Of a stretch of DNA of 64,000 bases, positions 1-64,000 are shown in pieces. The first letter of the stretch is position 1. Every line of letters starts with the position of its first letter. The translations under genes and the position numbers were made by a program. The notes below the pieces were generated by a model. That model did not search any database. It was not told the origin of the DNA and saw only the letters and a list, made by a program, of their open reading frames with translations. The DNA lies in contig NZ_FUWW01000011.1 in NCBI RefSeq assembly GCF_900167205.1, positions 1 through 64,000 of the forward strand, read 5' to 3'. This DNA is from Eubacterium coprostanoligenes. GTDB taxonomy: Bacteria; Bacillota; Clostridia; Oscillospirales; Acutalibacteraceae.

Positions 1-2
1 CT

Positions 3-200
3 TGGCATAACGGAAAGGTTGAAAGAAGCCACAGAAATGACCAAGAAAGATTTTACAATTATTTGAGCTTTTACTCTTACGATGATTTAATTGTTCAAAT
101 GAAACAATATCTCAAACGTTCAAACAACATACCTATGTCTGTTTTGGGTTGGAAATCACCATTACAAAAACGAGCAGAACTCGAATACATCGTTGATTAA
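3..200 (+). pseudogene. C-terminal part of a DDE transposase (window-truncated)
   Basis: An open frame enters from the left edge and ends at TAA 198-200, giving the last 65 residues of a protein. It begins WHNGKVERSHRNDQERFY, the pattern around the third catalytic acidic residue (Glu) of DDE integrase cores of the IS3/IS481 type, followed by a short basic tail. The upstream catalytic Asp residues lie outside the window, so it cannot be judged whether the element is complete. The exact IS family is not certain. Confidence 0.7.
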
Positions 201-207
201 AGCCGCC

Positions 208-259
208 GACAATGTGATGATTTCACTTCGCTACGCTCCGTTTAATCATCACATTGTCC
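208..259. terminator. Inverted repeat after transposase
   Basis: Arms GACAATGTGATGA (208-220) and TCATCACATTGTC (247-259) are perfectly complementary around a 26-base loop, and a short T run follows on the plus strand. It may be the terminator of the transposase transcript or part of the end of the insertion element. Confidence 0.5.
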
Positions 260-316
260 TTTTCCCAATACTTTTTATTTTAATATCTCGGTGTCACATC
301 ATTGACAAATGAACAC

Positions 317-345
317 TTGAAAATTGTTAACAATTATTCTATAAT
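317..345 (+). promoter_or_regulatory. Sigma-A promoter for aldose epimerase
   Basis: TTGAAA at 317-322 and TATAAT at 340-345 are separated by 17 bases. They lie 33 bases upstream of the epimerase start, which also has an AAGAAAGGG ribosome binding site. Confidence 0.65.
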
Positions 346-378
346 ATATGTGTATCAAATTTAAGAAAGGGATAAAAA

Positions 379-1431
379 ATGGTAGAAAAAAGCATTTTCG
401 GCACTCTTGCCGACGGAACAGCTATTGACCTTTACAAAATCACAAACAAAAGCGGTGCATTTGTGACACTCCAAACTCTCGGCGCAGGTATTCAATCAAT
501 CAATGTGCCTGACAAAAACGGCGTGCTTGCAGATGTTGTGCTCGGTTTTGACAATCCGCTGGATTACACAAATCCCGATCTTGGCTATCAGGGTTTGATT
601 GTCGGCAGATGGGCAAACAGAATCAGAGGCGCAAAGTTCACATTTAACGGTGAAGAATACACAACACCGATGAATCAGGGACAATGGACCTTGCATAGTG
701 GCGGTCGTTTCAGCTTTACACCTTGGGATGTTGAGGAAACAGGCGAAAACTATGTTGTTTTCAAGCGTTTTTCACCTGACGGAGAGGACGGCTTCGGCGG
801 CAACTTCACAATGAGAGTTAAGTACACATTCACCGAGGACAACACGCTCCGCCTTGAATACAGCATTCTTTCGGACAAGGACACGGTTGCAAACCCTACC
901 AACCACGCATATTTTAACCTTTCGGGCAATCCTGACGAAACCGTTGAAACTCACTTTCTCAAAATCAATGCAAACTACTTTACCGAAACCGATGACGACC
1001 AGCTTCCGACAGGTGAGCTTGCAGAGGTTGAGGGCACAATGATGGATTTCAGAGAGAGCAAGCAAATCGGCAAAGATATTGACAAGCCGTTCAGAGCCGT
1101 TATTGACGGAATCGGATACGACAACAATTTCTGCCTATACAAAAAGGATTTTACACTTCAAGAAGCCGCTGTGCTTGAGCACAAGGAATCTGGCAGAGTG
1201 CTTGAAGTTTTCACAGATTTGCCGGGTATACAGCTTTACTGCGGCGGATGGCTTGCAAAACAGGGCAATCCGGGCAAGGCAAACGGCAAGGTAACATACC
1301 GCAGAGGTGCGGCGCTTGAAACACAGTTCTACCCTGACACCGTGCATTTTGCGGATGTGTTCCCATCACGCTTTGTAAAAGCAAACGAGGAATTTAAAAC
1401 CACAACCGAATTCAGATTTTCCGTAAAATAA
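379..1431 (+). CDS. galM: Aldose 1-epimerase (mutarotase)
   Basis: This 350-residue protein should interconvert alpha and beta anomers of aldoses such as galactose in the cytoplasm. It has the family landmarks in order: the NRI segment near residue 77, LHSG near 106 and TNHAYFNLSG near 174 (the two histidines are the usual substrate and catalytic residues), and ALETQFYPD near 313, whose Glu is the usual catalytic base. The length is normal. It has its own promoter and an AAGAAAGGG site 7 bases before ATG 379. It is monocistronic, so the sugar it serves cannot be read from context. Confidence 0.93.
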   Translation: MVEKSIFGTLADGTAIDLYKITNKSGAFVTLQTLGAGIQSINVPDKNGVLADVVLGFDNPLDYTNPDLGYQGLIVGRWANRIRGAKFTFNGEEYTTPMNQGQWTLHSGGRFSFTPWDVEETGENYVVFKRFSPDGEDGFGGNFTMRVKYTFTEDNTLRLEYSILSDKDTVANPTNHAYFNLSGNPDETVETHFLKINANYFTETDDDQLPTGELAEVEGTMMDFRESKQIGKDIDKPFRAVIDGIGYDNNFCLYKKDFTLQEAAVLEHKESGRVLEVFTDLPGIQLYCGGWLAKQGNPGKANGKVTYRRGAALETQFYPDTVHFADVFPSRFVKANEEFKTTTEFRFSVK

Positions 1432-1443
1432 TTTTTTGCAGTA

Positions 1444-1521
1444 ACAAAAACAATTCTCCCTCATAGTATGAAGTGAAGCAAAGGATAACATCCTTATCTT
1501 ACAACACTGTGAAGGAGAATT
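1444..1521 (+). promoter_or_regulatory. Possible sporulation promoter and structured leader
   Basis: AC at 1444-1445 and CATAGTAT at 1462-1469 are spaced by 16 bases and fit the mother-cell sigma-K/sigma-E pattern (AC, then CATANNNT). AATTCTCC (1452-1459) is complementary to GGAGAATT (1514-1521), which contains the Shine-Dalgarno sequence of the next gene. A transcript starting after about 1475 would lack the left arm and leave the site free, whereas read-through from galM would mask it. This is an inference from pattern only. Confidence 0.35.
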
Positions 1522-1524
1522 TTT

Positions 1525-2331
1525 ATGCCCGACAATCCTATTATTAAAAATTGCAACAGACAGATAAATGAGGCGGTTTGCATTGACACAAAGCGAATTT
1601 ACGATTCGTGCGTCAGCAAGGACTGCTTGGAAGATTTAAGAGTTACATTTTTTGGTGCAAGCCAGCGACTTATTGACGAGGCAACAACCGTAAAATGCCG
1701 CAGCTGTGTGATTAAGGCTGTTAGCATTGATGTTGACGAAGTGCCGTTCAACAGAGGATTTTACAGCGCAAATGTGCATTTTTACTTTATGCTCTGCTTT
1801 GACTGCTATAATGCTCCGTGCTCAACTCCGCAGGTAGCTGTGGGCTACACCGATTTTGAAAAGAAGTGCATACTCTACGGCTCGGAGGGTGATGTCAAAA
1901 TCTTTACATCAAATCTTTGCGATGAGAGAACGGACTGCCCCGAAGCACCGCAGTACACAAACCCAACCGCAAAGGTGCAAGCCGTTGACCCTGTTGTGCT
2001 TTCAAGCGAAGTTGTGGAAACCTGCAACTGCCCAGTTCCGCTATGCACCTGCTTCCCTCAAAGCATTATGCAAGGCTCAAACGAGGGCGGAATTCCCGTT
2101 GCATCAAGCAGAGCCGTGCTTGTAACTCTCGGACTTTTTTCGATTGTTCAAATGGAAAGAGATGTACAAATGACCATTCCTGCATATGATTTTTGCATTC
2201 CTGACAGAGAGTGCAACTGCTCAACGCAAGACCCGTGCAGTGCTTTTCAAGGTGTGGAATTCCCTGTTGATGAGTTCTTCCCGCCTGAAAAACCCGAAGG
2301 TTGTTCCTGTCCCGGTGTGATTGAAAAGTGA
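1525..2331 (+). CDS. Cysteine-rich conserved hypothetical protein, possible spore-coat type
   Basis: Function not recognised. The 268-residue protein has 22 cysteines, in clusters such as CVSKDC (31-36), KCRSC (near 57), LCFDC (near 91), CNCPVPLCTC (near 172) and CSC at the end. There is no signal peptide or membrane segment. The N-terminal signature IYDSCVSKDCLEDLRV looks like a conserved motif of uncharacterised clostridial proteins, by memory only. High Cys content suggests disulfide cross-linking or metal binding. The upstream sigma-K-like promoter and GGAG site 7 bases before ATG 1525 would fit a late sporulation structural protein. That role is inferred and is not shown by any domain. 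Confidence 0.6.
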   Translation: MPDNPIIKNCNRQINEAVCIDTKRIYDSCVSKDCLEDLRVTFFGASQRLIDEATTVKCRSCVIKAVSIDVDEVPFNRGFYSANVHFYFMLCFDCYNAPCSTPQVAVGYTDFEKKCILYGSEGDVKIFTSNLCDERTDCPEAPQYTNPTAKVQAVDPVVLSSEVVETCNCPVPLCTCFPQSIMQGSNEGGIPVASSRAVLVTLGLFSIVQMERDVQMTIPAYDFCIPDRECNCSTQDPCSAFQGVEFPVDEFFPPEKPEGCSCPGVIEK

Positions 2332-2338
2332 ATAAAAG

Positions 2339-2365
2339 CGGACGGAAATTCCGTCCGTTTTTTTA
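2339..2365 (+). terminator. Rho-independent terminator after Cys-rich gene
   Basis: CGGACGGAA and TTCCGTCCG form a 9-bp stem with a minimal loop, followed by a run of eight Ts. Confidence 0.85.
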
Positions 2366-2392
2366 TTGTAACGGTGTAAAAGCAAAAACAAA

Positions 2393-2416
2393 GAGGCGAA
2401 CACAGTTCGCCCCTAC
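2393..2416. repeat. Short dispersed palindrome, GGCGAACACAGTTCGCC type
   Basis: GGCGAACACAGTTCGCCCC is the reverse complement of copies at 11701 and 41820 (GGGGCGAACTGTGTTCGCC). Degenerate copies lie at 39921 and 57930. All are intergenic. Confidence 0.7.
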
Positions 2417-2445
2417 GAAATAACGATATAAAATTTATAAATGGG

Positions 2446-2560
2446 ATGTGATTTTTGCTTTTCTCGGGAGAACGAACATAAATTGATAAATGGAGCTGAA
2501 TTTCGTTTTCTTGCGAAGGAAGATGTATATAGATACCTCGACTGAGCAAAAAACGAAAAA
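2446..2560. repeat. Tandem degenerate repeat ending in a dispersed hairpin element
   Basis: Two imperfect copies of about 50 bases follow each other, starting ATAAATGGGATGTGATTTTT and ATAAATGGAGCTGAATTTCG. The right part (2502-2560), from TTCGTTTTCTTGCGAA to GAGCAAAAAACGAAAA, recurs inverted at 51400-51456 beside dnaA. Its ends are partly complementary, as in a small palindromic mobile element. Confidence 0.5.
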
Positions 2561-2561
2561 G

Positions 2562-2590
2562 AAAAATGCCTTGATTTTCAAGGCATTTTT
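2562..2590 (-). terminator. Terminator of the M28 peptidase gene
   Basis: AAAAATGCCTTGA and TCAAGGCATTTTT form an AT-flanked stem usable on both strands. On the minus strand it follows the peptidase stop codon by 22 bases. Confidence 0.8.
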
Positions 2591-2612
2591 ATGGTTCAGC
2601 CCATTTAGGGTT

Positions 2613-3854
2613 TTATTGCTTTGCACCGTTGATGAACATTTCGCATGCCTTTACTGTTGCTGCATAGCAGTTAGCAAGACCTTCGGCGTTCATATTGTCG
2701 TATGTATCACGGCGGGTGTGGTAGTAATCTTCAAGATTATGGTTAAGACCGGTGATACCTGCTGCACGGAAACCTGCCTGTGCAAAAGCAGCTGAATCGG
2801 TTGCACCGCCGAGTGGTGGAACCCAACCCTTTTTGCAAGGAACATTTACTGCCTCGGCAGCTTCCATAAAGAGGTCGGAATAATCCTTATCAGCCTTTAC
2901 GGTACCGTTAAGGTCACGATAGTTAACCATCAAATATTTAGGGTCGTGGATTGTATCATAAGAGATAATCATAGTTGGGCAATCCTGGAATTCGCCCTTA
3001 TGAGCCTCGCACCAAGCCTTTGAACCACGAAGTCCTGCTTCTTCAGAACCTGTGAGAACGCAACCGATTTCTGTATCTTCAAGGTCGATGCCCTCGTCCT
3101 TGAGTGCCTTCATAACAGCGATACCCATATAGCAACCCGAAAGGTTGTCGTTTGCGCCGTCAACTACTCTGCGGTAGTTAACCATCCAATAAAGACCAAC
3201 AAGCGGAATGAGGAAAATAAGACCGATAAGGCTTGCCTTAACTATTGGTTCGGATACAGGAACAGTGCCGAAAACACCGAATTTTACGCATTTGATGATT
3301 GCGATTACAAGGTAATAAATTGCACCTACACCGCAAAGAATAGCGTGTCCCTCAAAGCCGACACCACCGAACTTGTAGTTCATAGGCCATTCCCAAGCTG
3401 CGTCAGGGTGACCGTTGAAAAGAATTCTTCTCTTTGGTGTGCCACTTGCGCACTTTTTGATGGCGGTTACATTATGACCTGTCTTTTCAGGGAAAACCCA
3501 GTCAATGAGTTTGAGATAAAAACCGAACTGTGCAAGCACAATTGCAAGACCTACAACGATGAGAATAATACTCAAAATCGGTGCAAAGAATGAAAGTGCA
3601 ACACCTGCGATTACGAATGTGATGGTGAAATAAATCCAACCATAGAATGAACCCGGATTTTCCTTGAACGACTCAACATCTGCCTGCTCACAGCCACAAT
3701 CCTTTTGAAGAACCTCTGCCATATATTGGCAAGCTTCGCGCTCACCCCTTGAACCTGGGTCTCTTTTGTCAAAAGTCTTGATAATATGAGTGATTTCGTC
3801 AATCATATATTGAGCGGCTTCGTCTTTTTTGTTAATAATTTTTGTTAAATCCAT
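2613..3854 (-). CDS. Membrane-embedded M28-family zinc aminopeptidase
   Basis: This 413-residue protein has the metal ligands of M28 peptidases: NGHPDAAWEW (H-x-D, near 146), GANDN (Asp, near 234), GSEEAG (Glu-Glu, near 268), SYDTIHDP (Asp) and YYHTRRDT (His, near 383). It should remove N-terminal residues from peptides with two zinc ions. Two hydrophobic helices lie at about 71-112 and two more at about 178-230, between the first two metal ligands. That is an unusual insertion for the family and implies membrane anchoring. Start ATG 3854 is chosen because GGAGGT lies 7 bases upstream; a longer frame upstream lacks a site. It is monocistronic, with a promoter at 3886-3914 and a terminator at 2562. 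Confidence 0.85.
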   Translation of the reverse strand: MDLTKIINKKDEAAQYMIDEITHIIKTFDKRDPGSRGEREACQYMAEVLQKDCGCEQADVESFKENPGSFYGWIYFTITFVIAGVALSFFAPILSIILIVVGLAIVLAQFGFYLKLIDWVFPEKTGHNVTAIKKCASGTPKRRILFNGHPDAAWEWPMNYKFGGVGFEGHAILCGVGAIYYLVIAIIKCVKFGVFGTVPVSEPIVKASLIGLIFLIPLVGLYWMVNYRRVVDGANDNLSGCYMGIAVMKALKDEGIDLEDTEIGCVLTGSEEAGLRGSKAWCEAHKGEFQDCPTMIISYDTIHDPKYLMVNYRDLNGTVKADKDYSDLFMEAAEAVNVPCKKGWVPPLGGATDSAAFAQAGFRAAGITGLNHNLEDYYHTRRDTYDNMNAEGLANCYAATVKACEMFINGAKQ

Positions 3855-3885
3855 AACAAGACCTCCAAATGAATATTTCAAGTTA

Positions 3886-3914
3886 AGTTTATCACATTTA
3901 CACAAAACTTGCAA
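3886..3914 (-). promoter_or_regulatory. Sigma-A promoter for M28 peptidase
   Basis: On the minus strand TTGCAA (3909-3914) and TAAACT (3886-3891) are 17 bases apart and lie just upstream of the GGAGGT site. Confidence 0.6.
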
Positions 3915-4043
3915 CCAAAACAAGGAAAAATATCAATTTTTTAGGTGAATTGACAAAAAAATTATTAATTTGATTATAAACAAATTTTGCAACCGAAATT
4001 CAAATTGATAAACAGTTGATACTTTATTGTATTTTAATTCCTA

Positions 4044-4072
4044 TTGACAAAGTGGGAAATGACTATTATAAT
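4044..4072 (+). promoter_or_regulatory. Consensus promoter of the methionine operon
   Basis: TTGACA (4044-4049), a 17-base spacer and TATAAT (4067-4072) match the sigma-A consensus exactly. The remaining leader before metF is only about 35 bases, too short for a SAM riboswitch or T-box. Confidence 0.85.
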
Positions 4073-4114
4073 AATTTATACTATATACATATTAATATAT
4101 GTGAGGGACAGGAT

Positions 4115-4984
4115 ATGAAAATAAGCGAAATACTCAAAAACAACAGAGTAACCGTGTCGTTTGAAGTTTTTCCGCCAAAGCAGTGGGACAAGCTCGAAAA
4201 CACAAAAAATACAGTAAAAGAAATGTGCAAATACAACCCGTCGTTTATGTCGGTAACCTACGGTGCGGCAGGCACAACATCGGGATTTACAACAGAAATT
4301 GCGAACGAGATAAAAAATTGTGGCGTATCTCCGCTTTCGCACCTCACCTGCCTGACTTCCACAAGAGACAAAATTCATCAGGTAGTCGGCGAACTTGAGG
4401 ACAACGGAATTGAAAATATTCTTGCGTTGCGTGGCGACATTCCGCAGGGATTTGAATTTAAGGACAAGCAGTATTTCAAAAACGCATACCAGCTTGTAAA
4501 CGAAATCAAGGCTATGAATCCGAACCTTTGTGTCGGTGCGGCGTGCTATCCTGAAACACATCCGGAGAGCAAAAACAGAGTTGAGGACATTGCCCGACTC
4601 AAAGAAAAAGTTGAATGTGGCGTTGAATTTTTGACAACACAGATGTTTTTTGACAACGAAAAATTCTTCAATTTCTACGAAATGTGCCAAATCAAGGGCA
4701 TAAATGTGCCGATTATCGCAGGCATTATGCCGATTACAAATGCAAACCAAATCAAGCGAAGCATTGAACTTTCGAATTCGAGCGTTCCGCCAAAGTTCTT
4801 CAGAATTATGGAGAGATTCGGTGACGACCCTGACAAGATGAAGCAAGCCGGAATCATCTATGCCACCGAGCAAATCATTGACCTTATGGCAAACGGCTTC
4901 AACAACATCCACATTTACACAATGAACAAGCCTGATGTTGCAAAAGCAATTATGGGCGGACTTTCGAGCATCATCAATGAATAA
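4115..4984 (+). CDS. metF: 5,10-methylenetetrahydrofolate reductase
   Basis: This 289-residue flavoenzyme reduces methylene-THF to 5-methyl-THF, the methyl donor for homocysteine methylation. Family marks include VSFEVFPPK near residue 11 (with the N-terminal Glu), SVTYGAAGT near 48, LALRGDIPQ near 108, AACYPETHPES near 147 and TQMFFDN near 181. The length is that of bacterial MetF. Start ATG 4115 is preferred over an upstream in-frame codon because it has a GAGGGACAGG site and lies after the promoter. It overlaps the next gene by 8 bases, so it is translationally coupled to the MetH modules that use its product. Confidence 0.95.
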   Translation: MKISEILKNNRVTVSFEVFPPKQWDKLENTKNTVKEMCKYNPSFMSVTYGAAGTTSGFTTEIANEIKNCGVSPLSHLTCLTSTRDKIHQVVGELEDNGIENILALRGDIPQGFEFKDKQYFKNAYQLVNEIKAMNPNLCVGAACYPETHPESKNRVEDIARLKEKVECGVEFLTTQMFFDNEKFFNFYEMCQIKGINVPIIAGIMPITNANQIKRSIELSNSSVPPKFFRIMERFGDDPDKMKQAGIIYATEQIIDLMANGFNNIHIYTMNKPDVAKAIMGGLSSIINE

Positions 4985-5537
4985 AGCAGACATTTTAAGA
5001 TATATGCGAACCTCGTCAAAGACCGACGACCCGCAGATTTTGGCGCTTGTTGACAAGGCGATTAACATCATCAATTCATCTGTCACACCGAAAACGCTGT
5101 ACAGGATTTTTGACTGCAAGGTGACGGACAAATCGCTGATTATCGGCGACACAGAATTTTTCAGCACCCGACTTGCAGAGAACCTAAAAGGTTGTACAAG
5201 GGTGGTTATGTTTGGTGCAACACTCGGCACGGAATGTGACAGGCAGATAAAAATCGCAACGGCAACGGATGTGGCACTTGCAATGGCGTTGCAGGCAACC
5301 TCGGCGGACAAAATCGAGGAAGTTTGCGACAATCTTGAGCAAGAAATCATCAACGAACACGGGGTTTCGCTCCGTCAAAGATACTCACCGGGGTACTTTG
5401 ACCTTGACATCAGTGAACAAAAGAAATTCTTTTCTCTGCTCGAATTACAAAAACGAATAGGCTTGACGCTCACGGACACATACGAAATGTTGCCGACAAA
5501 GAGCGTTACGGCTTTTATAGGAATTGACGAATTATGA
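4977..5537 (+). CDS. Stand-alone methionine synthase reactivation-domain protein
   Basis: This 186-residue protein resembles the AdoMet-binding activation domain found at the C terminus of classical MetH, including YSPGYFDLDI near residue 141 (RxSPGY-type AdoMet loop) and TKSVTAFIGI near the end. It should support reductive methylation of oxidised cob(II)alamin in the partner methionine synthase. It starts inside metF (8-base overlap), and its stop overlaps the metH start as ATGA. The neighbouring MetH lacks this domain, so the two proteins together equal one full MetH. Such split forms are known in Thermotoga and some Firmicutes. Confidence 0.88.
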   Translation: MNKADILRYMRTSSKTDDPQILALVDKAINIINSSVTPKTLYRIFDCKVTDKSLIIGDTEFFSTRLAENLKGCTRVVMFGATLGTECDRQIKIATATDVALAMALQATSADKIEEVCDNLEQEIINEHGVSLRQRYSPGYFDLDISEQKKFFSLLELQKRIGLTLTDTYEMLPTKSVTAFIGIDEL

Positions 5538-7825
5538 TAAAATATTTTGACGGCGGAATGGGAACAATGCTCAACCTCAAAGCAGGTGAGCTTCCCGAAC
5601 TTTTGAACCTCTCCGACCCGGAGAGAATTTTTGCCATCCACAAGGCATACGCCGAGGCAGGCTGTGACATCATTTCAGCCAACACCTTCGGCGCAAACAG
5701 ATTGAAATACGACAATGCAGACGAACTCATCAAGGCTGCCGTGCAAAATGCACGCAGAACAGGCAAAAAAGTTGCTCTCGACATCGGACCGACAGGCAAA
5801 CTGTTGAAGCCGATGGGCGACCTTGATTTTGAGGAATGCGTGGATGTTTTTGCCGATATGGTCAAGGCAGGCAAAGACGGTGCAGACCTTGTCCTTTGCG
5901 AAACTTTCGGCGATGTTTACGAACTTAAAGCCGCTATGCTTGCAGTCAAGGAAAACTGCGATTTGCCACTTGTTGTGTCTATGATTTTTGACGACAAGGG
6001 CAGATTGCTGACAGGTGCGGATGTAAAAACCGCCTGTGCAGTTGCCGAGGGACTTGGCGCAGACGCTATCGGATTCAACTGCGGATTAGGTCCAAAGCAG
6101 ATGATTCCGCTTGTTGAAGAGCTTGAAAAATGCTGTTCAACCCCTATCATCGTTATGCCGAACGCAGGCTTGCCTGAAAGTGTTGACGGCAAAACAATCT
6201 ACAATGTTGACCCGGCAGAATTTGCCGACTATATGAAGCAAATTGCCGAAATGGGCGTTTCTATACTCGGCGGTTGCTGTGGCACAACTCCCGAACACAT
6301 CAAGGCTATGATTGATGCAACAAAGGACATTCCCGACAAAGTGCCGAGTTTCAAGACCGACACGCTTGTTACCTCTTATTCTCAATGCGTTGACATTTCC
6401 GACGGTGTGGTTATCGGTGAGCGAATCAACCCAACGGGTAAAAAATTGCTCAAAGAGGCACTCCGCAACAAAGATATGGACTACATTTTGCGTGAGGGCA
6501 TCACCCAAAAAGACGCAGGTGCGCACATCCTCGATGTGAATATGGGATTGCCTGAAATTGACGAAGAAGAAATGCTGTGCAAATCGGTGTTTGAGCTTCA
6601 ATCCGTGCTTCCGACACCGCTTCAGCTTGACTCATCGGACGCAAAAGCTATGGAATCGGCACTCCGCATTTACAATGGCAAGGCAATGATTAACTCCGTA
6701 AACGGCAAGGAAAAGTGTATGAAAGAGATTTTTCCGCTTGCCAAAAAATACGGCGGTGTGGTTGTGTGCCTTTGTCTTGACGAGGACGGAATTCCGTCAA
6801 CCGCAGACGGCAGAATTGCCATTGCGGAAAAAATTATCAACACAGCGAAAGAATACGGAATCGACAAGAAAAATCTTGTTGTTGACGCTTTGACTATGAC
6901 GATTTCCACCGACAAAAACAACGCTGTGGAAACCTTGAAAGCCGTTGATTACATCCGCAACACGCTCGGTGTGAACACGGTTTTGGGCGTGTCGAACATC
7001 AGTTTCGGCTTGCCAAACAGAGAGGCAATCAACACTGCGTTTTACACTCTTGCAATGAACGCAGGCTTATCGGCAGGCATCATCAACCCGAAATCAAAAT
7101 CGATGATGAACGCATTTTACAGCTACAAGGCACTTGCGGGACTTGACGACAACTGCGAGGAATACATCAAATCGGCGACTCCGATTGAGGTTGTTGCAGA
7201 GGGTGCAAAAATCGACCTAAAGCAGGCAATCATCAAGGGTATGAAAGAGGAAAGCGCAAAGTGCGCAAAAGAGCTTCTTCAAACCACGGACAGCCTTGAA
7301 ATAATCAACAACTACATCATCCCGGCACTTGACTTTGTGGGTGACGGATTTGAGAAAAACACGCTGTTTTTGCCTCAACTTTTGATGAGTGCAGACAGCG
7401 CAAAATCTGCATTTGACGAGATTAAAGCCCACATTGTTATGAGCGGAACTCCGCAGGTCAAGGGTGACAAAATCATCATTGCCACCGTTGAGGGCGACAT
7501 CCACGACATCGGCAAAAACATAGTTAAGGTACTTTTGCAAAACTACGGATTTGATGTTATCGACCTCGGCAAAGATGTTAAGTGCGAACTTGTGCTTGAG
7601 GAAGCAATCAAGCAAAATGTCAAACTTGTCGGCTTGTCGGCACTTATGACAACGACCGTTCCGAATATGGAAAAGACGATTAAGCTCTTGCACGACAACA
7701 CAGACGCAAAAGTATTTGTAGGCGGTGCGGTGCTCACAAGAGATTACGCAAAGATGATAAACGCCGATTGGTACGCAAAGGACGCAATGGAAAGCGTCAG
7801 AATTGCACAGGAATTTTTTGAATAA
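5534..7825 (+). CDS. metH: Cobalamin-dependent methionine synthase lacking the activation domain
   Basis: The 763-residue protein carries three modules: a homocysteine-binding barrel (about 1-275, with zinc-ligand GGCCGTTPEH near 240), a methyl-THF (pterin) barrel (about 280-540, with GERINPTGK near 296 and DVNMGLPEID) and a cobalamin module (about 545-763, helical cap then EGDIHDIGKN near 653, the DxHxxG motif whose His binds cobalt). It transfers the methyl group from 5-methyl-THF via cobalamin to homocysteine. The usual fourth, AdoMet-binding module is absent and is encoded by the preceding gene. The ATGA overlap shows tight coupling. Confidence 0.95.
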   Translation: MIKYFDGGMGTMLNLKAGELPELLNLSDPERIFAIHKAYAEAGCDIISANTFGANRLKYDNADELIKAAVQNARRTGKKVALDIGPTGKLLKPMGDLDFEECVDVFADMVKAGKDGADLVLCETFGDVYELKAAMLAVKENCDLPLVVSMIFDDKGRLLTGADVKTACAVAEGLGADAIGFNCGLGPKQMIPLVEELEKCCSTPIIVMPNAGLPESVDGKTIYNVDPAEFADYMKQIAEMGVSILGGCCGTTPEHIKAMIDATKDIPDKVPSFKTDTLVTSYSQCVDISDGVVIGERINPTGKKLLKEALRNKDMDYILREGITQKDAGAHILDVNMGLPEIDEEEMLCKSVFELQSVLPTPLQLDSSDAKAMESALRIYNGKAMINSVNGKEKCMKEIFPLAKKYGGVVVCLCLDEDGIPSTADGRIAIAEKIINTAKEYGIDKKNLVVDALTMTISTDKNNAVETLKAVDYIRNTLGVNTVLGVSNISFGLPNREAINTAFYTLAMNAGLSAGIINPKSKSMMNAFYSYKALAGLDDNCEEYIKSATPIEVVAEGAKIDLKQAIIKGMKEESAKCAKELLQTTDSLEIINNYIIPALDFVGDGFEKNTLFLPQLLMSADSAKSAFDEIKAHIVMSGTPQVKGDKIIIATVEGDIHDIGKNIVKVLLQNYGFDVIDLGKDVKCELVLEEAIKQNVKLVGLSALMTTTVPNMEKTIKLLHDNTDAKVFVGGAVLTRDYAKMINADWYAKDAMESVRIAQEFFE

Positions 7826-7877
7826 TAATCACCGTTAATCGCAGAAATTGACGAATATTTTAAGGAAGCAAAACATT

Positions 7878-8270
7878 ATGATGATTTCAACAAAGGGCAG
7901 ATATGCATTAAGCATTATGCTCGACCTTGCCGCACACGATGACGGCAACTACATTTCACTCAAAGACATATCCGAAAGACTCGAAATTTCTATGAAATAC
8001 CTTGAAGCGATTATTGCAAAGCTCTCAAAGGGCGGACTTGTTGACAGCGCACGAGGAAAAAGCGGTGGATACAAACTCAACCGCAAGGTGGAAGAATATT
8101 CTGTGGGCGAAATTTTGGTTTTGACCGAAAAAACGCTTGCGCCCGTTGCGTGCGTTGATTGTGACGCCTGCAAAAAAGAGGAATCCTGCCTCACCAGACC
8201 TATGTGGAACGAGCTGAACGAAATCATTATGAATTTCCTCAATTCCAAAACCTTGGCGGATTTGTTGTAA
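7878..8270 (+). CDS. Rrf2/IscR-family transcriptional regulator
   Basis: This protein of about 130 residues has an N-terminal winged helix (STKGRYALSIMLDLAAH, then SLKDISERL and SMKYLEAIIAKLSKGGLV, with SARGKSGGYKL in the wing). A Cys cluster follows, CVDCDACKKEESC near residue 92, like the [2Fe-2S] ligands of IscR. It is expected to sense Fe-S or redox status. An AAGGAAG site precedes ATG 7878; ATG 7881 is equally possible. It lies 52 bases after metH, so co-transcription with the methionine genes is plausible, but no iron-sulfur assembly genes are adjacent. The target genes are unknown. Confidence 0.88.
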   Translation: MMISTKGRYALSIMLDLAAHDDGNYISLKDISERLEISMKYLEAIIAKLSKGGLVDSARGKSGGYKLNRKVEEYSVGEILVLTEKTLAPVACVDCDACKKEESCLTRPMWNELNEIIMNFLNSKTLADLL

Positions 8271-8290
8271 AAACAAATCATACCGAATAC

Positions 8291-8350
8291 GGCTCCCCTT
8301 GTTATGTAATCAAGGGGAGCTGTCGCACTTTATGTGCGACTGAGGGGTTA
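8291..8350. repeat. Dispersed double-hairpin element, type A
   Basis: GGCTCCCCTTG...CAAGGGGAGC forms the first stem, and GTCGCACTT/TATGTGCGAC followed by TGAGGGGTTA forms the second. The same two-part structure recurs inverted at 11745-11794 and 56845-56902, and as fragments at 54719 and 56931. Confidence 0.75.
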
Positions 8351-8370
8351 AAAGAAATCATCAATATAAA

Positions 8371-8422
8371 ACCCCACCGTCAACACTTCGTGTTGCCACC
8401 TCCCCTTGCATCAAGGGGAGGC
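8371..8422. repeat. Dispersed double-hairpin element, type B
   Basis: ACCCCACCGTC, a small variable hairpin, then ACCTCCCCTTG...CAAGGGGAGGC. The order and the constant ends match copies at 17884, 25486 and (inverted) 56738. It sits 20 bases from a type A copy. Confidence 0.75.
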
Positions 8423-8429
8423 ATATAAA

Positions 8430-8460
8430 GAAAAAAAGCAGTTCGCAATGAACTGCTTTC
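8430..8460 (-). terminator. Terminator of rpsF-ssb-rpsR
   Basis: AAAGCAGTTC and GAACTGCTTT form a 10-bp stem around ATTGC. On the minus strand a run of Ts follows. Confidence 0.85.
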
Positions 8461-8473
8461 TTTATTTGCTTAA

Positions 8474-8710
8474 TCAGTCTGATGTGTAAGGCAAAAGAGC
8501 GAGATGTCTTGCTCTCTTGATAGCTGTTGTAAGCATTCTCTGGTGCTTTGCACAAGTGCCTGTTACACGGCGAGGAAGGATCTTTGAACGCTCGGAAATG
8601 AACTTCTTGAGCTTTGTTGTGTCCTTGTAATCAATGCTTTCAGCCTTATCTACACAAAATTGACAAACTTTTCTACGGCTCTTTCTTGGGCCTTTAGCGT
8701 TATATGCCAT
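8474..8710 (-). CDS. rpsR: 30S ribosomal protein S18
   Basis: This 78-residue protein contains the S18 signature ([43 protein letters not shown]). It binds the platform of the 30S subunit next to S6. Two N-terminal cysteines (CQFC) plus one later Cys suggest a zinc-type S18. It is the last gene of the conserved rpsF-ssb-rpsR operon, with an AGGAGGAAACC site upstream and a terminator 14 bases downstream. Confidence 0.97.
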
Positions 8711-8740
8711 TTTGGTTTCCTCCTTAATTAAAATAAGATG

Positions 8741-9184
8741 TTAGAACGGAAGGTCGTCATCATCGTCGACGATTTCTTCAAAATCGCTGTTGTCTGCGCT
8801 TGCATAAGACGGTGCAGGCTCGTTGAATCCTCCGCTTACAGCAGAAGCTCCTGTGCCTGAATCATTCTTTGAACCGCAGAATGATACGTTGTTTGCAACA
8901 ACCTCGACCTGTTTTCTTTGGTTACCGCTTTTGTCTGTATAACTGCTGGTTTGGATTGAACCTTCAACAGCTATCATTGAGCCTTTGTGGAAATATCTGC
9001 TGATAAATTCCGCAGTTTGACGCCATGCAACACAGTCGATGAAATCTGCCTGTCTGTCTTGACCCGAACGCTGATAATTTCTATCGCACGCTACCTGAAA
9101 ACGAAGAACAGATACACCGCTTGGAGTTGTACGGAGTTCCGGCTCAAAGGTAAGTCTACCCATAAGGGCTACCATATTAATCAT
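8741..9184 (-). CDS. ssb: Single-stranded DNA-binding protein
   Basis: This 147-residue protein has an OB fold over about residues 1-105 (VALMGRLTFEPELR, FIDCVAWRQTAEFI, GSMIAVEGSIQTSSY), a flexible linker, and the acidic C-terminal tail DDDDLPF that recruits replication and repair proteins. Its position between rpsF and rpsR is the standard Firmicutes arrangement. ATG 9184 follows AGGAGG by six bases. It is the housekeeping Ssb rather than a phage form, judged from context. Confidence 0.97.
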   Translation of the reverse strand: MINMVALMGRLTFEPELRTTPSGVSVLRFQVACDRNYQRSGQDRQADFIDCVAWRQTAEFISRYFHKGSMIAVEGSIQTSSYTDKSGNQRKQVEVVANNVSFCGSKNDSGTGASAVSGGFNEPAPSYASADNSDFEEIVDDDDDLPF

Positions 9185-9198
9185 AGTATGCCTCCTAA

Positions 9199-9489
9199 TT
9201 ATTCGCCTTTAGCGACGATAAGTGAGCGAAGTACACCGTCAGTAATGTTGATTACACGGTCAAGCTCAGCAGGGAAAGACTCTTCTGATGAGAAGTTGAT
9301 AAGAACATAGTAACCGTCGGTTTCGTAGTTGATTGCGTAAGCAAGCTTCTTCTTGCCCCACTCCTCTACTTCACCGAGAGTGCCATTCTTTGAGATGAGG
9401 TCAGTGAACTTTGTCTTGAGAGCGTTTACTGCCTCTTCTCCCTTTGAAAGAGAGAAAACCATTACGATTTCATAGTCTTTTAATGCCAT
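9199..9489 (-). CDS. rpsF: 30S ribosomal protein S6
   Basis: This 96-residue protein starts YEIVMVFSL and has WGKKKLAYAIN, the S6 ferredoxin-like fold that pairs with S18. It is first in the rpsF-ssb-rpsR operon, with AAAGGAGGT 6 bases before ATG 9489. The leader between the promoter (9575-9603) and the start has two small hairpins (CTTGCA/TGCAAG and CGTAT/ATACG), which could host the S6:S18 feedback element known in other bacteria. The diagnostic core was not confirmed. Confidence 0.96.
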   Translation of the reverse strand: MALKDYEIVMVFSLSKGEEAVNALKTKFTDLISKNGTLGEVEEWGKKKLAYAINYETDGYYVLINFSSEESFPAELDRVINITDGVLRSLIVAKGE

Positions 9490-9574
9490 TCTTCAGCACC
9501 TCCTTTTGGACTTTGGCGTATTATCCATACGCAAGGAAAATTTACTTGCATTAAGACATACTGCAAGTGTTAGT

Positions 9575-9603
9575 ATTATAGCAGTTGACAAGCAAGATGT
9601 CAA
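9575..9603 (-). promoter_or_regulatory. Promoter of the rpsF operon
   Basis: Minus-strand TTGACA (9598-9603), a 17-base spacer and TATAAT (9575-9580) match the consensus exactly, 85 bases upstream of rpsF. Confidence 0.85.
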
Positions 9604-9618
9604 GGATTTTTTTGCTCA

Positions 9619-9795
9619 TTATTTGAATGAATTTGTGGCTTCGTCATATTCAAAGCCGACTGCCGACAATGTTCTTATAATCTCGTCCTTGTTTTCGTGC
9701 ATATCATCGCAGAGTGCATCGAGTGACGAATAGCTGTCACGCAGTTTCATATTTATCATACTGAAAAGAATAAACGGGTCTTTTGGCAATGGCAT
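9619..9795 (-). CDS. Small DUF4250-type protein
   Basis: This 58-residue frame begins MPLPKDPFILFSMINMKLRD and ends VGFEYDEATNSFK. The start MPLPKDPFIL, the SLDALCDDM core and the GFEYD end fit the DUF4250 family of small clostridial proteins, whose function is unknown. An AAGGAGGC site lies 6 bases before ATG 9795. There is no signal peptide. It stands alone upstream of the rpsF promoter on the same strand. Confidence 0.85.
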   Translation of the reverse strand: MPLPKDPFILFSMINMKLRDSYSSLDALCDDMHENKDEIIRTLSAVGFEYDEATNSFK

Positions 9796-9836
9796 AATCT
9801 GTGCCTCCTTATACTTTAACCTAATTAATGTGCGAT

Positions 9837-9863
9837 ACCTCCCCTTAAAAATTAAGAGGAGGC
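9837..9863. repeat. Dispersed CTCCCCTT palindrome
   Basis: ACCTCCCCTTAA and TTAAGAGGAGGC form an imperfect stem of the common family. Being 15 bases after the ABC ATPase stop, it could also serve as that operon's terminator. Confidence 0.65.
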
Positions 9864-9877
9864 TGATGAGTTTGCTA

Positions 9878-10684
9878 TTAATTTTCTGCTTCGGAAAGGA
9901 GGATTTTGTCGTCCTCTAATTCCTCGCCCGATGTGAGCTTGAACTTTGCAAGAAGGTCCGCTGTGGTGAGCTTCTTCTTTTCTTCGCCCTGAACATCATA
10001 AATAATCTTGCCGTCATTCATCATAATGAGGCGGTTACCGATATTGATTGCATCTTTCATATTATGAGTAATCATAATAGTTGTGAGGTGGTTTTCTTCA
10101 ACGATTTTTTCTGTCAAATCAAGCACCTTTTTTGCAGTTTTTGGGTCGAGCGCAGCGGTGTGCTCGTCAAGGAGTAAAAGTTTTGGCTTGCGGAGAGTTG
10201 CCATAAGAAGTGTGACAGCCTGACGCTGACCGCCTGAAAGCAGACCAACCTTTGAAGTGAGTCTGTCCTCAAGACCAAGGTCGAGATGCTTGAGCACCTC
10301 TTTGTACTCTTCCTTTTCCTTACGCTTTACACCTGCGCCGAGACCTCTGTGACTGCCTCGTCTTGAAGCGAGTGCAAGGTTTTCGAGGATTTGCATATTG
10401 GCAGCAGTACCTGTCATTGGGTCTTGGAAAACTCTGCCGATATATTTTGCTCTTTTGTGTTCCGGAAGTTTTGTGACATCCACACTGTCAATAACGATTG
10501 AGCCACAGTCAACAGGATAAACGCCTGCAACCATATTAAGCATTGTTGATTTACCTGCGCCGTTGCCACCGATTACAGTAACAAAATCGCCCTCGTTGAG
10601 AGTTAAATCAATGCCGTTGAGCGCCTTTTTTTCATTAATAGTTCCCGGATTGAAGGTTTTATGTACATTCTTGATTTCTAACAT
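9878..10684 (-). CDS. ABC transporter ATPase of a TrpXYZ-like importer
   Basis: This 268-residue single-domain ABC ATPase has Walker A GGNGAGKST (near 39), the signature LLSGGQRQAV (near 151) and Walker B LLLLDEHTAAL (near 172). It powers substrate import with the adjacent permease and lipoprotein. Its closest type by sequence is COG1101, which always partners COG4120/COG2984. The chosen start, ATG 10684, lies one base beyond the permease stop and has AAGGAGG upstream; longer frames into the permease gene have no support. Substrates in this class are often aromatic amino acids, but none can be read here. Confidence 0.92.
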   Translation of the reverse strand: MLEIKNVHKTFNPGTINEKKALNGIDLTLNEGDFVTVIGGNGAGKSTMLNMVAGVYPVDCGSIVIDSVDVTKLPEHKRAKYIGRVFQDPMTGTAANMQILENLALASRRGSHRGLGAGVKRKEKEEYKEVLKHLDLGLEDRLTSKVGLLSGGQRQAVTLLMATLRKPKLLLLDEHTAALDPKTAKKVLDLTEKIVEENHLTTIMITHNMKDAINIGNRLIMMNDGKIIYDVQGEEKKKLTTADLLAKFKLTSGEELEDDKILLSEAEN

Positions 10685-10685
10685 A

Positions 10686-11585
10686 TCACTTAACCTCCTT
10701 TTTTGCAGTCTTAATATGAGTTTCCTGGTATCTGCCCTTGATGTAAGGAATGCCGAGGAATACAGCAACTACCGCCGCTGTGAGAAGCTTGAGGTCGTCG
10801 GTGTTAAGACCGAGGCTGATAACGAACTGCATAACGATATAGTAGATGATACCGCCGATTGCAACAGCCAAAAGTTTGAGCGCAAAGTTCTTGAAAATCT
10901 TGCCGAAAAGCACTTCGCCGATAATTACGGCGGCAAGACCGATAACGATTGCGCCTCTGCCCATATTGATGTCGGCATAGCCCTGATATTGAGCAAGAAG
11001 TCCGCCTGCAAGTGCTACCAAGCCGTTTGAAAGCACAAGTGCGATGATTTTCGTTGAATTGATGTTGATGCCGTTTGCACGAGCCATATTTGCGTTTGTG
11101 CCTGTTGCACGAATTGCGTGACCGATTTCTGTGCCGAAGAACCAATAGAGCAACGCAATGATGACCAACACAAAGACTGTTGCAACAATGAGTGCTTGAT
11201 TGAGCTTTGTCATTGAGCAAATAAGATTGTATTTATATCCCGAAACAGGCTGATTTGCCTTGCCCAAGATACGCAAGTTGATTGAATAAAGTGCAAGCTG
11301 TGTCAAAATACCTGCCAAAATCGGCGGAATACCAAACGCCGTGTTGAGTATACCCGTCACAAGTCCTGCCAAGCATCCTGCAACAAATGCGATGAGAAGT
11401 GCAAGATAAACATTGCATCCCGCCATAAGTGACATAACCATAGCGGCACCGCCTGTTGCCAAAGTTCCGTCAACTGTAAGGTCGGCGAAATCGAGCACTC
11501 TAAATGTGATGTACACACCGATTGCCATAATGCCCCATATAAGTCCCTGACCGACAGCACCCGGCAGAGCATTTAAGAATCCCAT
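10686..11585 (-). CDS. ABC transporter permease of a TrpXYZ-like importer
   Basis: This 299-residue membrane protein has about eight to nine hydrophobic segments and the family sequence FRVLDFADLTVDGTLATGGA near residue 29. It belongs to the branched-chain/ribose type of permeases (COG4120 by pattern). It forms the channel of the importer with the ATPase downstream and the lipoprotein upstream on the same strand. ATG 11585 is preferred because it starts the hydrophobic N terminus. A gap of 227 bases carrying dispersed repeats separates it from the lipoprotein gene. Confidence 0.9.
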   Translation of the reverse strand: MGFLNALPGAVGQGLIWGIMAIGVYITFRVLDFADLTVDGTLATGGAAMVMSLMAGCNVYLALLIAFVAGCLAGLVTGILNTAFGIPPILAGILTQLALYSINLRILGKANQPVSGYKYNLICSMTKLNQALIVATVFVLVIIALLYWFFGTEIGHAIRATGTNANMARANGININSTKIIALVLSNGLVALAGGLLAQYQGYADINMGRGAIVIGLAAVIIGEVLFGKIFKNFALKLLAVAIGGIIYYIVMQFVISLGLNTDDLKLLTAAVVAVFLGIPYIKGRYQETHIKTAKKEVK

Positions 11586-11700
11586 AAATTCTACCTCATT
11601 TCTCGGACTTCTAAACAAAAGCCCAAATTTTCAATTATACTTCATCATTATACTTTAAAGCGTTGAATTAGTCAACTGTTAATTTGCACATATTTGCTTT

Positions 11701-11721
11701 GGGGCGAACTGTGTTCGCCTA
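11701..11721. repeat. Short dispersed palindrome GGGGCGAACTGTGTTCGCC
   Basis: Same unit as 41820 and, inverted, 2393. GGCGAAC and GTTCGCC pair around a 3-base centre. Confidence 0.7.
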
Positions 11722-11744
11722 AATTCTTGTTATGTCCTTTTAAC

Positions 11745-11794
11745 CACTCAGTCGTGCATAAAACACGACAGCTCCCCTTGCAACAAGGGGAGCC
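11745..11794. repeat. Dispersed double-hairpin element, type A (inverted)
   Basis: CACTCAGTCGTGC, then GACAGCTCCCCTTGCAAC and AAGGGGAGCC. It is the reverse orientation of the element at 8291 and lies 18 bases after the lipoprotein gene, inside the transporter operon. Confidence 0.75.
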
Positions 11795-11812
11795 TGATTA
11801 ATAAGTTAATTA

Positions 11813-12847
11813 TTATTCTTCTGTGGTTGCTTCGGCTGTTGTAGCTTCTTCGTAACCGTCAGGAATATTTGCCTTAAACTTCTTAGCCTGTTCTGAATTG
11901 TACTTGTATGTAAGACCGTCTGTTTGCTGAATGTTCATTTCAGCAGGGTTCTTGCCGTTTACAAGAATATCATATGCCATTTGAGCTGTTGTTTCACCGA
12001 GTGCATAGTACGAAATAGAAAGTGTTGCTACGGCTCTTGTGTTTGTAAAGATACCCTCTTCACCTGCAATAATAGGAACATTTGCATTTGAGCAAGCGTC
12101 ATCAATTACCGCACCGTTTGAAGCTGCTGTGTTGTCGGTTGGAATGTAGATTACATCAACCTCTGAAGCGGCTTTCTTTGCAACTGCCGAAATATCGTTT
12201 GAGTCGGAGAAAGCAAAATATTCGCAAGTAACGCCCTTTGCTTCGAGTGCCTTTTTAACACCGTCTGCCTGTGGCTTTGAATTTGTTTCTGCCGAGCAGA
12301 AGATTACGCCGACTTTCTTTGTTTCAGGGAAAAGTTCCATAATCTGGTCTGCCTGCTTGTCGAGTGGAGCAAGGTCGCTTGTGCCGGTTACATTGATGCC
12401 TGTTGCGTCTGTCGGACCCATATCAATGTCGAGTGCAGCTGCATAATCGGTTACGGATGTTCCGACAACAGGTATTTGCGAAGCAGCTGTTGCTGTTGTG
12501 CAAGCCTGAAGTGCAGGTGTTGCGTTTGCCATAATCAAATCATAGCCTGATGAAACGAACTTGTTTGCGATTGTTGTGCAGTTTGCGGAATCGTTTGAAG
12601 CATTTTGATAATCAAACTCAAATGTAATTCCGTCTGCCTCGCCAAGTTCCTTGAGTTTGTCCTCAAATCCCTTGGTTGCCGCATCAAGTGCAGTGTGCTG
12701 AACAAGCTGGCAAATACCAATCTTGTATGATGTTTTCTTTTCTGCGCCTTCATTATTGTCCTTTGTAGCGGAACAGCCTGCGAATACACCGCCGACCATT
12801 GCCGCCGAAAGAACAACTGCCGCAATTTTCTTTGTTAATTTTCTCAT
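11813..12847 (-). CDS. ABC transporter substrate-binding lipoprotein (TrpX-like)
   Basis: This 344-residue protein starts with a lipoprotein signal (AAVVLSAAMVGGVFAGC, lipobox Cys near 25). A two-lobe periplasmic-binding fold follows, of the ABC_sub_bind type (KIGICQLVQHTALD, GYDLIMANATPALQA, KVGVIFCSAETNS, DVIYIPTDNTAASNG). It captures the substrate outside the membrane for the following permease and ATPase. It has a clear promoter at 12884-12912 and no leader large enough for a T-box. Known relatives import tryptophan or tyrosine; the substrate here is not determined. Confidence 0.9.
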   Translation of the reverse strand: MRKLTKKIAAVVLSAAMVGGVFAGCSATKDNNEGAEKKTSYKIGICQLVQHTALDAATKGFEDKLKELGEADGITFEFDYQNASNDSANCTTIANKFVSSGYDLIMANATPALQACTTATAASQIPVVGTSVTDYAAALDIDMGPTDATGINVTGTSDLAPLDKQADQIMELFPETKKVGVIFCSAETNSKPQADGVKKALEAKGVTCEYFAFSDSNDISAVAKKAASEVDVIYIPTDNTAASNGAVIDDACSNANVPIIAGEEGIFTNTRAVATLSISYYALGETTAQMAYDILVNGKNPAEMNIQQTDGLTYKYNSEQAKKFKANIPDGYEEATTAEATTEE

Positions 12848-12883
12848 TGTGGAAATCTCCTGTCCTTTGGTTTATTTGCATTC

Positions 12884-12912
12884 AGTTTAGCACCTAAAAG
12901 CGTTAAAGTCAA
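12884..12912 (-). promoter_or_regulatory. Promoter of the TrpXYZ-like operon
   Basis: Minus-strand TTGACT (12907-12912) and TAAACT (12884-12889) are 17 bases apart, 36 bases before the lipoprotein start. Confidence 0.7.
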
Positions 12913-12995
12913 CAGGATTTACCATATTCATAATGAAACATTTTTGCCGATTTTTTACAATCAATCAAAATTCTTTATACTGCCTATAAATATTT

Positions 12996-13718
12996 TTACT
13001 CTAAATTACCCGTCAAGAGCATAATAGCCGTAAGCCCTGCAACCGGTGCGGTTTGGGTGCGGAGAATACGCTTGCCGAGAGTTGCACGGACACCGCCCGC
13101 CGCTTCGATTTGCTCAACTTCTGCCTCCTCAAATCCGCCCTCCGGACCGATGAAGATGCTCACGCTCTTTGTATTTTTATCTATTATATCGGTGAGTTTT
13201 TTGCCTCCGCCCTCAAAGAACACGATTTTGACTTCGCTTTCGTCCTCTGCCAAAGCCTGCTTCAAATTTTTCATATTTTCAATTTTAGGCACAATGCCTC
13301 TTCCGCTTTGCTGTGCGGCTTCAAGCGCTATTTTTTGATAACGCTGATTTTTTTTGCCTGCCGATTTGTCATCGGGACGGGAAACACAACGCTTTGTGAG
13401 TGTCGGCACAATTTCGGTTACACCGAGTTCCACGCATTTTTGAATAATATCCTCAAGTTTTGTGCTTTTCGGCACTCCCTGATAAATTGTCACTTTGCAA
13501 GACGGCTCACTTTCGCAAACCTGCTTATAGCAAACTTTCAGCACAACTTCATCTTTTGTGATTTCCTCGATTTGACAGCCGTAGTCCTCGCCACCGCCAT
13601 CGGTTACGCAAATCACATCGCCCACCCTCATACGCAAAGACTTTGCTATATGTCGAGCAGATTCGCCATCAAGAATGATTTTTTCATCACTTATATTTTC
13701 AACAAATAACTTTTGCAT
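12996..13718 (-). CDS. rsmE: 16S rRNA m3U1498 methyltransferase
   Basis: This 240-residue SPOUT enzyme uses AdoMet to methylate N3 of U1498 in the 30S decoding region. It shows the N-terminal PUA-like domain (ARHIAKSLRMRVGD near residue 24) and the C-terminal trefoil knot (SIFIGPEGGFEEAEVE near 185, LGKRILRTQTAPVAGL near 213). The length is normal. It begins 8 bases after the glycosylase stop, with a GAGGTG site inside the end of that gene, so the two are co-translated. Confidence 0.94.
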   Translation of the reverse strand: MQKLFVENISDEKIILDGESARHIAKSLRMRVGDVICVTDGGGEDYGCQIEEITKDEVVLKVCYKQVCESEPSCKVTIYQGVPKSTKLEDIIQKCVELGVTEIVPTLTKRCVSRPDDKSAGKKNQRYQKIALEAAQQSGRGIVPKIENMKNLKQALAEDESEVKIVFFEGGGKKLTDIIDKNTKSVSIFIGPEGGFEEAEVEQIEAAGGVRATLGKRILRTQTAPVAGLTAIMLLTGNLE

Positions 13719-13726
13719 TTTTCACC

Positions 13727-14545
13727 TCATAAATTTTGTCTTGCCCAATGGAACAAGTACTGCTGTGCTATGCCCTCAATGCCGTCAAAGCACCGTGGCA
13801 AGCCGTCGGGATAATACGCCATCACCCTTTTCATCCACACATCAAGCGGAAAGCAGGAATAAAACTGCATACCGAAAAGCAAGGCGCAGTTTGCAACCTT
13901 TTCGCCGACACCGTAAATTTTGAGCAATTCTTTTTTCGCCTCGGCAAGTGGCAGGGACTTTATATAATCCAAATCTATCTCGCCGTTTGCAACGGATTTT
14001 GACAAGCGTTCAAGATATTTTGCACGGTAGCCTGTGCCGAGAGCCTCAAAGTCCTCAACGCCGAGCGTACTCAACTTTTCCGCTGACGGAAACGAATACC
14101 AACCGTCTGCAACCTCGTCACCGTAAGCCTTGCAGAGCCGAGAAATAATCAGCTTTATCCTTTTTATATTATTCTGCTGGCTGATGACGAAAGAACACAG
14201 CGCTTCCCAGCTGTCCTGATTGAGAATTCGGATGCCGTAATACTCATCAATGGTTGAGGCAAGCAAGCTGTCCTGCTTCAAGCGGTTGCAGATTTCATCA
14301 TAGTCCTTGTTCAAATCAAAATAATTCACCCAAAAGGAATAAAAGACAGCCTTGTCCGTATCATAAAAAATGAGTGAGTCGCCATCCTTTGCAATGTGCA
14401 AAAAGTGACCGCCGGCAACACCCTTGTACGAGCCGTCCTCTTGACGCTCCCAACGAAAAGCCTGACCGCAATCAAGAGTTAAATCAAGATCAAGGCATGA
14501 AACCTCGCTGACTATTATATTATTTTTTTCAACTTTTACTTTCAT
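13727..14545 (-). CDS. 8-oxoguanine DNA glycosylase/AP lyase (OGG1 type)
   Basis: This protein of about 272 residues has the OGG N-terminal domain (LDLTLDCGQAFRWERQ near 17) and a helix-hairpin-helix GPD domain: SFVISQQNNIKRI near 118, GVGEKVANC near 211 with the catalytic Lys, and FPLDVWMKR with the catalytic Asp. It should excise 8-oxoG opposite C and cleave the strand. The start is uncertain: ATG 14545 gives the family N terminus but lacks a Shine-Dalgarno, while GTG 14593 adds 16 residues. It is coupled to rsmE. Confidence 0.88.
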   Translation of the reverse strand: MKVKVEKNNIIVSEVSCLDLDLTLDCGQAFRWERQEDGSYKGVAGGHFLHIAKDGDSLIFYDTDKAVFYSFWVNYFDLNKDYDEICNRLKQDSLLASTIDEYYGIRILNQDSWEALCSFVISQQNNIKRIKLIISRLCKAYGDEVADGWYSFPSAEKLSTLGVEDFEALGTGYRAKYLERLSKSVANGEIDLDYIKSLPLAEAKKELLKIYGVGEKVANCALLFGMQFYSCFPLDVWMKRVMAYYPDGLPRCFDGIEGIAQQYLFHWARQNL

Positions 14546-15003
14546 ATTATATATACCATTTTGCCAAACAACAACAAAAATTTTACCTTTCACGAAAAAC
14601 GAAAATTCGTTTTCGACTATTTGTAATAATTGAATTATATCATTTTTTTGTCAAGACTAAAAGTGAAAAACAGCAATTTATACAAAATTTTTGAAAAAAC
14701 TTTTTTGTTGAAAACTATGTGTAAAATGTTGAAAGAATTGCATATTTTTAGTTTTCAACACCCTAAAAGTGCTTAATTATAGCGTTTTCGGGGTAAGTTT
14801 TACACCTTTTCCACATAGTTTTCCACATTTTAAACATCGGTGGAATAATACGAAAAGTTTTCCTAAAACGATTGTCAAGGGTAAAAATATGTCCGAAATG
14901 TAGAAAATGACCAAAGCTGAAATGTATAAATTTTGTGTAATATTCAAACACTATTTGTATAATTAAGTGCCGAAAATTTGGCACGCAAAAAAGGAAGATG
15001 TTT
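14546..15003. other. Non-coding AT-rich gap with DnaA-box-like cluster (14718-14827)
   Basis: No convincing gene is present. TGTGTAAAA (14718-14726) and two copies of TTTTCCACA (14807-14815 and 14819-14827) match the box types found between dnaA and dnaN, in opposed orientation. TTTTACACC sits just left of the pair. A small palindrome (ACGAAAATTCGTTTTCG) lies near 14600, and a TATAAT at 14955-14960 may belong to the next gene's promoter. The function is inferred: a DnaA binding or titration region, or chance in AT-rich sequence. Confidence 0.4.
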
Positions 15004-15279
15004 ATGCTCAAGGGAGTCAACAAGCAAATACTCGAAATCACCAATCCCGAGTCGCCGTATTTTGAAAAAATCATCTTTTTTGTACGGCCGTCATCACAAA
15101 ATGCAGACGCAAAAAAGCTACACAAAGAGGCTGAAAAAATCTCGACTTCAACCGCCGTAAAACCGCCAAAACAAAAAATTGACGGGCGAAAAGCGGCGCT
15201 GATTATCGGCTATTCCGCAATGACCGTGCTGTCGGGAGCAGGGATTACATTTTTGCTCAGCCACCTCAACATCTTATAA
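15004..15279 (+). CDS. Small conserved hypothetical membrane-anchored protein
   Basis: This 91-residue protein has a soluble N-terminal part starting MLKGVNKQILEITNPES, a charged middle (KKLHKEAEKI) and one hydrophobic segment near residues 67-87 (ALIIGYSAMTVLSGAGITFL). ATG 15004 is chosen because AAGGAAG lies 6 bases upstream; ATG 14998 would touch the site. Function not recognised. It is followed by a hairpin and then sleB, so a link with sporulation or the envelope is possible but not shown. Confidence 0.7.
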   Translation: MLKGVNKQILEITNPESPYFEKIIFFVRPSSQNADAKKLHKEAEKISTSTAVKPPKQKIDGRKAALIIGYSAMTVLSGAGITFLLSHLNIL

Positions 15280-15289
15280 CAAACAAGGA

Positions 15290-15315
15290 GAATAGTGTAA
15301 AAAATCACACTATTC
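15290..15315 (+). terminator. Hairpin after the small membrane protein gene
   Basis: GAATAGTGT (15290-15298) and ACACTATTC (15307-15315) form a perfect 9-bp stem with an A-rich loop. No T run follows, so termination is not certain. Confidence 0.5.
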
Positions 15316-15365
15316 CAATTATATTACCCTCAAAATTTGCCTGTGGCATAATTTTGAGATGGTTA

Positions 15366-15451
15366 AATTTCCATTATACGCCTTCTCTGGCTACAAGAAG
15401 CGTATAGGTGATTTTTATGAACTATTTGTAGCCAGAAAGGCTATGGAAATT
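15366..15451 (+). promoter_or_regulatory. Long inverted repeat over the sleB start
   Basis: AATTTCCAT (15366-15374) pairs with ATGGAAATT (15443-15451), and TCTGGCTACAA (15386-15396) pairs with TTGTAGCCAGA (15426-15436). TATACGC in the left bulge can also pair with GCGTATA in the loop. The right arm holds the AGAAAGG ribosome site and ATG 15443. It could block translation of read-through or long transcripts. Confidence 0.5.
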
Positions 15452-15454
15452 ATT

Positions 15455-16162
15455 ATGAAAAACAAGATAATCAAAAGTATAATCAGCCTTATGCTTGCCT
15501 TTGCAATCATCTTTGGTTTTGCGGGCGCAGGGCTGATTGTGTACGACACATTCATCAAAGAAACAAGCATTTATGCACTGTCAAAGCTCGGTTCAAGCGG
15601 AAGCGAAGTCAAAAAAATTCAGCAAAAACTTCAATCTCTCGGCTACTACAACGGTGCAATTGACGGCATTTACGGTTCGGCAACAAAAAAAGCCGTCACC
15701 GCTTTTCAAAAAAATTGCGGACTGACGGCAGACGGAATTTGCGGAAAAACAACGCTTTTGTATCTCGGACTCGGCGGTTCGTCATCGAGCAGTTCAAACG
15801 GTGCGTATTCGAGTGCGGATGTTGAATTGCTGGCAAAAGTGATTTCGGCAGAGGCTCGAGGCGAAAGCTACGAAGGTCAAGTTGCGGTCGGTGCGGTCAT
15901 CCTCAACAGAGTTGCTCACCCGTCATTCCCCGATTCGCTGTCGGGCGTTGTGTACCAAAAAGGTGCATTTTCCTGCGTGAACGATAGCAACTGGTATCAG
16001 CCTGTGGCAGAATCAAGCAAGCGTGCCGCCACGGACGCACTCAACGGATGGGACCCATCGGGCGGTGCGGTATACTACTTCAACCCTGCCAAAACCAACG
16101 ACAAATTTATGCACTCTCGCACGGTAATCAAGGAAATAGGCAACCACAGATTTTGCATTTAG
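15455..16162 (+). CDS. sleB: Spore cortex-lytic enzyme SleB-type cell wall hydrolase
   Basis: This protein of about 235 residues has an N-terminal membrane/signal segment (SIISLMLAFAIIFGFAGAGLIVY) and a peptidoglycan-binding repeat (GSSGSEVKKIQQKLQSLGYY, then TADGICGKTTL). A Ser-rich linker and a Hydrolase_2 domain follow (AEARGESYEGQVAVGAVILNRV with the catalytic Glu, then GAVYYFNPAKT). SleB is a lytic transglycosylase that degrades cortex muramic-lactam glycan at germination. ATG 15455 gives the usual MKNK start; ATG 15443 is possible and lies in a hairpin with the ribosome site. No ypeB partner is adjacent, although SleB often needs it. Confidence 0.9.
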   Translation: MKNKIIKSIISLMLAFAIIFGFAGAGLIVYDTFIKETSIYALSKLGSSGSEVKKIQQKLQSLGYYNGAIDGIYGSATKKAVTAFQKNCGLTADGICGKTTLLYLGLGGSSSSSSNGAYSSADVELLAKVISAEARGESYEGQVAVGAVILNRVAHPSFPDSLSGVVYQKGAFSCVNDSNWYQPVAESSKRAATDALNGWDPSGGAVYYFNPAKTNDKFMHSRTVIKEIGNHRFCI

Positions 16163-16174
16163 AGGGGTGAAAAT

Positions 16175-17134
16175 ATGACAAATTCAGACGCAAGAAAAGT
16201 TGCGATAATCGGTTGCGGCTTTGTGGGCAGTGCGTGTGCGTTTGCACTTATGGAAAGCGGACTTTTCAGCGAAATTGTTTTGCTTGACGCAAACACAGAC
16301 AGAGCCGAGGGCGAGGCACTCGACATCAGCCACGGTCTGCCTTTTTCAAAGCCTATGCAGATTTACGCAGGCACATACGACGACATAAGCGACGCATCAA
16401 TCATTATCATAACGGCGGGAACGGGGCAAAAAGAAGGCGAAACCAGACTTGATTTGGTGCACAGAAATGTGGACATTTACAAATCAATTATTCCGCAAAT
16501 CGCAGGGCGAAACTTCAAAGGCATACTGCTGATAGTATCAAACCCCGTGGATATTTTGACATACACGGCACTTAAATTGTCGGGTTTGCCGTCAAACAGA
16601 GTGTTCGGCTCCGGCACGGTGCTTGACACGGCAAGGCTTAAATATCTGCTCGGCGAACAGCTCGGAGTTGATTCGAGAAGCGTGCACGCATTTATTTTGG
16701 GCGAACACGGCGACAGCGAAATTGCGGCATTCAGCAGTGCAAATGTATCGGGTATTCCGCTGAAACAGTTTTGTGCCGACAACTGCGGCGACATCTGCCA
16801 CGCAAACAAAATGAAAGAAATTGCCGAAGATGTAAAGAACTCGGCATACGAAATCATCAAAAGGAAAAACGCCACCTACTACGGCATAGCGATGAGTGTA
16901 AGACGCATATGCGAGGCGGTGGTGCTTGACCAAAAATCAATTTTGCCCGTATCGTGCATACAGACGGGGCAACACGGAATATCAAATGTTGCACTGAGTA
17001 TGCCTGCCGTTGTGGGCGAAAACGGCGTTGAAAAAAATGTAAAAGTGTCCCTCAATGCAGAAGAGGAAACGGCGGTTAAAAAATCTGCCGAAATGCTCAA
17101 AGACATCATAAGGGAGCTTAATTTGGATTATTAA
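16175..17134 (+). CDS. ldh: L-lactate dehydrogenase
   Basis: This 319-residue NAD-dependent enzyme reduces pyruvate to L-lactate, regenerating NAD+ in fermentation. Marks are the Rossmann motif GCGFVGSACA near residue 13, the specificity loop TAGTGQKEGETR (Gln after the TAG segment indicates lactate rather than malate dehydrogenase), GTVLDTARLKYLL near 148 and the catalytic His in LGEHGDSE near 178. GAGGGGTG precedes the ATG by 6 bases. It is 12 bases after sleB but functionally unrelated. Confidence 0.93.
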   Translation: MTNSDARKVAIIGCGFVGSACAFALMESGLFSEIVLLDANTDRAEGEALDISHGLPFSKPMQIYAGTYDDISDASIIIITAGTGQKEGETRLDLVHRNVDIYKSIIPQIAGRNFKGILLIVSNPVDILTYTALKLSGLPSNRVFGSGTVLDTARLKYLLGEQLGVDSRSVHAFILGEHGDSEIAAFSSANVSGIPLKQFCADNCGDICHANKMKEIAEDVKNSAYEIIKRKNATYYGIAMSVRRICEAVVLDQKSILPVSCIQTGQHGISNVALSMPAVVGENGVEKNVKVSLNAEEETAVKKSAEMLKDIIRELNLDY

Positions 17135-17156
17135 AACAAAATTCATTTTCTTTTTC

Positions 17157-17265
17157 TTGACATAATTCGACTTTTGAATTACAGTATAGGTATAGTAAAT
17201 AAAAAGGAGTGGGACTGCAAGGCGGTGCGTTGAGGTGCTCAATTCGCCACGCAATCCAAAGAATT
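17157..17265 (+). promoter_or_regulatory. Promoter and structured leader of a small gene
   Basis: TTGACA (17157-17162), a 17-base spacer and TACAGT (17180-17185) form a promoter. The leader has AAAAAGGAG at 17201-17209, 57 bases before the likely ATG, and a foldable segment with TGCGT/ACGCA and TGAG/CTCA pairs (17226-17251). Its role is unknown. Confidence 0.45.
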
Positions 17266-17508
17266 ATGGCATTCAATCCAATGGCATTGCTTCAAATCAA
17301 GGAAAAGGCAGAGGGTTTCAACTCTCGCCACCCGAAGCTTGCAATGTTTTTTAAAGACGCAGGGAGCAGAATAGACACGGGCGCTGTGCTTGAACTATCT
17401 GTCACAACCCCTGACGGCAACAAAATTCGCACAAATTTCAGAGTGTGTGAGGAGGACAAGGAATTCCTTGCAATGCTCACATCACTTGCAGGACAAAACA
17501 AACAGTAG
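17266..17508 (+). CDS. Small conserved hypothetical protein
   Basis: This 80-residue protein starts MAFNPMALLQIKEKAEGFNS and has a beta-rich end (GAVLELSVTTPDGNKIRTNF). It resembles uncharacterised small clostridial proteins, by pattern only. There is no signal or membrane segment. The ATG lacks a good Shine-Dalgarno; an in-frame GTG at 17209 abuts AAAAAGGAG too closely, so the N terminus is uncertain by up to 19 residues. It ends 11 bases before the thioredoxin start and is probably co-transcribed with it. Confidence 0.7.
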   Translation: MAFNPMALLQIKEKAEGFNSRHPKLAMFFKDAGSRIDTGAVLELSVTTPDGNKIRTNFRVCEEDKEFLAMLTSLAGQNKQ

Positions 17509-17519
17509 GAGGTATGGAA

Positions 17520-17825
17520 ATGACTATTGAAGTTACAGCACAAAATTTTGATGAAGAAGTGCTCAATTACAAAGGCAAGGTGCTTGTTGATTTTTGGGCA
17601 GAATGGTGCGGACCGTGTATGATGCTCGGACCGATTATAGAGGAAGTTTCGGAAGAAGTTGACGATGTCAAATTCTGCAAGGTCAACTGTGATGAAGCAA
17701 GAGATGTTGCGCTTCAATTTGGAATTATGACCATCCCGAACCTCATTGTTTTTGAAAACGGCGAGCAGGTCAACCAATCAATCGGCTACATCGAAAAAGA
17801 GGATGTGCTCAAACTAATAAAATAA
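17520..17825 (+). CDS. trxA: Thioredoxin
   Basis: This 101-residue protein has the thioredoxin fold with active site WAEWCGPCMMLGP near residue 27 and the cis-Pro loop IMTIPNLIVF near 70. It reduces protein disulfides using thioredoxin reductase; no trxB is in the window. ATG 17520 is chosen over ATG 17514 because AGGAGG at 17507-17512 then has a 7-base spacing. A strong terminator follows directly. Confidence 0.93.
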   Translation: MTIEVTAQNFDEEVLNYKGKVLVDFWAEWCGPCMMLGPIIEEVSEEVDDVKFCKVNCDEARDVALQFGIMTIPNLIVFENGEQVNQSIGYIEKEDVLKLIK

Positions 17826-17837
17826 ATACGAATTTGC

Positions 17838-17873
17838 AAAAAACAGCTTTCTTATCATAAGAGAGCTGTTTTT
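17838..17873 (+). terminator. Terminator after thioredoxin
   Basis: AAAAACAGCT and AGCTGTTTTT pair around CTTTC/GAGAG-like inner bases. A T-rich run follows. Confidence 0.8.
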
Positions 17874-17883
17874 GTATTTGTTT

Positions 17884-17939
17884 ACCCCACCGTCTTTTTG
17901 CTACGCAAAAATCCACCTCCCCTTAAAAAGAGGAGGCAG
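17884..17939. repeat. Dispersed double-hairpin element, type B
   Basis: ACCCCACCGTC, a TTTTTGC/GCAAAAA hairpin, then ACCTCCCCTTAA and AAGAGGAGGC. Same layout as 8371 and 25486, with a different inner hairpin. Confidence 0.75.
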
Positions 17940-17953
17940 ATAGGTAAAAATTT

Positions 17954-18868
17954 TTATTTAATTTTTACTGTTTTGACCTTTGACCATTTTGTGAATTTGC
18001 CTGTTGACTTATTCTTTGCACGGACACGGACATAAACCTTTTTCTTCGATTTCAAGCCGTTGATTGTGAACGAGCCATAGCGTTCTGCAACATTATGCGA
18101 CTTTTTGTTCTTGAACTTTTTGTTATATGAATATTGAAGCTGATAGCTTTTGATGTTCGGCTGTGAATTCCAGCTGATTTTGACAGCCTTTTTCTTTGGA
18201 GAAGTAACCTTGATTGTCGGCGGTTTTGGGGCATTGATTTTTACACCTGCAAGGCTTGGCTTTGCAGTGCCGTCAACTACAACACTGCTGTTGCTGTTGT
18301 TTGCCGGTGACGGATTTGAGTCAACAACATAATCACGGAATTCCTGCACCCAATAATATCTGCCGTCAACATAACAGCAAGCAATACCGATTGCACCGAA
18401 ATCACCGTTGAGCATATTTCTTCTGTGACCCTGACCGCTATAATCCTGGTCTTCCTCTTCCCAAAGTTCGAAAACGAATTCTTCGCTCATATCATAGCCC
18501 TCTGTGTAGGCAATGTTTTCACCACAAGTACCGTAGCCGGTAAGTGAAGTTTCACAACCTGTTCCGTTTGGACGGGTGTGCTCGTACAATCTGCTGATTT
18601 CCGCTGCACGAATCATAGCCGATCTTTCCAAATCATAGTCATAAACAAGTGCTTTTACAGCCGGATATTTCACCTTTTTTGTGTTTGATTCATCCCAGCA
18701 CCATGAACCTGCTGTTCTGAATTGATTTATACGATTTAACATCTTGCGTGCTTCGGTTTGTTCATACTTGACATTTATTGTGTCTTTGGCATACGCCGTT
18801 GAGGAAAGTCCGCCAAACACACCAACTGCCATAATCAATGATAATAAAACGGATAAAACTTTTTTCAT
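17954..18868 (-). CDS. Secreted CAP (SCP/PR1)-domain protein with fibronectin-type module
   Basis: This 304-residue protein has a signal peptide ([19 protein letters not shown]...AYA, cleaved near residue 27). A CAP domain covers about 40-190 (MLNRINQFR, RAAEISRLYEHTRPNG, GENIAY, GQGHRRNML). After a Ser/Asn linker comes a fibronectin type III-like domain (about 215-304) ending KWSKVKTVKIK. CAP proteins of bacteria are extracellular and mostly of unknown activity; the fibronectin module may bind polymer or wall. ATG 18868 has GAAAGGAGG upstream. It is monocistronic. Confidence 0.88.
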   Translation of the reverse strand: MKKVLSVLLSLIMAVGVFGGLSSTAYAKDTINVKYEQTEARKMLNRINQFRTAGSWCWDESNTKKVKYPAVKALVYDYDLERSAMIRAAEISRLYEHTRPNGTGCETSLTGYGTCGENIAYTEGYDMSEEFVFELWEEEDQDYSGQGHRRNMLNGDFGAIGIACCYVDGRYYWVQEFRDYVVDSNPSPANNSNSSVVVDGTAKPSLAGVKINAPKPPTIKVTSPKKKAVKISWNSQPNIKSYQLQYSYNKKFKNKKSHNVAERYGSFTINGLKSKKKVYVRVRAKNKSTGKFTKWSKVKTVKIK

Positions 18869-18932
18869 AGAAAAACCTCCTTTCTTATTATAATAACATA
18901 TTATTAATATAAAATCCACTATATTACAAAAA

Positions 18933-18962
18933 AATGTAGGCAAAACTAAATCTGCCTACATT
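18933..18962 (-). terminator. Terminator of the purine salvage operon
   Basis: AATGTAGGCA (18933-18942) and TGCCTACATT (18953-18962) form a perfect 10-bp stem. On the minus strand it lies just after hpt and is followed by a T run. Confidence 0.85.
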
Positions 18963-18992
18963 CTTACTTTTTATAATCTGTCTATTTTGCGA

Positions 18993-19538
18993 TTATTCGT
19001 AAATCTCTCTTTTAAGTGAGCCGATATACGGAATGTTGCGGTATTCCTGATCGTAGTCAAGACCGTAGCCGACAACGAATTCGTCAGGCACATCACAGCC
19101 GACATAATCAGGGTGAATGTCAACAACTCTGCGTTCAGGCTTGTCAAGAAGTGTCACAATAGAAATGCTGTTTGCACCTCTTGCAGAAAGCATTTTGCTG
19201 ACATATTCAAGAGTTCTGCCCGAGTCGAGAATATCCTCAACAAGCAAAACATCATATCCTGCAAGGTCAATGTCTATATCCTTGATAATCTTTACCGCAC
19301 CTGATGAGCGAGTGCCGCCGCCGTAGCTTGATACGGCGAGGAAGTCGAGTTTAAGCGGCAAATCGATATATCTTGTGAGGTCTGCCAAAAAGTAAATCGA
19401 ACCTTTAAGAATACCTACAACGAGGAGGTTTTTGCCCTCAAAGTCCTTTGTGATTTGTGCGCCGAGGCGAGCGTTGATTGCTTCAAGCTCCTCTTTGGTG
19501 ACAAGCACCTTTTCAATATTTCCATCAAGATTAGCCAT
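18993..19538 (-). CDS. hpt: Hypoxanthine phosphoribosyltransferase
   Basis: This 181-residue enzyme converts hypoxanthine or guanine plus PRPP to IMP or GMP. The PRPP loop [14 protein letters not shown] is near residue 98 and the purine-binding segment [26 protein letters not shown] near 142. It is the last gene of a salvage operon, 27 bases after a nucleoside permease, with an AGGAGA-type site. Neighbours bring in purine nucleosides, so it plausibly recaptures the bases released from them. Confidence 0.95.
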
Positions 19539-19565
19539 AGTAATCTCCTTTTATCAATTAAAAAT

Positions 19566-20558
19566 TTATCGTTCTTCTCTGAAATAAGACAATCCGAGAG
19601 CGGCAGGACCTTGGTCCTCTTTCTTCTTTCTTACGCTGACAAGGATGAGAACAAGAATTGTAACAACATAAGGAATCATCTTGAAAAGTTCCTGTGTGCG
19701 GAGTGCACTTGGAACATAGAGATAAACAATGTAAAGTCCGCCGAAAACGATTGAACCGAGAATACTCATATTCGGCTTCCACACTGCAAAGATAACAAGT
19801 GCGATTGCAAGCCAGCCTCTGTCGCCGAAGCCGTCGTTTGACCACACGCCGTTTGCATAGTCCATAACATAGTAAAGACCGCCAAGACCTGCGATAACAG
19901 AGCCGATACCTGTTGCGATGTACTTTGTTTTTTCAACATTAATGCCTGCTGCATCGGCAGTTGCAGGGTTTTCGCCTACTGCACGGAGATGCAAGCCGAC
20001 CCTTGTCTTGTTGAGCACATATGCACAAACAAGAGCAATGATAATTGCAAGATATGCCAAAAATCCGTAGCTCAAAAACAGCTTGCCGAACCATCCCGTT
20101 GTTTCCGCAACAGGGAGAGTTTTGCTGAAATAAGCAGAAGTTGTTGAAAGAGCAACTGACGGAACATCTGCACCTGTGAGCTTGATGAGCGAACCGCCAA
20201 AAAAGTTGCCGAAGCCTGTGCCGAAAGTTGTGAGTGCAAGACCCGTTACATTTTGGTTAGCCTTGAGGGTTACGGTGAGGAATGAATAAATCATACCTGC
20301 GATGAGCGAACCCAAGATACAAGAAATGAGCGGAATAAAAATTGCAAGAAAGCCGTTGGCGTCTGCCTTGTCGGTTAGTGAATTTTCGTAGAAAAACGCA
20401 CCGATAACGCCACTCATACCGCCGATATACATAATGCCGGGGATACCGAGATTGAGGTTGCCCGATTTTTCTGTAATGATTTCACCTGTTGAGCCGAACA
20501 AAAGCGGAATGCCCTGCATAATGGCTCTGTGAAGAAAAGTAATCAAAGTTGCAAACAT
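19566..20558 (-). CDS. Nucleoside ABC transporter permease 2 (NupQ-like)
   Basis: This 330-residue membrane protein has about nine to ten hydrophobic segments and the family region GSTGEIITEKSGNLNLGIPG near residue 22. It belongs to the BMP-type nucleoside importers (B. subtilis YufQ/NupQ, BmpA-associated). It forms the channel with the permease encoded one base upstream. AAGGAGGTAAAG precedes ATG 20558. A purine nucleoside substrate is supported by flanking hpt and xpt. Confidence 0.9.
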   Translation of the reverse strand: MFATLITFLHRAIMQGIPLLFGSTGEIITEKSGNLNLGIPGIMYIGGMSGVIGAFFYENSLTDKADANGFLAIFIPLISCILGSLIAGMIYSFLTVTLKANQNVTGLALTTFGTGFGNFFGGSLIKLTGADVPSVALSTTSAYFSKTLPVAETTGWFGKLFLSYGFLAYLAIIIALVCAYVLNKTRVGLHLRAVGENPATADAAGINVEKTKYIATGIGSVIAGLGGLYYVMDYANGVWSNDGFGDRGWLAIALVIFAVWKPNMSILGSIVFGGLYIVYLYVPSALRTQELFKMIPYVVTILVLILVSVRKKKEDQGPAALGLSYFREER

Positions 20559-20559
20559 A

Positions 20560-21672
20560 TTACTTTACCTCCTTTTTTGATGAAGTGCGGAACTGCAATT
20601 TGTAGTTGATGAAGAACTCACTGCCGATAATGAAGAACAAAATTATACCGGTAATGATTTCCGAGAAGCTCTGATTAAGACCGAAAATCATAGAGATTTG
20701 GTCTGCGCCTGCTTCGAGGAACACCAAAAGCAATGAGGTCAAAACCATATAAATAGGATTGAACTTTGCAAGCCACGATACCATAATTGCCGTGAAGCCT
20801 CTGCCGTCGGCAGTTGTGGTTGAGATTGTGTGGTCTGTGCCGCCGACAAGGAGAAGTCCTGCGATACCGCACACAGCACCCGAGAGTGCCATAGTTCTCA
20901 AGATAACCTTTTTAACATTGATACCGATATATCTTGCAGTATTTTCCGATTCGCCGACTACCGAAATTTCGTAGCCGTGTTTTGAATATTTGAGGTAGAT
21001 GTACATTGCAATAGTGATTGCAAGAACAATCAAGATATTAAGGAGATAGGTTTTATCCCCGATTACAGGAAGCCAGCCTGCCTCTGTTTCACGGTTGATG
21101 ATGCCGATTTTGCCCGCACCCTTTGGATTTTCCCAAAGCATACAGAAATACGAAACGAGCTGAATTGCAACATAGTTCATCATAAGTGTAAACAAGGTTT
21201 CGTTTGTGTTGAAGTTTGCCTTGAATACAGCCGGAATAAGTGCCCAAAGAGCACCTGCAACAACGGAAGCAACAATCATAATGATGATGAGAAGTGCATT
21301 TGGCACTTTGTTGCCGAGGAGCACCATACAAGCGGTTGTTGCCAAACCGCCTATAAGCACCTGACCTTCGCCGCCGATGTTCCAAAATCGCATCTTAAAT
21401 GCAGGGGTGAGCGCAAGCGAAACGCAAAGGAGCATTGCAAGGTTTTGGAGAAGCTTCCACACCTTTCTGCTTGAACCGAAAGCACCATCAAACATTGTGG
21501 CATACACGCTGATTGGGTTTTCACCCGTGAGGAGCATTGTGATAATGCCCGAAAAAACAAGTGCAAGGAGTATCGCAATAATTCTGATTGCCCAGGACTT
21601 TGTCTTTGACACTCCGTCCCTTTTAACTACATGAAAAAGAGGTTCACGCACGGTTGAATTATTCTTTGCCAT
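20560..21672 (-). CDS. Nucleoside ABC transporter permease 1 (NupP-like)
   Basis: This 370-residue membrane protein has about nine hydrophobic segments, with the conserved ENPISVYATMFDGAFG (near 51) and RFWNIGGEGQVLIGG (near 94). It pairs with the following permease to form the heterodimeric channel of a BMP-type importer. Its start overlaps the end of the ATPase gene by 14 bases, and the next gene starts one base after its stop, so stoichiometric expression is likely. Confidence 0.9.
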   Translation of the reverse strand: MAKNNSTVREPLFHVVKRDGVSKTKSWAIRIIAILLALVFSGIITMLLTGENPISVYATMFDGAFGSSRKVWKLLQNLAMLLCVSLALTPAFKMRFWNIGGEGQVLIGGLATTACMVLLGNKVPNALLIIIMIVASVVAGALWALIPAVFKANFNTNETLFTLMMNYVAIQLVSYFCMLWENPKGAGKIGIINRETEAGWLPVIGDKTYLLNILIVLAITIAMYIYLKYSKHGYEISVVGESENTARYIGINVKKVILRTMALSGAVCGIAGLLLVGGTDHTISTTTADGRGFTAIMVSWLAKFNPIYMVLTSLLLVFLEAGADQISMIFGLNQSFSEIITGIILFFIIGSEFFINYKLQFRTSSKKEVK

Positions 21673-23209
21673 CTGTGTTTACCTCCCTGTCAACGCTTTT
21701 GGTCATCAAAAGACCGATTTCTTCCTTGGTAGCGGTTTTGCCGTCTACCACTCCGGTGATGACACCGGAATTAATTACCATAATTCTGTCGCACAGTTCG
21801 ATGAGAACATCCAAATCCTCACCAACGAAAATAACGGCTGTGCCCTTTTCCTTTTGCTCCGAAAGCAATCCGTAAATGGTATATGACGAGTTGATGTCAA
21901 GACCTCTTACGGGATAAGCAACCATAAGCACCTTTGGTCCGAGTGCGATTTCTCTGCCGACAAGAACCTTTTGAACATTACCGCCCGAAAGTCGTCTTAC
22001 GGGAGTTGAAGCACTCGGAGTGACAACCTCGAGTTTTTCGATAATATCATCTGCCAAATGCTTTGGCTCTTTTCTGCTGAGGAATGCGGTTTTTCCGCCC
22101 TTATACGAACGGAGCATCATATTATCAACAATGTCCATATTGCCGACAAGACCCATACCGAGTCTGTCCTCGGGAACAAACGAAAGAGCAATGCCGAGTT
22201 TTCTGATTTCTCTCGGTGATTTGCCTACAAGCTGTTGCGGACCCAAGTCGTCAGGCTTGTACAAAATGCTCGACTTCTTTGTTGTTTGCTGAAGTCCTGC
22301 GATTGATTCAAGAAGTTCTTTTTGACCGCAGCCGCTTATACCGGCAATGCCGAGGATTTCGCCGCCGTAAGCCTTAAAGTTTACATCGTCAAGTGCCTTT
22401 GTGCCGTCACGCTTGATAACGGTGAGGTGCTCAACATCAAGACGCTCTTTTACATTCTTTGGTTCTTCTCTTATGATATTAAGGTCTATTTTTTCACCCA
22501 TCATAGCTTCCGTAAGCGATTGCTCGGTTGCATCCTTTGTAGGCACGGTGTCTACATGCTCGCCCTTGCGGAGAATTGCAACACGGTCGGAAATTTCCAA
22601 AACCTCGTGGAGCTTGTGAGTGATTATGATAATTGATTTACCGTCCTTGCGCATATTGCGAAGAACATCAAATAATTTTTCTGTTTCCTGTGGGGTAAGT
22701 ACAGCAGTCGGCTCGTCAAGAATGAGAATATCCGCACCTCTGTAAAGTACCTTGATAATTTCAACAGTCTGCTTTTCGGATACAGACATATTGTAGATTT
22801 TTTTGTCCAAATCAATGTTAAAGCCATATTTATCCGTGATAGCCTTAACACGCTTTTTAGCCTCTTTAATATTGTATTTTTTGCCGTCCTCTACACCGAG
22901 AACTATATTTTCGGTAGCGGTAAAAACATCAACAAGTTTGAAGTGCTGATGAATCATACCTATTTTATACTTAAATGCGTCTTTAGGAGATTTGATTACA
23001 ACCTCTTCTCCGTCAACAAAAATCTGACCTTCATCGGGAAAGTAAATGCCGGACACCATATTCATAAGTGTGGTTTTGCCCGAACCGTTTTCGCCGAGGA
23101 TAGCCAAAATTTCTCCGTGGTGCACCTGCAACGACACATCGTGGTTTGCCACAACCTTGCCGAATTTTTTGGTGACGCCCTTTAATTCCAAAGCTAATTT
23201 GTTTTCCAT
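21659..23209 (-). CDS. Nucleoside ABC transporter ATPase with two ABC domains (NupO-like)
   Basis: This 516-residue fusion of two ABC cassettes is typical of sugar and nucleoside importers. Domain 1 has GENGSGKTT near residue 38 and LILDEPTAVL near 160. Domain 2 has GISGCGQKE near 294 in place of a canonical Walker A, as usual in the family, and RRLSGGNVQKVLVGRE near 405. It energises import through the two downstream permeases. It lies 120 bases after the lipoprotein gene, across two stem-loops. Confidence 0.93.
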   Translation of the reverse strand: MENKLALELKGVTKKFGKVVANHDVSLQVHHGEILAILGENGSGKTTLMNMVSGIYFPDEGQIFVDGEEVVIKSPKDAFKYKIGMIHQHFKLVDVFTATENIVLGVEDGKKYNIKEAKKRVKAITDKYGFNIDLDKKIYNMSVSEKQTVEIIKVLYRGADILILDEPTAVLTPQETEKLFDVLRNMRKDGKSIIIITHKLHEVLEISDRVAILRKGEHVDTVPTKDATEQSLTEAMMGEKIDLNIIREEPKNVKERLDVEHLTVIKRDGTKALDDVNFKAYGGEILGIAGISGCGQKELLESIAGLQQTTKKSSILYKPDDLGPQQLVGKSPREIRKLGIALSFVPEDRLGMGLVGNMDIVDNMMLRSYKGGKTAFLSRKEPKHLADDIIEKLEVVTPSASTPVRRLSGGNVQKVLVGREIALGPKVLMVAYPVRGLDINSSYTIYGLLSEQKEKGTAVIFVGEDLDVLIELCDRIMVINSGVITGVVDGKTATKEEIGLLMTKSVDREVNTDGKE

Positions 23210-23251
23210 TGCGACCTCTTAAATCATCATAAAAGAATAAATTTTGTCATT

Positions 23252-23306
23252 TTTATACTTCTGTATAAAACAACTATACCGTGACGAGGTTAATCCCTCG
23301 CCACGG
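23252..23306 (-). promoter_or_regulatory. Two stem-loops between lipoprotein and ATPase genes
   Basis: CCGTGACGAGG pairs with CCTCGCCACGG (23279-23306), and TTTTATAC pairs with GTATAAAA (23252-23270). Neither has a clean T run in the direction of transcription. Such stems commonly stabilise the upstream segment, giving more binding protein than ATPase. Confidence 0.55.
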
Positions 23307-23329
23307 AGTGTAGTTTATTAAAGCGTTGC

Positions 23330-24601
23330 TTAGAATGCTGTGTCGAGCAATTCGATACCGTCGATTTGAATGTCGAAGTATGGAGCTGCACGATATTCTG
23401 ATTCGTGGAAGTAACCGTCAGATACAGCTTCTGTATCAGGAGTGTAGTTTGCGTCTGTGTCAACATCAGCCATATAGCTTGTAAGGTGACCGTCAGCATC
23501 TACCTTTGCATTTACATTCTTGTCCTTTGTTACTGTAACAGTGAATGTTGAAGTATCAAATACATGGATTGTGCCGTCTTCAAGACCCTTCTTTGCCTTT
23601 TCAACTGCTTCTGCTGTGCCGTCAGCTGTTGCCTTTGCACCGAAGTCTGTGAGGCATACAGAATTGTCAGCAAGTGTGCCAACCCAGTCAGTCTCGATTT
23701 CCTTACCCTCTTGAACTGCCTTGATGCAGTGCTCATAGTAAGGAGCCCAGTTGATTCTTGAAGAAACGATGAATGTGTTAGGGCAAGCTGATTCTGTTGA
23801 ACCGTTGTATGAAACATTCGGAACGCCTGCTTTTTCACAAGCTGTAGGAGCACCCATTGAGTCAGCGTGCTGTGAAATAACTACGCAACCGTCATTGATG
23901 AGCTTTTGAGCAGCTTCTTTCTCGGCTGTTTCGTCATACCATGAACCTGTGAATGTAACCTTCATTGTTACTGATGGGCAAACGCTCTTTGCACCAAGAT
24001 AGAATGAAGTATAGCCTGAAATAACTTCAGCGTAAGTATATGCACCGATATAACCCAACTTAGCCTGGTCAGCAGTAATCTTCTTGTCAGCGATCATTTG
24101 GTTGAGCTTTTCACCTGCTGCAACACCTGCAAGGAATCTTCCCTCGTAGATTGCAGAGAAAGCGTTGTGGTAATTTGGAAGGTTCTCTGTGTGAGCCTTT
24201 GTACCTGTTGCGTGAAGGAACTGTACATCAGTGAATTCCTTTGCAGCCTGAATGATGTAGTCCTCGTGACCGAAGCTGTCTGCAAGAATGAGGTTGCAGC
24301 CTTCGTCAACAAGTTCAGCAGCTGCTTCATATGCAGCCTGACCTTCTTCGATGTTGTTCTTCTGAACAAGCTCTACTCCGCAAGCCTCAGCAGCTTCCTG
24401 TGCAGCTGCGATAAAGTTCTTGTCGTAAGTTGAGTTTTCATCATGAAGAGTAATCAAACCGAACTTAACTGTCTTTGCGTCTGTTGATGTTGATGCGTCT
24501 TTAGCGTCATCGTTGCCCTTTGATGCAGAACAGCCTGCGAATGCAGCTACTACAAACAAAGCAGCAAGGAGAACAGCCAAAATTTTTTTAGTGAGTTTCA
24601 T
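23330..24601 (-). CDS. BMP-family nucleoside-binding lipoprotein (NupN-like)
   Basis: This 423-residue protein has a lipoprotein signal (ILAVLLAALFVVAAFAGC, Cys near 24) followed by a BMP/PnrA domain (KFGLITLHDENSTYD, CNLILADSFGHEDYI, KLGYIGAYTYAEVISGYTSF, VISQHADSMGAPTACEK). PnrA-type proteins bind purine nucleosides, which agrees with xpt upstream and hpt downstream. It delivers ligand to the two permeases. The 68-base gap to xpt has no promoter that stands out. Confidence 0.92.
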   Translation of the reverse strand: MKLTKKILAVLLAALFVVAAFAGCSASKGNDDAKDASTSTDAKTVKFGLITLHDENSTYDKNFIAAAQEAAEACGVELVQKNNIEEGQAAYEAAAELVDEGCNLILADSFGHEDYIIQAAKEFTDVQFLHATGTKAHTENLPNYHNAFSAIYEGRFLAGVAAGEKLNQMIADKKITADQAKLGYIGAYTYAEVISGYTSFYLGAKSVCPSVTMKVTFTGSWYDETAEKEAAQKLINDGCVVISQHADSMGAPTACEKAGVPNVSYNGSTESACPNTFIVSSRINWAPYYEHCIKAVQEGKEIETDWVGTLADNSVCLTDFGAKATADGTAEAVEKAKKGLEDGTIHVFDTSTFTVTVTKDKNVNAKVDADGHLTSYMADVDTDANYTPDTEAVSDGYFHESEYRAAPYFDIQIDGIELLDTAF

Positions 24602-24669
24602 TTCGTTTTCCTCCGTTGAATAAAATGATTTATATTACAGGCATAATTGCCATATAACCAAATGAAAAT

Positions 24670-25248
24670 TTAATCTCTGAACACAATTTCGCCCTTATCG
24701 GCGTCCATAGATTCGATAATTGCAAGCGATTCAACACGAATGCCCTTTGCACGAAGCTTGTCACCGCCGTGCTGATAGCCCTTTTCAATAACCGTGCCAC
24801 AGCCGACAAGCTCTGCACCGCTCTCTTTGACAAGGCTGATTAAGCCATTGAGTGCATTGCCGATAGCAAGAAAGTCGTCAACAATAAGAACTTTATCGCC
24901 GGGGTTGAGGAACTTTTTGCTGACCATAATATTATAGGTTGTGCCGTGAGTGAACGACTCAACGGGAGCAGTGTACACATCACCGGCAATATTCTTTGTT
25001 TTGTTCTTCTTTGCAAATACTAAAGGGCATCCGAACTCCTGTGCTACTATCGCACCGATAGCAATACCCGATGCCTCTATAGTCAGAATTTTATTGACGC
25101 CCTCATTTTGATATAATCTATGAAATTCTTTGCCCACTTCTGCCAAGAAGGTACAATCTATCTGGTGGTTGAGAAAACAGTCTACTTTTAGGATGTTACC
25201 GGCATAAACCTGTCCCTCTTCAAGAATTTTCTTCTTTAACAAATCCAT
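24670..25248 (-). CDS. xpt: Xanthine phosphoribosyltransferase
   Basis: This 192-residue enzyme forms XMP from xanthine and PRPP. It starts MDLLKKKILEEG and continues ILKVDCFLNHQID as in B. subtilis Xpt, with the PRPP loop VLIVDDFLAIGNAL near residue 121. ATG 25248 is preferred over GTG 25260 because AGGTGG is then 8 bases upstream. It is the first gene of the purine salvage operon. No purine riboswitch aptamer was found in its short leader, unlike in B. subtilis. Confidence 0.93.
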   Translation of the reverse strand: MDLLKKKILEEGQVYAGNILKVDCFLNHQIDCTFLAEVGKEFHRLYQNEGVNKILTIEASGIAIGAIVAQEFGCPLVFAKKNKTKNIAGDVYTAPVESFTHGTTYNIMVSKKFLNPGDKVLIVDDFLAIGNALNGLISLVKESGAELVGCGTVIEKGYQHGGDKLRAKGIRVESLAIIESMDADKGEIVFRD

Positions 25249-25282
25249 AGTTATATCCACCTATCCTCTAAAATACACATAT

Positions 25283-25311
25283 ATTTTATATTATAAAGGA
25301 ACAAAATTCAA
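25283..25311 (-). promoter_or_regulatory. Promoter of the purine salvage operon
   Basis: Minus-strand TTGAAT (25306-25311) and TAAAAT (25283-25288) are 17 bases apart, 35 bases before the xpt start. Confidence 0.65.
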
Positions 25312-25406
25312 CAGTTTTTTTACTTTGATACACTTTTTTAACTATTTTATCTATCCGTCACAAAGAAACGCCAAAACTTTCGCCCTTGTTCGTGCATTTT
25401 GTCACC

Positions 25407-25436
25407 TTGAATTTTTTTGCCGTTGTGGTGTATTAT
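25407..25436 (+). promoter_or_regulatory. Candidate promoter for HAD gene
   Basis: TTGAAT (25407-25412), 18 bases, then TATTAT (25431-25436). The leader to ATG 25576 is about 130 bases and contains a type B repeat. The rest of the xpt-HAD gap shows nothing recognisable. Confidence 0.45.
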
Positions 25437-25485
25437 TAAATTATAGAGTAATATTATCATCCTTGTTACAGGGTTCGTTGAATAG

Positions 25486-25540
25486 ACCCCACCGTCTGCA
25501 TATCAACGCAGACACCTCCCCTTGATATAAGGGGAGGCTC
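25486..25540. repeat. Dispersed double-hairpin element, type B
   Basis: ACCCCACCGTCTGC...GCAGAC, then ACCTCCCCTTG and AAGGGGAGGC. The first hairpin is formed by GTCTGC/GCAGAC. The layout equals 8371 and 17884. Confidence 0.75.
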
Positions 25541-25575
25541 ATAAGGTTTGATGATTTATATTTGGAGATGATTAT

Positions 25576-26394
25576 ATGATAAAATTAATCGCACTTGATT
25601 TGGACGGCACCCTCACTTCTGCCGACCATATGACTGTTACACAAAAAACAAGAGACGCCTTGAAGCGTGCCCACGATTCGGGAGCAAAGATTTCTATTGC
25701 CACAGGCAGAACAGTTGCGATTATCGGCGACATCTGTCAGCAGGTTCCCGAAATTGACTATGTGATTTACTCAAACGGAGCGGGCGTTCTTGACAGACAC
25801 AACCAAAAAATCATATATTCTAAATTTATGCCGTGGGAGCTTGTTGCACCGATTTACGACACGCTCAACACAATGCCGACATTTTTTGAAGTTTATGTTG
25901 ACGGTGTAAGCTACTATCAACTCGACAAAACAAAGTTTTATCCAAAAGGTGCATTGCCACAGGAATTTGTTGACGAATTGCTCGGAAAAATGAGCGGTGT
26001 TGAAGATTTGAGAGCCGTGCTTGAGGGCAACAGGATTGAAAAATTCACCGCATATTTTGACGACAGAGCCGACTACGACAAGGCTTGGAATTATTTGAGC
26101 GGTTTTGACGAACTGTATCTTGCTTCCTCACTTCCGATAAGTATGGAATTCACAATGGCAAATGTCAACAAAGGCACAGCGATTGAGGGAATGTGCAAGG
26201 TGCTCGGCATCACAAATGCGGAATGTATGGCATTCGGTGACGCAGGCAACGACATTGAAATGCTCGAATTTTGCAAATACGGAGTTGCAATGGGCAACGC
26301 AACAGACGAATGCAAGCGCCACGCAAGATTTGTGACAAAAGCAAACACCGAGGACGGCATCGCCTACGCAATTGAGCAGATTATGGAAGTGTAA
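25576..26394 (+). CDS. Cof-type HAD-superfamily phosphatase
   Basis: This 272-residue protein has HAD motif I (LIALDLDGTLTSAD near 4, nucleophile Asp 9), motif II (ISIATGRT near 39), a Cof-type C2B cap, motif III (NKGTAIEGM, Lys near 197) and motif IV (AFGDAGNDIEML near 216). Cof-type enzymes dephosphorylate sugar phosphates, flavin or pyridoxal phosphates in the cytoplasm with Mg2+; the substrate cannot be inferred. GGAGATGATT precedes ATG 25576. It is monocistronic. Confidence 0.92.
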   Translation: MIKLIALDLDGTLTSADHMTVTQKTRDALKRAHDSGAKISIATGRTVAIIGDICQQVPEIDYVIYSNGAGVLDRHNQKIIYSKFMPWELVAPIYDTLNTMPTFFEVYVDGVSYYQLDKTKFYPKGALPQEFVDELLGKMSGVEDLRAVLEGNRIEKFTAYFDDRADYDKAWNYLSGFDELYLASSLPISMEFTMANVNKGTAIEGMCKVLGITNAECMAFGDAGNDIEMLEFCKYGVAMGNATDECKRHARFVTKANTEDGIAYAIEQIMEV

Positions 26395-26401
26395 GCCAAC
26401 T

Positions 26402-26468
26402 GTGGATTACGAGACTCGCTCGGCTCGCTTTAATTTGCAATGTTGTCGAGAATGTGTGCGTTATCCAC
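26402..26468 (-). pseudogene. Possible decayed tRNA-Gly remnant
   Basis: GGATTACGAGACTCG (26404-26418) repeats the 3' part of the intact tRNA-Gly 120 bases away. The outer ends GTGGAT and ATCCAC (26402-26407, 26463-26468) can pair like an acceptor stem, and the length is close to that of a tRNA. The middle no longer forms D and anticodon arms. Confidence 0.35.
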
Positions 26469-26483
26469 TACAATTTAAAAATA

Positions 26484-26511
26484 AAAATCCCCACCTTGTG
26501 GTGAGGATTTT
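26484..26511 (-). terminator. Terminator after tRNA-Gly
   Basis: AAAATCCCCACC and GGTGAGGATTTT form a stem with one wobble or mismatch. It is 6 bases past the tRNA 3' end on the minus strand and is followed by Ts. Confidence 0.8.
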
Positions 26512-26517
26512 CATTTT

Positions 26518-26593
26518 TGGAGCGGATTACGAGACTCGAACTCGCTACCTTCACCTTGGCAAGGTGACGCTCTACCGGATGAGCTAAATCCGC
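26518..26593 (-). tRNA. tRNA-Gly (GCC)
   Basis: This 76-base cloverleaf includes an encoded CCA. Acceptor GCGGATT pairs with AATCCGC, the D arm region is GCTCATCCGGTAGAGC, the anticodon arm is TCACC-TTGCCAA-GGTGA with anticodon GCC, and the T arm is GCGAG-TTCGAGT-CTCGT-like. A terminator follows. It reads GGC and GGT glycine codons. Confidence 0.95.
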
Positions 26594-26650
26594 AATTGCA
26601 AGACTTATTATAACCAAGATAGTTACATTTGTCAAGCATTAATTTTATTT

Positions 26651-27190
26651 TTATGAATTTTTATATTCCTTAAAATAAGCCTTTGGCACTTTGCAGAGCG
26701 GACAAACCTCCGGTGCGGACTTGCCGACAACGATATGACCGCAGTTCATACAAATCCAAATCGCCTCGCCGTCTTTGGTGAAAACCTTTTGATTTTTCAC
26801 ATCTGTCAAAAGCTGACGGAACTTACTTTCGTGCTGGGACTCCACCTTTGCAACAAGGTCAAAGAGCTTTGCAATTTCCGTAAAACCCTCTTCTGCCGCC
26901 GTTTTTGAAAATTCGGGATACATATTCACCCATTCAAAATTTTCGCCGTCTACCGCTTCGGTCAAATTTGTTTGAGTGTCGGGCATTTCATCGCTGTGGA
27001 GATACTTATACCACAATCTTGCGTGGGCAAGTTCGTTTTTTGCAGTCTGCTCAAAAATGTTTGCAATCTCGTTGTAACCGTCATTTCTTGCCTTTGTCGC
27101 AAACAGCGTATACTTTGTGTTCGCCTGTGTTTCGCCGTTAAATGCGGCAATCAGATTTGCTTCGGTTTTTGTTCCCTTGATACTGTGCAT
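26651..27190 (-). CDS. rbr: Rubrerythrin
   Basis: This 179-residue protein has a ferritin-like diiron domain (FNGETQANTKYTLFA near 14, FEQTAKNELAHARLW near 46, FTEIAKLFDLVAKVESQHE near 101) and a C-terminal rubredoxin domain with CMNCGHI (near 147) and CPLCKVPK (near 162) binding one iron. It reduces hydrogen peroxide in the cytoplasm of anaerobes. Its GGAAAGGA ribosome site lies inside a long hairpin at 27197-27239 that also ends the serS transcript. Confidence 0.96.
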   Translation of the reverse strand: MHSIKGTKTEANLIAAFNGETQANTKYTLFATKARNDGYNEIANIFEQTAKNELAHARLWYKYLHSDEMPDTQTNLTEAVDGENFEWVNMYPEFSKTAAEEGFTEIAKLFDLVAKVESQHESKFRQLLTDVKNQKVFTKDGEAIWICMNCGHIVVGKSAPEVCPLCKVPKAYFKEYKNS

Positions 27191-27196
27191 AAAAAA

Positions 27197-27239
27197 ATCC
27201 TTTCCGTTTTTTATTAGTTTTAGAAAAAACGAAAAGGAT
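27197..27239 (-). terminator. Terminator of serS overlapping the rubrerythrin ribosome site
   Basis: ATCCTTTCCGTTTTTT and AAAAAACGAAAAGGAT form a stem of about 16 bp with one mismatch. On the minus strand the second arm, GGAAAGGAT, is the Shine-Dalgarno of rubrerythrin, so read-through from serS would mask it. Confidence 0.7.
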
Positions 27240-27290
27240 ATTCAAATAAATAATTATTAATTTATAATTTGGCGTGATTCAGAGACTTTA

Positions 27291-28583
27291 TCAACAGTCT
27301 TTTTTAGGAACGATTTTGTCCTTACCGCCCATGTACATACGGAGTGCTTCAGGAATTGAAACTGTGCCGTCTGCATTGAGATTGTTTTCAAGGAACGCAA
27401 TGAGCATTCTCGGCGGAGCAACAACCGTGTTGTTAAGAGTGTGAGCAAGATAATTGCCTTTTTCGCCTTTAACACGAATCTTGAGGCGTCTTGCCTGTGC
27501 GTCTGTAAGATTTGAGCATGAACCGACTTCAAAGTACTTCTTCTGTCTTGGTGACCATGCTTCAACATCGACTGACTTAACCTTGAGGTCTGCAAGGTCG
27601 CCCGAGCAACATTCAAGTGTTCTTACAGGAATATCGAGTGAGCGGAACAAATCAACGGTGTTCTGCCAAAGTTTGTCAAACCACATCTTTGATTCTTCAG
27701 GCTTGCAGACAACAACCATTTCCTGCTTCTCGAACTGATGAATTCTGTATACACCACGCTCCTCAATGCCGTGAGCACCCTTTTCCTTACGGAAGCAAGG
27801 AGAATACGAAGTGAGAGTGAGCGGAAGTTTTTCTTCAGGTGTGATAGTGTCGATAAACTTACCAATCATTGAGTGCTCGGAAGTACCGATAAGATACAAG
27901 TCCTCGCCCTCGATTTTGTACATCATAGCGTCCATTTCCTCAAAGCTCATAACGCCTGTTACAACATTTGAGCGAATCATAAACGGAGGCACAACATATG
28001 TGAAACCACGGTCGATCATAAAATCACGGGCATAGCTGATAACTGCGGAATGAAGTCGTGCAATATCGCCCATAAGATAGTAGAAGCCGTTGCCTGCAAC
28101 TCTGCCGGCAGCCTCCATATCGATGCCGTCAAATGATTCCATAATATCGGTGTGATAAGGGATTTCAAAATCAGGAACAACAGGCTCGCCGTAACGCTGA
28201 ACTTCAACATTTTCGCTGTCGTCCTTACCAATCGGAACAGACTCATCAATGATGTTTGGAATCATCATCATTCTCTTTGTTACTTCTTCTGTAAGCTCGT
28301 TTTCCTTGCCTGCAAGTTCGTCAAGTTCCTTTGCCTGAGCTGTAACCTTTTCCTTGAGAGCCATACCCTCTTCTTTTTTGCCCTGTGCCATAAGAGCACC
28401 GATTTCCTTTGAAATCTTGTTTCTGTTGGCACGGAGTTCATCTGCTCTTGCGATAACCTGACGGCGTTCCTCATCAAGCTCAATAACCTCGTCTACAAGA
28501 TGAAGTTTGTGGTCCTGAAATTTCTTTTTGATGTTTTCCTTAACCACATCGGGATTTTCTCTGACAAATTTAATATCTAACAT
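27291..28583 (-). CDS. serS: Seryl-tRNA synthetase
   Basis: This 430-residue class II synthetase charges tRNA-Ser (and tRNA-Sec where present). It has an N-terminal coiled-coil arm (about 30-105, rich in Glu/Lys), motif 2 region SPCFRKEKGAHG near 271 and motif 3 NNTVVAPPRMLIAFLENN near 380. The length is typical. TCTCCTG-type complement (CAGGAGAAA) precedes ATG 28583. It lies 40 bases after parB. The gap is too short for a T-box, so expression probably depends on the upstream chromosome-segregation operon. Confidence 0.96.
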   Translation of the reverse strand: MLDIKFVRENPDVVKENIKKKFQDHKLHLVDEVIELDEERRQVIARADELRANRNKISKEIGALMAQGKKEEGMALKEKVTAQAKELDELAGKENELTEEVTKRMMMIPNIIDESVPIGKDDSENVEVQRYGEPVVPDFEIPYHTDIMESFDGIDMEAAGRVAGNGFYYLMGDIARLHSAVISYARDFMIDRGFTYVVPPFMIRSNVVTGVMSFEEMDAMMYKIEGEDLYLIGTSEHSMIGKFIDTITPEEKLPLTLTSYSPCFRKEKGAHGIEERGVYRIHQFEKQEMVVVCKPEESKMWFDKLWQNTVDLFRSLDIPVRTLECCSGDLADLKVKSVDVEAWSPRQKKYFEVGSCSNLTDAQARRLKIRVKGEKGNYLAHTLNNTVVAPPRMLIAFLENNLNADGTVSIPEALRMYMGGKDKIVPKKDC

Positions 28584-28623
28584 TATTTTTTCTCCTGTTT
28601 GTTATTTATAAATATATATTATA

Positions 28624-29469
28624 TTACTTTGCAATGGCATTTGCAATATTTTTTAGGTCATCAAGGGTGTAAAACTCAATTTCGAGTGTGCCCTTGTTTC
28701 TGCCGTTGTACACTCTGACCTTTGTGCCGAGTGCCTCTGTGAGCGAAAGTTCAACCTCGTCATAAAAACTGTCTCGTCTTTGAGCGGTTTTTGTTTTTGC
28801 TGAACTTGTGGCAGGACGCTTCGCCATTTTTTCAACATCACGCACGGTGAGTTTCTTTGAAACGATTTGATTTGCACATTCAATCATCATCGGCTGATTG
28901 TCAAACGCAAGAAGTGCCCTTGCGTGACCGGCTGAAATTGTGCCGTCTTTTGCCATTTCTCTGACCTCTTCAGGCAATTTGAGAAGTCGCAAAGCGTTGG
29001 TGATTGCCGGTCTTGACTTGCCGACAGATGTTGCCACCTGCTCTTGAGTGTATCCGCATTTGTCAATAAGTGCCTGAAGTCCCTCCGCCTCTTCAATCGG
29101 GTTGAGGTCCTCACGCTGTAAGTTTTCGATAATAGCTATTTCCATAGCCTCGGTGTCTGAAAGCTCCTTGATGATTACCGGAACTTCCTTGAGTTCTGCC
29201 AAACGGCTCGCTCTCCAACGGCGTTCACCTGCAACAAGCTGATAACCTCCGCTTGTAAGCGGTCGAACCAAAAGCGGTTGAAGCACGCCGTGCTGACGAA
29301 TGGAATCCGCAAGTTCTTCAAGTGCCGTTTCGTCAAATGTTTTTCTCGGCTGTTCTTTGTTCGGGGTGATTTCGTTTATGTTGAGCGTGCTTGTTGACAC
29401 CATTGAATCGGTGTTATTTTCAAGCATCAACGCACCCAAACCCTTACCGAGTCCTGACTTTTTTGCCAT
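28624..29469 (-). CDS. parB: Chromosome partitioning protein ParB (Spo0J)
   Basis: This 281-residue CTP-dependent clamp loads at parS and slides on DNA. It has the short KSGLGKGLGALM N-terminal tail that activates ParA, the NKEQPRKTF box (near 36), the CTP-binding GERRWRA motif (near 81), ENLQREDLNPIEEA (near 114), a helix-turn-helix (TQEQVATSVGKSRPAITNALRLL, near 139) and a C-terminal dimerisation region. It follows parA by 29 bases. Three parS-like sites lie just upstream of parA. Confidence 0.96.
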   Translation of the reverse strand: MAKKSGLGKGLGALMLENNTDSMVSTSTLNINEITPNKEQPRKTFDETALEELADSIRQHGVLQPLLVRPLTSGGYQLVAGERRWRASRLAELKEVPVIIKELSDTEAMEIAIIENLQREDLNPIEEAEGLQALIDKCGYTQEQVATSVGKSRPAITNALRLLKLPEEVREMAKDGTISAGHARALLAFDNQPMMIECANQIVSKKLTVRDVEKMAKRPATSSAKTKTAQRRDSFYDEVELSLTEALGTKVRVYNGRNKGTLEIEFYTLDDLKNIANAIAK

Positions 29470-29498
29470 ATTTTCCTCCTGAAATGTTTATCGGTTAA

Positions 29499-30260
29499 TT
29501 ATTGATTTTTCAAAAATTCCTCAACAAATTTTTTGTATGCGAATGACGGCTTGGAATATTTTTCGTAATAGATTACAGGTTTACCAAAGCTTGGTGCTTC
29601 AGCAATCTTGACGGAGCGAGGAATAGCCGTTTTGTATGGCTTACCCGGAAAGTATTGCGACACTTCGTCAATTACCATTTGGTTGAGCTTCAATCTGCCG
29701 TCATACATTGTGAAGAGCACGCCCTCAAGTTCGAGGTGTTCGTTGTAGTGTTGTTTAATTGTGCGAACTGTTGAGATGAGCTGGCTCAAACCCTCAAGTG
29801 CATAGTATTCACACTGAAGCGGAACGATGAGCGTATCTGCTGCAACAAGTGCGTTGATTGAAAGCAAGCCGAGTGACGGCGGACAGTCAATAATTACATA
29901 ATCAAACTCCATAATGAGAGTTGCAATTGAACGCTTCAACACGCTGTTGCGGTTTTCAAGCTCTGCAATTTCTACCTCTGCGCCTGCAAGATTCATATTT
30001 GCAGGGAGGAGATACAGATTTTTGAACTCTGTTTCAATCATAACGGAACGGGCGGTTTGCTCGCCAATCATCACATCATATGTGCTGAATTCAACCTCGC
30101 TTTTGTCGATGCCGACACCTGATGTGGAATTGCCCTGTGGGTCGATGTCAATAAGCAGGGTTTTGTAGCCTTTTTGACCCAAACCGGCAGCCATATTAAC
30201 GCATGTTGTGGTTTTGCCGACTCCGCCTTTTTGATTAAAAATTGCAACAGTTTTGCTCAT
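29499..30260 (-). CDS. parA: Chromosome partitioning ATPase ParA (Soj)
   Basis: This 253-residue deviant Walker ATPase has KGGVGKTTC near residue 11, with both conserved Lys residues. DIDPQGNSTSG lies near 39 and DYVIIDCPPSLG near 118. It dimerises with ATP on DNA and is stimulated by ParB; in B. subtilis it also modulates DnaA. It is encoded directly upstream of parB and downstream of three parS sites. GAGGTGACTTT precedes ATG 30260. Confidence 0.97.
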   Translation of the reverse strand: MSKTVAIFNQKGGVGKTTTCVNMAAGLGQKGYKTLLIDIDPQGNSTSGVGIDKSEVEFSTYDVMIGEQTARSVMIETEFKNLYLLPANMNLAGAEVEIAELENRNSVLKRSIATLIMEFDYVIIDCPPSLGLLSINALVAADTLIVPLQCEYYALEGLSQLISTVRTIKQHYNEHLELEGVLFTMYDGRLKLNQMVIDEVSQYFPGKPYKTAIPRSVKIAEAPSFGKPVIYYEKYSKPSFAYKKFVEEFLKNQ

Positions 30261-30334
30261 AAAGTCACCTCATTTGTTTACTGATATTATTATACTACTA
30301 TACCGATTATATATCAAGGTGAATATATGGTGTA

Positions 30335-30350
30335 TGTTCCACATGAAACA
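30335..30350 (+). promoter_or_regulatory. parS site 1
   Basis: TGTTCCACATGAAACA differs from the Firmicutes consensus TGTTNCACGTGAAACA at one central base. Confidence 0.85.
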
Positions 30351-30368
30351 TCAATATGTGGATTTGAA

Positions 30369-30384
30369 TGTTTCACATGAAACA
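30369..30384 (+). promoter_or_regulatory. parS site 2
   Basis: TGTTTCACATGAAACA, same orientation and same central A as the other two copies. It starts 34 bases after site 1. Confidence 0.9.
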
Positions 30385-30419
30385 TTGAGTAATATTCCCC
30401 ACGAATGTATATTAAATAA

Positions 30420-30435
30420 TGTTTCACATGAAACA
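30420..30435 (+). promoter_or_regulatory. parS site 3
   Basis: TGTTTCACATGAAACA, identical to site 2. It starts 51 bases after it and sits between noc and parA. Confidence 0.9.
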
Positions 30436-30441
30436 ACGCAA

Positions 30442-30466
30442 AACGGACAGGCATAACCTGTCCGTT
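30442..30466 (-). terminator. Terminator of noc
   Basis: AACGGACAGG and CCTGTCCGTT form a perfect 10-bp stem with a 5-base loop. On the minus strand a TTTTG run follows, leading directly into parS site 3. Confidence 0.75.
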
Positions 30467-30514
30467 CCGCTGTGATGAAAAGAGGAGAATATGTTTAAAA
30501 TGGTTTTACCCATT

Positions 30515-31306
30515 TTAAGCCGATTTTTGACCGACCGCCTTAGGTATCTTGATTCGATACTCAATGTACTCATCGGTTTCCGTTTGGTCAGATATGGCAT
30601 TAATTCCTGATTCCTGCATCGTTTTGATAGCCTTGTTGACCGTGTTGACAAATATTCTAAAATCCTTGTAAATAGGATGGTTTGTTCTTTTTTTAGGCTT
30701 CGGCTTTGCATAGAATGTTGCAATATAGCTTTCCGTTTGGGCAACATTCAAATGTCTGTCCTTGATTACATTGAGCACAGTCCAAATGTCTTTTTCGTCC
30801 TCAATGGCAAGGAGTGCCCTTGCGTGTCGCTCGGTGAGGTGCTCTTTTTCAATAAAATACCGCACATCAACGGGAAGTTTGAGCAAACGCACCTTGTTTG
30901 AAAGTGCCGATTGGCTCTTGCCAAGCGCCTTGGATATATCTTGCTGGGTCATCCCGAACACCGTCATAAGCTGTCCGATTGCCACCGCTTCCTCAAAAAA
31001 TGACAAATCCTCACGCTGTACATTTTCGAGTATGGAATAGACAGCCGATTGCTCTCGGTCTATATCCATCTCTATGCACGGCACGGTGTCAATGCCTGCC
31101 AAGATTGCGGCACGAAGTCTGCGTTCTCCCGCAATGATTTCGCAATAATCCGAGTTATTCATTCTGCGAATAAGGAGCGGTTGAAGTATTCCGTTTTCTT
31201 TGATTGAATTGGCGAGTGCAAGCATTTCTTCCGATTGAAATTGATGCCTCGGCTGATTTGGATTAGGCAACAGCTTTTCGGTTGCTATATATGAGATATT
31301 GTTCAT
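30515..31306 (-). CDS. noc: Second ParB-family protein, nucleoid occlusion Noc-like
   Basis: This 263-residue ParB paralogue has NPNQPRHQF near residue 15, the GERRLRAA CTP motif near 58, ENVQREDLSFFEEA near 93 and a helix-turn-helix (TQQDISKALGKSQSALSNKVRLL, near 117). Its place between rsmG and parA is that of noc in B. subtilis. The N-terminal amphipathic membrane-targeting helix of B. subtilis Noc is not visible, so membrane-dependent division inhibition is uncertain. It has a terminator before the parS array, so it is transcribed separately from parA-parB. Confidence 0.85.
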   Translation of the reverse strand: MNNISYIATEKLLPNPNQPRHQFQSEEMLALANSIKENGILQPLLIRRMNNSDYCEIIAGERRLRAAILAGIDTVPCIEMDIDREQSAVYSILENVQREDLSFFEEAVAIGQLMTVFGMTQQDISKALGKSQSALSNKVRLLKLPVDVRYFIEKEHLTERHARALLAIEDEKDIWTVLNVIKDRHLNVAQTESYIATFYAKPKPKKRTNHPIYKDFRIFVNTVNKAIKTMQESGINAISDQTETDEYIEYRIKIPKAVGQKSA

Positions 31307-31355
31307 AAGCCTGTCCTTTCGATATATCTATATTATCATAAACAACGCAAAAAGA

Positions 31356-31385
31356 AAAGGATTTCTCATCGTGAGAAATCCCTTT
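31356..31385 (-). terminator. Terminator of rsmG
   Basis: GGATTTCTC and GAGAAATCC form a 9-bp stem with loop ATCGT. On the minus strand TTTTCTTTTT follows. Confidence 0.85.
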
Positions 31386-31406
31386 AATTCGTCAAAAAGT
31401 CCCTTT

Positions 31407-32111
31407 TTACAAAGGCTTTGTTGATATTTTTTTGGACTTACGGGGGAACTGTGTCGGAGTTTGCGATATTTTTTTAATCACAACAATTGAGCGTGGTTCT
31501 GTTCCGTTAAGTTTATATGAAATATTTTCCACAACTTCACCGCCAAGGGTTGAAATTGCGTCCTTTGCCGATTCGGTATCGTCACAGCTACCCTTGAGTG
31601 CCACAAAATATCCGCCGACTTTTACGAACGGCAGGCAGTACTCAGCGAGCACATTCATGGGCGCAACTGCTCTTGCGGTTGCCAAATCAAACATTTCTCG
31701 GAAATTTTTGTCTTGTCCTGAGTCTTCTGCACGAGAATGAATGAGCTGTGCTTCAAGTCCGAGAGCGTGAATGGCTGTATCCAAGAATGTTAATCTTTTG
31801 TTAATTGCATCCATCATAGTTAGACATAAATCAGGTTTATAGATGAGTAACGGCACGCTCGGAAAGCCTGCTCCGGCACCAACATCAATGACCGTTTTGA
31901 CATTTTCCAAATTAAAATACTTTGGAAGCATAAGGCAGTCGAGAAAATGCTTAACCTCAATTTCCTCCGGTTCGGTGATTGCGGTCAAATTCATCTTGCC
32001 GTTCCACTCCACAAGAAGCTCGGCGTACTTGTCGAATCTGTCGAGTGCTTGCTCGTCAAGAGTTATTCCGTTTTCTTTTGCAATGTTGCAAAGTCGATTT
32101 TTGTCAATCAT
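31407..32111 (-). CDS. rsmG: 16S rRNA m7G527 methyltransferase
   Basis: This 234-residue enzyme (formerly GidB) methylates N7 of G527 in 16S rRNA. The AdoMet site VIDVGAGAGFPSVPLLI is near residue 70, with EVKHFLDCL near 52 and ATARAVAPMNVLAEYCLP near 146. Loss gives low-level streptomycin resistance in other species. The start overlaps the mnmG stop by 8 bases, so it is coupled to the tRNA modification genes. The last 20 residues are basic. Confidence 0.96.
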   Translation of the reverse strand: MIDKNRLCNIAKENGITLDEQALDRFDKYAELLVEWNGKMNLTAITEPEEIEVKHFLDCLMLPKYFNLENVKTVIDVGAGAGFPSVPLLIYKPDLCLTMMDAINKRLTFLDTAIHALGLEAQLIHSRAEDSGQDKNFREMFDLATARAVAPMNVLAEYCLPFVKVGGYFVALKGSCDDTESAKDAISTLGGEVVENISYKLNGTEPRSIVVIKKISQTPTQFPRKSKKISTKPL

Positions 32112-33975
32112 TGTGCATACTCTCCAAAATAATATTCAACGCCGTGATGTCGGCAGGGTTAACACCGCTGATTCGGCTTGCCTGTCCGAGATTTTGCGGA
32201 CGGATTTTTGACAGCTTCTCAATAGCTTCAAGTCGCAAACCTTTAAGCGTGGAATAATCAATGTCGGCAGGGATTTGCTTTGCCTCAATTCGGCGCATTT
32301 CCTTAATCTGTGCTTCCTGCTTTTTGATGTAACCCTCGTATTTTATGCTGATTTCAACCTGTTCAAAAACTTCAAGCGGAAGTTCAGGGCGGTCAACATC
32401 AATCGTTTTGAGGTCATCATATGTAATCTGCGGTCTGCGGAGAAGTTCAATCATTTTGCATCCTGTTTTGAGTGGGGCAGTGCCCTTGGAGGTCAAAATC
32501 TGTTGAACCTCATCGGTCATCGGCACGGACAAATTTTTAACACGATTGAACTCTTCCTTGATAAGTTCCTGTTTCTTGCAAAACTTTGCAAAACGCTCGT
32601 CGCTGATAAGTCCGATTTTATGGCCTGTCGGGGTGAGGCGAATGTCCGCATTGTCCTGGCGGAGCACCAAACGGTATTCGCTTCGGCTCGTCATCATTCT
32701 GTATGGGTCGGAACAACCCTTTGTAACAAGGTCGTCAATCAAAGTTCCGATGTACGAACCGCCACGGTCGAGAATAAGCGGTTCTTCACCCTTAATTTTG
32801 AGTGCAGCGTTAATTCCGGCAACAAGTCCCTGTGCCGCAGCCTCCTCGTAACCGCTCGAACCGTTGAACTGTCCTGCGCCGTAAAGCCCCGGAATGTCGA
32901 GGAATTCAAGTGTTGCTTTGAGTGCGGTCGGGTCAACGCAGTCGTATTCGATAGCGTAAGCCGCCCTCATAACCTGCGCGTGCTCAAGACCTTTGATTGT
33001 GTGGATAAATGCAAGCTGAACATCCTCGGGAAGTGAGGAGCTCAAACCCTGCAAGTACATTTCTTCTGTGTTTTCGCCACAAGGTTCGATGAAAAGCTGA
33101 TGCCTCTCCTTGTCGGCAAACCTAACAATTTTATCCTCAAAACTCGGACAATAGCGAGGTCCTTTGCCCTCGATTTTTCCGCTGTACATCGGTGAACGGT
33201 CAAGGTTGTCGAGAATAATCTGCTTCGTTTTCTCGTTTGAATAAGTGATGTGGCAAACAACCTTGTTTTCAGGGCGCTTGTCGGTTTCAAACGAAAACGG
33301 CACGGTGACCTCGTCGCCCTCTTGAACATCAAGTCCATCAAAATCAATGCTTCGTCTATTAACACGGCTCGGTGTGCCCGTCTTAAATCTGCGAAGCGGA
33401 ATGTTGAGTTTGCAAAGTGCCTTGCTGAGTTCGTTGGCAGGGAACATACCGTCAGGTCCGCTCTCGTATGTTACATCACCGATGTAAACTCTGCCGCCCA
33501 AAAATGTGCCTGTCGCAATAACAACGGCTTTTGCACGGAACAAAGCTTCAAGCCTTGTCTTAACCACCCACTCGTCACCGTCTTTGTAGAGGTCAACAAT
33601 TTCGCCCTGACGAATGTCAAGATTGTCGGTGAGTTCAAGAGTGTGCTTCATTCCGGCAGAGTATTCACGCCTGTCGATTTGAGCACGGAGCGAGTGAACC
33701 GCAGGACCTTTGCCGAGGTTGAGCATTCTGCTTTGAAGCGAATACTTGTCCGCCGCCTTGCCCATTTCTCCGCCGAGGGCATCAATTTCTCTGACAAGGT
33801 GACCCTTGCTTGTGCCACCGATTGACGGATTGCACGGCATATTGCCGACCCAATCCAAATTTATTGTAAACACGGCGGTTTTCACGCCGAGCCTTGCAGA
33901 TGCAAGCGCCGCCTCAATTCCTGCGTGACCTGCACCTATAACTATTACATCATATTTTCCGCCAAAATATTCCAT
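32104..33975 (-). CDS. mnmG: tRNA uridine 5-carboxymethylaminomethyl modification enzyme MnmG
   Basis: This 623-residue FAD protein has the dinucleotide motif VIGAGHAGIEAALASARLG near 12, CNPSIGGTSKGHLVREIDALGG near 48, and the C-terminal conserved region (YDDLKTIDVDRP, KYEGYIKKQEAQI, DYSTLKGLRLEA). With MnmE it installs cmnm5 at U34 of tRNAs, using folate and glycine. Length and order next to mnmE are standard. It is separated from mnmE by 15 bases. Confidence 0.97.
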   Translation of the reverse strand: MEYFGGKYDVIVIGAGHAGIEAALASARLGVKTAVFTINLDWVGNMPCNPSIGGTSKGHLVREIDALGGEMGKAADKYSLQSRMLNLGKGPAVHSLRAQIDRREYSAGMKHTLELTDNLDIRQGEIVDLYKDGDEWVVKTRLEALFRAKAVVIATGTFLGGRVYIGDVTYESGPDGMFPANELSKALCKLNIPLRRFKTGTPSRVNRRSIDFDGLDVQEGDEVTVPFSFETDKRPENKVVCHITYSNEKTKQIILDNLDRSPMYSGKIEGKGPRYCPSFEDKIVRFADKERHQLFIEPCGENTEEMYLQGLSSSLPEDVQLAFIHTIKGLEHAQVMRAAYAIEYDCVDPTALKATLEFLDIPGLYGAGQFNGSSGYEEAAAQGLVAGINAALKIKGEEPLILDRGGSYIGTLIDDLVTKGCSDPYRMMTSRSEYRLVLRQDNADIRLTPTGHKIGLISDERFAKFCKKQELIKEEFNRVKNLSVPMTDEVQQILTSKGTAPLKTGCKMIELLRRPQITYDDLKTIDVDRPELPLEVFEQVEISIKYEGYIKKQEAQIKEMRRIEAKQIPADIDYSTLKGLRLEAIEKLSKIRPQNLGQASRISGVNPADITALNIILESMHND

Positions 33976-33990
33976 AATTCTCCACTAAAA

Positions 33991-35352
33991 TTATTTTCCA
34001 ACACAAAACTTGCTGAAAATGTTGTTAACTACTTCTGTTGTTGCCTTTTTGCCTGTGAGCGAGAGAAGCTCCTCAACCGCACTGTCAACCATAACATTGA
34101 CTGCGTCATAGGTCACGCCCATCTCAACTCCGCCGATTGCTTCGGCAATATTTTCCTTGGCATTTTGGCAATTCTGCCTTTGACGAAGATTTGCCAACAT
34201 CGGAGCGCCCGTGTCAAAATCCTGAACACCTAAAAGTTCCTCGACTGCCGAAGACAACTCCTTTAATCCTTTGTTTTCCTTTGCGCAGATGTAAACCACC
34301 TTGGCAAATGCGTTTTCTATTTCGTCTGTTTCAAGCCTTTGTTCAAGGTCAACCTTATTGATGACCGCAACGGCAGGCTTGCTTTTTGCCTTTTCAAGAA
34401 TTTCTCTGTCCTGCTTTTGAAGCGGCTTGTTGTTGTCAAAAACCGCAAGAACAAGCTGTGCTTCGTCAAGTGCCTTGTACGCTTTGTCAATTCCGATGCT
34501 TTCAACCACATCATCACTTTCACGCAGACCTGCCGTGTCACGCAGATGAAGAACAAGGTCGCCGAGGCGAACGCTCTCCTCAACAATGTCACGGGTTGTG
34601 CCCTCAATTTGAGTAACAATGCTCTTGTCCCTGCCGACAAGCATATTCATCAAACTGCTTTTGCCGACATTCGGCATACCGACAATCGCCGTGTCAACTC
34701 CGTCAATCACGGTTTGACCGTTGTCGTAATTTTGAAGAAGCTCGTCAAGCTCCGCTTCGCACTCTTTGAGAGTAGAAAGCAACTCGTCCTCCTCAAGTTC
34801 GGGAATTTCCTCATCGGGATAATCAACCCAAGCCGACATAAGTGCCGACATATCAAGTAGTTTTTGCAAAACAGAATTAATCTTATCGCTCAAAGAACCC
34901 TGCAAGGCATTGAAAGAGGCTTTCATTCCTGCTTCGCCCTGTGCGGAAATCAGGCTTGCCACCGATTCCGCCTGGGTCAAATCCATTTTGCCGTTGAGGA
35001 ACGCCCTCTTTGTAAATTCGCCCGCCTCGGCAGGCTTTGCACCTGCATCAAGCACGGCTTCCAAGGTTTTTTGAACTATAAGAAGTCCGCCGTGAACGCT
35101 GATTTCAACAACATCCTCGCCCGTGTAGGATTTTGGAGCTTTGAACACAAGCGCAACCGCATTGTCGCTCGGTTGACCGCCGATTATAACATTGCCGAAT
35201 TTTGCTCTGTATCCGCCGAGGTCTGCAAGCAAACTGCCGTCCATAGCCTTGAAAACTCTGTCCGCAACCGCTGTTGCCTCGTCACCGCTTATTCTGATTA
35301 CACCGATTCCGCCTGCCGCATTACCGGTTGCTATTGCTGCAATAGTTGACAT
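33991..35352 (-). CDS. mnmE: tRNA modification GTPase MnmE
   Basis: This 453-residue protein has an N-terminal folate-binding domain (STIAAIATGNAAGGIGVIRISG), a helical domain and an inserted G domain with GMPNVGKSSLMN (near 225), DTAGLRESDD (near 271) and NKVDLE (near 336). It ends in the catalytic C-[IV]-GK motif (CVGK). It partners MnmG in wobble uridine modification. ATG 35352 is chosen because it gives the family N terminus and has GGGAGAAGGAG upstream; a longer frame is not supported. Confidence 0.96.
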   Translation of the reverse strand: MSTIAAIATGNAAGGIGVIRISGDEATAVADRVFKAMDGSLLADLGGYRAKFGNVIIGGQPSDNAVALVFKAPKSYTGEDVVEISVHGGLLIVQKTLEAVLDAGAKPAEAGEFTKRAFLNGKMDLTQAESVASLISAQGEAGMKASFNALQGSLSDKINSVLQKLLDMSALMSAWVDYPDEEIPELEEDELLSTLKECEAELDELLQNYDNGQTVIDGVDTAIVGMPNVGKSSLMNMLVGRDKSIVTQIEGTTRDIVEESVRLGDLVLHLRDTAGLRESDDVVESIGIDKAYKALDEAQLVLAVFDNNKPLQKQDREILEKAKSKPAVAVINKVDLEQRLETDEIENAFAKVVYICAKENKGLKELSSAVEELLGVQDFDTGAPMLANLRQRQNCQNAKENIAEAIGGVEMGVTYDAVNVMVDSAVEELLSLTGKKATTEVVNNIFSKFCVGK

Positions 35353-35437
35353 ACTCCTTCTCCCACTTCCTAAAAATTTATGCAAAAAAGGTGCAAAATA
35401 CCTATTACAATAATAAGTAACTGCACCTTTCACCTGC

Positions 35438-36382
35438 TTATTTATTCACTTCAATCTTGCCGAACTTTGGCAAATCTGCTCTGTCAGCCTTTGGTGTGTG
35501 ATTTTCCGGAGCCTTTGTAACAGCCTGGCTTCTGCCGCCTCTGCGATAGTTGCCGCCGTTTCTCTTTACACCGCCTGTTGGCTCAAGAACAACTCGTCTG
35601 TCCTGATTGTATCCGATTGAGCGTGATTCAACACCTTCAATTTCCTGCACTGCTGTGTGGATAATTCTTCTCTCGTACGGATTCATTGGCTCAAATGTGT
35701 ATCTTCTACCTGTGCGAAGAACTCTTTGAGCGTTTTTCTTTGCAAGATTTGAGAGAGTCATAGCTCTCTTTTCTCTGTAGTTGCCGACATTAATCACAAC
35801 TCTGACATATTCCATAGTGCTCTTCTTGATAACAAGAGAAAGAAGATACTGGATGCTGTCGAGTGTTTCGCCTCTGTGACCGATTACAATTCCGTAATCC
35901 TCACAATCAAGGTCGATTGTTACAACGCCCTCGGCATAAGACGCTTCAATTTTTGGATCAACAATCTTTAATCCCTCAAGGATTGTCAAGAAGTAGCTCT
36001 TTGCATATTCAAGGTCTACGCTCTTTGGATAATCCTTTTTAGGCTGGTCGCTCTTTGCCTCTTGCGCCTCGGCAGGCTTTGCCGGAGCATCCTGCTTTTT
36101 TGGAGCTTGTGGCTTCTTTGGAGCAACTTGCTTTTTTTGTGCCGGCTTTTGCTGTGCCGGTTTCTTCTCCGGAGTCGGCTTTTTTGCCTTTTCAGGGCGT
36201 TTGCCGTCATCGAAAGAAACCTTAACCTCAAAGTCCTTTTTGCCAAAGCCTAAAAAACCTTTGCTTCCTGTTTGGAGCACTTCGGTCTTTATTTCAGCGC
36301 CTGCAGGAGCATTAAGCATTGCTTTTGCAGAAGCAACAGCGTCCTCCAAGGTTTTGCCGGAACCGATTCTTTCTATAATCAT
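35438..36382 (-). CDS. jag: RNA-binding protein Jag/KhpB (SpoIIIJ-associated)
   Basis: This 314-residue protein has an N-terminal Jag_N domain (about 1-55, ERIGSGKTLEDAV), a Lys/Pro/Ala-rich low-complexity linker (about 62-118) and a KH domain (about 128-205, IVIGHRGETLDSIQYLLSLV). An R3H domain follows (about 210-275, MNPYERRIIHTAVQEIEG), then a Gly/Arg-rich tail. KhpB-type proteins bind many transcripts with KhpA and affect elongation and sporulation. The linker and tail are longer than in B. subtilis Jag. It sits 15 bases after yidC, the usual pairing. Confidence 0.94.
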   Translation of the reverse strand: MIIERIGSGKTLEDAVASAKAMLNAPAGAEIKTEVLQTGSKGFLGFGKKDFEVKVSFDDGKRPEKAKKPTPEKKPAQQKPAQKKQVAPKKPQAPKKQDAPAKPAEAQEAKSDQPKKDYPKSVDLEYAKSYFLTILEGLKIVDPKIEASYAEGVVTIDLDCEDYGIVIGHRGETLDSIQYLLSLVIKKSTMEYVRVVINVGNYREKRAMTLSNLAKKNAQRVLRTGRRYTFEPMNPYERRIIHTAVQEIEGVESRSIGYNQDRRVVLEPTGGVKRNGGNYRRGGRSQAVTKAPENHTPKADRADLPKFGKIEVNK

Positions 36383-36397
36383 ATATAAATCTCCGAT

Positions 36398-37390
36398 TTA
36401 TTTTGTCTTTTTTATGCTTTCTTCTCTCGAACGGCGCTCGATGGTTGCTTCAATCATTTGACGGGCAACATTGCGCTTTGGTGGGAAGAATTTTGCCATA
36501 AACACCTGCTGTGCGGTTGCAACAAGGTTGGAAATAATCCAATAGAAGCCTACTGCGGCTGAAACCTTGAATGAGATGTAGAAAGAGAAAAACGGCATCA
36601 TAAGCATCATAATCATCATCTGCTGACCTTGAGCGGCAGCTGCCGGATTTTGCTTTTTCTGAATCTGCTGTGACAACAGTGTTGAGCCAAAAGAAGTAAC
36701 CAAGCAGAGAATAGGGATGATGATTATTGGGTCTTTCCAGTTCTTAAAGTTCGGAATTTGAGTCATATCAAGGTTTCCGATAAACATATGTGCCTTGTAG
36801 TCGGCAATCGCATTAAGCTTCGCCTCAGTGAAAAGTTCAGGGAACTTGCTTGCAAGCACATCCTTGTAAATATCAAAATTCTGGAGAATTTCAATCTGGA
36901 AATAATTGCCCTTAATTTCGTGCACCTTGTTGAGTGCTTTGAAAATCGCATCACTGTTTGACGCAATATCAACGCCGATGATATATTGGATAGGATAGTA
37001 AATAATACCGATAATACCCATCAAAAATACCATTTGAAAGAGCATAGGACCGCAACCCATATTCATAGGATTATGACCTTCACGATTGTAAAGTTCCTGC
37101 ATTTCCTCTTGCATTTTCTGACGGTCTCTCGGGTCGTTTGAATTTGCGTACTTCTTTTGAATTTTTTGAATTTTTGGCTGAAGACGGGATGTCTTTGCCA
37201 TTGTTTTTTGCTGTTTGAGGTTTAATGGGAACAATATCAAACGGGTAACGATGGTGAACACAATAAGAGCAAGGAAATATTGGTCGTTGAAAAGCATCAA
37301 CAAACCTTCCATACACTTACCGAACAACCAGTACAGCGGTTTAAACAAACCCATACCGTTCGATACAGCCATAGTAATAGTAGTTATCAC
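36398..37390 (-). CDS. yidC: Membrane protein insertase YidC/SpoIIIJ
   Basis: This 330-residue protein has the Oxa1/YidC core. The first core helix carries the essential Arg ([17 protein letters not shown] near 44), a charged coiled-coil hairpin follows (about 60-105), and further helices lie near 120-145, 225-250 and 265-300. It inserts and folds inner-membrane proteins with or without SecYEG. No lipobox is seen at the N terminus, unlike B. subtilis SpoIIIJ, and the loop between the hairpin helix and the next core helix is long. Its start overlaps the yidD stop by 4 bases. Confidence 0.95.
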
Positions 37391-37653
37391 CGATAATTGT
37401 CCTCTTGCTTTGTTTTTTTCATCGGAACAGGGTCGTATCCACCCTTAAAAAAAGGATTGCAACGCAATATTCTCCTTATGGCAAGCAATGTGCCCTTGAA
37501 TATTCCGTGAATTTGTATTGCCTCGATGGCGTATTGCGAGCAGGTTGGTGTGTATCTGCAAGCACCGTGCGAAAACCTCGGCGACAAAGTCACCTGATAG
37601 GTTCTTATCAAAAATATCATAATCTTTTTGATAAAAGCGTTAATCTTCTTCAT
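37387..37653 (-). CDS. yidD: Membrane protein insertion efficiency factor YidD
   Basis: This 88-residue protein has the HlyA-type core [29 protein letters not shown] near residues 14-42, with the conserved Cys pair, then [24 protein letters not shown]. It helps YidC-dependent insertion at the membrane. ATG 37653 is chosen over GTG 37665 because the product begins like known YidD. It overlaps rnpA by 14 bases and yidC by 4. Confidence 0.93.
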
Positions 37654-37984
37654 TCTTAACAGCACCTATTGCCTGCATATGCTTGAGCATAGCCCTCTCC
37701 ACAACATCCTCCTTGCACTCGGTTGTTCTTGTTCTTGCAACAAAAACAAAATCCCAACTGCCCTCGATGAGTGGCTCAATATTCCTGAAGGCTACTCGAA
37801 TAACTCGGCGAGCACGGTTGCGCTGAACTGCACCGCCAATTTTTTTGCTTGTGGTTATTCCGTAGCGGACACCGCCCCTACGACTTTTCATTCCGTAGGT
37901 AACAAGCGCAGAGCTTGCCTCGCTTTTGCCCCTGTAATACAATCTGCGAAAATCCTTATTTTCCTTTAAGGTTTGACCTTTCAC
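37640..37984 (-). CDS. rnpA: Ribonuclease P protein component
   Basis: This 114-residue basic protein has the RNR motif region [28 protein letters not shown] (about 58-85). It assists RNase P RNA in trimming tRNA 5' leaders. It starts [15 protein letters not shown], as usual. It lies 23 bases after rpmH, the universal order, and its end overlaps yidD. Confidence 0.95.
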
Positions 37985-38007
37985 AAAATCGTTCCTTTAC
38001 TTGCTAA

Positions 38008-38142
38008 TTAGTAAGAAAGTGACTTTCTGCCCTTTGCACGACGGCGAGCAAGTACCTTTCTACCATTCTTTGTTGACATTCTCTTTCTGAAGCCATGAAC
38101 CTTCTGTGCATGTCTCTTCTTTGGTTGAAATGTTCTCTTCAT
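38008..38142 (-). CDS. rpmH: 50S ribosomal protein L34
   Basis: This 44-residue, highly basic protein begins [20 protein letters not shown] and ends KGRKSLSY. It is the first gene of the rpmH-rnpA-yidD-yidC-jag-mnmE-mnmG-rsmG group. The promoter is at 38269-38298, giving a leader of about 120 bases. GAAAGGTAGTG precedes ATG 38142. Confidence 0.98.
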
Positions 38143-38268
38143 TCTTTTTCACTACCTTTCGCAAAGACTAAACTCGTCTTAATCTTTTATAATCTCTGTG
38201 CGGTATAGCACAGGCAAAACGCTTTTTTGATATGTGGCAAAACTACCACACATACTATTAGCCTTGAT

Positions 38269-38298
38269 ATTATATTATAAAATATGTCAATTTGTCAA
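38269..38298 (-). promoter_or_regulatory. Promoter of the rpmH operon
   Basis: Minus-strand TTGACA (38293-38298), 18 bases, TATAAT (38269-38274). A second TTGACA overlaps downstream in the spacer. It is divergent from the promoter at 38306. Confidence 0.8.
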
Positions 38299-38305
38299 CA
38301 AAAAC

Positions 38306-38334
38306 TTGTATTTATTCTAAATATATTATATAAT
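38306..38334 (+). promoter_or_regulatory. Promoter of the VanZ-like gene
   Basis: TTGTAT (38306-38311), 17 bases, TATAAT (38329-38334). Transcription should start near 38341, which makes ATG 38343 nearly leaderless and favours a start further in. Confidence 0.65.
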
Positions 38335-38360
38335 GGCACTATATGTTGGGGGTGAGCAGG

Positions 38361-39242
38361 GTGTCAACAACTAAAAATACCGTTTTGGGCATAAAAAAAT
38401 TTTCAAATATCCTGTTCACATTGGCGATTTTTTTCTCCTCGTGCCAATTTCTTTACAACTACAATCACTTTCTTTTGTCGTTATATTTCAGATATAGCTG
38501 GCTTAAACTTCTGCTTGCTCTCATAGTGCCGATTGCCGTCACTGTGATTCATTATCTAATAAATCACGATTTTATTTATATTGCCGACCGCACAGCGTCG
38601 GTTATGATTGTCTTTTCAGTTTTATTTGTGCTCGACGGCATAAATCTGCGACATTTTGATATGACAGACCGCTCTCGGTCGCTTCATCAGCTCATTTTTG
38701 GGTTGGAAACTTTCTTTTCCGTTTTGGCGGTCATAACTTTGATTACGCTTATCCGCCAAAAAAACAGGGAACTCAACAATCATTACGCCGAGTCGCTCAA
38801 AGCGTTCTTTTCGGGTTCAATTCCGGTTATGGTTATCGGGTTTGCAAAAATTTATTTTTCATCTCGTATTTACGGCAAAGTATACAATCCGCCAAACCTC
38901 ATCCCTTTCAACGGCGAAATGAGTGAGTTTGCCAAAAGCGGAGAACTTGAGTTGCTCATCAGGGACGCAGGCAATGTGCTGTTTTTTACGGCTTTGGTCA
39001 TTGTGCTTTTGGGGATTACAAAGCGGTGTAAATTCTTTTGGGGGATTTGTTTGCCCGTTGCAATCAGCGTTTCTATGGAGTTTTATCAATACTTTTTTAA
39101 GTGTGGTGACCCCGATATAGACGATGTTATACTCAACACGGTTGGGGCAATCCTCGGCTGTGTGATTTACAAATTTATTATAGAAAAAATCAAGGAGAAT
39201 GAATTATGCTGGGAATCATTGGAGCAATGGATGTGGAGGTAG
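38361..39242 (+). CDS. VanZ-like family membrane protein
   Basis: This protein of about 293 residues has seven or so hydrophobic segments. A VanZ-like C-terminal region includes FGSGIP-type loops (FFSGSIPVMVIGF), NLIPFNGEM, and PVAISVSMEFYQYFFKCGDPDIDDVILNTVGA, whose acidic DIDDVILN motif is typical. Function in the family is unclear; VanZ itself gives low-level teicoplanin resistance. GTG 38361 with GGGGGTGAGCAGG upstream is preferred; ATG 38343 lies at the transcription start. It overlaps mtnN by 37 bases in another frame. Confidence 0.75.
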   Translation: MSTTKNTVLGIKKFSNILFTLAIFFSSCQFLYNYNHFLLSLYFRYSWLKLLLALIVPIAVTVIHYLINHDFIYIADRTASVMIVFSVLFVLDGINLRHFDMTDRSRSLHQLIFGLETFFSVLAVITLITLIRQKNRELNNHYAESLKAFFSGSIPVMVIGFAKIYFSSRIYGKVYNPPNLIPFNGEMSEFAKSGELELLIRDAGNVLFFTALVIVLLGITKRCKFFWGICLPVAISVSMEFYQYFFKCGDPDIDDVILNTVGAILGCVIYKFIIEKIKENELCWESLEQWMWR

Positions 39243-39910
39243 CAAGCATCAAGGCAAAGGTCAAAGATGCTGTTGAAACCGAAATTGCGGGCATAGTTTT
39301 TGTTTGCGGAACAATTGAAAATGTTATGGTCACTGTTGCGCAGTGCTCACCGGGCAAGGTGAACGCTTCGCTGTGCACACAGATTATGATTGACCGCTTC
39401 AAGCCTGACGCAATCATCAATGTCGGCGTTGGCTGTTCGCTTTCAAGCGATGTAATCATCAAAAATGTTGTTATTGCAAACGATGTTTGCGAATATGATA
39501 TTGACATCACGGCTCTTGGCGAACCGAGAGGCTTCATCAACGGGCTGAATGTCATCAAGGTTGAAACCGACAGGGAGATTTCCGAGGCACTCAGCCAATG
39601 TGCAATCCGCTGCGGAGAAAAAATCCACAGGGGCACGGTTGCTTCGGGCGACACCTTCATTGCATCACAGGAGCTTAAAGACCTTATTTCAACCGAATTC
39701 AACGCAATTTGCGGAGAAATGGAAGGCGGTGCAATAGGTCACACCTGCAAGGCAAACGGAGTGCCGTTCGCTGTTCTGCGTTCTATCAGCGATGGCGGTG
39801 ACGCAAACGCACAAATGGATTATCCGACTTTCAAGATGATTGCTGCCAAAATCAGCACCGACATCATACTTGAATACATCAAAACCCAAAAAACACAGTT
39901 TGAATTGTAA
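39206..39910 (+). CDS. mtnN: 5'-methylthioadenosine/S-adenosylhomocysteine nucleosidase
   Basis: This 234-residue enzyme hydrolyses MTA and SAH to free adenine and the thio-sugar, recycling the product of AdoMet-dependent methylation. Marks are LGIIGAMDVEVASIK at the start (catalytic Glu 11), INVGVGCSLSSDV near 72, SGDTFIASQE near 150, EMEGGAIGHTCKANGVPF near 172 and RSISDGGD (catalytic Asp) near 193. AAGGAGAATG precedes ATG 39206. The 37-base overlap couples it to the VanZ-like gene, with no evident functional link. Confidence 0.95.
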   Translation: MLGIIGAMDVEVASIKAKVKDAVETEIAGIVFVCGTIENVMVTVAQCSPGKVNASLCTQIMIDRFKPDAIINVGVGCSLSSDVIIKNVVIANDVCEYDIDITALGEPRGFINGLNVIKVETDREISEALSQCAIRCGEKIHRGTVASGDTFIASQELKDLISTEFNAICGEMEGGAIGHTCKANGVPFAVLRSISDGGDANAQMDYPTFKMIAAKISTDIILEYIKTQKTQFEL

Positions 39911-39920
39911 TCAAAATTCA

Positions 39921-39943
39921 TAGGGGCTAACTGTGTTTGACTA
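39921..39943. repeat. Degenerate copy of GGGGCGAACTGTGTTCGCC
   Basis: TAGGGGCTAACTGTGTTTGACTA differs at a few bases from the unit at 41820. Confidence 0.5.
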
Positions 39944-39947
39944 ACAA

Positions 39948-39982
39948 CGAAAAAGAACGGCGAAAACTGCCGTTCCGTTTCG
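39948..39982. terminator. Bidirectional terminator between mtnN and XRE gene
   Basis: GAACGGC and GCCGTTC form the core stem, extended by CGAAAAA and TTTCG. It separates two convergent genes. Confidence 0.8.
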
Positions 39983-40023
39983 ATATATATTGCAATCTGA
40001 CTTGCCGGGCAAAACCCGATAAT

Positions 40024-40647
40024 TTACTCTAAAATGTAGTTTGACAAAATGTATTCCTCTGCCTCGGTGATAATATCCTTGAGCGGAGCAAATTGGTTTT
40101 CGTCAATGCCTGTGCGTGACTTGTCCTCAATAAGCACGAACTTTGCGTCCTGCACTGCAATTGCTGCCGATGCCAAATCACGGGCAACAGAATAATCAAT
40201 TCTGAAAAGTTCCTTTGGCAAATCACCGGCTTTAGCAAGAGTAAGAGCACCCCTGTATATGCAAAGCATAAAGTAATCATATACAAATTTGCTTTGATTA
40301 TTGTTTGCACCTGCGGTTGCAAGCTCAAGCAAATATTTTGTTGCGAGCGCCATAGATTTGATTGAGCGGCCCTCGCCGCTGCCGTCAAGAGCGGAAAGCA
40401 CATTACCGTTAAATCCGTTTCTGCTTTCGCTCACACCAAGCAGATAATCTGTGGTGACTCCGTAATATCGGCTGCATTTAATAACAAAATCAAGCCCACA
40501 TTCTCTGATGCCTTTTTCGTAATGAGAAAGAAGCGCTTGAGAAATACCCAAATCGGTGGCAGCCTTTTTTTGGCTGATGCCTCTCTCTTTTCTCATTTTT
40601 GAAAGCATTTGGGAGAATTTGGACAACTTTTCTGTTTCGTTCTTCAT
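40024..40647 (-). CDS. XRE-family helix-turn-helix regulator
   Basis: This 207-residue protein has a Cro/CI-type HTH near residues 12-70 (LSKMRKERGISQKKAATDLGISQALLSHYEKG, then YYGVTTDYLLG). A helical C-terminal domain of about 130 residues is not recognised and lacks a peptidase motif. It is divergent from the histidine phosphatase across a 182-base AT-rich gap where it may bind. The signal sensed is unknown. Confidence 0.85.
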   Translation of the reverse strand: MKNETEKLSKFSQMLSKMRKERGISQKKAATDLGISQALLSHYEKGIRECGLDFVIKCSRYYGVTTDYLLGVSESRNGFNGNVLSALDGSGEGRSIKSMALATKYLLELATAGANNNQSKFVYDYFMLCIYRGALTLAKAGDLPKELFRIDYSVARDLASAAIAVQDAKFVLIEDKSRTGIDENQFAPLKDIITEAEEYILSNYILE

Positions 40648-40829
40648 AGCTTCCCCTTAAACCAATTCCTAAATATTAGAACAAAGCGATAGTTCTCTTC
40701 TCAACACTATACAATTTGTAATCTAAATACATACTACCACTTATTATACTTTTTGTAAAGAACTATTTTTTATTTGTTGTATTTTTGTAATATTTTGGTT
40801 AAAAATCACTTTCACGGAGGTTTTAAATA

Positions 40830-41462
40830 ATGAAATCATACACAGTGTATTTATTAAGACACGGACTCACAAAAGGCAATCTTAACGCACAGTATATTGG
40901 GCATACGGATTATCCTTTGTCCACATTTGGTATAGAACAGCTCAAAGAGATAAAAAAAGAGCACCCGTATCCCAAGGTGGATGCAGTTTTCGTTTCTCCA
41001 CTAAAAAGGGCAATGGAGTCGGCTGACATAATGTACCCAAAAAATAACAAAATTGTAATAGATAACTTCATCGAGTACTCATTCGGCGAGTTCGAGGAGC
41101 TTACGGCAGACGATTTGAAGGACAACGAGGACTTCAAAAACTGGCTTCACGGCGATATGTATGCACGCCCGCCGTTTGGCGAAAGCAACGCAGAATTTGT
41201 GCAGAGAGTCTGCAAAGCGTTTGAACAAGTCGTTGAGGGTTGCGTGTCAACCGGCACAGAAAAGTTTGCCATAGTGTCGCACGCAGGAGTTTTGATGACG
41301 ATTTTGGCTTGCTACGGACTTCCGGAAGCACCTATGGCACATTGGCAAATGGACGCCGGCTACGGCTACAAGCTACGCATCACACCGTCAATTTGGATGC
41401 AGGGCAAAAAAGTTGAAGTTGTTGACACCGTACCCGTTTCGCTGAACGAATTGGAAAAATAA
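40830..41462 (+). CDS. Histidine phosphatase (phosphoglycerate mutase-like) family protein
   Basis: This 210-residue protein has the catalytic motif LLRHGLTKGN near residue 8, YIGHTDYPLS, VFVSPLKRAMESAD (near 50) and the second His in FAIVSHAGVLM (near 147). It is a cytoplasmic phosphatase or mutase; relatives include alpha-ribazole phosphatase CobC and broad phosphatases, and no cobalamin genes adjoin. CACGGAGGTTTT precedes ATG 40830. It is divergent from the XRE gene, which may regulate it. Confidence 0.88.
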   Translation: MKSYTVYLLRHGLTKGNLNAQYIGHTDYPLSTFGIEQLKEIKKEHPYPKVDAVFVSPLKRAMESADIMYPKNNKIVIDNFIEYSFGEFEELTADDLKDNEDFKNWLHGDMYARPPFGESNAEFVQRVCKAFEQVVEGCVSTGTEKFAIVSHAGVLMTILACYGLPEAPMAHWQMDAGYGYKLRITPSIWMQGKKVEVVDTVPVSLNELEK

Positions 41463-41469
41463 CATAGTG

Positions 41470-41498
41470 TTGACAAATTCAAACTAATTATATATAAT
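41470..41498 (+). promoter_or_regulatory. Promoter of antitoxin RNA
   Basis: TTGACA (41470-41475), 17 bases, TATAAT (41493-41498): exact consensus. No open frame of note follows on this strand. Confidence 0.8.
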
Positions 41499-41504
41499 AA
41501 AAAT

Positions 41505-41600
41505 GAACAAGGAGCAGTCTGACAGACGGTCAACCTCCTTGATTGAGCAATGAAGTAATCGCACTCATTTGGAAGTTTGGGCGATTACTTCTTCTTTATT
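41505..41600 (+). ncRNA. Putative antisense antitoxin RNA of a type I TA locus
   Basis: A transcript of about 95 bases is predicted from the promoter at 41470 to the hairpin at 41552-41591. It begins near AACAAGGAG and folds ACAAGGAG with CCTCCTTG. ACCTCCTTG is complementary to the AGGAGGT-type ribosome site in the toxin mRNA, and its 3' part is antisense to the toxin coding end. This is the layout of Fst/RNAII and TxpA/RatA. Confidence 0.65.
41552..41591. terminator. Shared bidirectional terminator of the TA pair
   Basis: GAAGTAATCGC (41552-41562) and GCGATTACTTC (41581-41591) form a perfect 11-bp stem. The toxin stop codon lies in the stem. T-rich sequence follows on the plus strand. Confidence 0.75.
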
Positions 41601-41659
41601 TCAATTATGTATCCTGTATATACTATAACGAAAACCGTTAGAATAATAAGAAAATCCAT
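41585..41659 (-). CDS. Small hydrophobic type I toxin (Fst/TxpA-like)
   Basis: This 24-residue peptide begins MDFLIILTVFVIVYTGYIIE and ends in IKKK: one membrane helix with a charged C terminus, as in holin-like type I toxins. AGGAGGTGG lies 6-8 bases before ATG 41659. The mRNA leader of about 85 bases starts at its own consensus promoter (41750-41778). It probably damages membrane integrity when not silenced by the antisense RNA. Assignment rests on architecture and peptide character, since such peptides are too short for firm homology. Confidence 0.7.
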   Translation of the reverse strand: MDFLIILTVFVIVYTGYIIEIKKK

Positions 41660-41749
41660 AATACCACCTCCTCGTTCTTCAAATGAAGTTCGGAGGTAAG
41701 ATTTAACCGCCTATCCGTTTTTCAAAACAAATCTCCTTGTCCGAAAAAG

Positions 41750-41778
41750 ATTATATATTATTCTGCAATATCTGTCAA
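41750..41778 (-). promoter_or_regulatory. Promoter of the type I toxin
   Basis: Minus-strand TTGACA (41773-41778), 17 bases, TATAAT (41750-41755): exact consensus. Confidence 0.8.
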
Positions 41779-41780
41779 TA

Positions 41781-41815
41781 AAAACGACCTATTATGTTTA
41801 ATAGGTCGTTTTTTA
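41781..41815. terminator. Terminator insulating the TA locus
   Basis: AACGACCTATTA and TAATAGGTCGTT form a perfect 12-bp stem with a 4-base loop, with As on the left and Ts on the right. Confidence 0.8.
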
Positions 41816-41819
41816 TGTC

Positions 41820-41842
41820 GTAGGGGCGAACTGTGTTCGCCT
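41820..41842. repeat. Short dispersed palindrome GGGGCGAACTGTGTTCGCC
   Basis: GTAGGGGCGAACTGTGTTCG continues CCTA. Exact match to the core at 11701. Confidence 0.7.
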
Positions 41843-41912
41843 AATAATTAAAGAGCAAGTAGGCTGTTGAGAAAGGTTCTGAAACACGCCAAGATATAAT
41901 CAACCGAATTAT

Positions 41913-41944
41913 ACCTCCCCTTTATAACATTAAAAGGGGAGGCT
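41913..41944. repeat. Dispersed CTCCCCTTT palindrome
   Basis: ACCTCCCCTTTATAAC then ATTAAAAGGGGAGGC. The core CCCCTTTATAACATTAAAAG is shared with 56876-56897. It lies 10 bases past the LCP gene stop and may act as its terminator. Confidence 0.7.
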
Positions 41945-41953
41945 TGATAATGT

Positions 41954-43672
41954 TTATTCTTCGTCAGTTTTTTCCGGTGCACGGGTGGTTACTTCACCGT
42001 AGTTTTCGTTGGTGTAGGTTGCCTGCACGGCATAGCCTGTTTCCGAATAAAATCCTGATTCACGGCAGTTGATGTAGTCAACTCTTGTGCGTGCAAGAGT
42101 GATGTTGCTCTTGCCGTAAATGTCCATTTGGAGCATATATGCGTCCATCGGATAGTCGGCTTTCCAGCACCAAGCGCCATAGAAATTACCGCCTGCGCCG
42201 TTCTCGTCATTTCTGTATTCAGGAAGATTTGACGACTTAACGGCATAGTTCATCCAACCCTCTTTGAGCGCATATTTTGCGGTTGAAACGATATTGCTCT
42301 TTGGCATATCGGTGCGGATGTAAGGCACCATATCGTTGAGGATTTTGAGAAGTTGAACGCTTGAAGCGCCCTTCAAATCGTCAAACACCTTTGTAAGACA
42401 AATCTTTTGGCGGTTTGCACGCATATTGTCGGAGTCAATCTTTCTGATTCTGCAATAAGCGAGAGCCTGCTTGCCCGAAAGTTTGAGCATGCCCTTTGTT
42501 CCGTCAAATGTCTTGTCGATGTAAACACCGCCGTATCTCTTTTGGTGGTTGTTGATTTCGTTAATTTCGGCACTTGTGAGTTCAAGCTCAACACCACCCA
42601 AATTGTCGATTATCTTTTCAAAACTTGTGAAGTTTACAATAACATAGTTGTCTATCTTGATTTTATAAAGATTTTCAACTGCTGAAATATAGGTGTGAAT
42701 ATCACCGCCGTCAGTGGACATTGCGCCGTTGATTTTGCCAAAATGACCTGTCGATTCGTCACCCGGTGTGTTTTCCCAATAAGCGTAGGCATCACGGAGA
42801 ATTGATGTGAGTTTAATCTGCTTTGTGTCAAGATTTACGCTTGCAATGATTGCAGAGTCGGCTCTCGTTCCGCTTTCAAGCACATTTTTGCCACGGGTGT
42901 CCTCACCGATGAGCATAATGTTGAGCACCCTTGTTGATGATACAGGCGTACCGTTTTTGTACCACTTCTTAATCATATCTTTGAGCGAGCCGATTTCCGA
43001 TGCGTCTGTTTCTTCAAAGTTGTCAAAGCACTCAACTCGCTCGTCCATTCTGAACGAAGAAACGCTGACTTGCTTGTCCGCATTTTCGTCCGTCACGGTT
43101 TCTAAAATATTGTTGACATACCAATAAACGCCGATTCCTGCGCAAAGAACGATAACAAGCAAAATGAGAATAACCTTAACAGCGGTGTTCTTCTTTTTCT
43201 TCTTGTCGTTTTTCTTCTTCTTTCTTGCACGGGCTCTGTCACGGGCATCCTTGTCGGAAGTGTTGATGTAGTAATTTTCGTAGTCGTTGTTTTGGTCAAC
43301 TATTTCCTTAACATCAACAAAGTCCTCGTCATCCGTTTTTGGCACTTTTTTGGCAGATTGAGCCTGCGGTTCAGCCTTTTTTACAGGCTTTTCCGCTTTG
43401 CTTTCAGGCACTTCCCGATGAACAGGCTGTGCCTCTTGAACAGGCTCTTGTGTTTTATCATTTGTGGTTTGAGAATAAGTATCCTGCGATTCCTCCTCGG
43501 TTTCTTCGCTTGGAGTTATATCCTCAACGACAGGCTCCGGTTTTTTGCTGTTGATAACTTCTTCAACAACTTTTTGTGCAGCTTCGTTGTCCGACTTAAT
43601 CTTAGCCTCGTTTTCCTCACGGCGTTTTTGAACCTCCGAGAGAATATCGTCGATATTATATCCTTTTTCCAT
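41954..43672 (-). CDS. LytR-CpsA-Psr (LCP) family protein
   Basis: This 572-residue protein has a long cytoplasmic, acidic and Pro-rich N terminus (about 1-155) and a basic patch before a membrane helix near 164-187 (VKVILILLVIVLCAGIGVYW). An extracellular LCP domain covers about 250-500 (ADSAIIASVN, LTSILRDAYAYW, YVIVNFTSFEKIIDNLGGV, LSGKQALAYCRIRKID, RANRQKICL). LCP enzymes transfer polyprenyl-linked glycopolymers to peptidoglycan. The catalytic Arg/Asp residues appear intact. It follows gyrA by 33 bases on the same strand. Confidence 0.92.
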   Translation of the reverse strand: MEKGYNIDDILSEVQKRREENEAKIKSDNEAAQKVVEEVINSKKPEPVVEDITPSEETEEESQDTYSQTTNDKTQEPVQEAQPVHREVPESKAEKPVKKAEPQAQSAKKVPKTDDEDFVDVKEIVDQNNDYENYYINTSDKDARDRARARKKKKNDKKKKKNTAVKVILILLVIVLCAGIGVYWYVNNILETVTDENADKQVSVSSFRMDERVECFDNFEETDASEIGSLKDMIKKWYKNGTPVSSTRVLNIMLIGEDTRGKNVLESGTRADSAIIASVNLDTKQIKLTSILRDAYAYWENTPGDESTGHFGKINGAMSTDGGDIHTYISAVENLYKIKIDNYVIVNFTSFEKIIDNLGGVELELTSAEINEINNHQKRYGGVYIDKTFDGTKGMLKLSGKQALAYCRIRKIDSDNMRANRQKICLTKVFDDLKGASSVQLLKILNDMVPYIRTDMPKSNIVSTAKYALKEGWMNYAVKSSNLPEYRNDENGAGGNFYGAWCWKADYPMDAYMLQMDIYGKSNITLARTRVDYINCRESGFYSETGYAVQATYTNENYGEVTTRAPEKTDEE

Positions 43673-43705
43673 AAATTACTCCTCTGTCGTCATCACTGAC
43701 GGTTA

Positions 43706-46234
43706 TTATTCCTCGACAGGCACATCTTCATTCTGTGCCTCGGCATCTGTTTGCTCCGGAGCAGTGATTTCTTCCTCATCATTTGCTCGTTCAACAATGC
43801 CTATTGTTGCAACCTTTTCGTTGTCCTTAACGGTCATTACCTTAACGCCCTTTCCGCCTCTCTTGATGAGCGAGATTTGGTCGGCGTGGGTGCGGATTAC
43901 AACACCGTCGGAGGTAATCATAATAACATCATTTTCTTCCATAACAGGAGCAATCATAGCAACCTTGCCGTATTTGTCGGTGTGGTAGTTGATGAGACCC
44001 TTGCCGGCTCTGCCCTGAACACGGTAATCCTCAAAATCGGATCTTCTGCCGTAGCCGGTTTCTGATACGGTGAGGAGTTGCATATTTTCAACTGCAACCG
44101 CAAATCCGACAACATAGTCGCCCTCGGCAAGCTGAATAGCTCTTACACCTCTTGCGGTTCTGCCGATAAGACGGGCGTCCTCTTCCTTGAAGCAGATAGA
44201 CATACCGTCATGAGTGGCAACAATGAGATTGCGTTCGCCGTCTGTGATTTCAACCCAGCAGAGTTCGTCACCTTCGTCAAGATTGATGGCAATAATGCCT
44301 GTTTTTCTGATATTATTGTATTGGTCAAGTGCTGTACGCTTGATGACGCCGTTTCGTGTAACCATACAGAGATATTCTCTGTCGCTGTCCTTTGGCACCT
44401 TAACCATTGCAGTAACTTTTTCGTCTTGTTCAATCGGCAAGAGGTTGATGACATTCATACCCTTGCTTGTTCTTGATGCTTCAGGAATTTGATAGCCCTT
44501 CAGCTTGAACACCTTGCCCATATTGGTGAATATGAGAATTGCGTCGTGAGTTGAACATGTAAACATATTCTTTGCAACATCTTCTTCTCGTCTTGACATA
44601 CCCATAATGCCCTTGCCGCCACGGTTTTGAGCCTTGTAGGTGTCAACTGTCTGACGCTTGATGTAGCCACGCTCGGTGAGTGTGAGAATGCAGTCTTCAA
44701 CAGGAATCAAGTCCTCATCGTCAACATCGCCTGTGAATGCGGAAATTTCCGTTCTTCTTTCGTCACCGTATTTGTCGGCAACTTCACGGATTTCTGTCTT
44801 GACGATGTCAAGCACTCTTTGTTCGTTGTTGAGAATGTCGTTGTAGTCCTTGATTTTTTCGTGGAGTTCTTCCAACTCGTTCAAAATCTTTTCGATTTCA
44901 AGACCTGCCAACTGACCCAAACGGTAAGCAACAATAGCCGCTGCCTGTGGGTCGTCAAAACCGAACTTATCCATAATGGCTTGCTTTGCTTCGCTTTGTC
45001 CGCCACGGCAGGCACGGATTGTTGCGATAACCTCATCAACAATGTCAAGCGCCTTTGCAAGACCCTCCAAAATGTGAGCACGCTCTTCGGCTTTCTTGAG
45101 GTAAAATCTTGTTCTTCTTGTGATAATCTCCTCTTGGAATGAGATGTATTTTTGAAGAATTTGCTTGAGCGTGAGAATTTTCGGCACTCCGCCGTCAAGC
45201 GCAAGGAGGATAACGCCGAAAGTTGTTTGCATTTCGGTCATTTTGTAAAGATTATTGAGCACAACCTGTGCGTTTGCATCTCTCTTTATTGTGATTTCGA
45301 TGTGCATACCGTGTCTGTCGGTATAGTCCTGCAAATCGGCAATGCCTTCAATTCTCTTGTCCTTGATGAGCTCGGCAATTTTTTCGATAAGTCGTCTTTT
45401 GTTTACGCTGTAAGGAAGCTCGGTAACGATAATTTTGTATCTGTCGTTCTTGGTTTCCTTGATTTCGGCTCTTGCACGAACAATAATTTTGCCTCTGCCT
45501 GTTGAATATGCTTCTTTGATGCCCTTTGCACCCATAATAATACCGTGGGTCGGGAAGTCAGGACCTTTGATGTATTGCATAATTTCTTCAAGTTCGGCGT
45601 CCGGATTGTCAATAAGACAGCAAACACCCTCTGCAACCTCGCCCATATTGTGAGGCGGAATGTTGGTTGCCATACCTACTGCGATACCCGATGAGCCGTT
45701 GACGAGCAGGCACGGGAACTTTGTAGGCAAAACTTCGGGTTCAACCTCTGTGTCGTCAAAGTTCGGAACCCAATTTACTGTGTCCTTTTTTATATCTTCA
45801 AGCATTTTGAGCGAAATCTTGCTCATTCTTGCTTCCGTATATCTGTATGCAGCGGCAGGGTCGCCGTCAACGCTACCGAAGTTTCCGTGACCGTCAACAA
45901 GCGGATGACGGAGCGAAAAGTCCTGTGCCATTCTTACCAAAGCATCATAAACGGATGCGTCACCGTGTGGGTGATAGTGACCGAGCACTTCACCGACGGT
46001 GGTAGCACACTTACGGTAAGGCTTGTCCGGATAAAGTCCGGTGTTGTACATTGCATAAAGTATTCTTCTGTGAACAGGCTTCAAGCCGTCCCTTACATCA
46101 GGGAGCGCACGGGAAACAATAACGCTCATTGAGTAGTCAAGAAAGGCACTTCTTATTTCCTTGCTGATTTCAACATCAACTATTTTTTGGTTAGAATAGT
46201 CAATATTGTCACGCACTACTTCTTTTCTTGCCAT
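43706..46234 (-). CDS. gyrA: DNA gyrase subunit A
   Basis: This 842-residue subunit cuts and rejoins DNA during negative supercoiling. The catalytic Tyr is in [10 protein letters not shown] near residue 129; the GyrA box is present as QNRGGKG near 545; six C-terminal blades wrap DNA, and the tail is acidic. The quinolone-determining region reads [15 protein letters not shown]: Ala stands where E. coli has Ser83, as in mycobacteria. It follows gyrB by 24 bases. Confidence 0.97.
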
Positions 46235-46258
46235 TTTGTAATATCTCCTATTCTAAAA

Positions 46259-48253
46259 TTAAATATCAAGGTTCTTAACGAACTTTGCGTTTTGCTCGAT
46301 AAACTGTCTTCTTGGCTCAACATCCTCACCCATAAGGATAGAGAAGTTTTCGCTTGCAATCTGTGCGTCATCAACAGTAACACGCTTCATTGTTCTGAAC
46401 TCGGGGTCCATTGTGGTTTCCCAAAGCTGTTCAGGGTCCATTTCACCAAGACCCTTGTATCGCTGAACATCGCAATCTCCGCCCATTTTTTGGATGATGT
46501 CATCTCTCTGCTCGTCAGAATATGCGTATTCGCTCTTCTTGTTCTTTGTCACCTTAAAGAGTGGCGGCATTGCCAAATAGACATGTCCGTGTTCAATAAG
46601 TTCAGGCATATATCTAAAGAAGAATGTGAGCAAAAGGGTTGTGATATGCGCACCGTCGACATCGGCATCCGCCATAAGCACGATTTTGTGATAGCGGAGC
46701 TTTGAAATGTCAAAGTCTTCGCCGATACCCGTGCCGAGTGCCGTGATTACAGGCACAAGTTTTTCGTTGCCGTAAACCTTGTCAAGTCGTGCCTTTTCAA
46801 CATTGAGCATCTTGCCCCAAAGCGGAAGAATTGCCATATATTTCGGGTCACGGCCAAGTTTTGCCGAGCCTCCCGCAGAGTCACCCTCTACGATGTAAAT
46901 TTCGCATTTTTCAGGTTCTTTTGATGTGCAGTCCGAAAGTTTGCCAGGCAAAGAGTTGCTCTCAAGCGGAGATTTTCTTCTTGCGTTTTCTCTTGCTTTT
47001 CTTGCTGCTTCTCTTGCACGGGAAGCGTCAAGCGATTTGTTGAGGAGTGCTTTTGCAACCTGCGGATGCTCCTCAAAATAGGTCATAAGTTTGTCGTAAA
47101 CAAGACCTGACACAAGACCTGTCATTTCGGTATTGCCGAGTTTGCCCTTTGTTTGACCCTCAAACTGTGCCTCTGTAAGTTTAACCGAAATTACAACGGT
47201 GATACCCTCACGAACATCGTCACCTGTAAATTTCTTGTCGCTGTCCTTGAGAATTCCGTATTTTTTGCCGTAATCATTAAACACTCTTGTAAGGGCAGTC
47301 TTAAATCCTGTTTCGTGAGTACCGCCGTCAACAGTGTTGATATTGTTTGCAAATGAAAGTTTTGTTTCGGAATAACTGTCTGTATAGCAAAGTGCAACTT
47401 CTGCACTCTTGTCATCCTTTGTAGTTGAAATATGGATAACTTCAGGCTGAATAGGAGTGAGTCCTCTGCTTTCGTTTATCCATTCAACAAAAGAACGGAT
47501 ACCGCCCTCGTAGCAATAAACGGCAGTGTGTTCGTCCTCGCCGTATTTGTCGCCCTCCGGCTTTTCGGTAAGTTCTCTCTTGTCGGTAAGGCTGATTGAA
47601 AGACCTGCGTTGAGGAATGCTTGCTCACGAAGTCGTCTTTCAAGGATGTCAAAATCATATTGTGTTGTTTCTTGGAAGATTTCGTCATCTGCCTTGAATT
47701 TGATGAATGTGCCCTGACCGTCACTGTCGCCAATGATGTGCAAATCATTTACAGGCACGCCTCTTTCAAATCTCTGTGCATAGATGTGGCCGTTTTGAGT
47801 TACCTCAACTTCAAGCCATTCCGAAAGTGCGTTTACAACCGATGAACCAACACCATGCAAACCGCCCGAAACCTTGTAGCCCGAACCGCCGAATTTACCG
47901 CCTGCGTGAAGCACTGTGAGAACAACGGTTACGGCAGGAAGTCCTGTTTTTTCGTTGATACCGGTCGGAATACCACGGCCGTTATCACGAACTGTGATGA
48001 CATTGCCCGGCAAAATCTCGGTTTCAATATGAGTACAATAGCCTGCAAGAGCCTCGTCGATAGAGTTGTCCACAATCTCGTAAACAAGGTGGTGAAGTCC
48101 TCTCGGTCCTGTTGAGCCTATGTACATACCCGGTCTTTTTCTAACCGCCTCAAGTCCCTCAAGTACCTGAATATCATCCGCACTGTATTCTTCTGTTACA
48201 ACGGTGTTGATATCCTCTTCCTCAAGATTGGTTAACTTCTTTTCTTCTTCCAT
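46259..48253 (-). CDS. gyrB: DNA gyrase subunit B
   Basis: This 664-residue ATPase subunit has a GHKL domain ([15 protein letters not shown] near 62, [11 protein letters not shown] near 95, [15 protein letters not shown] near 132), a transducer domain and a Toprim domain ([15 protein letters not shown] near 455, [17 protein letters not shown] near 529). The end [18 protein letters not shown] is conserved. It supplies ATP-driven strand passage with GyrA. It lies 13 bases after remB. Confidence 0.97.
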
Positions 48254-48266
48254 TTTTTAACCCCAT

Positions 48267-48500
48267 TTATTTGGCACGCTTGTTGAGTGTGCCCGTGTTT
48301 ATCGGACTTACAAAAACATTTTTGTCTGTAACAACAAAACATTTCGGCAAGTCATAGTTTACATAAATTACTTTTTTGTCTTTTTCGGCTTTTTTGAGAT
48401 AGTCCCTTGTCGCCTTGTTGACGGTTGAAGTGTCCATATCAAAAATACCGATAATATCCTTATCTCTCACGAGGGTGTCCTCGCCTATGTGCAAATACAT
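48267..48500 (-). CDS. remB: RemB-type DUF370 regulator
   Basis: This 77-residue protein starts MYLHIGEDTLVRDKDIIGIFDMD and has the SPINTGTLNKR end typical of the RemA/RemB family; the place between recF and gyrB is that of B. subtilis remB (yaaB). RemA binds DNA to activate matrix genes, whereas RemB function is less clear. ATG 48500 is chosen because GGAGGG is 6 bases upstream; TTG 48506 would abut it. It begins 2 bases after the recF stop. Confidence 0.88.
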   Translation of the reverse strand: MYLHIGEDTLVRDKDIIGIFDMDTSTVNKATRDYLKKAEKDKKVIYVNYDLPKCFVVTDKNVFVSPINTGTLNKRAK

Positions 48501-48502
48501 TG

Positions 48503-49594
48503 TCAACCCTCCGAGAGTGCTCCGTTTGCAATATGAAAAGTTTTGCCTTTTTTCAGTCGAAGCACGGTTTCTTTGTCACAGCAGGTGATGAAAATCTGCA
48601 AATCTTTGATGTGGTTCAGGATATAATCCTGTCGCTTTTCGTCAAGTTCGCTCATAACATCGTCAAGCAGAGCAATCGGATTTTCGCCCGTCATTTCTCG
48701 AAGCAGGCTTGCTTCCGCCAATTTGAGCGCAAGCACCGAGCTTCTTTGCTGACCCTGACTGCCAAAGGATTTTACGCTCCTGCCGTTAATCATAATTTCT
48801 ATGTCGTCACGGTGCGGACCTTTGGTTGTCGTGTGGTTGAGCACATCAATTTTTCTGTGACTTTTAATTTTATTATACAGCCTTTGTTCAATATCATTCA
48901 CATCATCCGTGTAGGTGTCTGCCCCGATATAAACAAGTTCAATGTCCTCTTTGCCACCGCTGATGCCCTCAAATATGCTTTTAAGGTACGGTTTAATCGC
49001 CTTTAGGTACATAATTCGTTGATAAATTATTTTTGCACCCAAGTTTGCCAAGTTAACATCCCACACTTCAAGCATAGGTGCAACCTCATCAACGCTCTCT
49101 GCATTTCTCAACAGGGAGTTTCTTTGGACAAGAGTTCTGCTGTAATTTTTCAGTAATGTGCGATAATTGCTTTTTATTTGGCATAGTGCCCCGTCAATGA
49201 ATTTTCGGCGTTCGTTCGGACCTTCCTTAATCATATTCAGGTGGTCGGGACTGAAAATAATCGTTTTGATTTCGTCCCCGAGTTCTGTTGAACTTCTTTT
49301 TTTTATACCGTTAAGGGTCACTGTTTTTCTGTCTTTAATGCTGATTTCGGCTGTTTGTTCTCTGCCGTTTGCAAAAAAATCGAGTTTCATTTTTGCGTAG
49401 TCGCAATCAAATTTGACAAGTTCTTTGTCCTTTGCACCTCTGAAACTTTTTGCACCGCTGAACAAATATATTGCTTCAAGCAAATTGGTTTTGCCCTGTG
49501 CATTTTCACCCCAAATGATGTTCACATCATCAAAATCAACCGACAGTTCTTTTATATTTCTATAATTCTCAAGTGTAATTGAATTAATCTTCAT
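48503..49594 (-). CDS. recF: DNA replication and repair protein RecF
   Basis: This 363-residue SMC-like ATPase has Walker A GENAQGKTNLLEAIY near residue 30, signature SFGSQGQQRSSVLALKLAE near 272 and Walker B PIALLDDVMSELD near 304. It loads RecA at gapped DNA with RecO and RecR. It overlaps yaaA by 11 bases and lies in the standard dnaN-yaaA-recF order. Confidence 0.96.
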   Translation of the reverse strand: MKINSITLENYRNIKELSVDFDDVNIIWGENAQGKTNLLEAIYLFSGAKSFRGAKDKELVKFDCDYAKMKLDFFANGREQTAEISIKDRKTVTLNGIKKRSSTELGDEIKTIIFSPDHLNMIKEGPNERRKFIDGALCQIKSNYRTLLKNYSRTLVQRNSLLRNAESVDEVAPMLEVWDVNLANLGAKIIYQRIMYLKAIKPYLKSIFEGISGGKEDIELVYIGADTYTDDVNDIEQRLYNKIKSHRKIDVLNHTTTKGPHRDDIEIMINGRSVKSFGSQGQQRSSVLALKLAEASLLREMTGENPIALLDDVMSELDEKRQDYILNHIKDLQIFITCCDKETVLRLKKGKTFHIANGALSEG

Positions 49595-49832
49595 TTACTA
49601 TTGTATAATCAACCGCAAATGCCGTTACAACATCGCCGTTTCTGATTTTTTTACCTCTTGCGGTGCAAACTTCACCATTCACACGGATGATTCCGTCTTG
49701 TATGAATTCTTTTGCCTGACCGCCTGTTTCTGCAATTCCTTTAAATTTAAGGAATGATTGCAACTGTATGAATTCGGTATTGATTTTTACCGTTTCTTTT
49801 TGATGTTCTGCTGTTTTTACCTTAATTCTCAT
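49584..49832 (-). CDS. yaaA: S4-domain RNA-binding protein YaaA
   Basis: This 82-residue protein has an S4 domain: IQLQSFLKFKGIAETGGQAKEFIQDGIIRVNGE (about 22-55). It is always found between dnaN and recF in Firmicutes; a role in ribosome assembly has been suggested. Both ends overlap neighbours (dnaN by 11 bases, recF by 11). Confidence 0.93.
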   Translation of the reverse strand: MRIKVKTAEHQKETVKINTEFIQLQSFLKFKGIAETGGQAKEFIQDGIIRVNGEVCTARGKKIRNGDVVTAFAVDYTIVNED

Positions 49833-50934
49833 TTTTCAACCTCATTGGAAGCACAAGGAAAATAAAGTTGTTTGCGTTAATAGGCTTGATAACCGCAGGG
49901 CTGACAGGTCCGCAAAGTTCAATCTTCACTTCGTCTGTGTCGCTTGCGTGGAGTGCATCAAGCATAAATTTTGAGTTAAAGCCGATTTCTACTCTGTCGC
50001 CCGATGTATTTGCATGTGTGTAATCCACAACTCTGCCGAGGCTTGACACGGTTGACACTCTCATTTGGTCACCGTCAAACAAGCATCTAATCGGGTTTTT
50101 CTGATTATTTTCAATAACAGGCAATGTTCTTTCAATGCAGTCAATCGCATCGCCTGTGTTGATGAGCACTGTTGTTTTTTGTACATTTGGAATTGCGGCG
50201 GTGTAATCAATGAATTCACCATCAAGAAGTCGGCTGATAATGCTGTAATTTTCAATTTCAAACACAATATGACGCTTGCTGATGAGCATATTCACGCTCT
50301 TGTCCTCTTCCAAATTGAAAAGTTTTGTAATTTCCTTAATTGTTTTTTTCGGAACAACAAAATCAAGAGGTTCACCGTTATAATTGATTTTTTCTTTTCT
50401 GATAGCAAGACGATAGCCGTCAACACCAATCATTGTGATTGTGTCGTCTGCAATTTCAAACTTAAGACCTGTGTAAACAGGCTTTGATGATTCGTTGTCT
50501 GCAACTGCAAAAACGGTTTGGCTGATCATTGAATACATAAGTTTTTGGTCAAGTTCAACCTTATCTCCGTTATTAACAGACGGAAGTTCAGGGTAGTCCT
50601 CTGCGTCTATGCCGGAAATATTGTACTGTGCGGCACCGCTGATGATTGATACAGAACTACCGTTTGTTTCAATAGTAACCTCATCATTGTTAAGTTTGCG
50701 GATAATATCGCAAAGCACCTTTGCATTGATTACTATTGCACCCGGCTCAACAACATCAACACTCATAATTGTGTTGATTCCAAATTCAAAGTCATAACCT
50801 GTAAGGCTCAAAGTGTCGCTTCCGCATTCAATGAGAATACCCTCAATTGTCGGAATTGTTACCTTTGTGCTGACCGCTCTGATTACATTATTGCAGGCTG
50901 CCGATAATTCTTTTGTATTGCATATAAATTTCAT
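49822..50934 (-). CDS. dnaN: DNA polymerase III beta sliding clamp
   Basis: This 370-residue protein with three clamp domains begins MKFICNTKELSAACNNVIRAV and ends FLVLPMRL, the conserved C-terminal element. It forms the ring that tethers polymerase III and other enzymes to DNA. GGAGCATCGGT precedes ATG 50934. It is separated from dnaA by 566 bases holding DnaA boxes and repeats, so it probably uses its own promoter (51066-51095). Confidence 0.97.
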   Translation of the reverse strand: MKFICNTKELSAACNNVIRAVSTKVTIPTIEGILIECGSDTLSLTGYDFEFGINTIMSVDVVEPGAIVINAKVLCDIIRKLNNDEVTIETNGSSVSIISGAAQYNISGIDAEDYPELPSVNNGDKVELDQKLMYSMISQTVFAVADNESSKPVYTGLKFEIADDTITMIGVDGYRLAIRKEKINYNGEPLDFVVPKKTIKEITKLFNLEEDKSVNMLISKRHIVFEIENYSIISRLLDGEFIDYTAAIPNVQKTTVLINTGDAIDCIERTLPVIENNQKNPIRCLFDGDQMRVSTVSSLGRVVDYTHANTSGDRVEIGFNSKFMLDALHASDTDEVKIELCGPVSPAVIKPINANNFIFLVLPMRLKNEN

Positions 50935-51065
50935 ACCGATGCTCCTCTTATATGATATAGCTATATACGGCTAATTAATTTATTTTTTCATCTGTGTTGA
51001 AAATTCACAGCTCTGTTTGCCTCATTTTCAGTTTGGAAACGGGATTTGCTATCACAATATATCAT

Positions 51066-51095
51066 TATTGTAGTATTAGTATTAGAGGCAGTGCA
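51066..51095 (-). promoter_or_regulatory. Candidate dnaN promoter
   Basis: Minus-strand TTGCAC (51090-51095), 18 bases, TACAAT (51066-51071). The leader would be about 125 bases. Confidence 0.5.
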
Positions 51096-51097
51096 AA

Positions 51098-51254
51098 ATG
51101 TGTAAAACTCTTGAAACCTTTTTAAACAAAGAATTTTGCCTCAAAAAATTTTAACATCCCGTTTGTGAAAAATTTGTTTAAAATGTGTAAAACTTTGGTT
51201 TTCCACATACTGTGTGAAAAATATTAATGTGGAAACTTAAAATTTTGTGGAAAA
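51098..51254. other. oriC candidate: DnaA-box cluster between dnaA and dnaN
   Basis: At least six box-like nonamers lie within 157 bases: TGTGTAAAA (51098, 51184), TGTGAAAAA (51164, 51213), TTTTCCACA (51199), TGTGGAAAC (51228) and TGTGGAAAA (51246). Most point one way and one is opposed. Each is one to two changes from TTATCCACA. The AT-rich sequence upstream of dnaA (52960-53070) is a possible unwinding region. Confidence 0.75.
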
Positions 51255-51306
51255 TAATTGCAATAAATTTTTTAAACCGCACCTTAAAATAATTAAACCG
51301 ATTTTT

Positions 51307-51350
51307 GCCTCCCTTGTGTAAAGGGAGGTGGGTGCGTTTTATCGCACTCG
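51307..51350. repeat. Dispersed hairpin element, divergent copy near oriC
   Basis: GCCTCCCTTGTGTAAAGGGAGG is followed by a second stem, GTGCG/CGCAC. Same two-hairpin plan as elsewhere. On the minus strand it could end the dnaA transcript. Confidence 0.6.
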
Positions 51351-51363
51351 GAAGGATTGTAAC

Positions 51364-51392
51364 TATATTTTGTATATCATATACAAAATATA
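51364..51392. repeat. Perfect 29-base palindrome
   Basis: Arms TATATTTTGTATAT (51364-51377) and ATATACAAAATATA (51379-51392) surround a single C. No known protein site matches. It lies between two dispersed repeats, downstream of dnaA. Confidence 0.7.
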
Positions 51393-51399
51393 TTTGGTG

Positions 51400-51456
51400 C
51401 TTTTCGTTTTTTGCTCAGGGGCGGTACCTTTGTACAGCTCCCGTTCGCAAGAAAAG
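51400..51456. repeat. Dispersed element also found at 2502-2560 (inverted)
   Basis: CTTTTCGTTTTTTGCTCAG...TACCTTTGTACAG...TTCGCAAGAAAAG is the reverse complement, with scattered changes, of 2502-2560. Confidence 0.55.
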
Positions 51457-51500
51457 AAATTTAAATAATTTCTTATCAATTATCTAATCTTTAAAATTTA

Positions 51501-52838
51501 TTATTCCTTTACATTATTGATAATGTCGCTGACCTGATATTCAAGTGCAGAATCATTTTTCATCTTTTCTTCAAATTTTTCTACATTGTACATAACTGTT
51601 GAGTGGTCCTTGCCGAACTTTTCGCCGATTGCTTTAAAGCTCATATCGGTTACTTCACGGATGATGTAGAAGCACATTTTTCTTGCAATGGAAACATCAC
51701 TTGTCTGCTTCTTGCTGTAAATATCCTCAACAGAAATTCCTGTTGTTCTGCTGACTTCCTCAACAATAATTTTGAGCACATCACCAATTGGGCGAACATC
51801 ATTTTGAACCGCCTTGATTGCACTCTGTGCAAGCGAAATGGTTGGTGTTTGCTCGCTGAATTTGCAGATTGCCTGCAATCTTTTTGTAATTCCTTCAAGT
51901 TGACGAATATTTGTTTTGATGTTTTGTGCAATGTATTCAACAACATTGTCGTCCTCAATTTCAAAATCAAGAAGCTGTGCTTTTCTTTTGATTATGGCAC
52001 ATCTTGTTTCAAATTCAGGGGACTGAACATCTGCCAAAAGTCCGCTTTCAAATCTTGAGCAAAGACGCTCTGTGAGCGATTTGATTTCTTTTGGAGGACG
52101 GTCGGAGGTCAACACAATTTGTTTGCCGTTGTCTACAAGGCTGTTGAATGTGTGGAAGAATTCTTCTTCTGTCTGTGTTTTACCTGCGATGAACTGAACA
52201 TCGTCAACCAAAAACAAATCAATGTTGTTTCTGTATTTGTTGTGGAATTCGTCAACTGTCTTTTTGCCAAGGCTCTCAATAAATTCGTTTGCAAAATTTT
52301 CCGCCTTGACATAAGTAATTCGCATTTCAGGATAATTTCGGCTGACCTCGTAGCTGATAGCGTTGAGAAGGTGGGTTTTACCCAAACCGCTCGAGCCGTA
52401 AATGAAAAGCGGATTGTAGTTGTAGTATTTTGCACCGTTGCTGATTTGACCGGCAGGGTCGGCTGCGATTGCTTTTGCCGCCGCATATGCAAATCTGTTG
52501 CTCGGGCCGACAATAAAATTGTCAAAGGTAAATGTTTCATTTTTAAAGTCTGCAAAACTGATTTCCGTTTTTTGCTTTTGACTCATTTCGTCCTCGGGGC
52601 AATAAAAATTGATTTTTACTTCAAATCCGCAAATAACCTCAAATGCTTCTTCAATCAATTTTCCGTATCTGCCAACAACCGTGTTTTTCTTAAACTCGTT
52701 GGCAAATTTCAGCGTTGCCTCGCTTCCGTTAAATTCAGTCATTTCTATCGGAGCAAACCACAAATTGTATGCCGTTTGGTTTGTTTGCTCTTTGCAATAA
52801 AGGAGAACATTTTGCCATAATTCTTGGTATGTATCCAT
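51501..52838 (-). CDS. dnaA: Chromosomal replication initiator DnaA
   Basis: This 445-residue AAA+ initiator has N-terminal domain I (MDTYQELWQNVLLYC). The ATPase domain carries Walker A GSSGLGKTHLLNAI near residue 146 and Walker B LFLVDDVQFIAG near 207. C-terminal helix-turn-helix domain IV has KFGKDHSTVMYNVEKFEEK near 410, which reads DnaA boxes. ATG 52838 is chosen for the conserved N terminus; longer in-frame sequence is not conserved. The promoter is at 52981-53009. Confidence 0.98.
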   Translation of the reverse strand: MDTYQELWQNVLLYCKEQTNQTAYNLWFAPIEMTEFNGSEATLKFANEFKKNTVVGRYGKLIEEAFEVICGFEVKINFYCPEDEMSQKQKTEISFADFKNETFTFDNFIVGPSNRFAYAAAKAIAADPAGQISNGAKYYNYNPLFIYGSSGLGKTHLLNAISYEVSRNYPEMRITYVKAENFANEFIESLGKKTVDEFHNKYRNNIDLFLVDDVQFIAGKTQTEEEFFHTFNSLVDNGKQIVLTSDRPPKEIKSLTERLCSRFESGLLADVQSPEFETRCAIIKRKAQLLDFEIEDDNVVEYIAQNIKTNIRQLEGITKRLQAICKFSEQTPTISLAQSAIKAVQNDVRPIGDVLKIIVEEVSRTTGISVEDIYSKKQTSDVSIARKMCFYIIREVTDMSFKAIGEKFGKDHSTVMYNVEKFEEKMKNDSALEYQVSDIINNVKE

Positions 52839-52980
52839 AAATATAATAATCTCCGTTATGTAAAATTTGTTTTTATTAAATATTAAAAAGTATTTTGCCG
52901 AGTGGGCAACCTTGTCGGGCAACCTTAGTGTGTAACTTTGTTGGGACAAAAAAAAAGATTGAGGCAATAATACATAATCT

Positions 52981-53009
52981 ATTATAGTAAAGAAAAGAGT
53001 TTAAGTCAA
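52981..53009 (-). promoter_or_regulatory. dnaA promoter
   Basis: Minus-strand TTGACT (53004-53009), 17 bases, TATAAT (52981-52986). The leader is about 135 bases. The rest of the 342-base gap is very AT-rich (53010-53070, nearly all A/T) with no further gene. Confidence 0.7.
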
Positions 53010-53180
53010 TAAATATTTAAAATAAGATAATAATTATATACTTCTATAATATATATACTGTATAAGATGTATGAGCAAAACCAAACAAAAACGGCAGGGT
53101 CAACATCTTTCATTTTAGGTTGCAATTTGAATGTATTTATTTTATAATGAATTCAATATAAAATATAAGAAAGGCAGAAT

Positions 53181-54104
53181 ATGAAAATTTTTAAGCACCG
53201 TGGCGATATTTATATCAGCAAATCAAACGGTAAAAAGAGCAGAGAAGAGCATATTTTGCTTATTCTGCTTGTTGTAATTGTTATATTTACGGTTGCTTTT
53301 TTCGGCATATTGTCGCAGAAATATTCATCGGTCAAGGAATTTTTTGCAGGTGAAAATGTCACTGTCACCGAACAGGTCAATACTGTTGAAAAATTGCCGA
53401 AAATTTCGGGCAAAAGCAACTTTTTGATTATAGAAACCGATGATGAAGAATCGGTCATTCACTTTGCATTTTTGGTGCAGGCAGATAAAGATACTCAAAG
53501 CTACAAGGTCTGCTCGCTTTCACCGAACACCGATATTGACGGTCAATCTCTCTATGATTTGTATTCACTCGGCGGAGGAGCAACAATTCAAACAAAGTTG
53601 ACTTCATATCTTGGAGTGAATATAGATTACTACGCTTCAATGAAAACGAATGACTTCATCGAATTTGTCAACAAACTCGGCACATATATTTATCCGTCAA
53701 CCGATGTAATCAAATTCAGCAACGAAAATCCGGATGACAAGTATTCGGTTCGTATCGGCAAAGGCGAACAAAAGCTGTCAGGCTCCGAAACAGCCGATAT
53801 TTTGCGTTATTATTCAAATGATATGGTGGATTATTCCAAAGCAAATCAAATTATCCTTTACGGGCTTACAGAACTGTTTAACGAGGAAAATTTTGAAAAT
53901 GCCGAGGCAATATTCAGATTGTTTATCAACAGTTCAACCACAAACATCACGGTTCGTGATTTTCAGGATAATATCGACTCCCTTGAGGTCTTTTGCAAAA
54001 AAAACAGAGATATTGCGGTTTATTCGGCAAAAATCAAGTATTCGCAGTCGAATGTGCTCACTCCAAAATCCGTGCAGGAAATCAAGGGTTATTTCAGCAA
54101 GTAA
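53181..54104 (+). CDS. Degenerate LCP-domain membrane protein
   Basis: This 307-residue protein has a basic N terminus, a membrane helix near 27-49 (LLILLVVIVIFTVAFFGILS) and an extracellular domain that follows the LCP plan: KVCSLSPNTDID, YSLGGGATIQTKLTSYLGVNIDYYASMKTNDFIEFVNKLG, LSGSETADILRYYS. The catalytic Arg-Asp of LCP enzymes (ILRDAYAYW in the 42-kb protein) is SPNTDI here, and the second Arg motif (YCRIRKID) is RYYSND. It probably lacks ligase activity and may be regulatory. AAGAAAGGC precedes ATG 53181. Confidence 0.75.
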   Translation: MKIFKHRGDIYISKSNGKKSREEHILLILLVVIVIFTVAFFGILSQKYSSVKEFFAGENVTVTEQVNTVEKLPKISGKSNFLIIETDDEESVIHFAFLVQADKDTQSYKVCSLSPNTDIDGQSLYDLYSLGGGATIQTKLTSYLGVNIDYYASMKTNDFIEFVNKLGTYIYPSTDVIKFSNENPDDKYSVRIGKGEQKLSGSETADILRYYSNDMVDYSKANQIILYGLTELFNEENFENAEAIFRLFINSSTTNITVRDFQDNIDSLEVFCKKNRDIAVYSAKIKYSQSNVLTPKSVQEIKGYFSK

Positions 54105-54140
54105 ATATTGTTTTACACAAAACTATAACGAGGAATTATT

Positions 54141-54710
54141 ATGATTACAGAAGAAAACAAGCAAAAAATTATGAATGCCGTTCGTGACATTCTTGAAGCG
54201 GTGGGCGAGGATGTAAACCGTCCGGGACTTATCGAAACACCGAAAAGGGTGGCAAATATGTATGAGGAGATGTTTGCGGGACTTGACAGCGATGCAAAGC
54301 AACACCTCAAATTGTTTGATGAAAGGTCAAATGATGAGATGGTTATCGTGCGTGACATTCCGTTTTCGTCAATGTGCGAGCATCATTTGCTTCCGTTTGT
54401 CGGCAAGGCACATATTGCGTATATTCCGTCGGATAATAAGATTATCGGGCTTTCAAAATTTGCAAGAATAGTTGATAATTTTGCAAAAAGACCGCAGGTT
54501 CAGGAAAGATTGACCTCGGATATTGCCGACTTTTTGGAAGAAAATCTTTCGCCAAAGGGAGTTGCGGTCATCGTTGAAGCGGAGCACACATGTATGAACA
54601 TCAGAGGTGCAAAGGCTTCAGGCTCGTCAACAATGACTTCCGCACTTCGTGGAATTATGAAAAAAGACGCACGCACAAGAGCAGAGGTTTTGTCCTTGCT
54701 TCAAAGATAA
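54141..54710 (+). CDS. folE: GTP cyclohydrolase I
   Basis: This 189-residue enzyme makes dihydroneopterin triphosphate from GTP, the first step to folate. Zinc ligands are visible in [18 protein letters not shown] near 75 and [20 protein letters not shown] near 150. It is of typical length. It is first in folE-folP-folB-folK; the upstream gap is only 36 bases, so the operon may include the LCP-like gene. The folate made feeds MetF/MetH and MnmE elsewhere in the window. Confidence 0.96.
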
Positions 54711-54718
54711 AATCAAAT

Positions 54719-54760
54719 ACAGCTCTCCTTGTTTTTTGGGGGAGCTGTCGCATTTTGTAT
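54719..54760. repeat. Dispersed type A hairpin inside the folate operon
   Basis: ACAGCTCTCCTTG, then GGGGGAGCTGTCGCA. It is a diverged copy, inserted between folE and folP without breaking either gene. Confidence 0.6.
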
Positions 54761-54789
54761 ATGAATGTTTTTGGCAGAAAGGCAAAGTT

Positions 54790-55602
54790 ATGATTTGGAA
54801 ATGTACAGACAAAAATATTGAATACGGCGACCGACCGCTTATTATGGGTATTGTGAATGTCACACCGGACAGTTTTTCGGACGGTGGCGACCATTTTTCG
54901 CCTGAATCGGCGATTGAATGTGCCCTCAAATTGGTTGAGGACGGCGCAGATATTTTGGATTTCGGCGCACAGAGCACCAGACCCGGCTATACAGAAAAAA
55001 TTTCACCTCTTGAGGAATTGGACAGACTTGAGCCGGTTATTTCAAAAGTCAGGGCACAGACGGATGTGCCGATAAGCATTGACACCTATTTTCCTGTTGT
55101 TGCACTCAACACGCTTGAATGGGGTGCAAACATCATCAATGATGTCAGCGGTGTTGTCACAAAAGAAATGGCAAAAGTTGTGAAAAATAACCAAGCAGGT
55201 TGGATAATTATGCACAACGGAGCAGGCGGAGTTGACGAGGTCAACAAATTTTTCGTTGATTCTGCACAGCAGTGCGATGCACTCGGAATTGACAGGGCAC
55301 AGATTTGCTTTGATATGGGAATCGGATTTGGCAAGGACAGATTGCAGGATTTGGCTCTCATTTCCCGTGTAAGCGACTATAAGGTTGAAGGTTACCCTCT
55401 GTTACTCGGAACAAGCAGAAAGCGTGTTATAGGCAAATACGGTGGCGAGAGCGTGGCTAAAAACCGTGATTACGGCAACATAGCAGCGGACACAGCGGGT
55501 GTTCTGGGCGGAGTTGATATAATTCGCCTGCACAATGTAAAAGCCGAAAAACAGGGTATAGATATGGCGTACGCAATCAAAAAAATGCAAAGTAAGGAAT
55601 AA
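54790..55602 (+). CDS. folP: Dihydropteroate synthase
   Basis: This 270-residue TIM barrel condenses p-aminobenzoate with hydroxymethyl-dihydropterin pyrophosphate and is the target of sulfonamides. Signatures are MGIVNVTPDSFSDGG near 19, DFGAQSTRPGY near 57, SIDTYFPVVA, NDVSG near 117 and LLGTSRKRVIGKY near 205. ATG 54790 follows GAAAGGCAAAGTT; the longer frame runs into the repeat. It is separated from folB by 2 bases. Confidence 0.95.
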   Translation: MIWKCTDKNIEYGDRPLIMGIVNVTPDSFSDGGDHFSPESAIECALKLVEDGADILDFGAQSTRPGYTEKISPLEELDRLEPVISKVRAQTDVPISIDTYFPVVALNTLEWGANIINDVSGVVTKEMAKVVKNNQAGWIIMHNGAGGVDEVNKFFVDSAQQCDALGIDRAQICFDMGIGFGKDRLQDLALISRVSDYKVEGYPLLLGTSRKRVIGKYGGESVAKNRDYGNIAADTAGVLGGVDIIRLHNVKAEKQGIDMAYAIKKMQSKE

Positions 55603-55604
55603 TT

Positions 55605-55964
55605 ATGGATAAGATTTCAATCAAGGGCTTAAAACTTTTTGCCTACCACGGAGTTAATCCGGAGGAAAAAGAAAACGGTCAAAATTTTGTTATAGATTTG
55701 GATTATTATGTAAACATTAACAAGGCTTGCCAGATGGATAGCCTTGACGACACGGTGAGCTATGCAAAGGTTGTCAAAACAATTCGCCGTGTGTTCACAG
55801 CGGAAAAATATGATTTAATCGAAAGAGCGGCACAGGTTATCGCAGATTCGGTGCTTGATGAATTTGAGGATATTTTCAAGGTGGAAGTTACTCTCAAAAA
55901 GCCTGAAGCACCAATCAGTGCGGATTTTGATTATGTTGCGGTTTCAATCACAAGAGAAAGGTAA
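55605..55964 (+). CDS. folB: Dihydroneopterin aldolase
   Basis: This 119-residue protein has GLKLFAYHGVNPEEKENGQNFVIDL near 8 (with the conserved Glu/Asn) and LKKPEAPISADFDYVAVSI near the end. It cleaves dihydroneopterin to 6-hydroxymethyl-dihydropterin for FolK. It is of normal length, lies between folP and folK with gaps of 2 and 6 bases, and is cytoplasmic. Confidence 0.95.
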   Translation: MDKISIKGLKLFAYHGVNPEEKENGQNFVIDLDYYVNINKACQMDSLDDTVSYAKVVKTIRRVFTAEKYDLIERAAQVIADSVLDEFEDIFKVEVTLKKPEAPISADFDYVAVSITRER

Positions 55965-55970
55965 AAAATT

Positions 55971-56459
55971 ATGACTTATGTTCTTGCACTCGGCACAAAT
56001 ATCGGCAATCGCAAAGAAAATATCGACAATGCGGTTGAGTCGATAAATCTTGTGCCGAAAACTTCGGTTATCGCTTGTTCCTCGATTTACGAAACAGAGC
56101 CTGTCGGCTATGATGAGCAGGATGATTTTTACAATGCGGTTGTTCTTGTTGAAAGCGAGCTTGACCCTCACGAAATGCTCGGCGTGTGCCTCGGCATTGA
56201 GGCAGGATTTGGCAGAATAAGAGTGATTAAAGACGGTCCGAGAGTTTTGGATATTGACCTTATTTTTGCGGAAGATAAGGTTATAAACACCGAAAATCTT
56301 GTTTGTCCTCATCCTCGATATTCCGAGCGTAGATTTGTTCTTGAACCGCTTTTGGAGCTGTTCCCGAACGGCGAATTTTTTGGAAATAAATTCCTCAAAT
56401 CAGCAGAAGAAATTGACGGTCAATTCGTCAGAATTGCAGACAAAATTGATATAAAATAA
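55971..56459 (+). CDS. folK: 6-hydroxymethyl-dihydropterin pyrophosphokinase
   Basis: This 162-residue protein has LALGTNIGNRKENI near residue 4, SSIYETEPVGYDEQDDFYNAV near 38, GPRVLDIDLIFAE (Mg-binding Asp pair) near 89 and CPHPRYSERRFVLEPLLEL near 108. It activates the pterin for FolP. It is last in the folate operon, ending 8 bases before a long inverted repeat that may also terminate the transcript. Confidence 0.95.
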   Translation: MTYVLALGTNIGNRKENIDNAVESINLVPKTSVIACSSIYETEPVGYDEQDDFYNAVVLVESELDPHEMLGVCLGIEAGFGRIRVIKDGPRVLDIDLIFAEDKVINTENLVCPHPRYSERRFVLEPLLELFPNGEFFGNKFLKSAEEIDGQFVRIADKIDIK

Positions 56460-56466
56460 AAAAATT

Positions 56467-56543
56467 ACCTCTGTTATTATTACAGTCAAAAGCACAAACT
56501 ATTATTGCCGATATGGCAAAAACGCTGTAATGAAAACGGAGGT
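56467..56543 (+). promoter_or_regulatory. 19-bp inverted repeat masking a ribosome site
   Basis: ACCTCTGTTATTATTACAG (56467-56485) pairs with CTGTAATGAAAACGGAGGT (56525-56543) at 18 of 19 positions, counting two G-U pairs. TTGCC/GGCAA forms an inner hairpin. The right arm contains the GGAGGT ribosome site of the next gene. Confidence 0.7.
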
Positions 56544-56549
56544 ATTTTT

Positions 56550-56732
56550 ATGAATGTCAAAACATCAAAAATAATGATGAAGTGCGTTGGCGCAACGCTT
56601 GCACTCTGCTCGGTGATGGCATTTGCAGGCAGTTGTTGCTCAAATTCCACTTCGTCATCAACAAAAAAATTTATGAAAAAAACGATGAACAAAATGTCGG
56701 ACATTGCAGACACCGTTGCATCGTTTATGTAA
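56550..56732 (+). CDS. Small secreted or membrane-associated hypothetical protein
   Basis: This 60-residue peptide has a hydrophobic N-terminal segment (MKCVGATLALCSVMAFAGSC), a possible lipobox-like AGSC followed by a second Cys, a Ser/Thr stretch, then a Lys/Met-rich amphipathic end (KKFMKKTMNKMSDIADTVASFM). Function not recognised. GGAGGT lies 6 bases before ATG 56550 but within a stable stem. It may be a small lipoprotein or a membrane-active peptide. Confidence 0.65.
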   Translation: MNVKTSKIMMKCVGATLALCSVMAFAGSCCSNSTSSSTKKFMKKTMNKMSDIADTVASFM

Positions 56733-56737
56733 AGTTT

Positions 56738-56795
56738 GCCTCCCCTTAAATGTAAGGGGAGGTGGATTTTTGCAAAGCAAAAAGACGGTGGGGTT
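56738..56795. repeat. Dispersed double-hairpin element, type B (inverted)
   Basis: GCCTCCCCTTAAATGTAAGG, then a TTTTTGC/GCAAAAA hairpin, then GACGGTGGGGT. It is the reverse of 17884. Confidence 0.75.
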
Positions 56796-56844
56796 TTTCT
56801 TCTTGACCACTCAGTCGCAAAGAATCATAGATTAATTCCTTTTA

Positions 56845-56902
56845 ACCCCTCAGTCGCACATAAAGTGCGACAGCTCCCCTTTATAACATTAAAAGGGGAG
56901 CC
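56845..56902. repeat. Dispersed double-hairpin element, type A (inverted)
   Basis: AACCCCTCAGTCGCAC...GTGCGACAGCTCCCCTTT, then TTAAAAGGGGAGCC. It is close to the inverse of 8291. Confidence 0.75.
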
Positions 56903-56930
56903 TTGGTCGGTTTGAATGACTTATATTTGC

Positions 56931-56960
56931 CGACAGCTCCCCTAACTATTAGGGGAGCCG
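56931..56960. repeat. Dispersed CTCCCCT palindrome, half element
   Basis: GACAGCTCCCCTAAC and TTAGGGGAGCC. This is the third copy in 225 bases; it is 15 bases from the aldolase stop and may terminate that gene. Confidence 0.7.
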
Positions 56961-56974
56961 ATATAGGTTTAAAC

Positions 56975-57838
56975 TTATGCCTTGTTTACAGAACCGAAGA
57001 GTTCCATCTTTTCCTTAACTTTGTCGCAGATAGCCTGTGCGCCCGGAGCGAGGAGTTTACGAGGGTCAAAGCCCTTGCCTTCTAAGTCCTTACCTGCTTC
57101 GATGTAAGCACGGGTTGCTTCCTGGAATACAAGCTGGCATTCTGTGTTTACATTAATCTTTGAAACGCCGAGGTCGATAGCCTTCTTGATCATATCGTCA
57201 GGAATACCTGTACCGCCGTGAAGAACGAGTGGCATAGCGCCTGTCTTTTGCTGAACAGCGTCAAGAGTTTCAAATGAAAGACCTGCCCAGTTTGCAGGGT
57301 ACTTACCGTGGATGTTGCCGATACCTGCAGCAAGCATATCAACTCCGAGGTCTGCAATCATCTTGCATTCGTTAGGGTCAGCACATTCGCCTGCACCGAT
57401 AACGCCGTCTTCTTCACCGCCGATTGAACCAACTTCAGCTTCGATAGAAAGACCGAGGTTGTGAGCAACATTTACAAGCTCTGTTGTCTTTGCAACATTT
57501 TCCTCGATTGGATAGTGTGAACCGTCAAACATAATTGATGTGAAGCCTGCCTTGATGCACTTGTAGCAGCCTTCGTATGTGCCGTGGTCAAGATGAAGTG
57601 CAACAGGAACTGTGATACCGAGCTCTTCGTCCATAGCCTTTACCATAGCCGCAACGGTCTTAAATCCTGTCATATATTTGCCTGCACCCTCTGAAACACC
57701 CAAGATAACAGGGCTGTTGAGTTCTTGTGCAGTGAGAAGAATAGATTTTGTCCATTCAAGGTTGTTAATATTGAACTGACCTACTGCATAGTGGCCTTCT
57801 TTTGCTTTTTTAAGCATTTCTGTAGCGGAAACTAACAT
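56975..57838 (-). CDS. fba: Class II fructose-bisphosphate aldolase
   Basis: This 287-residue zinc enzyme splits fructose 1,6-bisphosphate in glycolysis. It has HLDHGTYEGCYKCIKAGFTSIMFDGSHYP (metal ligands, near residue 82), EAEVGSIGGEEDG near 135, GNIHGKYP near 178 and VLHGGTGIPDD near 208. It starts MLVSATEMLKKAKEGHYAVG. It has its own promoter (57892-57920) and is monocistronic. Confidence 0.96.
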   Translation of the reverse strand: MLVSATEMLKKAKEGHYAVGQFNINNLEWTKSILLTAQELNSPVILGVSEGAGKYMTGFKTVAAMVKAMDEELGITVPVALHLDHGTYEGCYKCIKAGFTSIMFDGSHYPIEENVAKTTELVNVAHNLGLSIEAEVGSIGGEEDGVIGAGECADPNECKMIADLGVDMLAAGIGNIHGKYPANWAGLSFETLDAVQQKTGAMPLVLHGGTGIPDDMIKKAIDLGVSKINVNTECQLVFQEATRAYIEAGKDLEGKGFDPRKLLAPGAQAICDKVKEKMELFGSVNKA

Positions 57839-57891
57839 AATTTTACTCTCCTATATTGTTAAAATTTGAGTATTCCTACTCATTCGATTAT

Positions 57892-57920
57892 AGTATAATA
57901 CATTGATAAACAAATATCAA
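57892..57920 (-). promoter_or_regulatory. Promoter of fba
   Basis: Minus-strand TTGATA (57915-57920), 17 bases, TATACT (57892-57897). Confidence 0.7.
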
Positions 57921-57929
57921 CCTTTTTTT

Positions 57930-57950
57930 GAGGCGAACGCAGTTCGCCCG
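57930..57950. repeat. Short dispersed palindrome, GGCGAACGCAGTTCGCC
   Basis: One base different from the copy at 2393. It lies just before the GH3 stop codon on the other side of the fba promoter. Confidence 0.65.
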
Positions 57951-57953
57951 CTG

Positions 57954-60374
57954 TTATTCAATCTCCATAACGGATTTGAGTATCCATTTTGCACTTTGCT
58001 GAACCTCTCCGATTGTGATACCAAACGGTTTGCCGAGTGTTGCAAAAAGTGTTCCGTCAGGCTTGCCGTTTGTAACTCTGTCACCGCCCGGCATAAGCAG
58101 ATTTACACCGCTTCTCACTCTGTATGCTTGGTCACGCATTTTTGGAAATTCAATGCTCTTTGACGGGTGCATCCACCAGTCGGTCATAACATTGCCCTCG
58201 TAGCCCCATTCGTTACGCAAAACGGTCACGCAGGTGTCGTAGTTGTAGTGACTCCACACGCCGTTGATTTTGTTGTATGAGGTCATAATATTTTTTGGTC
58301 GAGCCTCTTTTATGCAGATTTCAAAAGGTTTGAGGTAGATTTCACGCAATGCTCTTTCGCTGACTTGCGAATCGTTTGTTGTGCGTGCAAGTTCCTGATT
58401 GTTGCATGCAAAGTGCTTTGGGCAAGCCGAACCGCCGAGGGATTGAATACCTTTTACGCAGGCAGATCCCATCTTTCCGCTCAAATACGGGTCTTCCGAA
58501 AAATATTCAAAGTTTCGTCCGCACAGCGGATTTCTGTGGATATTCATACCCGGAGCAAGCAGTACATCACTGCCCTTTTCTTTCATTTCTCCGGCAAGGA
58601 TTGTGTACATTTTTTCAACAAGTTCGGTGTTGAATGTGCACGCAAGAAGTGTGCCGATAGGAAGCAACGAACAGCACGAAGCAAGTCGAATTCCCGATGG
58701 TCCGTCTGTTGTGATAATCGGCTTAACGCCCTTGTTACGCAGACTTTCAAGAATACCGCCGTATGCTCCGGCGTTGCCTTTTGCACCGAGCGGAGAGTCC
58801 ATTTTGTAGTCGCCTCTTGTGATTGCTTCAAGTTCAACATTGTCAAGCTGTGCCACAAATTCTTCAAGTGTTGCCTTGCCGTCTTTTACATCTTGGAGTT
58901 TAATTCCCTTGTCGCCGGTCTGCTCAATGTCGGCAGGGAGATTGTTGAGAATTCTTGTTGCAAGGTCGTATTTTTCCTTTGCAACCATTTTTGTGCTGAG
59001 GAAGTAATTGCCGTGCTTTTCTTCCGCACGCCAAACAAGAAAGTCCGATTTAGGCGCACAAACTTGCTTCAGTTGTTCCCAAACCTCGGTGTTTTCCTGA
59101 TAATATGTAAACACCTTTTCGGCCTCACGTACATTTTTGCCGACATAAAAATCGTATTCGCCTTTTTGGGTAACATACGAACTTGCGTTGTTTGTTGAAC
59201 CGCAGTCGTCATATGATGTCAGCTGATACATATCAACGCTCATAGTCAATTTTTGACTACCGTTTGGCTCGATGAGTTCGGTTTTTGCAAAGCCGACAAG
59301 CTCTCTTTTAGGGTTGCCGAGTTTTCCGCAAGGCTTGTTGAGATAAAGTTCAACGGTTTCTTTGCCGGCAAGGTCGCCCGTGTTTGTAACGGTAAATTCA
59401 AAATCAAAGCCGTTGTCAATAGCCTCTGCCTTGTCGCACTTGATGTCAAAATCCGTGTAGCTCAAACCGAAGCCGAACGGATAAAGCACTTTTTCTTTCG
59501 CAAAGCTTTCAAAATATCTGTAGCCTACAAAAATATCTTCGGTGTATTCGTTTGTTTTTTTGTTGCCAAACTGTGCCGATGACGGATAATCATAGTAGTT
59601 TCTTGCAATGGTGTCGGTCAATCTGCCACTTGGGTTAACATTTCCGCAAAGCAGGTCTGCAACAGCGTTTCCGCTTTCCATTCCGCCCTGCCAAACATAA
59701 ATTACCGCACCGATTTTGTCGCCGTAATGCTTAACCCAGCTCATATCGATGATGTTGCCGACATTGAGCAGAACAACCACTTTTTCAAAATAAGATGTCA
59801 CAAGATCGAGCATTTCAATTTCTTCATCGTGAAGAAAATAACTGCCGTTTGCAAGGTCGCAATCTCTGTCCTCGCCCGATGAACGACCGATTGTGACAAC
59901 CGCCGTGTCGCTCTCCGCCCTTGCAGACGCAACAATTTCGTCAGTCAACGGCATTTCTTCGTATCGGAGTGGCCAGTGTGCCCAATATCCGTGAGATACA
60001 GGGTGTTTCTCTCGCCATTCCATATAAATGTTGTGCAGGGTGTAGTTGAGATTCAGCTTGTCGCAGTTCTCGATTCCCTGTGCAATGTCAATGTTGTACG
60101 GTCTGATTACATCTCCGCCGCTTCCGTAGCCAACAAAGAAGTAATCTTTGTATGTTCTGCCGAAAAGTGACACGGTTGTACCCTTTTTCAACGGCAAAAC
60201 ATTGTCATTTTTCAACAAAACCGCACCCTCTGCCGCCGCTTGACGGGCAAGCTCCGGCATACCTTTTGTTATTGTTTTTTCAACCTCAACATTTCCGTTT
60301 TCGTCTTGTGAAACAGAGGTAAATTTGGTCACGATTTTTCCGATTTTGTCGTTGAGTTTTTCTTTAAAGGTCAT
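57954..60374 (-). CDS. GH3 beta-glucosidase with circularly permuted domains
   Basis: This 806-residue protein has modules in swapped order. The GH3 C-terminal alpha/beta domain comes first (about 30-290; EGAVLLKNDNVLPLKKG near 50, VTIGRSSGEDRDCDLANGS near 165), then a fibronectin-like domain (about 300-410). The GH3 barrel is last (about 510-800; TDGPSGIRLASCC, KHFACNNQE, GYEGNVMTDWW with the nucleophile Asp). The same order is known in Ruminococcus albus and Butyrivibrio beta-glucosidases. There is no signal peptide, so it probably acts on imported oligosaccharides. Confidence 0.92.
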   Translation of the reverse strand: MTFKEKLNDKIGKIVTKFTSVSQDENGNVEVEKTITKGMPELARQAAAEGAVLLKNDNVLPLKKGTTVSLFGRTYKDYFFVGYGSGGDVIRPYNIDIAQGIENCDKLNLNYTLHNIYMEWREKHPVSHGYWAHWPLRYEEMPLTDEIVASARAESDTAVVTIGRSSGEDRDCDLANGSYFLHDEEIEMLDLVTSYFEKVVVLLNVGNIIDMSWVKHYGDKIGAVIYVWQGGMESGNAVADLLCGNVNPSGRLTDTIARNYYDYPSSAQFGNKKTNEYTEDIFVGYRYFESFAKEKVLYPFGFGLSYTDFDIKCDKAEAIDNGFDFEFTVTNTGDLAGKETVELYLNKPCGKLGNPKRELVGFAKTELIEPNGSQKLTMSVDMYQLTSYDDCGSTNNASSYVTQKGEYDFYVGKNVREAEKVFTYYQENTEVWEQLKQVCAPKSDFLVWRAEEKHGNYFLSTKMVAKEKYDLATRILNNLPADIEQTGDKGIKLQDVKDGKATLEEFVAQLDNVELEAITRGDYKMDSPLGAKGNAGAYGGILESLRNKGVKPIITTDGPSGIRLASCCSLLPIGTLLACTFNTELVEKMYTILAGEMKEKGSDVLLAPGMNIHRNPLCGRNFEYFSEDPYLSGKMGSACVKGIQSLGGSACPKHFACNNQELARTTNDSQVSERALREIYLKPFEICIKEARPKNIMTSYNKINGVWSHYNYDTCVTVLRNEWGYEGNVMTDWWMHPSKSIEFPKMRDQAYRVRSGVNLLMPGGDRVTNGKPDGTLFATLGKPFGITIGEVQQSAKWILKSVMEIE

Positions 60375-60391
60375 AGCATTTCTCCTTTGGA

Positions 60392-61987
60392 TTATGCAGT
60401 TGTTGACGGTTTGTATTGGTCCTCAAACAGTTTCTCAAGGTGCTCGCTTGTTTTTGCAAGTCGCCTTTGCGAAACCAAAAATACTATTTCATCCCCGGCT
60501 TTCAGCACAATATCGCCGTTTGGCGTGATGCTGTCTTCGCCACGCTCAACCGTGATGATGAGAGCGTGCCTGCCCCAATCAATGTCCTTGATTTTTTTGT
60601 TTGCAAGGTCGCTTCCTGTCGGAATAACAAATGATTTGATGATTTTTTCTCTTTTGGCAATGTCTTTTTCTTTGATTTCTTCCGGAGTAGCCGAAAGTCT
60701 TGCAAGCAATGCTTCGTAAATCGGCTCACTGCCCAAAAGGTCGGATACCGCAAAGCTGATAAGTGCAACGGTTACGAGCGGAAGCAGGTTGTTCATATTT
60801 CCTGTCAACTCAAACACCAAAACAATACCTGTAATCGGGCTTTTGATGGTAGCCGAGAAAAATCCTGCCATACCTATAACGGCAAATTCCTGCCACAATT
60901 CGTTTGGAAGCCCTGAAATGTTGAGTGCAATCATACCAAATGACGCACCGAGATATGTACCCAAAATGCAAAGCGGATAAAGTGTACCGCCGGGTGCACC
61001 GCACGCAAAACAAATTGCGCCAAACAAAAATTTTGCAACAAGCAGGGTGAACATAACGCTAAAACCCGGTTTTTCGTTCATCAAAAACTCAACCATTGAG
61101 TGTCCGCCACAAAGCACCTGTGGGCAGATAAGACCGATAATTCCGCTGAAAACGAAAACAATCGGAAGTTTTACATTGTTCGGAATTTTTTTCAGTCCCT
61201 TGAAGCAGTCCTGAATTTTGAGCATAATTTTTGTATATCCGACGCCCGAAAGTCCAAGAATGATTCCGAGCAGAATAAGAATCCAATAATATTTGAGCGG
61301 AAAAGTAACGGTGCTGTAGTTGAAAATTGTGTTTTGACCGAAAAACATCTTTGACACGAAGTCGGCAACAACGGTCGAAACAATGCCCATGCAAAGAATG
61401 TTTTTGTCAAACGAGTGGTGAATTTCCTCCAGCACAAATATAATTCCTGCAAGCGGAGCGTTGAACGCAGCCGCCATACCGGCACCGGCACCGCAGGAAA
61501 TCATACGAAGTTCGGTAGTTTTGTCTGCCTTTGTGATTTTTGCAACGCCCTTTGCCGCCATACCGCCAAGCTGAACGCTCGGACCTTCTCTGCCGAGTGA
61601 AAGACCTGCAAAGACCGATGCAGTACCGCCGATGAGTTTTGCAACGAGCACTCTCCACCAAGATGGCGACATTCTACCTTTTACTTCGCCCGTAACCTGC
61701 GGAATGCCCGAACCGCCGGCAGCAGGCTCCCATTTGATGATGTACGACACAAAAGTGCCAATCAGCCACAAAATGCCAAACCAAATTGCAATTTTCCACC
61801 AGCTACCGTGAACAAATGTTAAAACCTTGTTGAGTCCGTCCTCTGCTACGGACAACATATATCGGTACAGCACTGCAATCAAGCCGGCAACCAAGCCAAC
61901 TTCAAGCCCTCTTATCACAAGAAAGAAGGCTTCGCTGTTTTTTGATTTAATTTTTCTAATCGTGTTTAACTTCTTTTGTTCTCTCAT
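60392..61987 (-). CDS. ClC-family chloride channel/antiporter with RCK_C domain
   Basis: This 531-residue membrane protein has the ClC selectivity motifs GGSGIPQV near 95, GREGPSVQLGG near 129 (with the gating Glu) and the later GAPGGTLYP near 330 in place of GxFxP. About ten hydrophobic helices are followed by a cytosolic TrkA-C/RCK_C domain (about 440-520; WGRHALIITVERGEDSITP, LKAGDEIVFLV). The gating Glu fits a proton-coupled or gated carrier. It lies 17 bases upstream of the GH3 gene on the same strand; a functional link is not evident. Confidence 0.92.
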   Translation of the reverse strand: MREQKKLNTIRKIKSKNSEAFFLVIRGLEVGLVAGLIAVLYRYMLSVAEDGLNKVLTFVHGSWWKIAIWFGILWLIGTFVSYIIKWEPAAGGSGIPQVTGEVKGRMSPSWWRVLVAKLIGGTASVFAGLSLGREGPSVQLGGMAAKGVAKITKADKTTELRMISCGAGAGMAAAFNAPLAGIIFVLEEIHHSFDKNILCMGIVSTVVADFVSKMFFGQNTIFNYSTVTFPLKYYWILILLGIILGLSGVGYTKIMLKIQDCFKGLKKIPNNVKLPIVFVFSGIIGLICPQVLCGGHSMVEFLMNEKPGFSVMFTLLVAKFLFGAICFACGAPGGTLYPLCILGTYLGASFGMIALNISGLPNELWQEFAVIGMAGFFSATIKSPITGIVLVFELTGNMNNLLPLVTVALISFAVSDLLGSEPIYEALLARLSATPEEIKEKDIAKREKIIKSFVIPTGSDLANKKIKDIDWGRHALIITVERGEDSITPNGDIVLKAGDEIVFLVSQRRLAKTSEHLEKLFEDQYKPSTTA

Positions 61988-62057
61988 ACCTATATTATAT
62001 ATTTTAGTGTTCTATATTTCAACAATAAAATGGAAATATCCGCCGACAGAAATTGTG

Positions 62058-62086
62058 TTGATTTAGCTTTGGTGTTTGTGTATAAT
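62058..62086 (+). promoter_or_regulatory. Promoter of the MntA-HepT pair
   Basis: TTGATT (62058-62063), 17 bases, TATAAT (62081-62086), 28 bases before the first start. Confidence 0.75.
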
Positions 62087-62114
62087 AATATTAGAAAAAG
62101 AAAGGAGCGATTTT

Positions 62115-62402
62115 ATGACAAAAACAGAAATAGAAAATCAAATCAGACAACTGCTTGTAAAATACAATGCGGAATATGCGCTCCTTTTCGGCTCATATGC
62201 AAGGGGCGAAGAAACCGAAAATTCGGATGTTGATGTTGTTGTTTTTGGTGGTGACGGATTTAAAAAATATAATATTTTTGCCTTTGCCGAAGATTTGCGA
62301 CAACTCACGGGCAAGGATGTCGACGCATTTGAAATTTGCGAGATAGACAAATCCACACCGTTTTATGACAATGTTATTAAAGAAGGAATCAAGATTGCAT
62401 GA
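62115..62402 (+). CDS. mntA: MntA-type nucleotidyltransferase antitoxin
   Basis: This 95-residue minimal nucleotidyltransferase has FGSYARGEETENSDVDVVVF near 27, the GSx10DxD active site. In studied MntA-HepT pairs it AMPylates a Tyr of the HEPN toxin to silence it. ATG 62115 follows AAGGAGCGATTTT; a longer frame has no site. It overlaps the toxin gene by 4 bases (ATGA), as usual in such pairs. Confidence 0.9.
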   Translation: MTKTEIENQIRQLLVKYNAEYALLFGSYARGEETENSDVDVVVFGGDGFKKYNIFAFAEDLRQLTGKDVDAFEICEIDKSTPFYDNVIKEGIKIA

Positions 62403-62734
62403 AAAAGTCTGATACAGAAAGAATTAAAAAAATTGTTTCCACTTGGGATGCGTTGAAAAGACAGATTGACGAACATTCAATTACAAAAGAACAATTACTT
62501 GATGATGAGTTTTCGCAATGGGCGGTTACAACACCTCTTTATAATATAGGTGAGCAGGTGTACAAAATCAGTGATGAAACCAAAAAACAAAATCCTCAAA
62601 TTATTTGGAGCGTTGTGTCGGGTTTGCGTCACCGCCTTGTTCACGATTATGAGGGCATAAATTGGAGTATCATCGTTGATGTGATTTTTAACGAGATGGA
62701 AGAGTTTGTGAACGATGTCAAAAAATTAATATAG
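62399..62734 (+). CDS. hepT: HepT-type HEPN ribonuclease toxin
   Basis: This 111-residue all-helical protein has SGLRHRLVHDYEGINW near 81, the Rx4HxY motif: Arg and His are catalytic in HEPN RNases and the Tyr is the AMPylation site. It should cleave RNA (tRNA in studied relatives) when free of MntA. A bidirectional terminator follows 16 bases later, so the pair is a self-contained transcription unit between ClC and purA. Confidence 0.9.
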   Translation: MKKSDTERIKKIVSTWDALKRQIDEHSITKEQLLDDEFSQWAVTTPLYNIGEQVYKISDETKKQNPQIIWSVVSGLRHRLVHDYEGINWSIIVDVIFNEMEEFVNDVKKLI

Positions 62735-62750
62735 GTTATTAAAAGAAAAA

Positions 62751-62772
62751 TACCTCTCCGTTTGGAGAGGTA
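62751..62772. terminator. Bidirectional terminator between hepT and purA
   Basis: TACCTCTCC and GGAGAGGTA form a perfect 9-bp stem with loop GTTT, with A and T runs on both sides. Confidence 0.9.
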
Positions 62773-62785
62773 AATTTTTTGTTCA

Positions 62786-64000
62786 TTAATCTCTGTAGAT
62801 GATTGCTTCTCTTTCAGGGCCGTTTGAAACCATATTAATCTTATGGCCGAGCTCATTTTCAATAAAGAGAACATAGTCCTGTGCTTCTTTTGGAAGTTTG
62901 TTGAAGTCCTTGATGCCTCTGATATCGCAGTGCCAGCCCTTGAGTGTTTTGAAGACAGGCTTTGCCTTTTTGAGCACAGATGTTGTTGGGAAATCCTTTG
63001 TGATTTCGCCGTCAATATCGTAGCCAACACAAACCTTTATTTCTTCAAGATATGAGAGGCAGTCAAGAGCGGTCATAACAACCTGTGTTGCACCCTGACA
63101 TTCAATGCCGTAGCGAGAAGCAACGCAGTCGAACCAACCAACTCTTCTCGGTCTGCCTGTTGTTGCGCCGAATTCGCCCTTGTCACCGCCGTGGATACGG
63201 AGTTCCTGAGCCTCGTCACCGAAAATTTCAGAAACAAATTCGCCTGCACCTACAGCAGATGAGTACGCCTTTGTTACAACAACGATGTCCTTAACCTCGT
63301 GAGGAGGAATGCCTGCACCTACACAGCCGTAGCCTGCAAGTGTTGATGATGAAGTAACCATTGGATAAATGCCGAAATCAGGGTCTTTGAGAGTGCCAAG
63401 CTGACCTTCAAGCAAGATGTTTTTGCCGTCTTTGAGTGCCTGTGCAATGTACTTGTGGGTGTCGCAAACATATGGTGCAATCTTTTCTCTGTACTCTACG
63501 CAGGTGTTGTAAAGTTCTTCTTCGTTGAGAAGCGGCTTGTGGTAAACATGCTCAAGAGTGAGGTTCTTGAGTGTGCAGATGTTTTTGAGCTTTGCCTTGA
63601 GAGTTTCGTCATCGAAAAGCTCGTTAACCTGAATACCGATTTTTGAATATTTGTCAGAGAAGAAAGGCGCAATACCGCTCTTTGTTGAACCAAATGCGTT
63701 TTTGCCGAGTCTTTCTTCCTCGTATGTGTCAAGTAAAATGTGATATGGCATAAGGATTTGTGCTCTGTCGCTTACAAGAAGCTTTGGATTAAGTCCTGCC
63801 TTTTTAATATCCTCAAGTTCAGAAATAAACTTGTTGATGTCAAGCGCAACACCGTTGCCGATGATGCAGGTTGTGTGGTCATAGCACACACCCGACGGCA
63901 TCAAGTGAAGTGCAAATCTGCCGTGCTCGTTGATGATGGTGTGACCTGCGTTTGCACCACCCTGAAAGCGAATAACGATGTCGCTCTTTTCAGCGAACAT
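62786..64000 (-). CDS. purA: Adenylosuccinate synthetase (5' end beyond window)
   Basis: The last 404 or so residues of an enzyme of about 425 are present. It joins IMP and aspartate using GTP, committing to AMP. RFQGGANAGHTI near the edge, GIAPFFSDKYSKIGI, EGQLGTLKDPDFGIYPMVTSS, TTGRPRRVGWFDCV and GPEREAIIYRD at the end are conserved. The N-terminal phosphate-binding loop lies outside. It draws on IMP, which the hpt operon also supplies. Confidence 0.96.
   Translation of the reverse strand: MFAEKSDIVIRFQGGANAGHTIINEHGRFALHLMPSGVCYDHTTCIIGNGVALDINKFISELEDIKKAGLNPKLLVSDRAQILMPYHILLDTYEEERLGKNAFGSTKSGIAPFFSDKYSKIGIQVNELFDDETLKAKLKNICTLKNLTLEHVYHKPLLNEEELYNTCVEYREKIAPYVCDTHKYIAQALKDGKNILLEGQLGTLKDPDFGIYPMVTSSSTLAGYGCVGAGIPPHEVKDIVVVTKAYSSAVGAGEFVSEIFGDEAQELRIHGGDKGEFGATTGRPRRVGWFDCVASRYGIECQGATQVVMTALDCLSYLEEIKVCVGYDIDGEITKDFPTTSVLKKAKPVFKTLKGWHCDIRGIKDFNKLPKEAQDYVLFIENELGHKINMVSNGPEREAIIYRD

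Follow-up and report, generated by a model that had tools for sequence, protein, structure and literature searches.

The stretch at 41463-41817 of the window (the window being the whole 64,000 nucleotides of DNA analysed here) lies between a phosphoglycerate-mutase-like gene (40830-41462, plus strand), presumably gpmB-like, and a gene which we take, likewise from the look of its sequence, to be LCP-like (41954-43672, minus strand). Read from the sequence, this stretch has the layout of a short mRNA for a hydrophobic peptide and an antisense RNA, convergent and overlapping. The features of the locus are the following, in order of position:

41470-41498, plus strand: antitoxin promoter, TTGACA-17-TATAAT, 12 of 12 consensus matches
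41505-41598, plus strand: putative antitoxin RNA of about 94 nt with predicted ends, matched over all 95 positions of the covariance model R1 (see below) at 80.3 bits, a score given by construction, as this copy is one of the 22 model sequences
41508-41541, plus strand: predicted 5' hairpin of the antitoxin (CAAGGAG...CTCCTTG), from the fold; the family core is here GACAGACGGTC and the anti-Shine-Dalgarno (anti-SD) segment ACCTCC lies within the hairpin
41552-41591, plus strand: terminator stem-loop, from the folds, overlapping the 3' end of the toxin frame
41585-41659, minus strand: putative toxin frame of 24 amino acids, MDFLIILTVFVIVYTGYIIEIKKK, from the list of open reading frames, with its stop within the terminator stem
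41666-41673, minus strand: Shine-Dalgarno (SD) sequence GAGGAGGT, upstream of the ATG, from the sequence
41692-41697, minus strand: cis anti-SD segment ACCTCC of the toxin leader, from the fold and the cognate same-sense match, identical in its letters to that of the antitoxin
41704-41711, minus strand: leader motif GGCGGTTA, which can form an 8-pair helix, one pair being G-U, with the terminator arm TAATCGCC
41733-41739, minus strand: CAAGGAG close to the start of the predicted toxin RNA, from the sequence, in the same sense as the antitoxin 5' end
41750-41778, minus strand: toxin promoter, TTGACA-17-TATAAT, 12 of 12 consensus matches

The two exact-consensus promoters that an earlier note on this DNA had described as facing each other were both recovered with all 12 positions and 17-base spacers, the antitoxin promoter beginning 8 bases past the stop codon of the gpmB-like gene. 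Exact matches with this spacer were found five times in the 64 kb window, two of them being the facing pair, against a mean of 0.00 in 100 dinucleotide shuffles; hence, exact promoters at this locus are not expected by chance. A further exact TTGACA-17-TATAAT was located at 26607-26635 (minus strand), just upstream of a tRNA gene (26521-26593). Directly behind the toxin promoter, a strong palindrome with a T-run (AACGACCTATTATGTTTAATAGGTCGTTTTTT, 41778-41818) was also observed, which may insulate this promoter or end read-through.

The predicted antitoxin RNA (41505-41598) folded as a 5' hairpin plus a terminator hairpin, with a z-score of -3.0 for the whole RNA, and no plausible frame was found within it, in agreement with the earlier description of a plus transcript devoid of a coding frame. 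The terminator hairpin (41552-41591) is followed on the antitoxin strand by a T-rich tail that forms a good T-tract. The toxin strand continues past the stem with CTTCATTGCTCA, which lacks a good T-run, and the T-tract of this strand is weak here and in most other loci. The claim that both transcripts share one terminator thus held for the plus-strand RNA, which the stem-loop would end, but the signal was weak for the toxin strand. A simple terminator scan, confined to loops of at most 8, listed none at 41552-41591 on either strand. The toxin and antitoxin RNAs are perfectly complementary over this region. The lysine-rich end of the peptide (AAG AAG AAG, 41588-41598) reads on the other strand as the terminator stem running into the antitoxin T-tract, so that one sequence serves both.

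The peptide frame and its leader

The earlier reading of the minus strand, a hydrophobic peptide of 24 residues behind a strong ribosome site and with its stop codon inside the terminator stem, was borne out. Homologous toxin frames were then compared in a sample of 51 frames and 137 non-independent pairs. The dN/dS was 0.41 in the toxin frame, versus 0.79 and 1.75 when the reading frame was shifted on that strand, and 1.16, 0.49 and 1.31 in the reverse frames, one of which was thus also low. The differences by codon position amounted to 714, 336 and 1086. The dN/dS of 0.41 and this codon periodicity support the translation of the peptide, albeit indirectly, and a bias toward hydrophobic residues at codon position 2 may add to the coding signal. 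On this sequence comparison, the peptide frame is under purifying selection.

In the predicted fold of the toxin mRNA (41552-41743, minus strand, z -2.3), a leader stem brings UACCUCC over the ribosome site. Across 75 loci, the pairing probability of the SD was 0.86, compared to 0.72 when the leader upstream of the SD was shuffled, and the mean z-score of the leader was -2.6.

Spread of the putative antitoxin RNA and its partner peptides

A DNA search of 98 genomes, that of the window included, gave 30 loci for examination. The antitoxin stretch was carried by 22 of them, the window included, and all of these but L004 had a toxin frame, that of L010 overrunning the usual stop. Loci L020, L022, L023, L026, L027, L029, L030 and L031 owed their matches to chance similarity in a promoter or flank and were excluded from the model. 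R1 was built as a covariance model from the 22 antitoxins, the window copy among them. Independent support for the membership of the window copy came from a DNA-level comparison with a locus of the same genus, which matched at 72% over 250 bases (E 2e-26), and this copy combines a full-length R1 match with a promoter and a partner peptide. The antitoxin 5' hairpin had a mean z-score of -2.7 over 85 non-redundant homologues; RNAalifold returned no consensus on the 85-sequence 5' alignment, probably owing to a misaligned left arm, and the folding z-scores were used instead.

R1 was found in 44 of 80 same-genus genomes (E 0.01, own genome included, three of them resting on matches below 30 bits), in 115 of 394 genomes of the order, covering 57 of 168 genera (E 0.001, own included), in 61 of 391 genomes of the class (E 1e-5, own included) and in 6 of 199 genomes of a phylum sample, counting the own genome and two of its class. 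One same-genus genome held 13 matches, each above 53 bits, and another held seven, three of them below 28 bits. A core pattern matched 97 stretches in 84,980 species genomes, the 80 titles listed being Clostridia, Bacillota or an unnamed bacterium, together with four viral contigs. Culturable species such as Agathobaculum massiliense, Roseburia faecis and Coprococcus comes were among the carriers. A second copy was present in the genome of the window itself (L089, G000:C14:117578-117677), with the peptide MEYAVIITLVLILAITLAVKE and both the leader and terminator motifs.

The surroundings of the window locus were also compared. The gene gpmB was found in 74 of the 80 same-genus genomes, and in 30 gpmB loci an XRE-like gene always stood on one side, with an LCP-like gene on the other in 23, the window included; the remaining loci were cut short or gave no match. 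No antitoxin match was detected between gpmB and LCP in any of the 22 relatives that showed both neighbours, so that the locus was either acquired in this genome or lost from the others. One of the 13 antitoxins in the multicopy genome (L237, 2980-3071, plus strand) lies just past the XRE-like gene next to gpmB, near but not at the site of the window locus.

Against phage and plasmid DNA, the window locus gave only short matches, covering at most 12% of the query among the matches listed. The order-level antitoxin query gave no phage match and retrieved seven plasmid records, three of which were examined further. A tandem array of three antitoxin copies, each with a peptide frame, occurs on a plasmid of Anaerotruncus colihominis (L264, 1500-2247), and an array of four, three of them with a peptide frame, on a plasmid of Monoglobus pectinilyticus (L265, 755-1914). 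In the three records examined, none of the peptides has a gene entry in the PLSDB table, which describes itself as incomplete.

At gathering scores, Rfam matched only tRNA over the window, with no match at the antitoxin; with a lax threshold, four homologous loci yielded real tRNA and sub-threshold matches, and nothing near the antitoxin. The best of the sub-threshold matches, OrzO-P and STnc370 (E about 0.05), fell on a stretch outside the antitoxin and were discarded. The motif letters of the antitoxin gave no match in a literature search of open-licence papers. The antitoxin RNA family looks so far unlisted, its absence from print being claimed for the open-licence literature.

The earlier note had proposed searching related genomes for the 24-residue peptide in the same layout, and this layout was found to recur. 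From 84 loci, 120 model matches were obtained, and the removal of 25 below 28 bits and of five repeats left 90 distinct ones of at least 39 bits. In 76 of these 90, the window and the model sequences included, the RNA was accompanied by a ribosome site and a short frame for a hydrophobic peptide that stopped at the terminator. In this set a wrong frame was taken for L082, and L062, L063 and one frame of L068 had over-long starts; 75 frames were used in the later tests. Among 99 distinct matches to the pattern, 81 had a short hydrophobic frame, with at least two, L126 and L208, apparently picked in error, and 89 had an antitoxin promoter with at least 10 of 12 consensus positions. The partners were of several kinds: one near the window type (...ILIVATGYIxSIKK), and others of the forms MEYATIITLVLI..., MxTYSDLFxFxLVIIGI..., MLTIEGLIAVISL..., MYFIFALILLYSIGFILSIKK and MSDFELLSIVLMILGI.... 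The window peptide gave no match over the cut-off in Pfam, and none in NCBIfam or PHROGs; none of five window-type peptides scanned passed any Pfam cut-off.

Fourteen of the 90 matches had no accepted frame, four because the frame overran the usual stop and ten because no frame with a ribosome site was present; five of these ten keep a 12/12 antitoxin promoter and at least two (L101 and L103) retain remains of the peptide. The earlier note had regarded loci that keep the promoters and lose the peptide frame as evidence against a toxin-antitoxin module. Such loci do occur (about 10 of 90), but they are not counted as a refutation, since toxin loss with the antitoxin retained is expected of a toxin-antitoxin system. 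L092 has a facing pair of antitoxin copies, each with a perfect promoter (806-894, plus strand; 946-1037, minus strand), and no toxin frame was found between them.

The recurrent layout, the selection on the frame, the conserved antitoxin RNA, and the tandem, plasmid, viral-contig and antitoxin-only copies support the type I toxin-antitoxin reading already made in the earlier note. In it the minus strand would give the mRNA of a probably toxic peptide and the plus strand an antitoxin RNA. Judged on sequence evidence, we assign this reading a probability of roughly 0.83.

Two other explanations were weighed against it. Chance promoters and a chance frame might lie beside a mobile regulatory RNA or riboswitch, which would agree with the conserved hairpin of the plus RNA and with the existence of peptide-less copies. 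Nevertheless, the codon-wise selection and the ribosome sites co-occurring in most loci examined argue against it, as do the exact promoters, unexpected by chance, and the Rfam results in the window and near the antitoxin of the four homologous loci, and we consider this explanation hardly credible. Alternatively, the same RNA control could act on a small membrane protein whose natural levels are non-toxic, e.g., a regulator of a membrane complex. Selection does keep a defined sequence, with TGY present in most members of 23 or 24 residues, the chromosomal copy adjoins household genes, and the weak likeness of some partner peptides to phage holins (E 0.006 to 0.03) leaves a non-addiction role possible for those partners. 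This explanation is nonetheless unlikely, given the many diverged peptides on one RNA, the multicopy, plasmid, viral-contig and antitoxin-only occurrences, and the gap between gpmB and LCP that holds no antitoxin match in 22 relatives.

Predicted pairing between the two RNAs

Nine contiguous pairs, including one G-U, can form between the two RNAs of the window locus (CGAGGAGGT/ACCTCCTTG), in addition to those of CAAGGAG near the toxin 5' end. The complementarity of the antitoxin to purine-rich segments of the toxin mRNA, as claimed earlier, was strong in this locus, but over 75 loci the cognate pairs did no better than the non-cognate ones, and an SD complementarity as long as that of the window was seen in few of the loci shown. 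The duplex energy between the antitoxin 5' half and the leader was -24.6 for cognate, -24.7 for non-cognate and -23.5 for shuffled pairs (sd 4.8), and the values for the SD helices were 14.19, 14.14 and 13.48, respectively (sd 2.5). Antisense pairing of the 5' half with the leader was rejected as the source of specificity, as it gave no cognate advantage (mean rank 38.4 of 75).

Furthermore, the two RNAs of most loci were found to share a same-sense motif absent from the earlier account, which runs from a CAAGGAG-like start through a core (CGGTAG or CGATAG) and CGGTTA to a C-rich segment. A same-sense stretch in two convergent RNAs is an inverted repeat on the DNA. In the window, the C-rich segment is ACCTCC in both RNAs. 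The segment of the antitoxin agreed better with its own leader than with those of others (mean 5.33 versus 4.34; 0 of 5000 permutations as high) in a test on 66 of the 75 loci, in which at least six leader picks were wrong, working against the result, and kinship of the loci inflates it. With the same-sense hairpin and anti-ribosome-site segment present in both RNAs and matched between cognates, the antitoxin seems to supply in trans a copy of the silencer built into the toxin leader.

A helix of at least seven pairs between leader and terminator was possible in 66 of the 75 loci, but also in 45% of the shuffles, a high background. Leader GGCGG was accompanied by terminator CCGCC in 102 of 138 loci (with one G-U form, and 32 loci unresolved or without the motif under the pattern used), and a compensatory change, leader GGTGGTT with terminator AACCACC, was seen in three loci, all of one genome. 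Since the 5' half gave no cognate advantage and the cognates are perfectly complementary in the terminator overlap, specificity was placed in this overlap, and we infer that the 5' hairpin is a shared silencer.

The mechanism that we propose for the toxin-antitoxin module begins with a predicted minus-strand mRNA of about 190 nt (41743 to 41552 or beyond), which would code for the 24-residue hydrophobic peptide, probably a single-helix membrane peptide and probably toxic when freely made. The leader would keep the ribosome site shut by means of the segment ACCTCC, and its second motif, GGCGGTTA, could pair with the terminator arm, giving a 5'-3' closure. The plus-strand RNA of about 94 nt would be the antitoxin. 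Pairing probably begins in the overlapping terminator region, where the complementarity is perfect. The antitoxin 5' hairpin, as a trans copy of the anti-SD segment of the leader, would keep the ribosome site closed and bring about cleavage of the duplex, presumably by an RNase.

Relation to known type I systems

The earlier note had labelled the locus Fst/TxpA-like and matched it to the par layout; the Fst part of this label was not supported. The par locus of pAD1 (Fst/RNA II) in Enterococcus faecalis has convergent promoters, an overlapping terminator, a short hydrophobic peptide and a leader that hides the ribosome site (PMC7472228), and all four features are also present here. However, par of pAD1 has direct repeats (DRa/DRb), whereas the main repeat here is inverted, being in the same sense in both RNAs; the antitoxin here is about 94 nt long with a conserved 5' hairpin, versus about 40 nt in par. 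The window peptide gave no Fst match at E up to 10 in Pfam or NCBIfam and, being without proline, lacks the PxxxG motif. Direct repeats of 7-9 nt, complementary to the SD and to the toxin 5' end, do exist in the window locus, and together with the convergent promoters and the overlapping terminator they would fit a true Fst/par member whose direct repeats block the start region. They are not a family-wide feature, however, the long SD complementarity being shown by few loci and the family-wide repeat being inverted, and membership in Fst/par is very improbable. The locus is very probably a type I toxin-antitoxin system other than Fst, a variant defined by its antitoxin RNA.

Hol_Tox (PF16935) was matched by some partners, three of 20 scanned peptides that are paired with the same antitoxin RNA exceeding its cut-off; the window peptide gave no match. 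A control search found Hol_Tox in Bacillus subtilis and Lactococcus lactis. It was over the cut-off in 4 of 117 genomes of the order, versus the antitoxin RNA in 115 of 394, and of seven Hol_Tox places in the 117 genomes one had a strong R1 match (54 bits), three had weak ones (at most 25 bits) and three had none. The link to Hol_Tox is thin, running through the shared RNA and layout only. Two of ten partners matched PepG1 (NF041589) of SprG1/SprF1 from Staphylococcus aureus weakly (E 6e-4 and 4e-3, with scores of 19 and 17 bits where the curated cut-off is 70), and the window-type peptides did not match it. In Clostridioides difficile, the type I modules RCd8-RCd12 are described as convergent and overlapping, with a small hydrophobic peptide and a lysine-rich end, and the type I toxins of this species as having 34-59 amino acids and no homology to known ones (PMC6563280). 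The layout and the lysine-rich end are the same here.

A broader reading, which we put forward tentatively and rate somewhat below even odds, is that of a Clostridia-wide toxin-antitoxin superfamily defined by its RNA, in which a single antitoxin scaffold persisted as the toxin peptide was repeatedly exchanged or rebuilt. Silencing in it would be by mimicry, through a same-sense copy of the anti-SD hairpin of the toxin leader, and pairing specificity would have two determinants, the hairpin common to the family and a terminator loop particular to each locus.

Searches for type I systems usually start from the toxin sequence. Peptides of the window type offer too little length and too much variation for this, as the scan of five against the Pfam cut-offs illustrates, and the antitoxin RNA model picks out the loci directly, matching 16% of the sampled genomes of the class and 29% of those of the order. 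The model therefore gives access to a widespread group of hydrophobic peptides in Clostridia, to the way toxins change while their antidote stays constant, and to cross-talk within a genome that has 13 antitoxin copies. Additionally, the same-sense leader copy provides a testable alternative to simple antisense pairing. The window locus looks like one member of a large family of many gut Clostridia, in which a single kind of antidote RNA accompanies tiny hydrophobic peptides of many different sequences.
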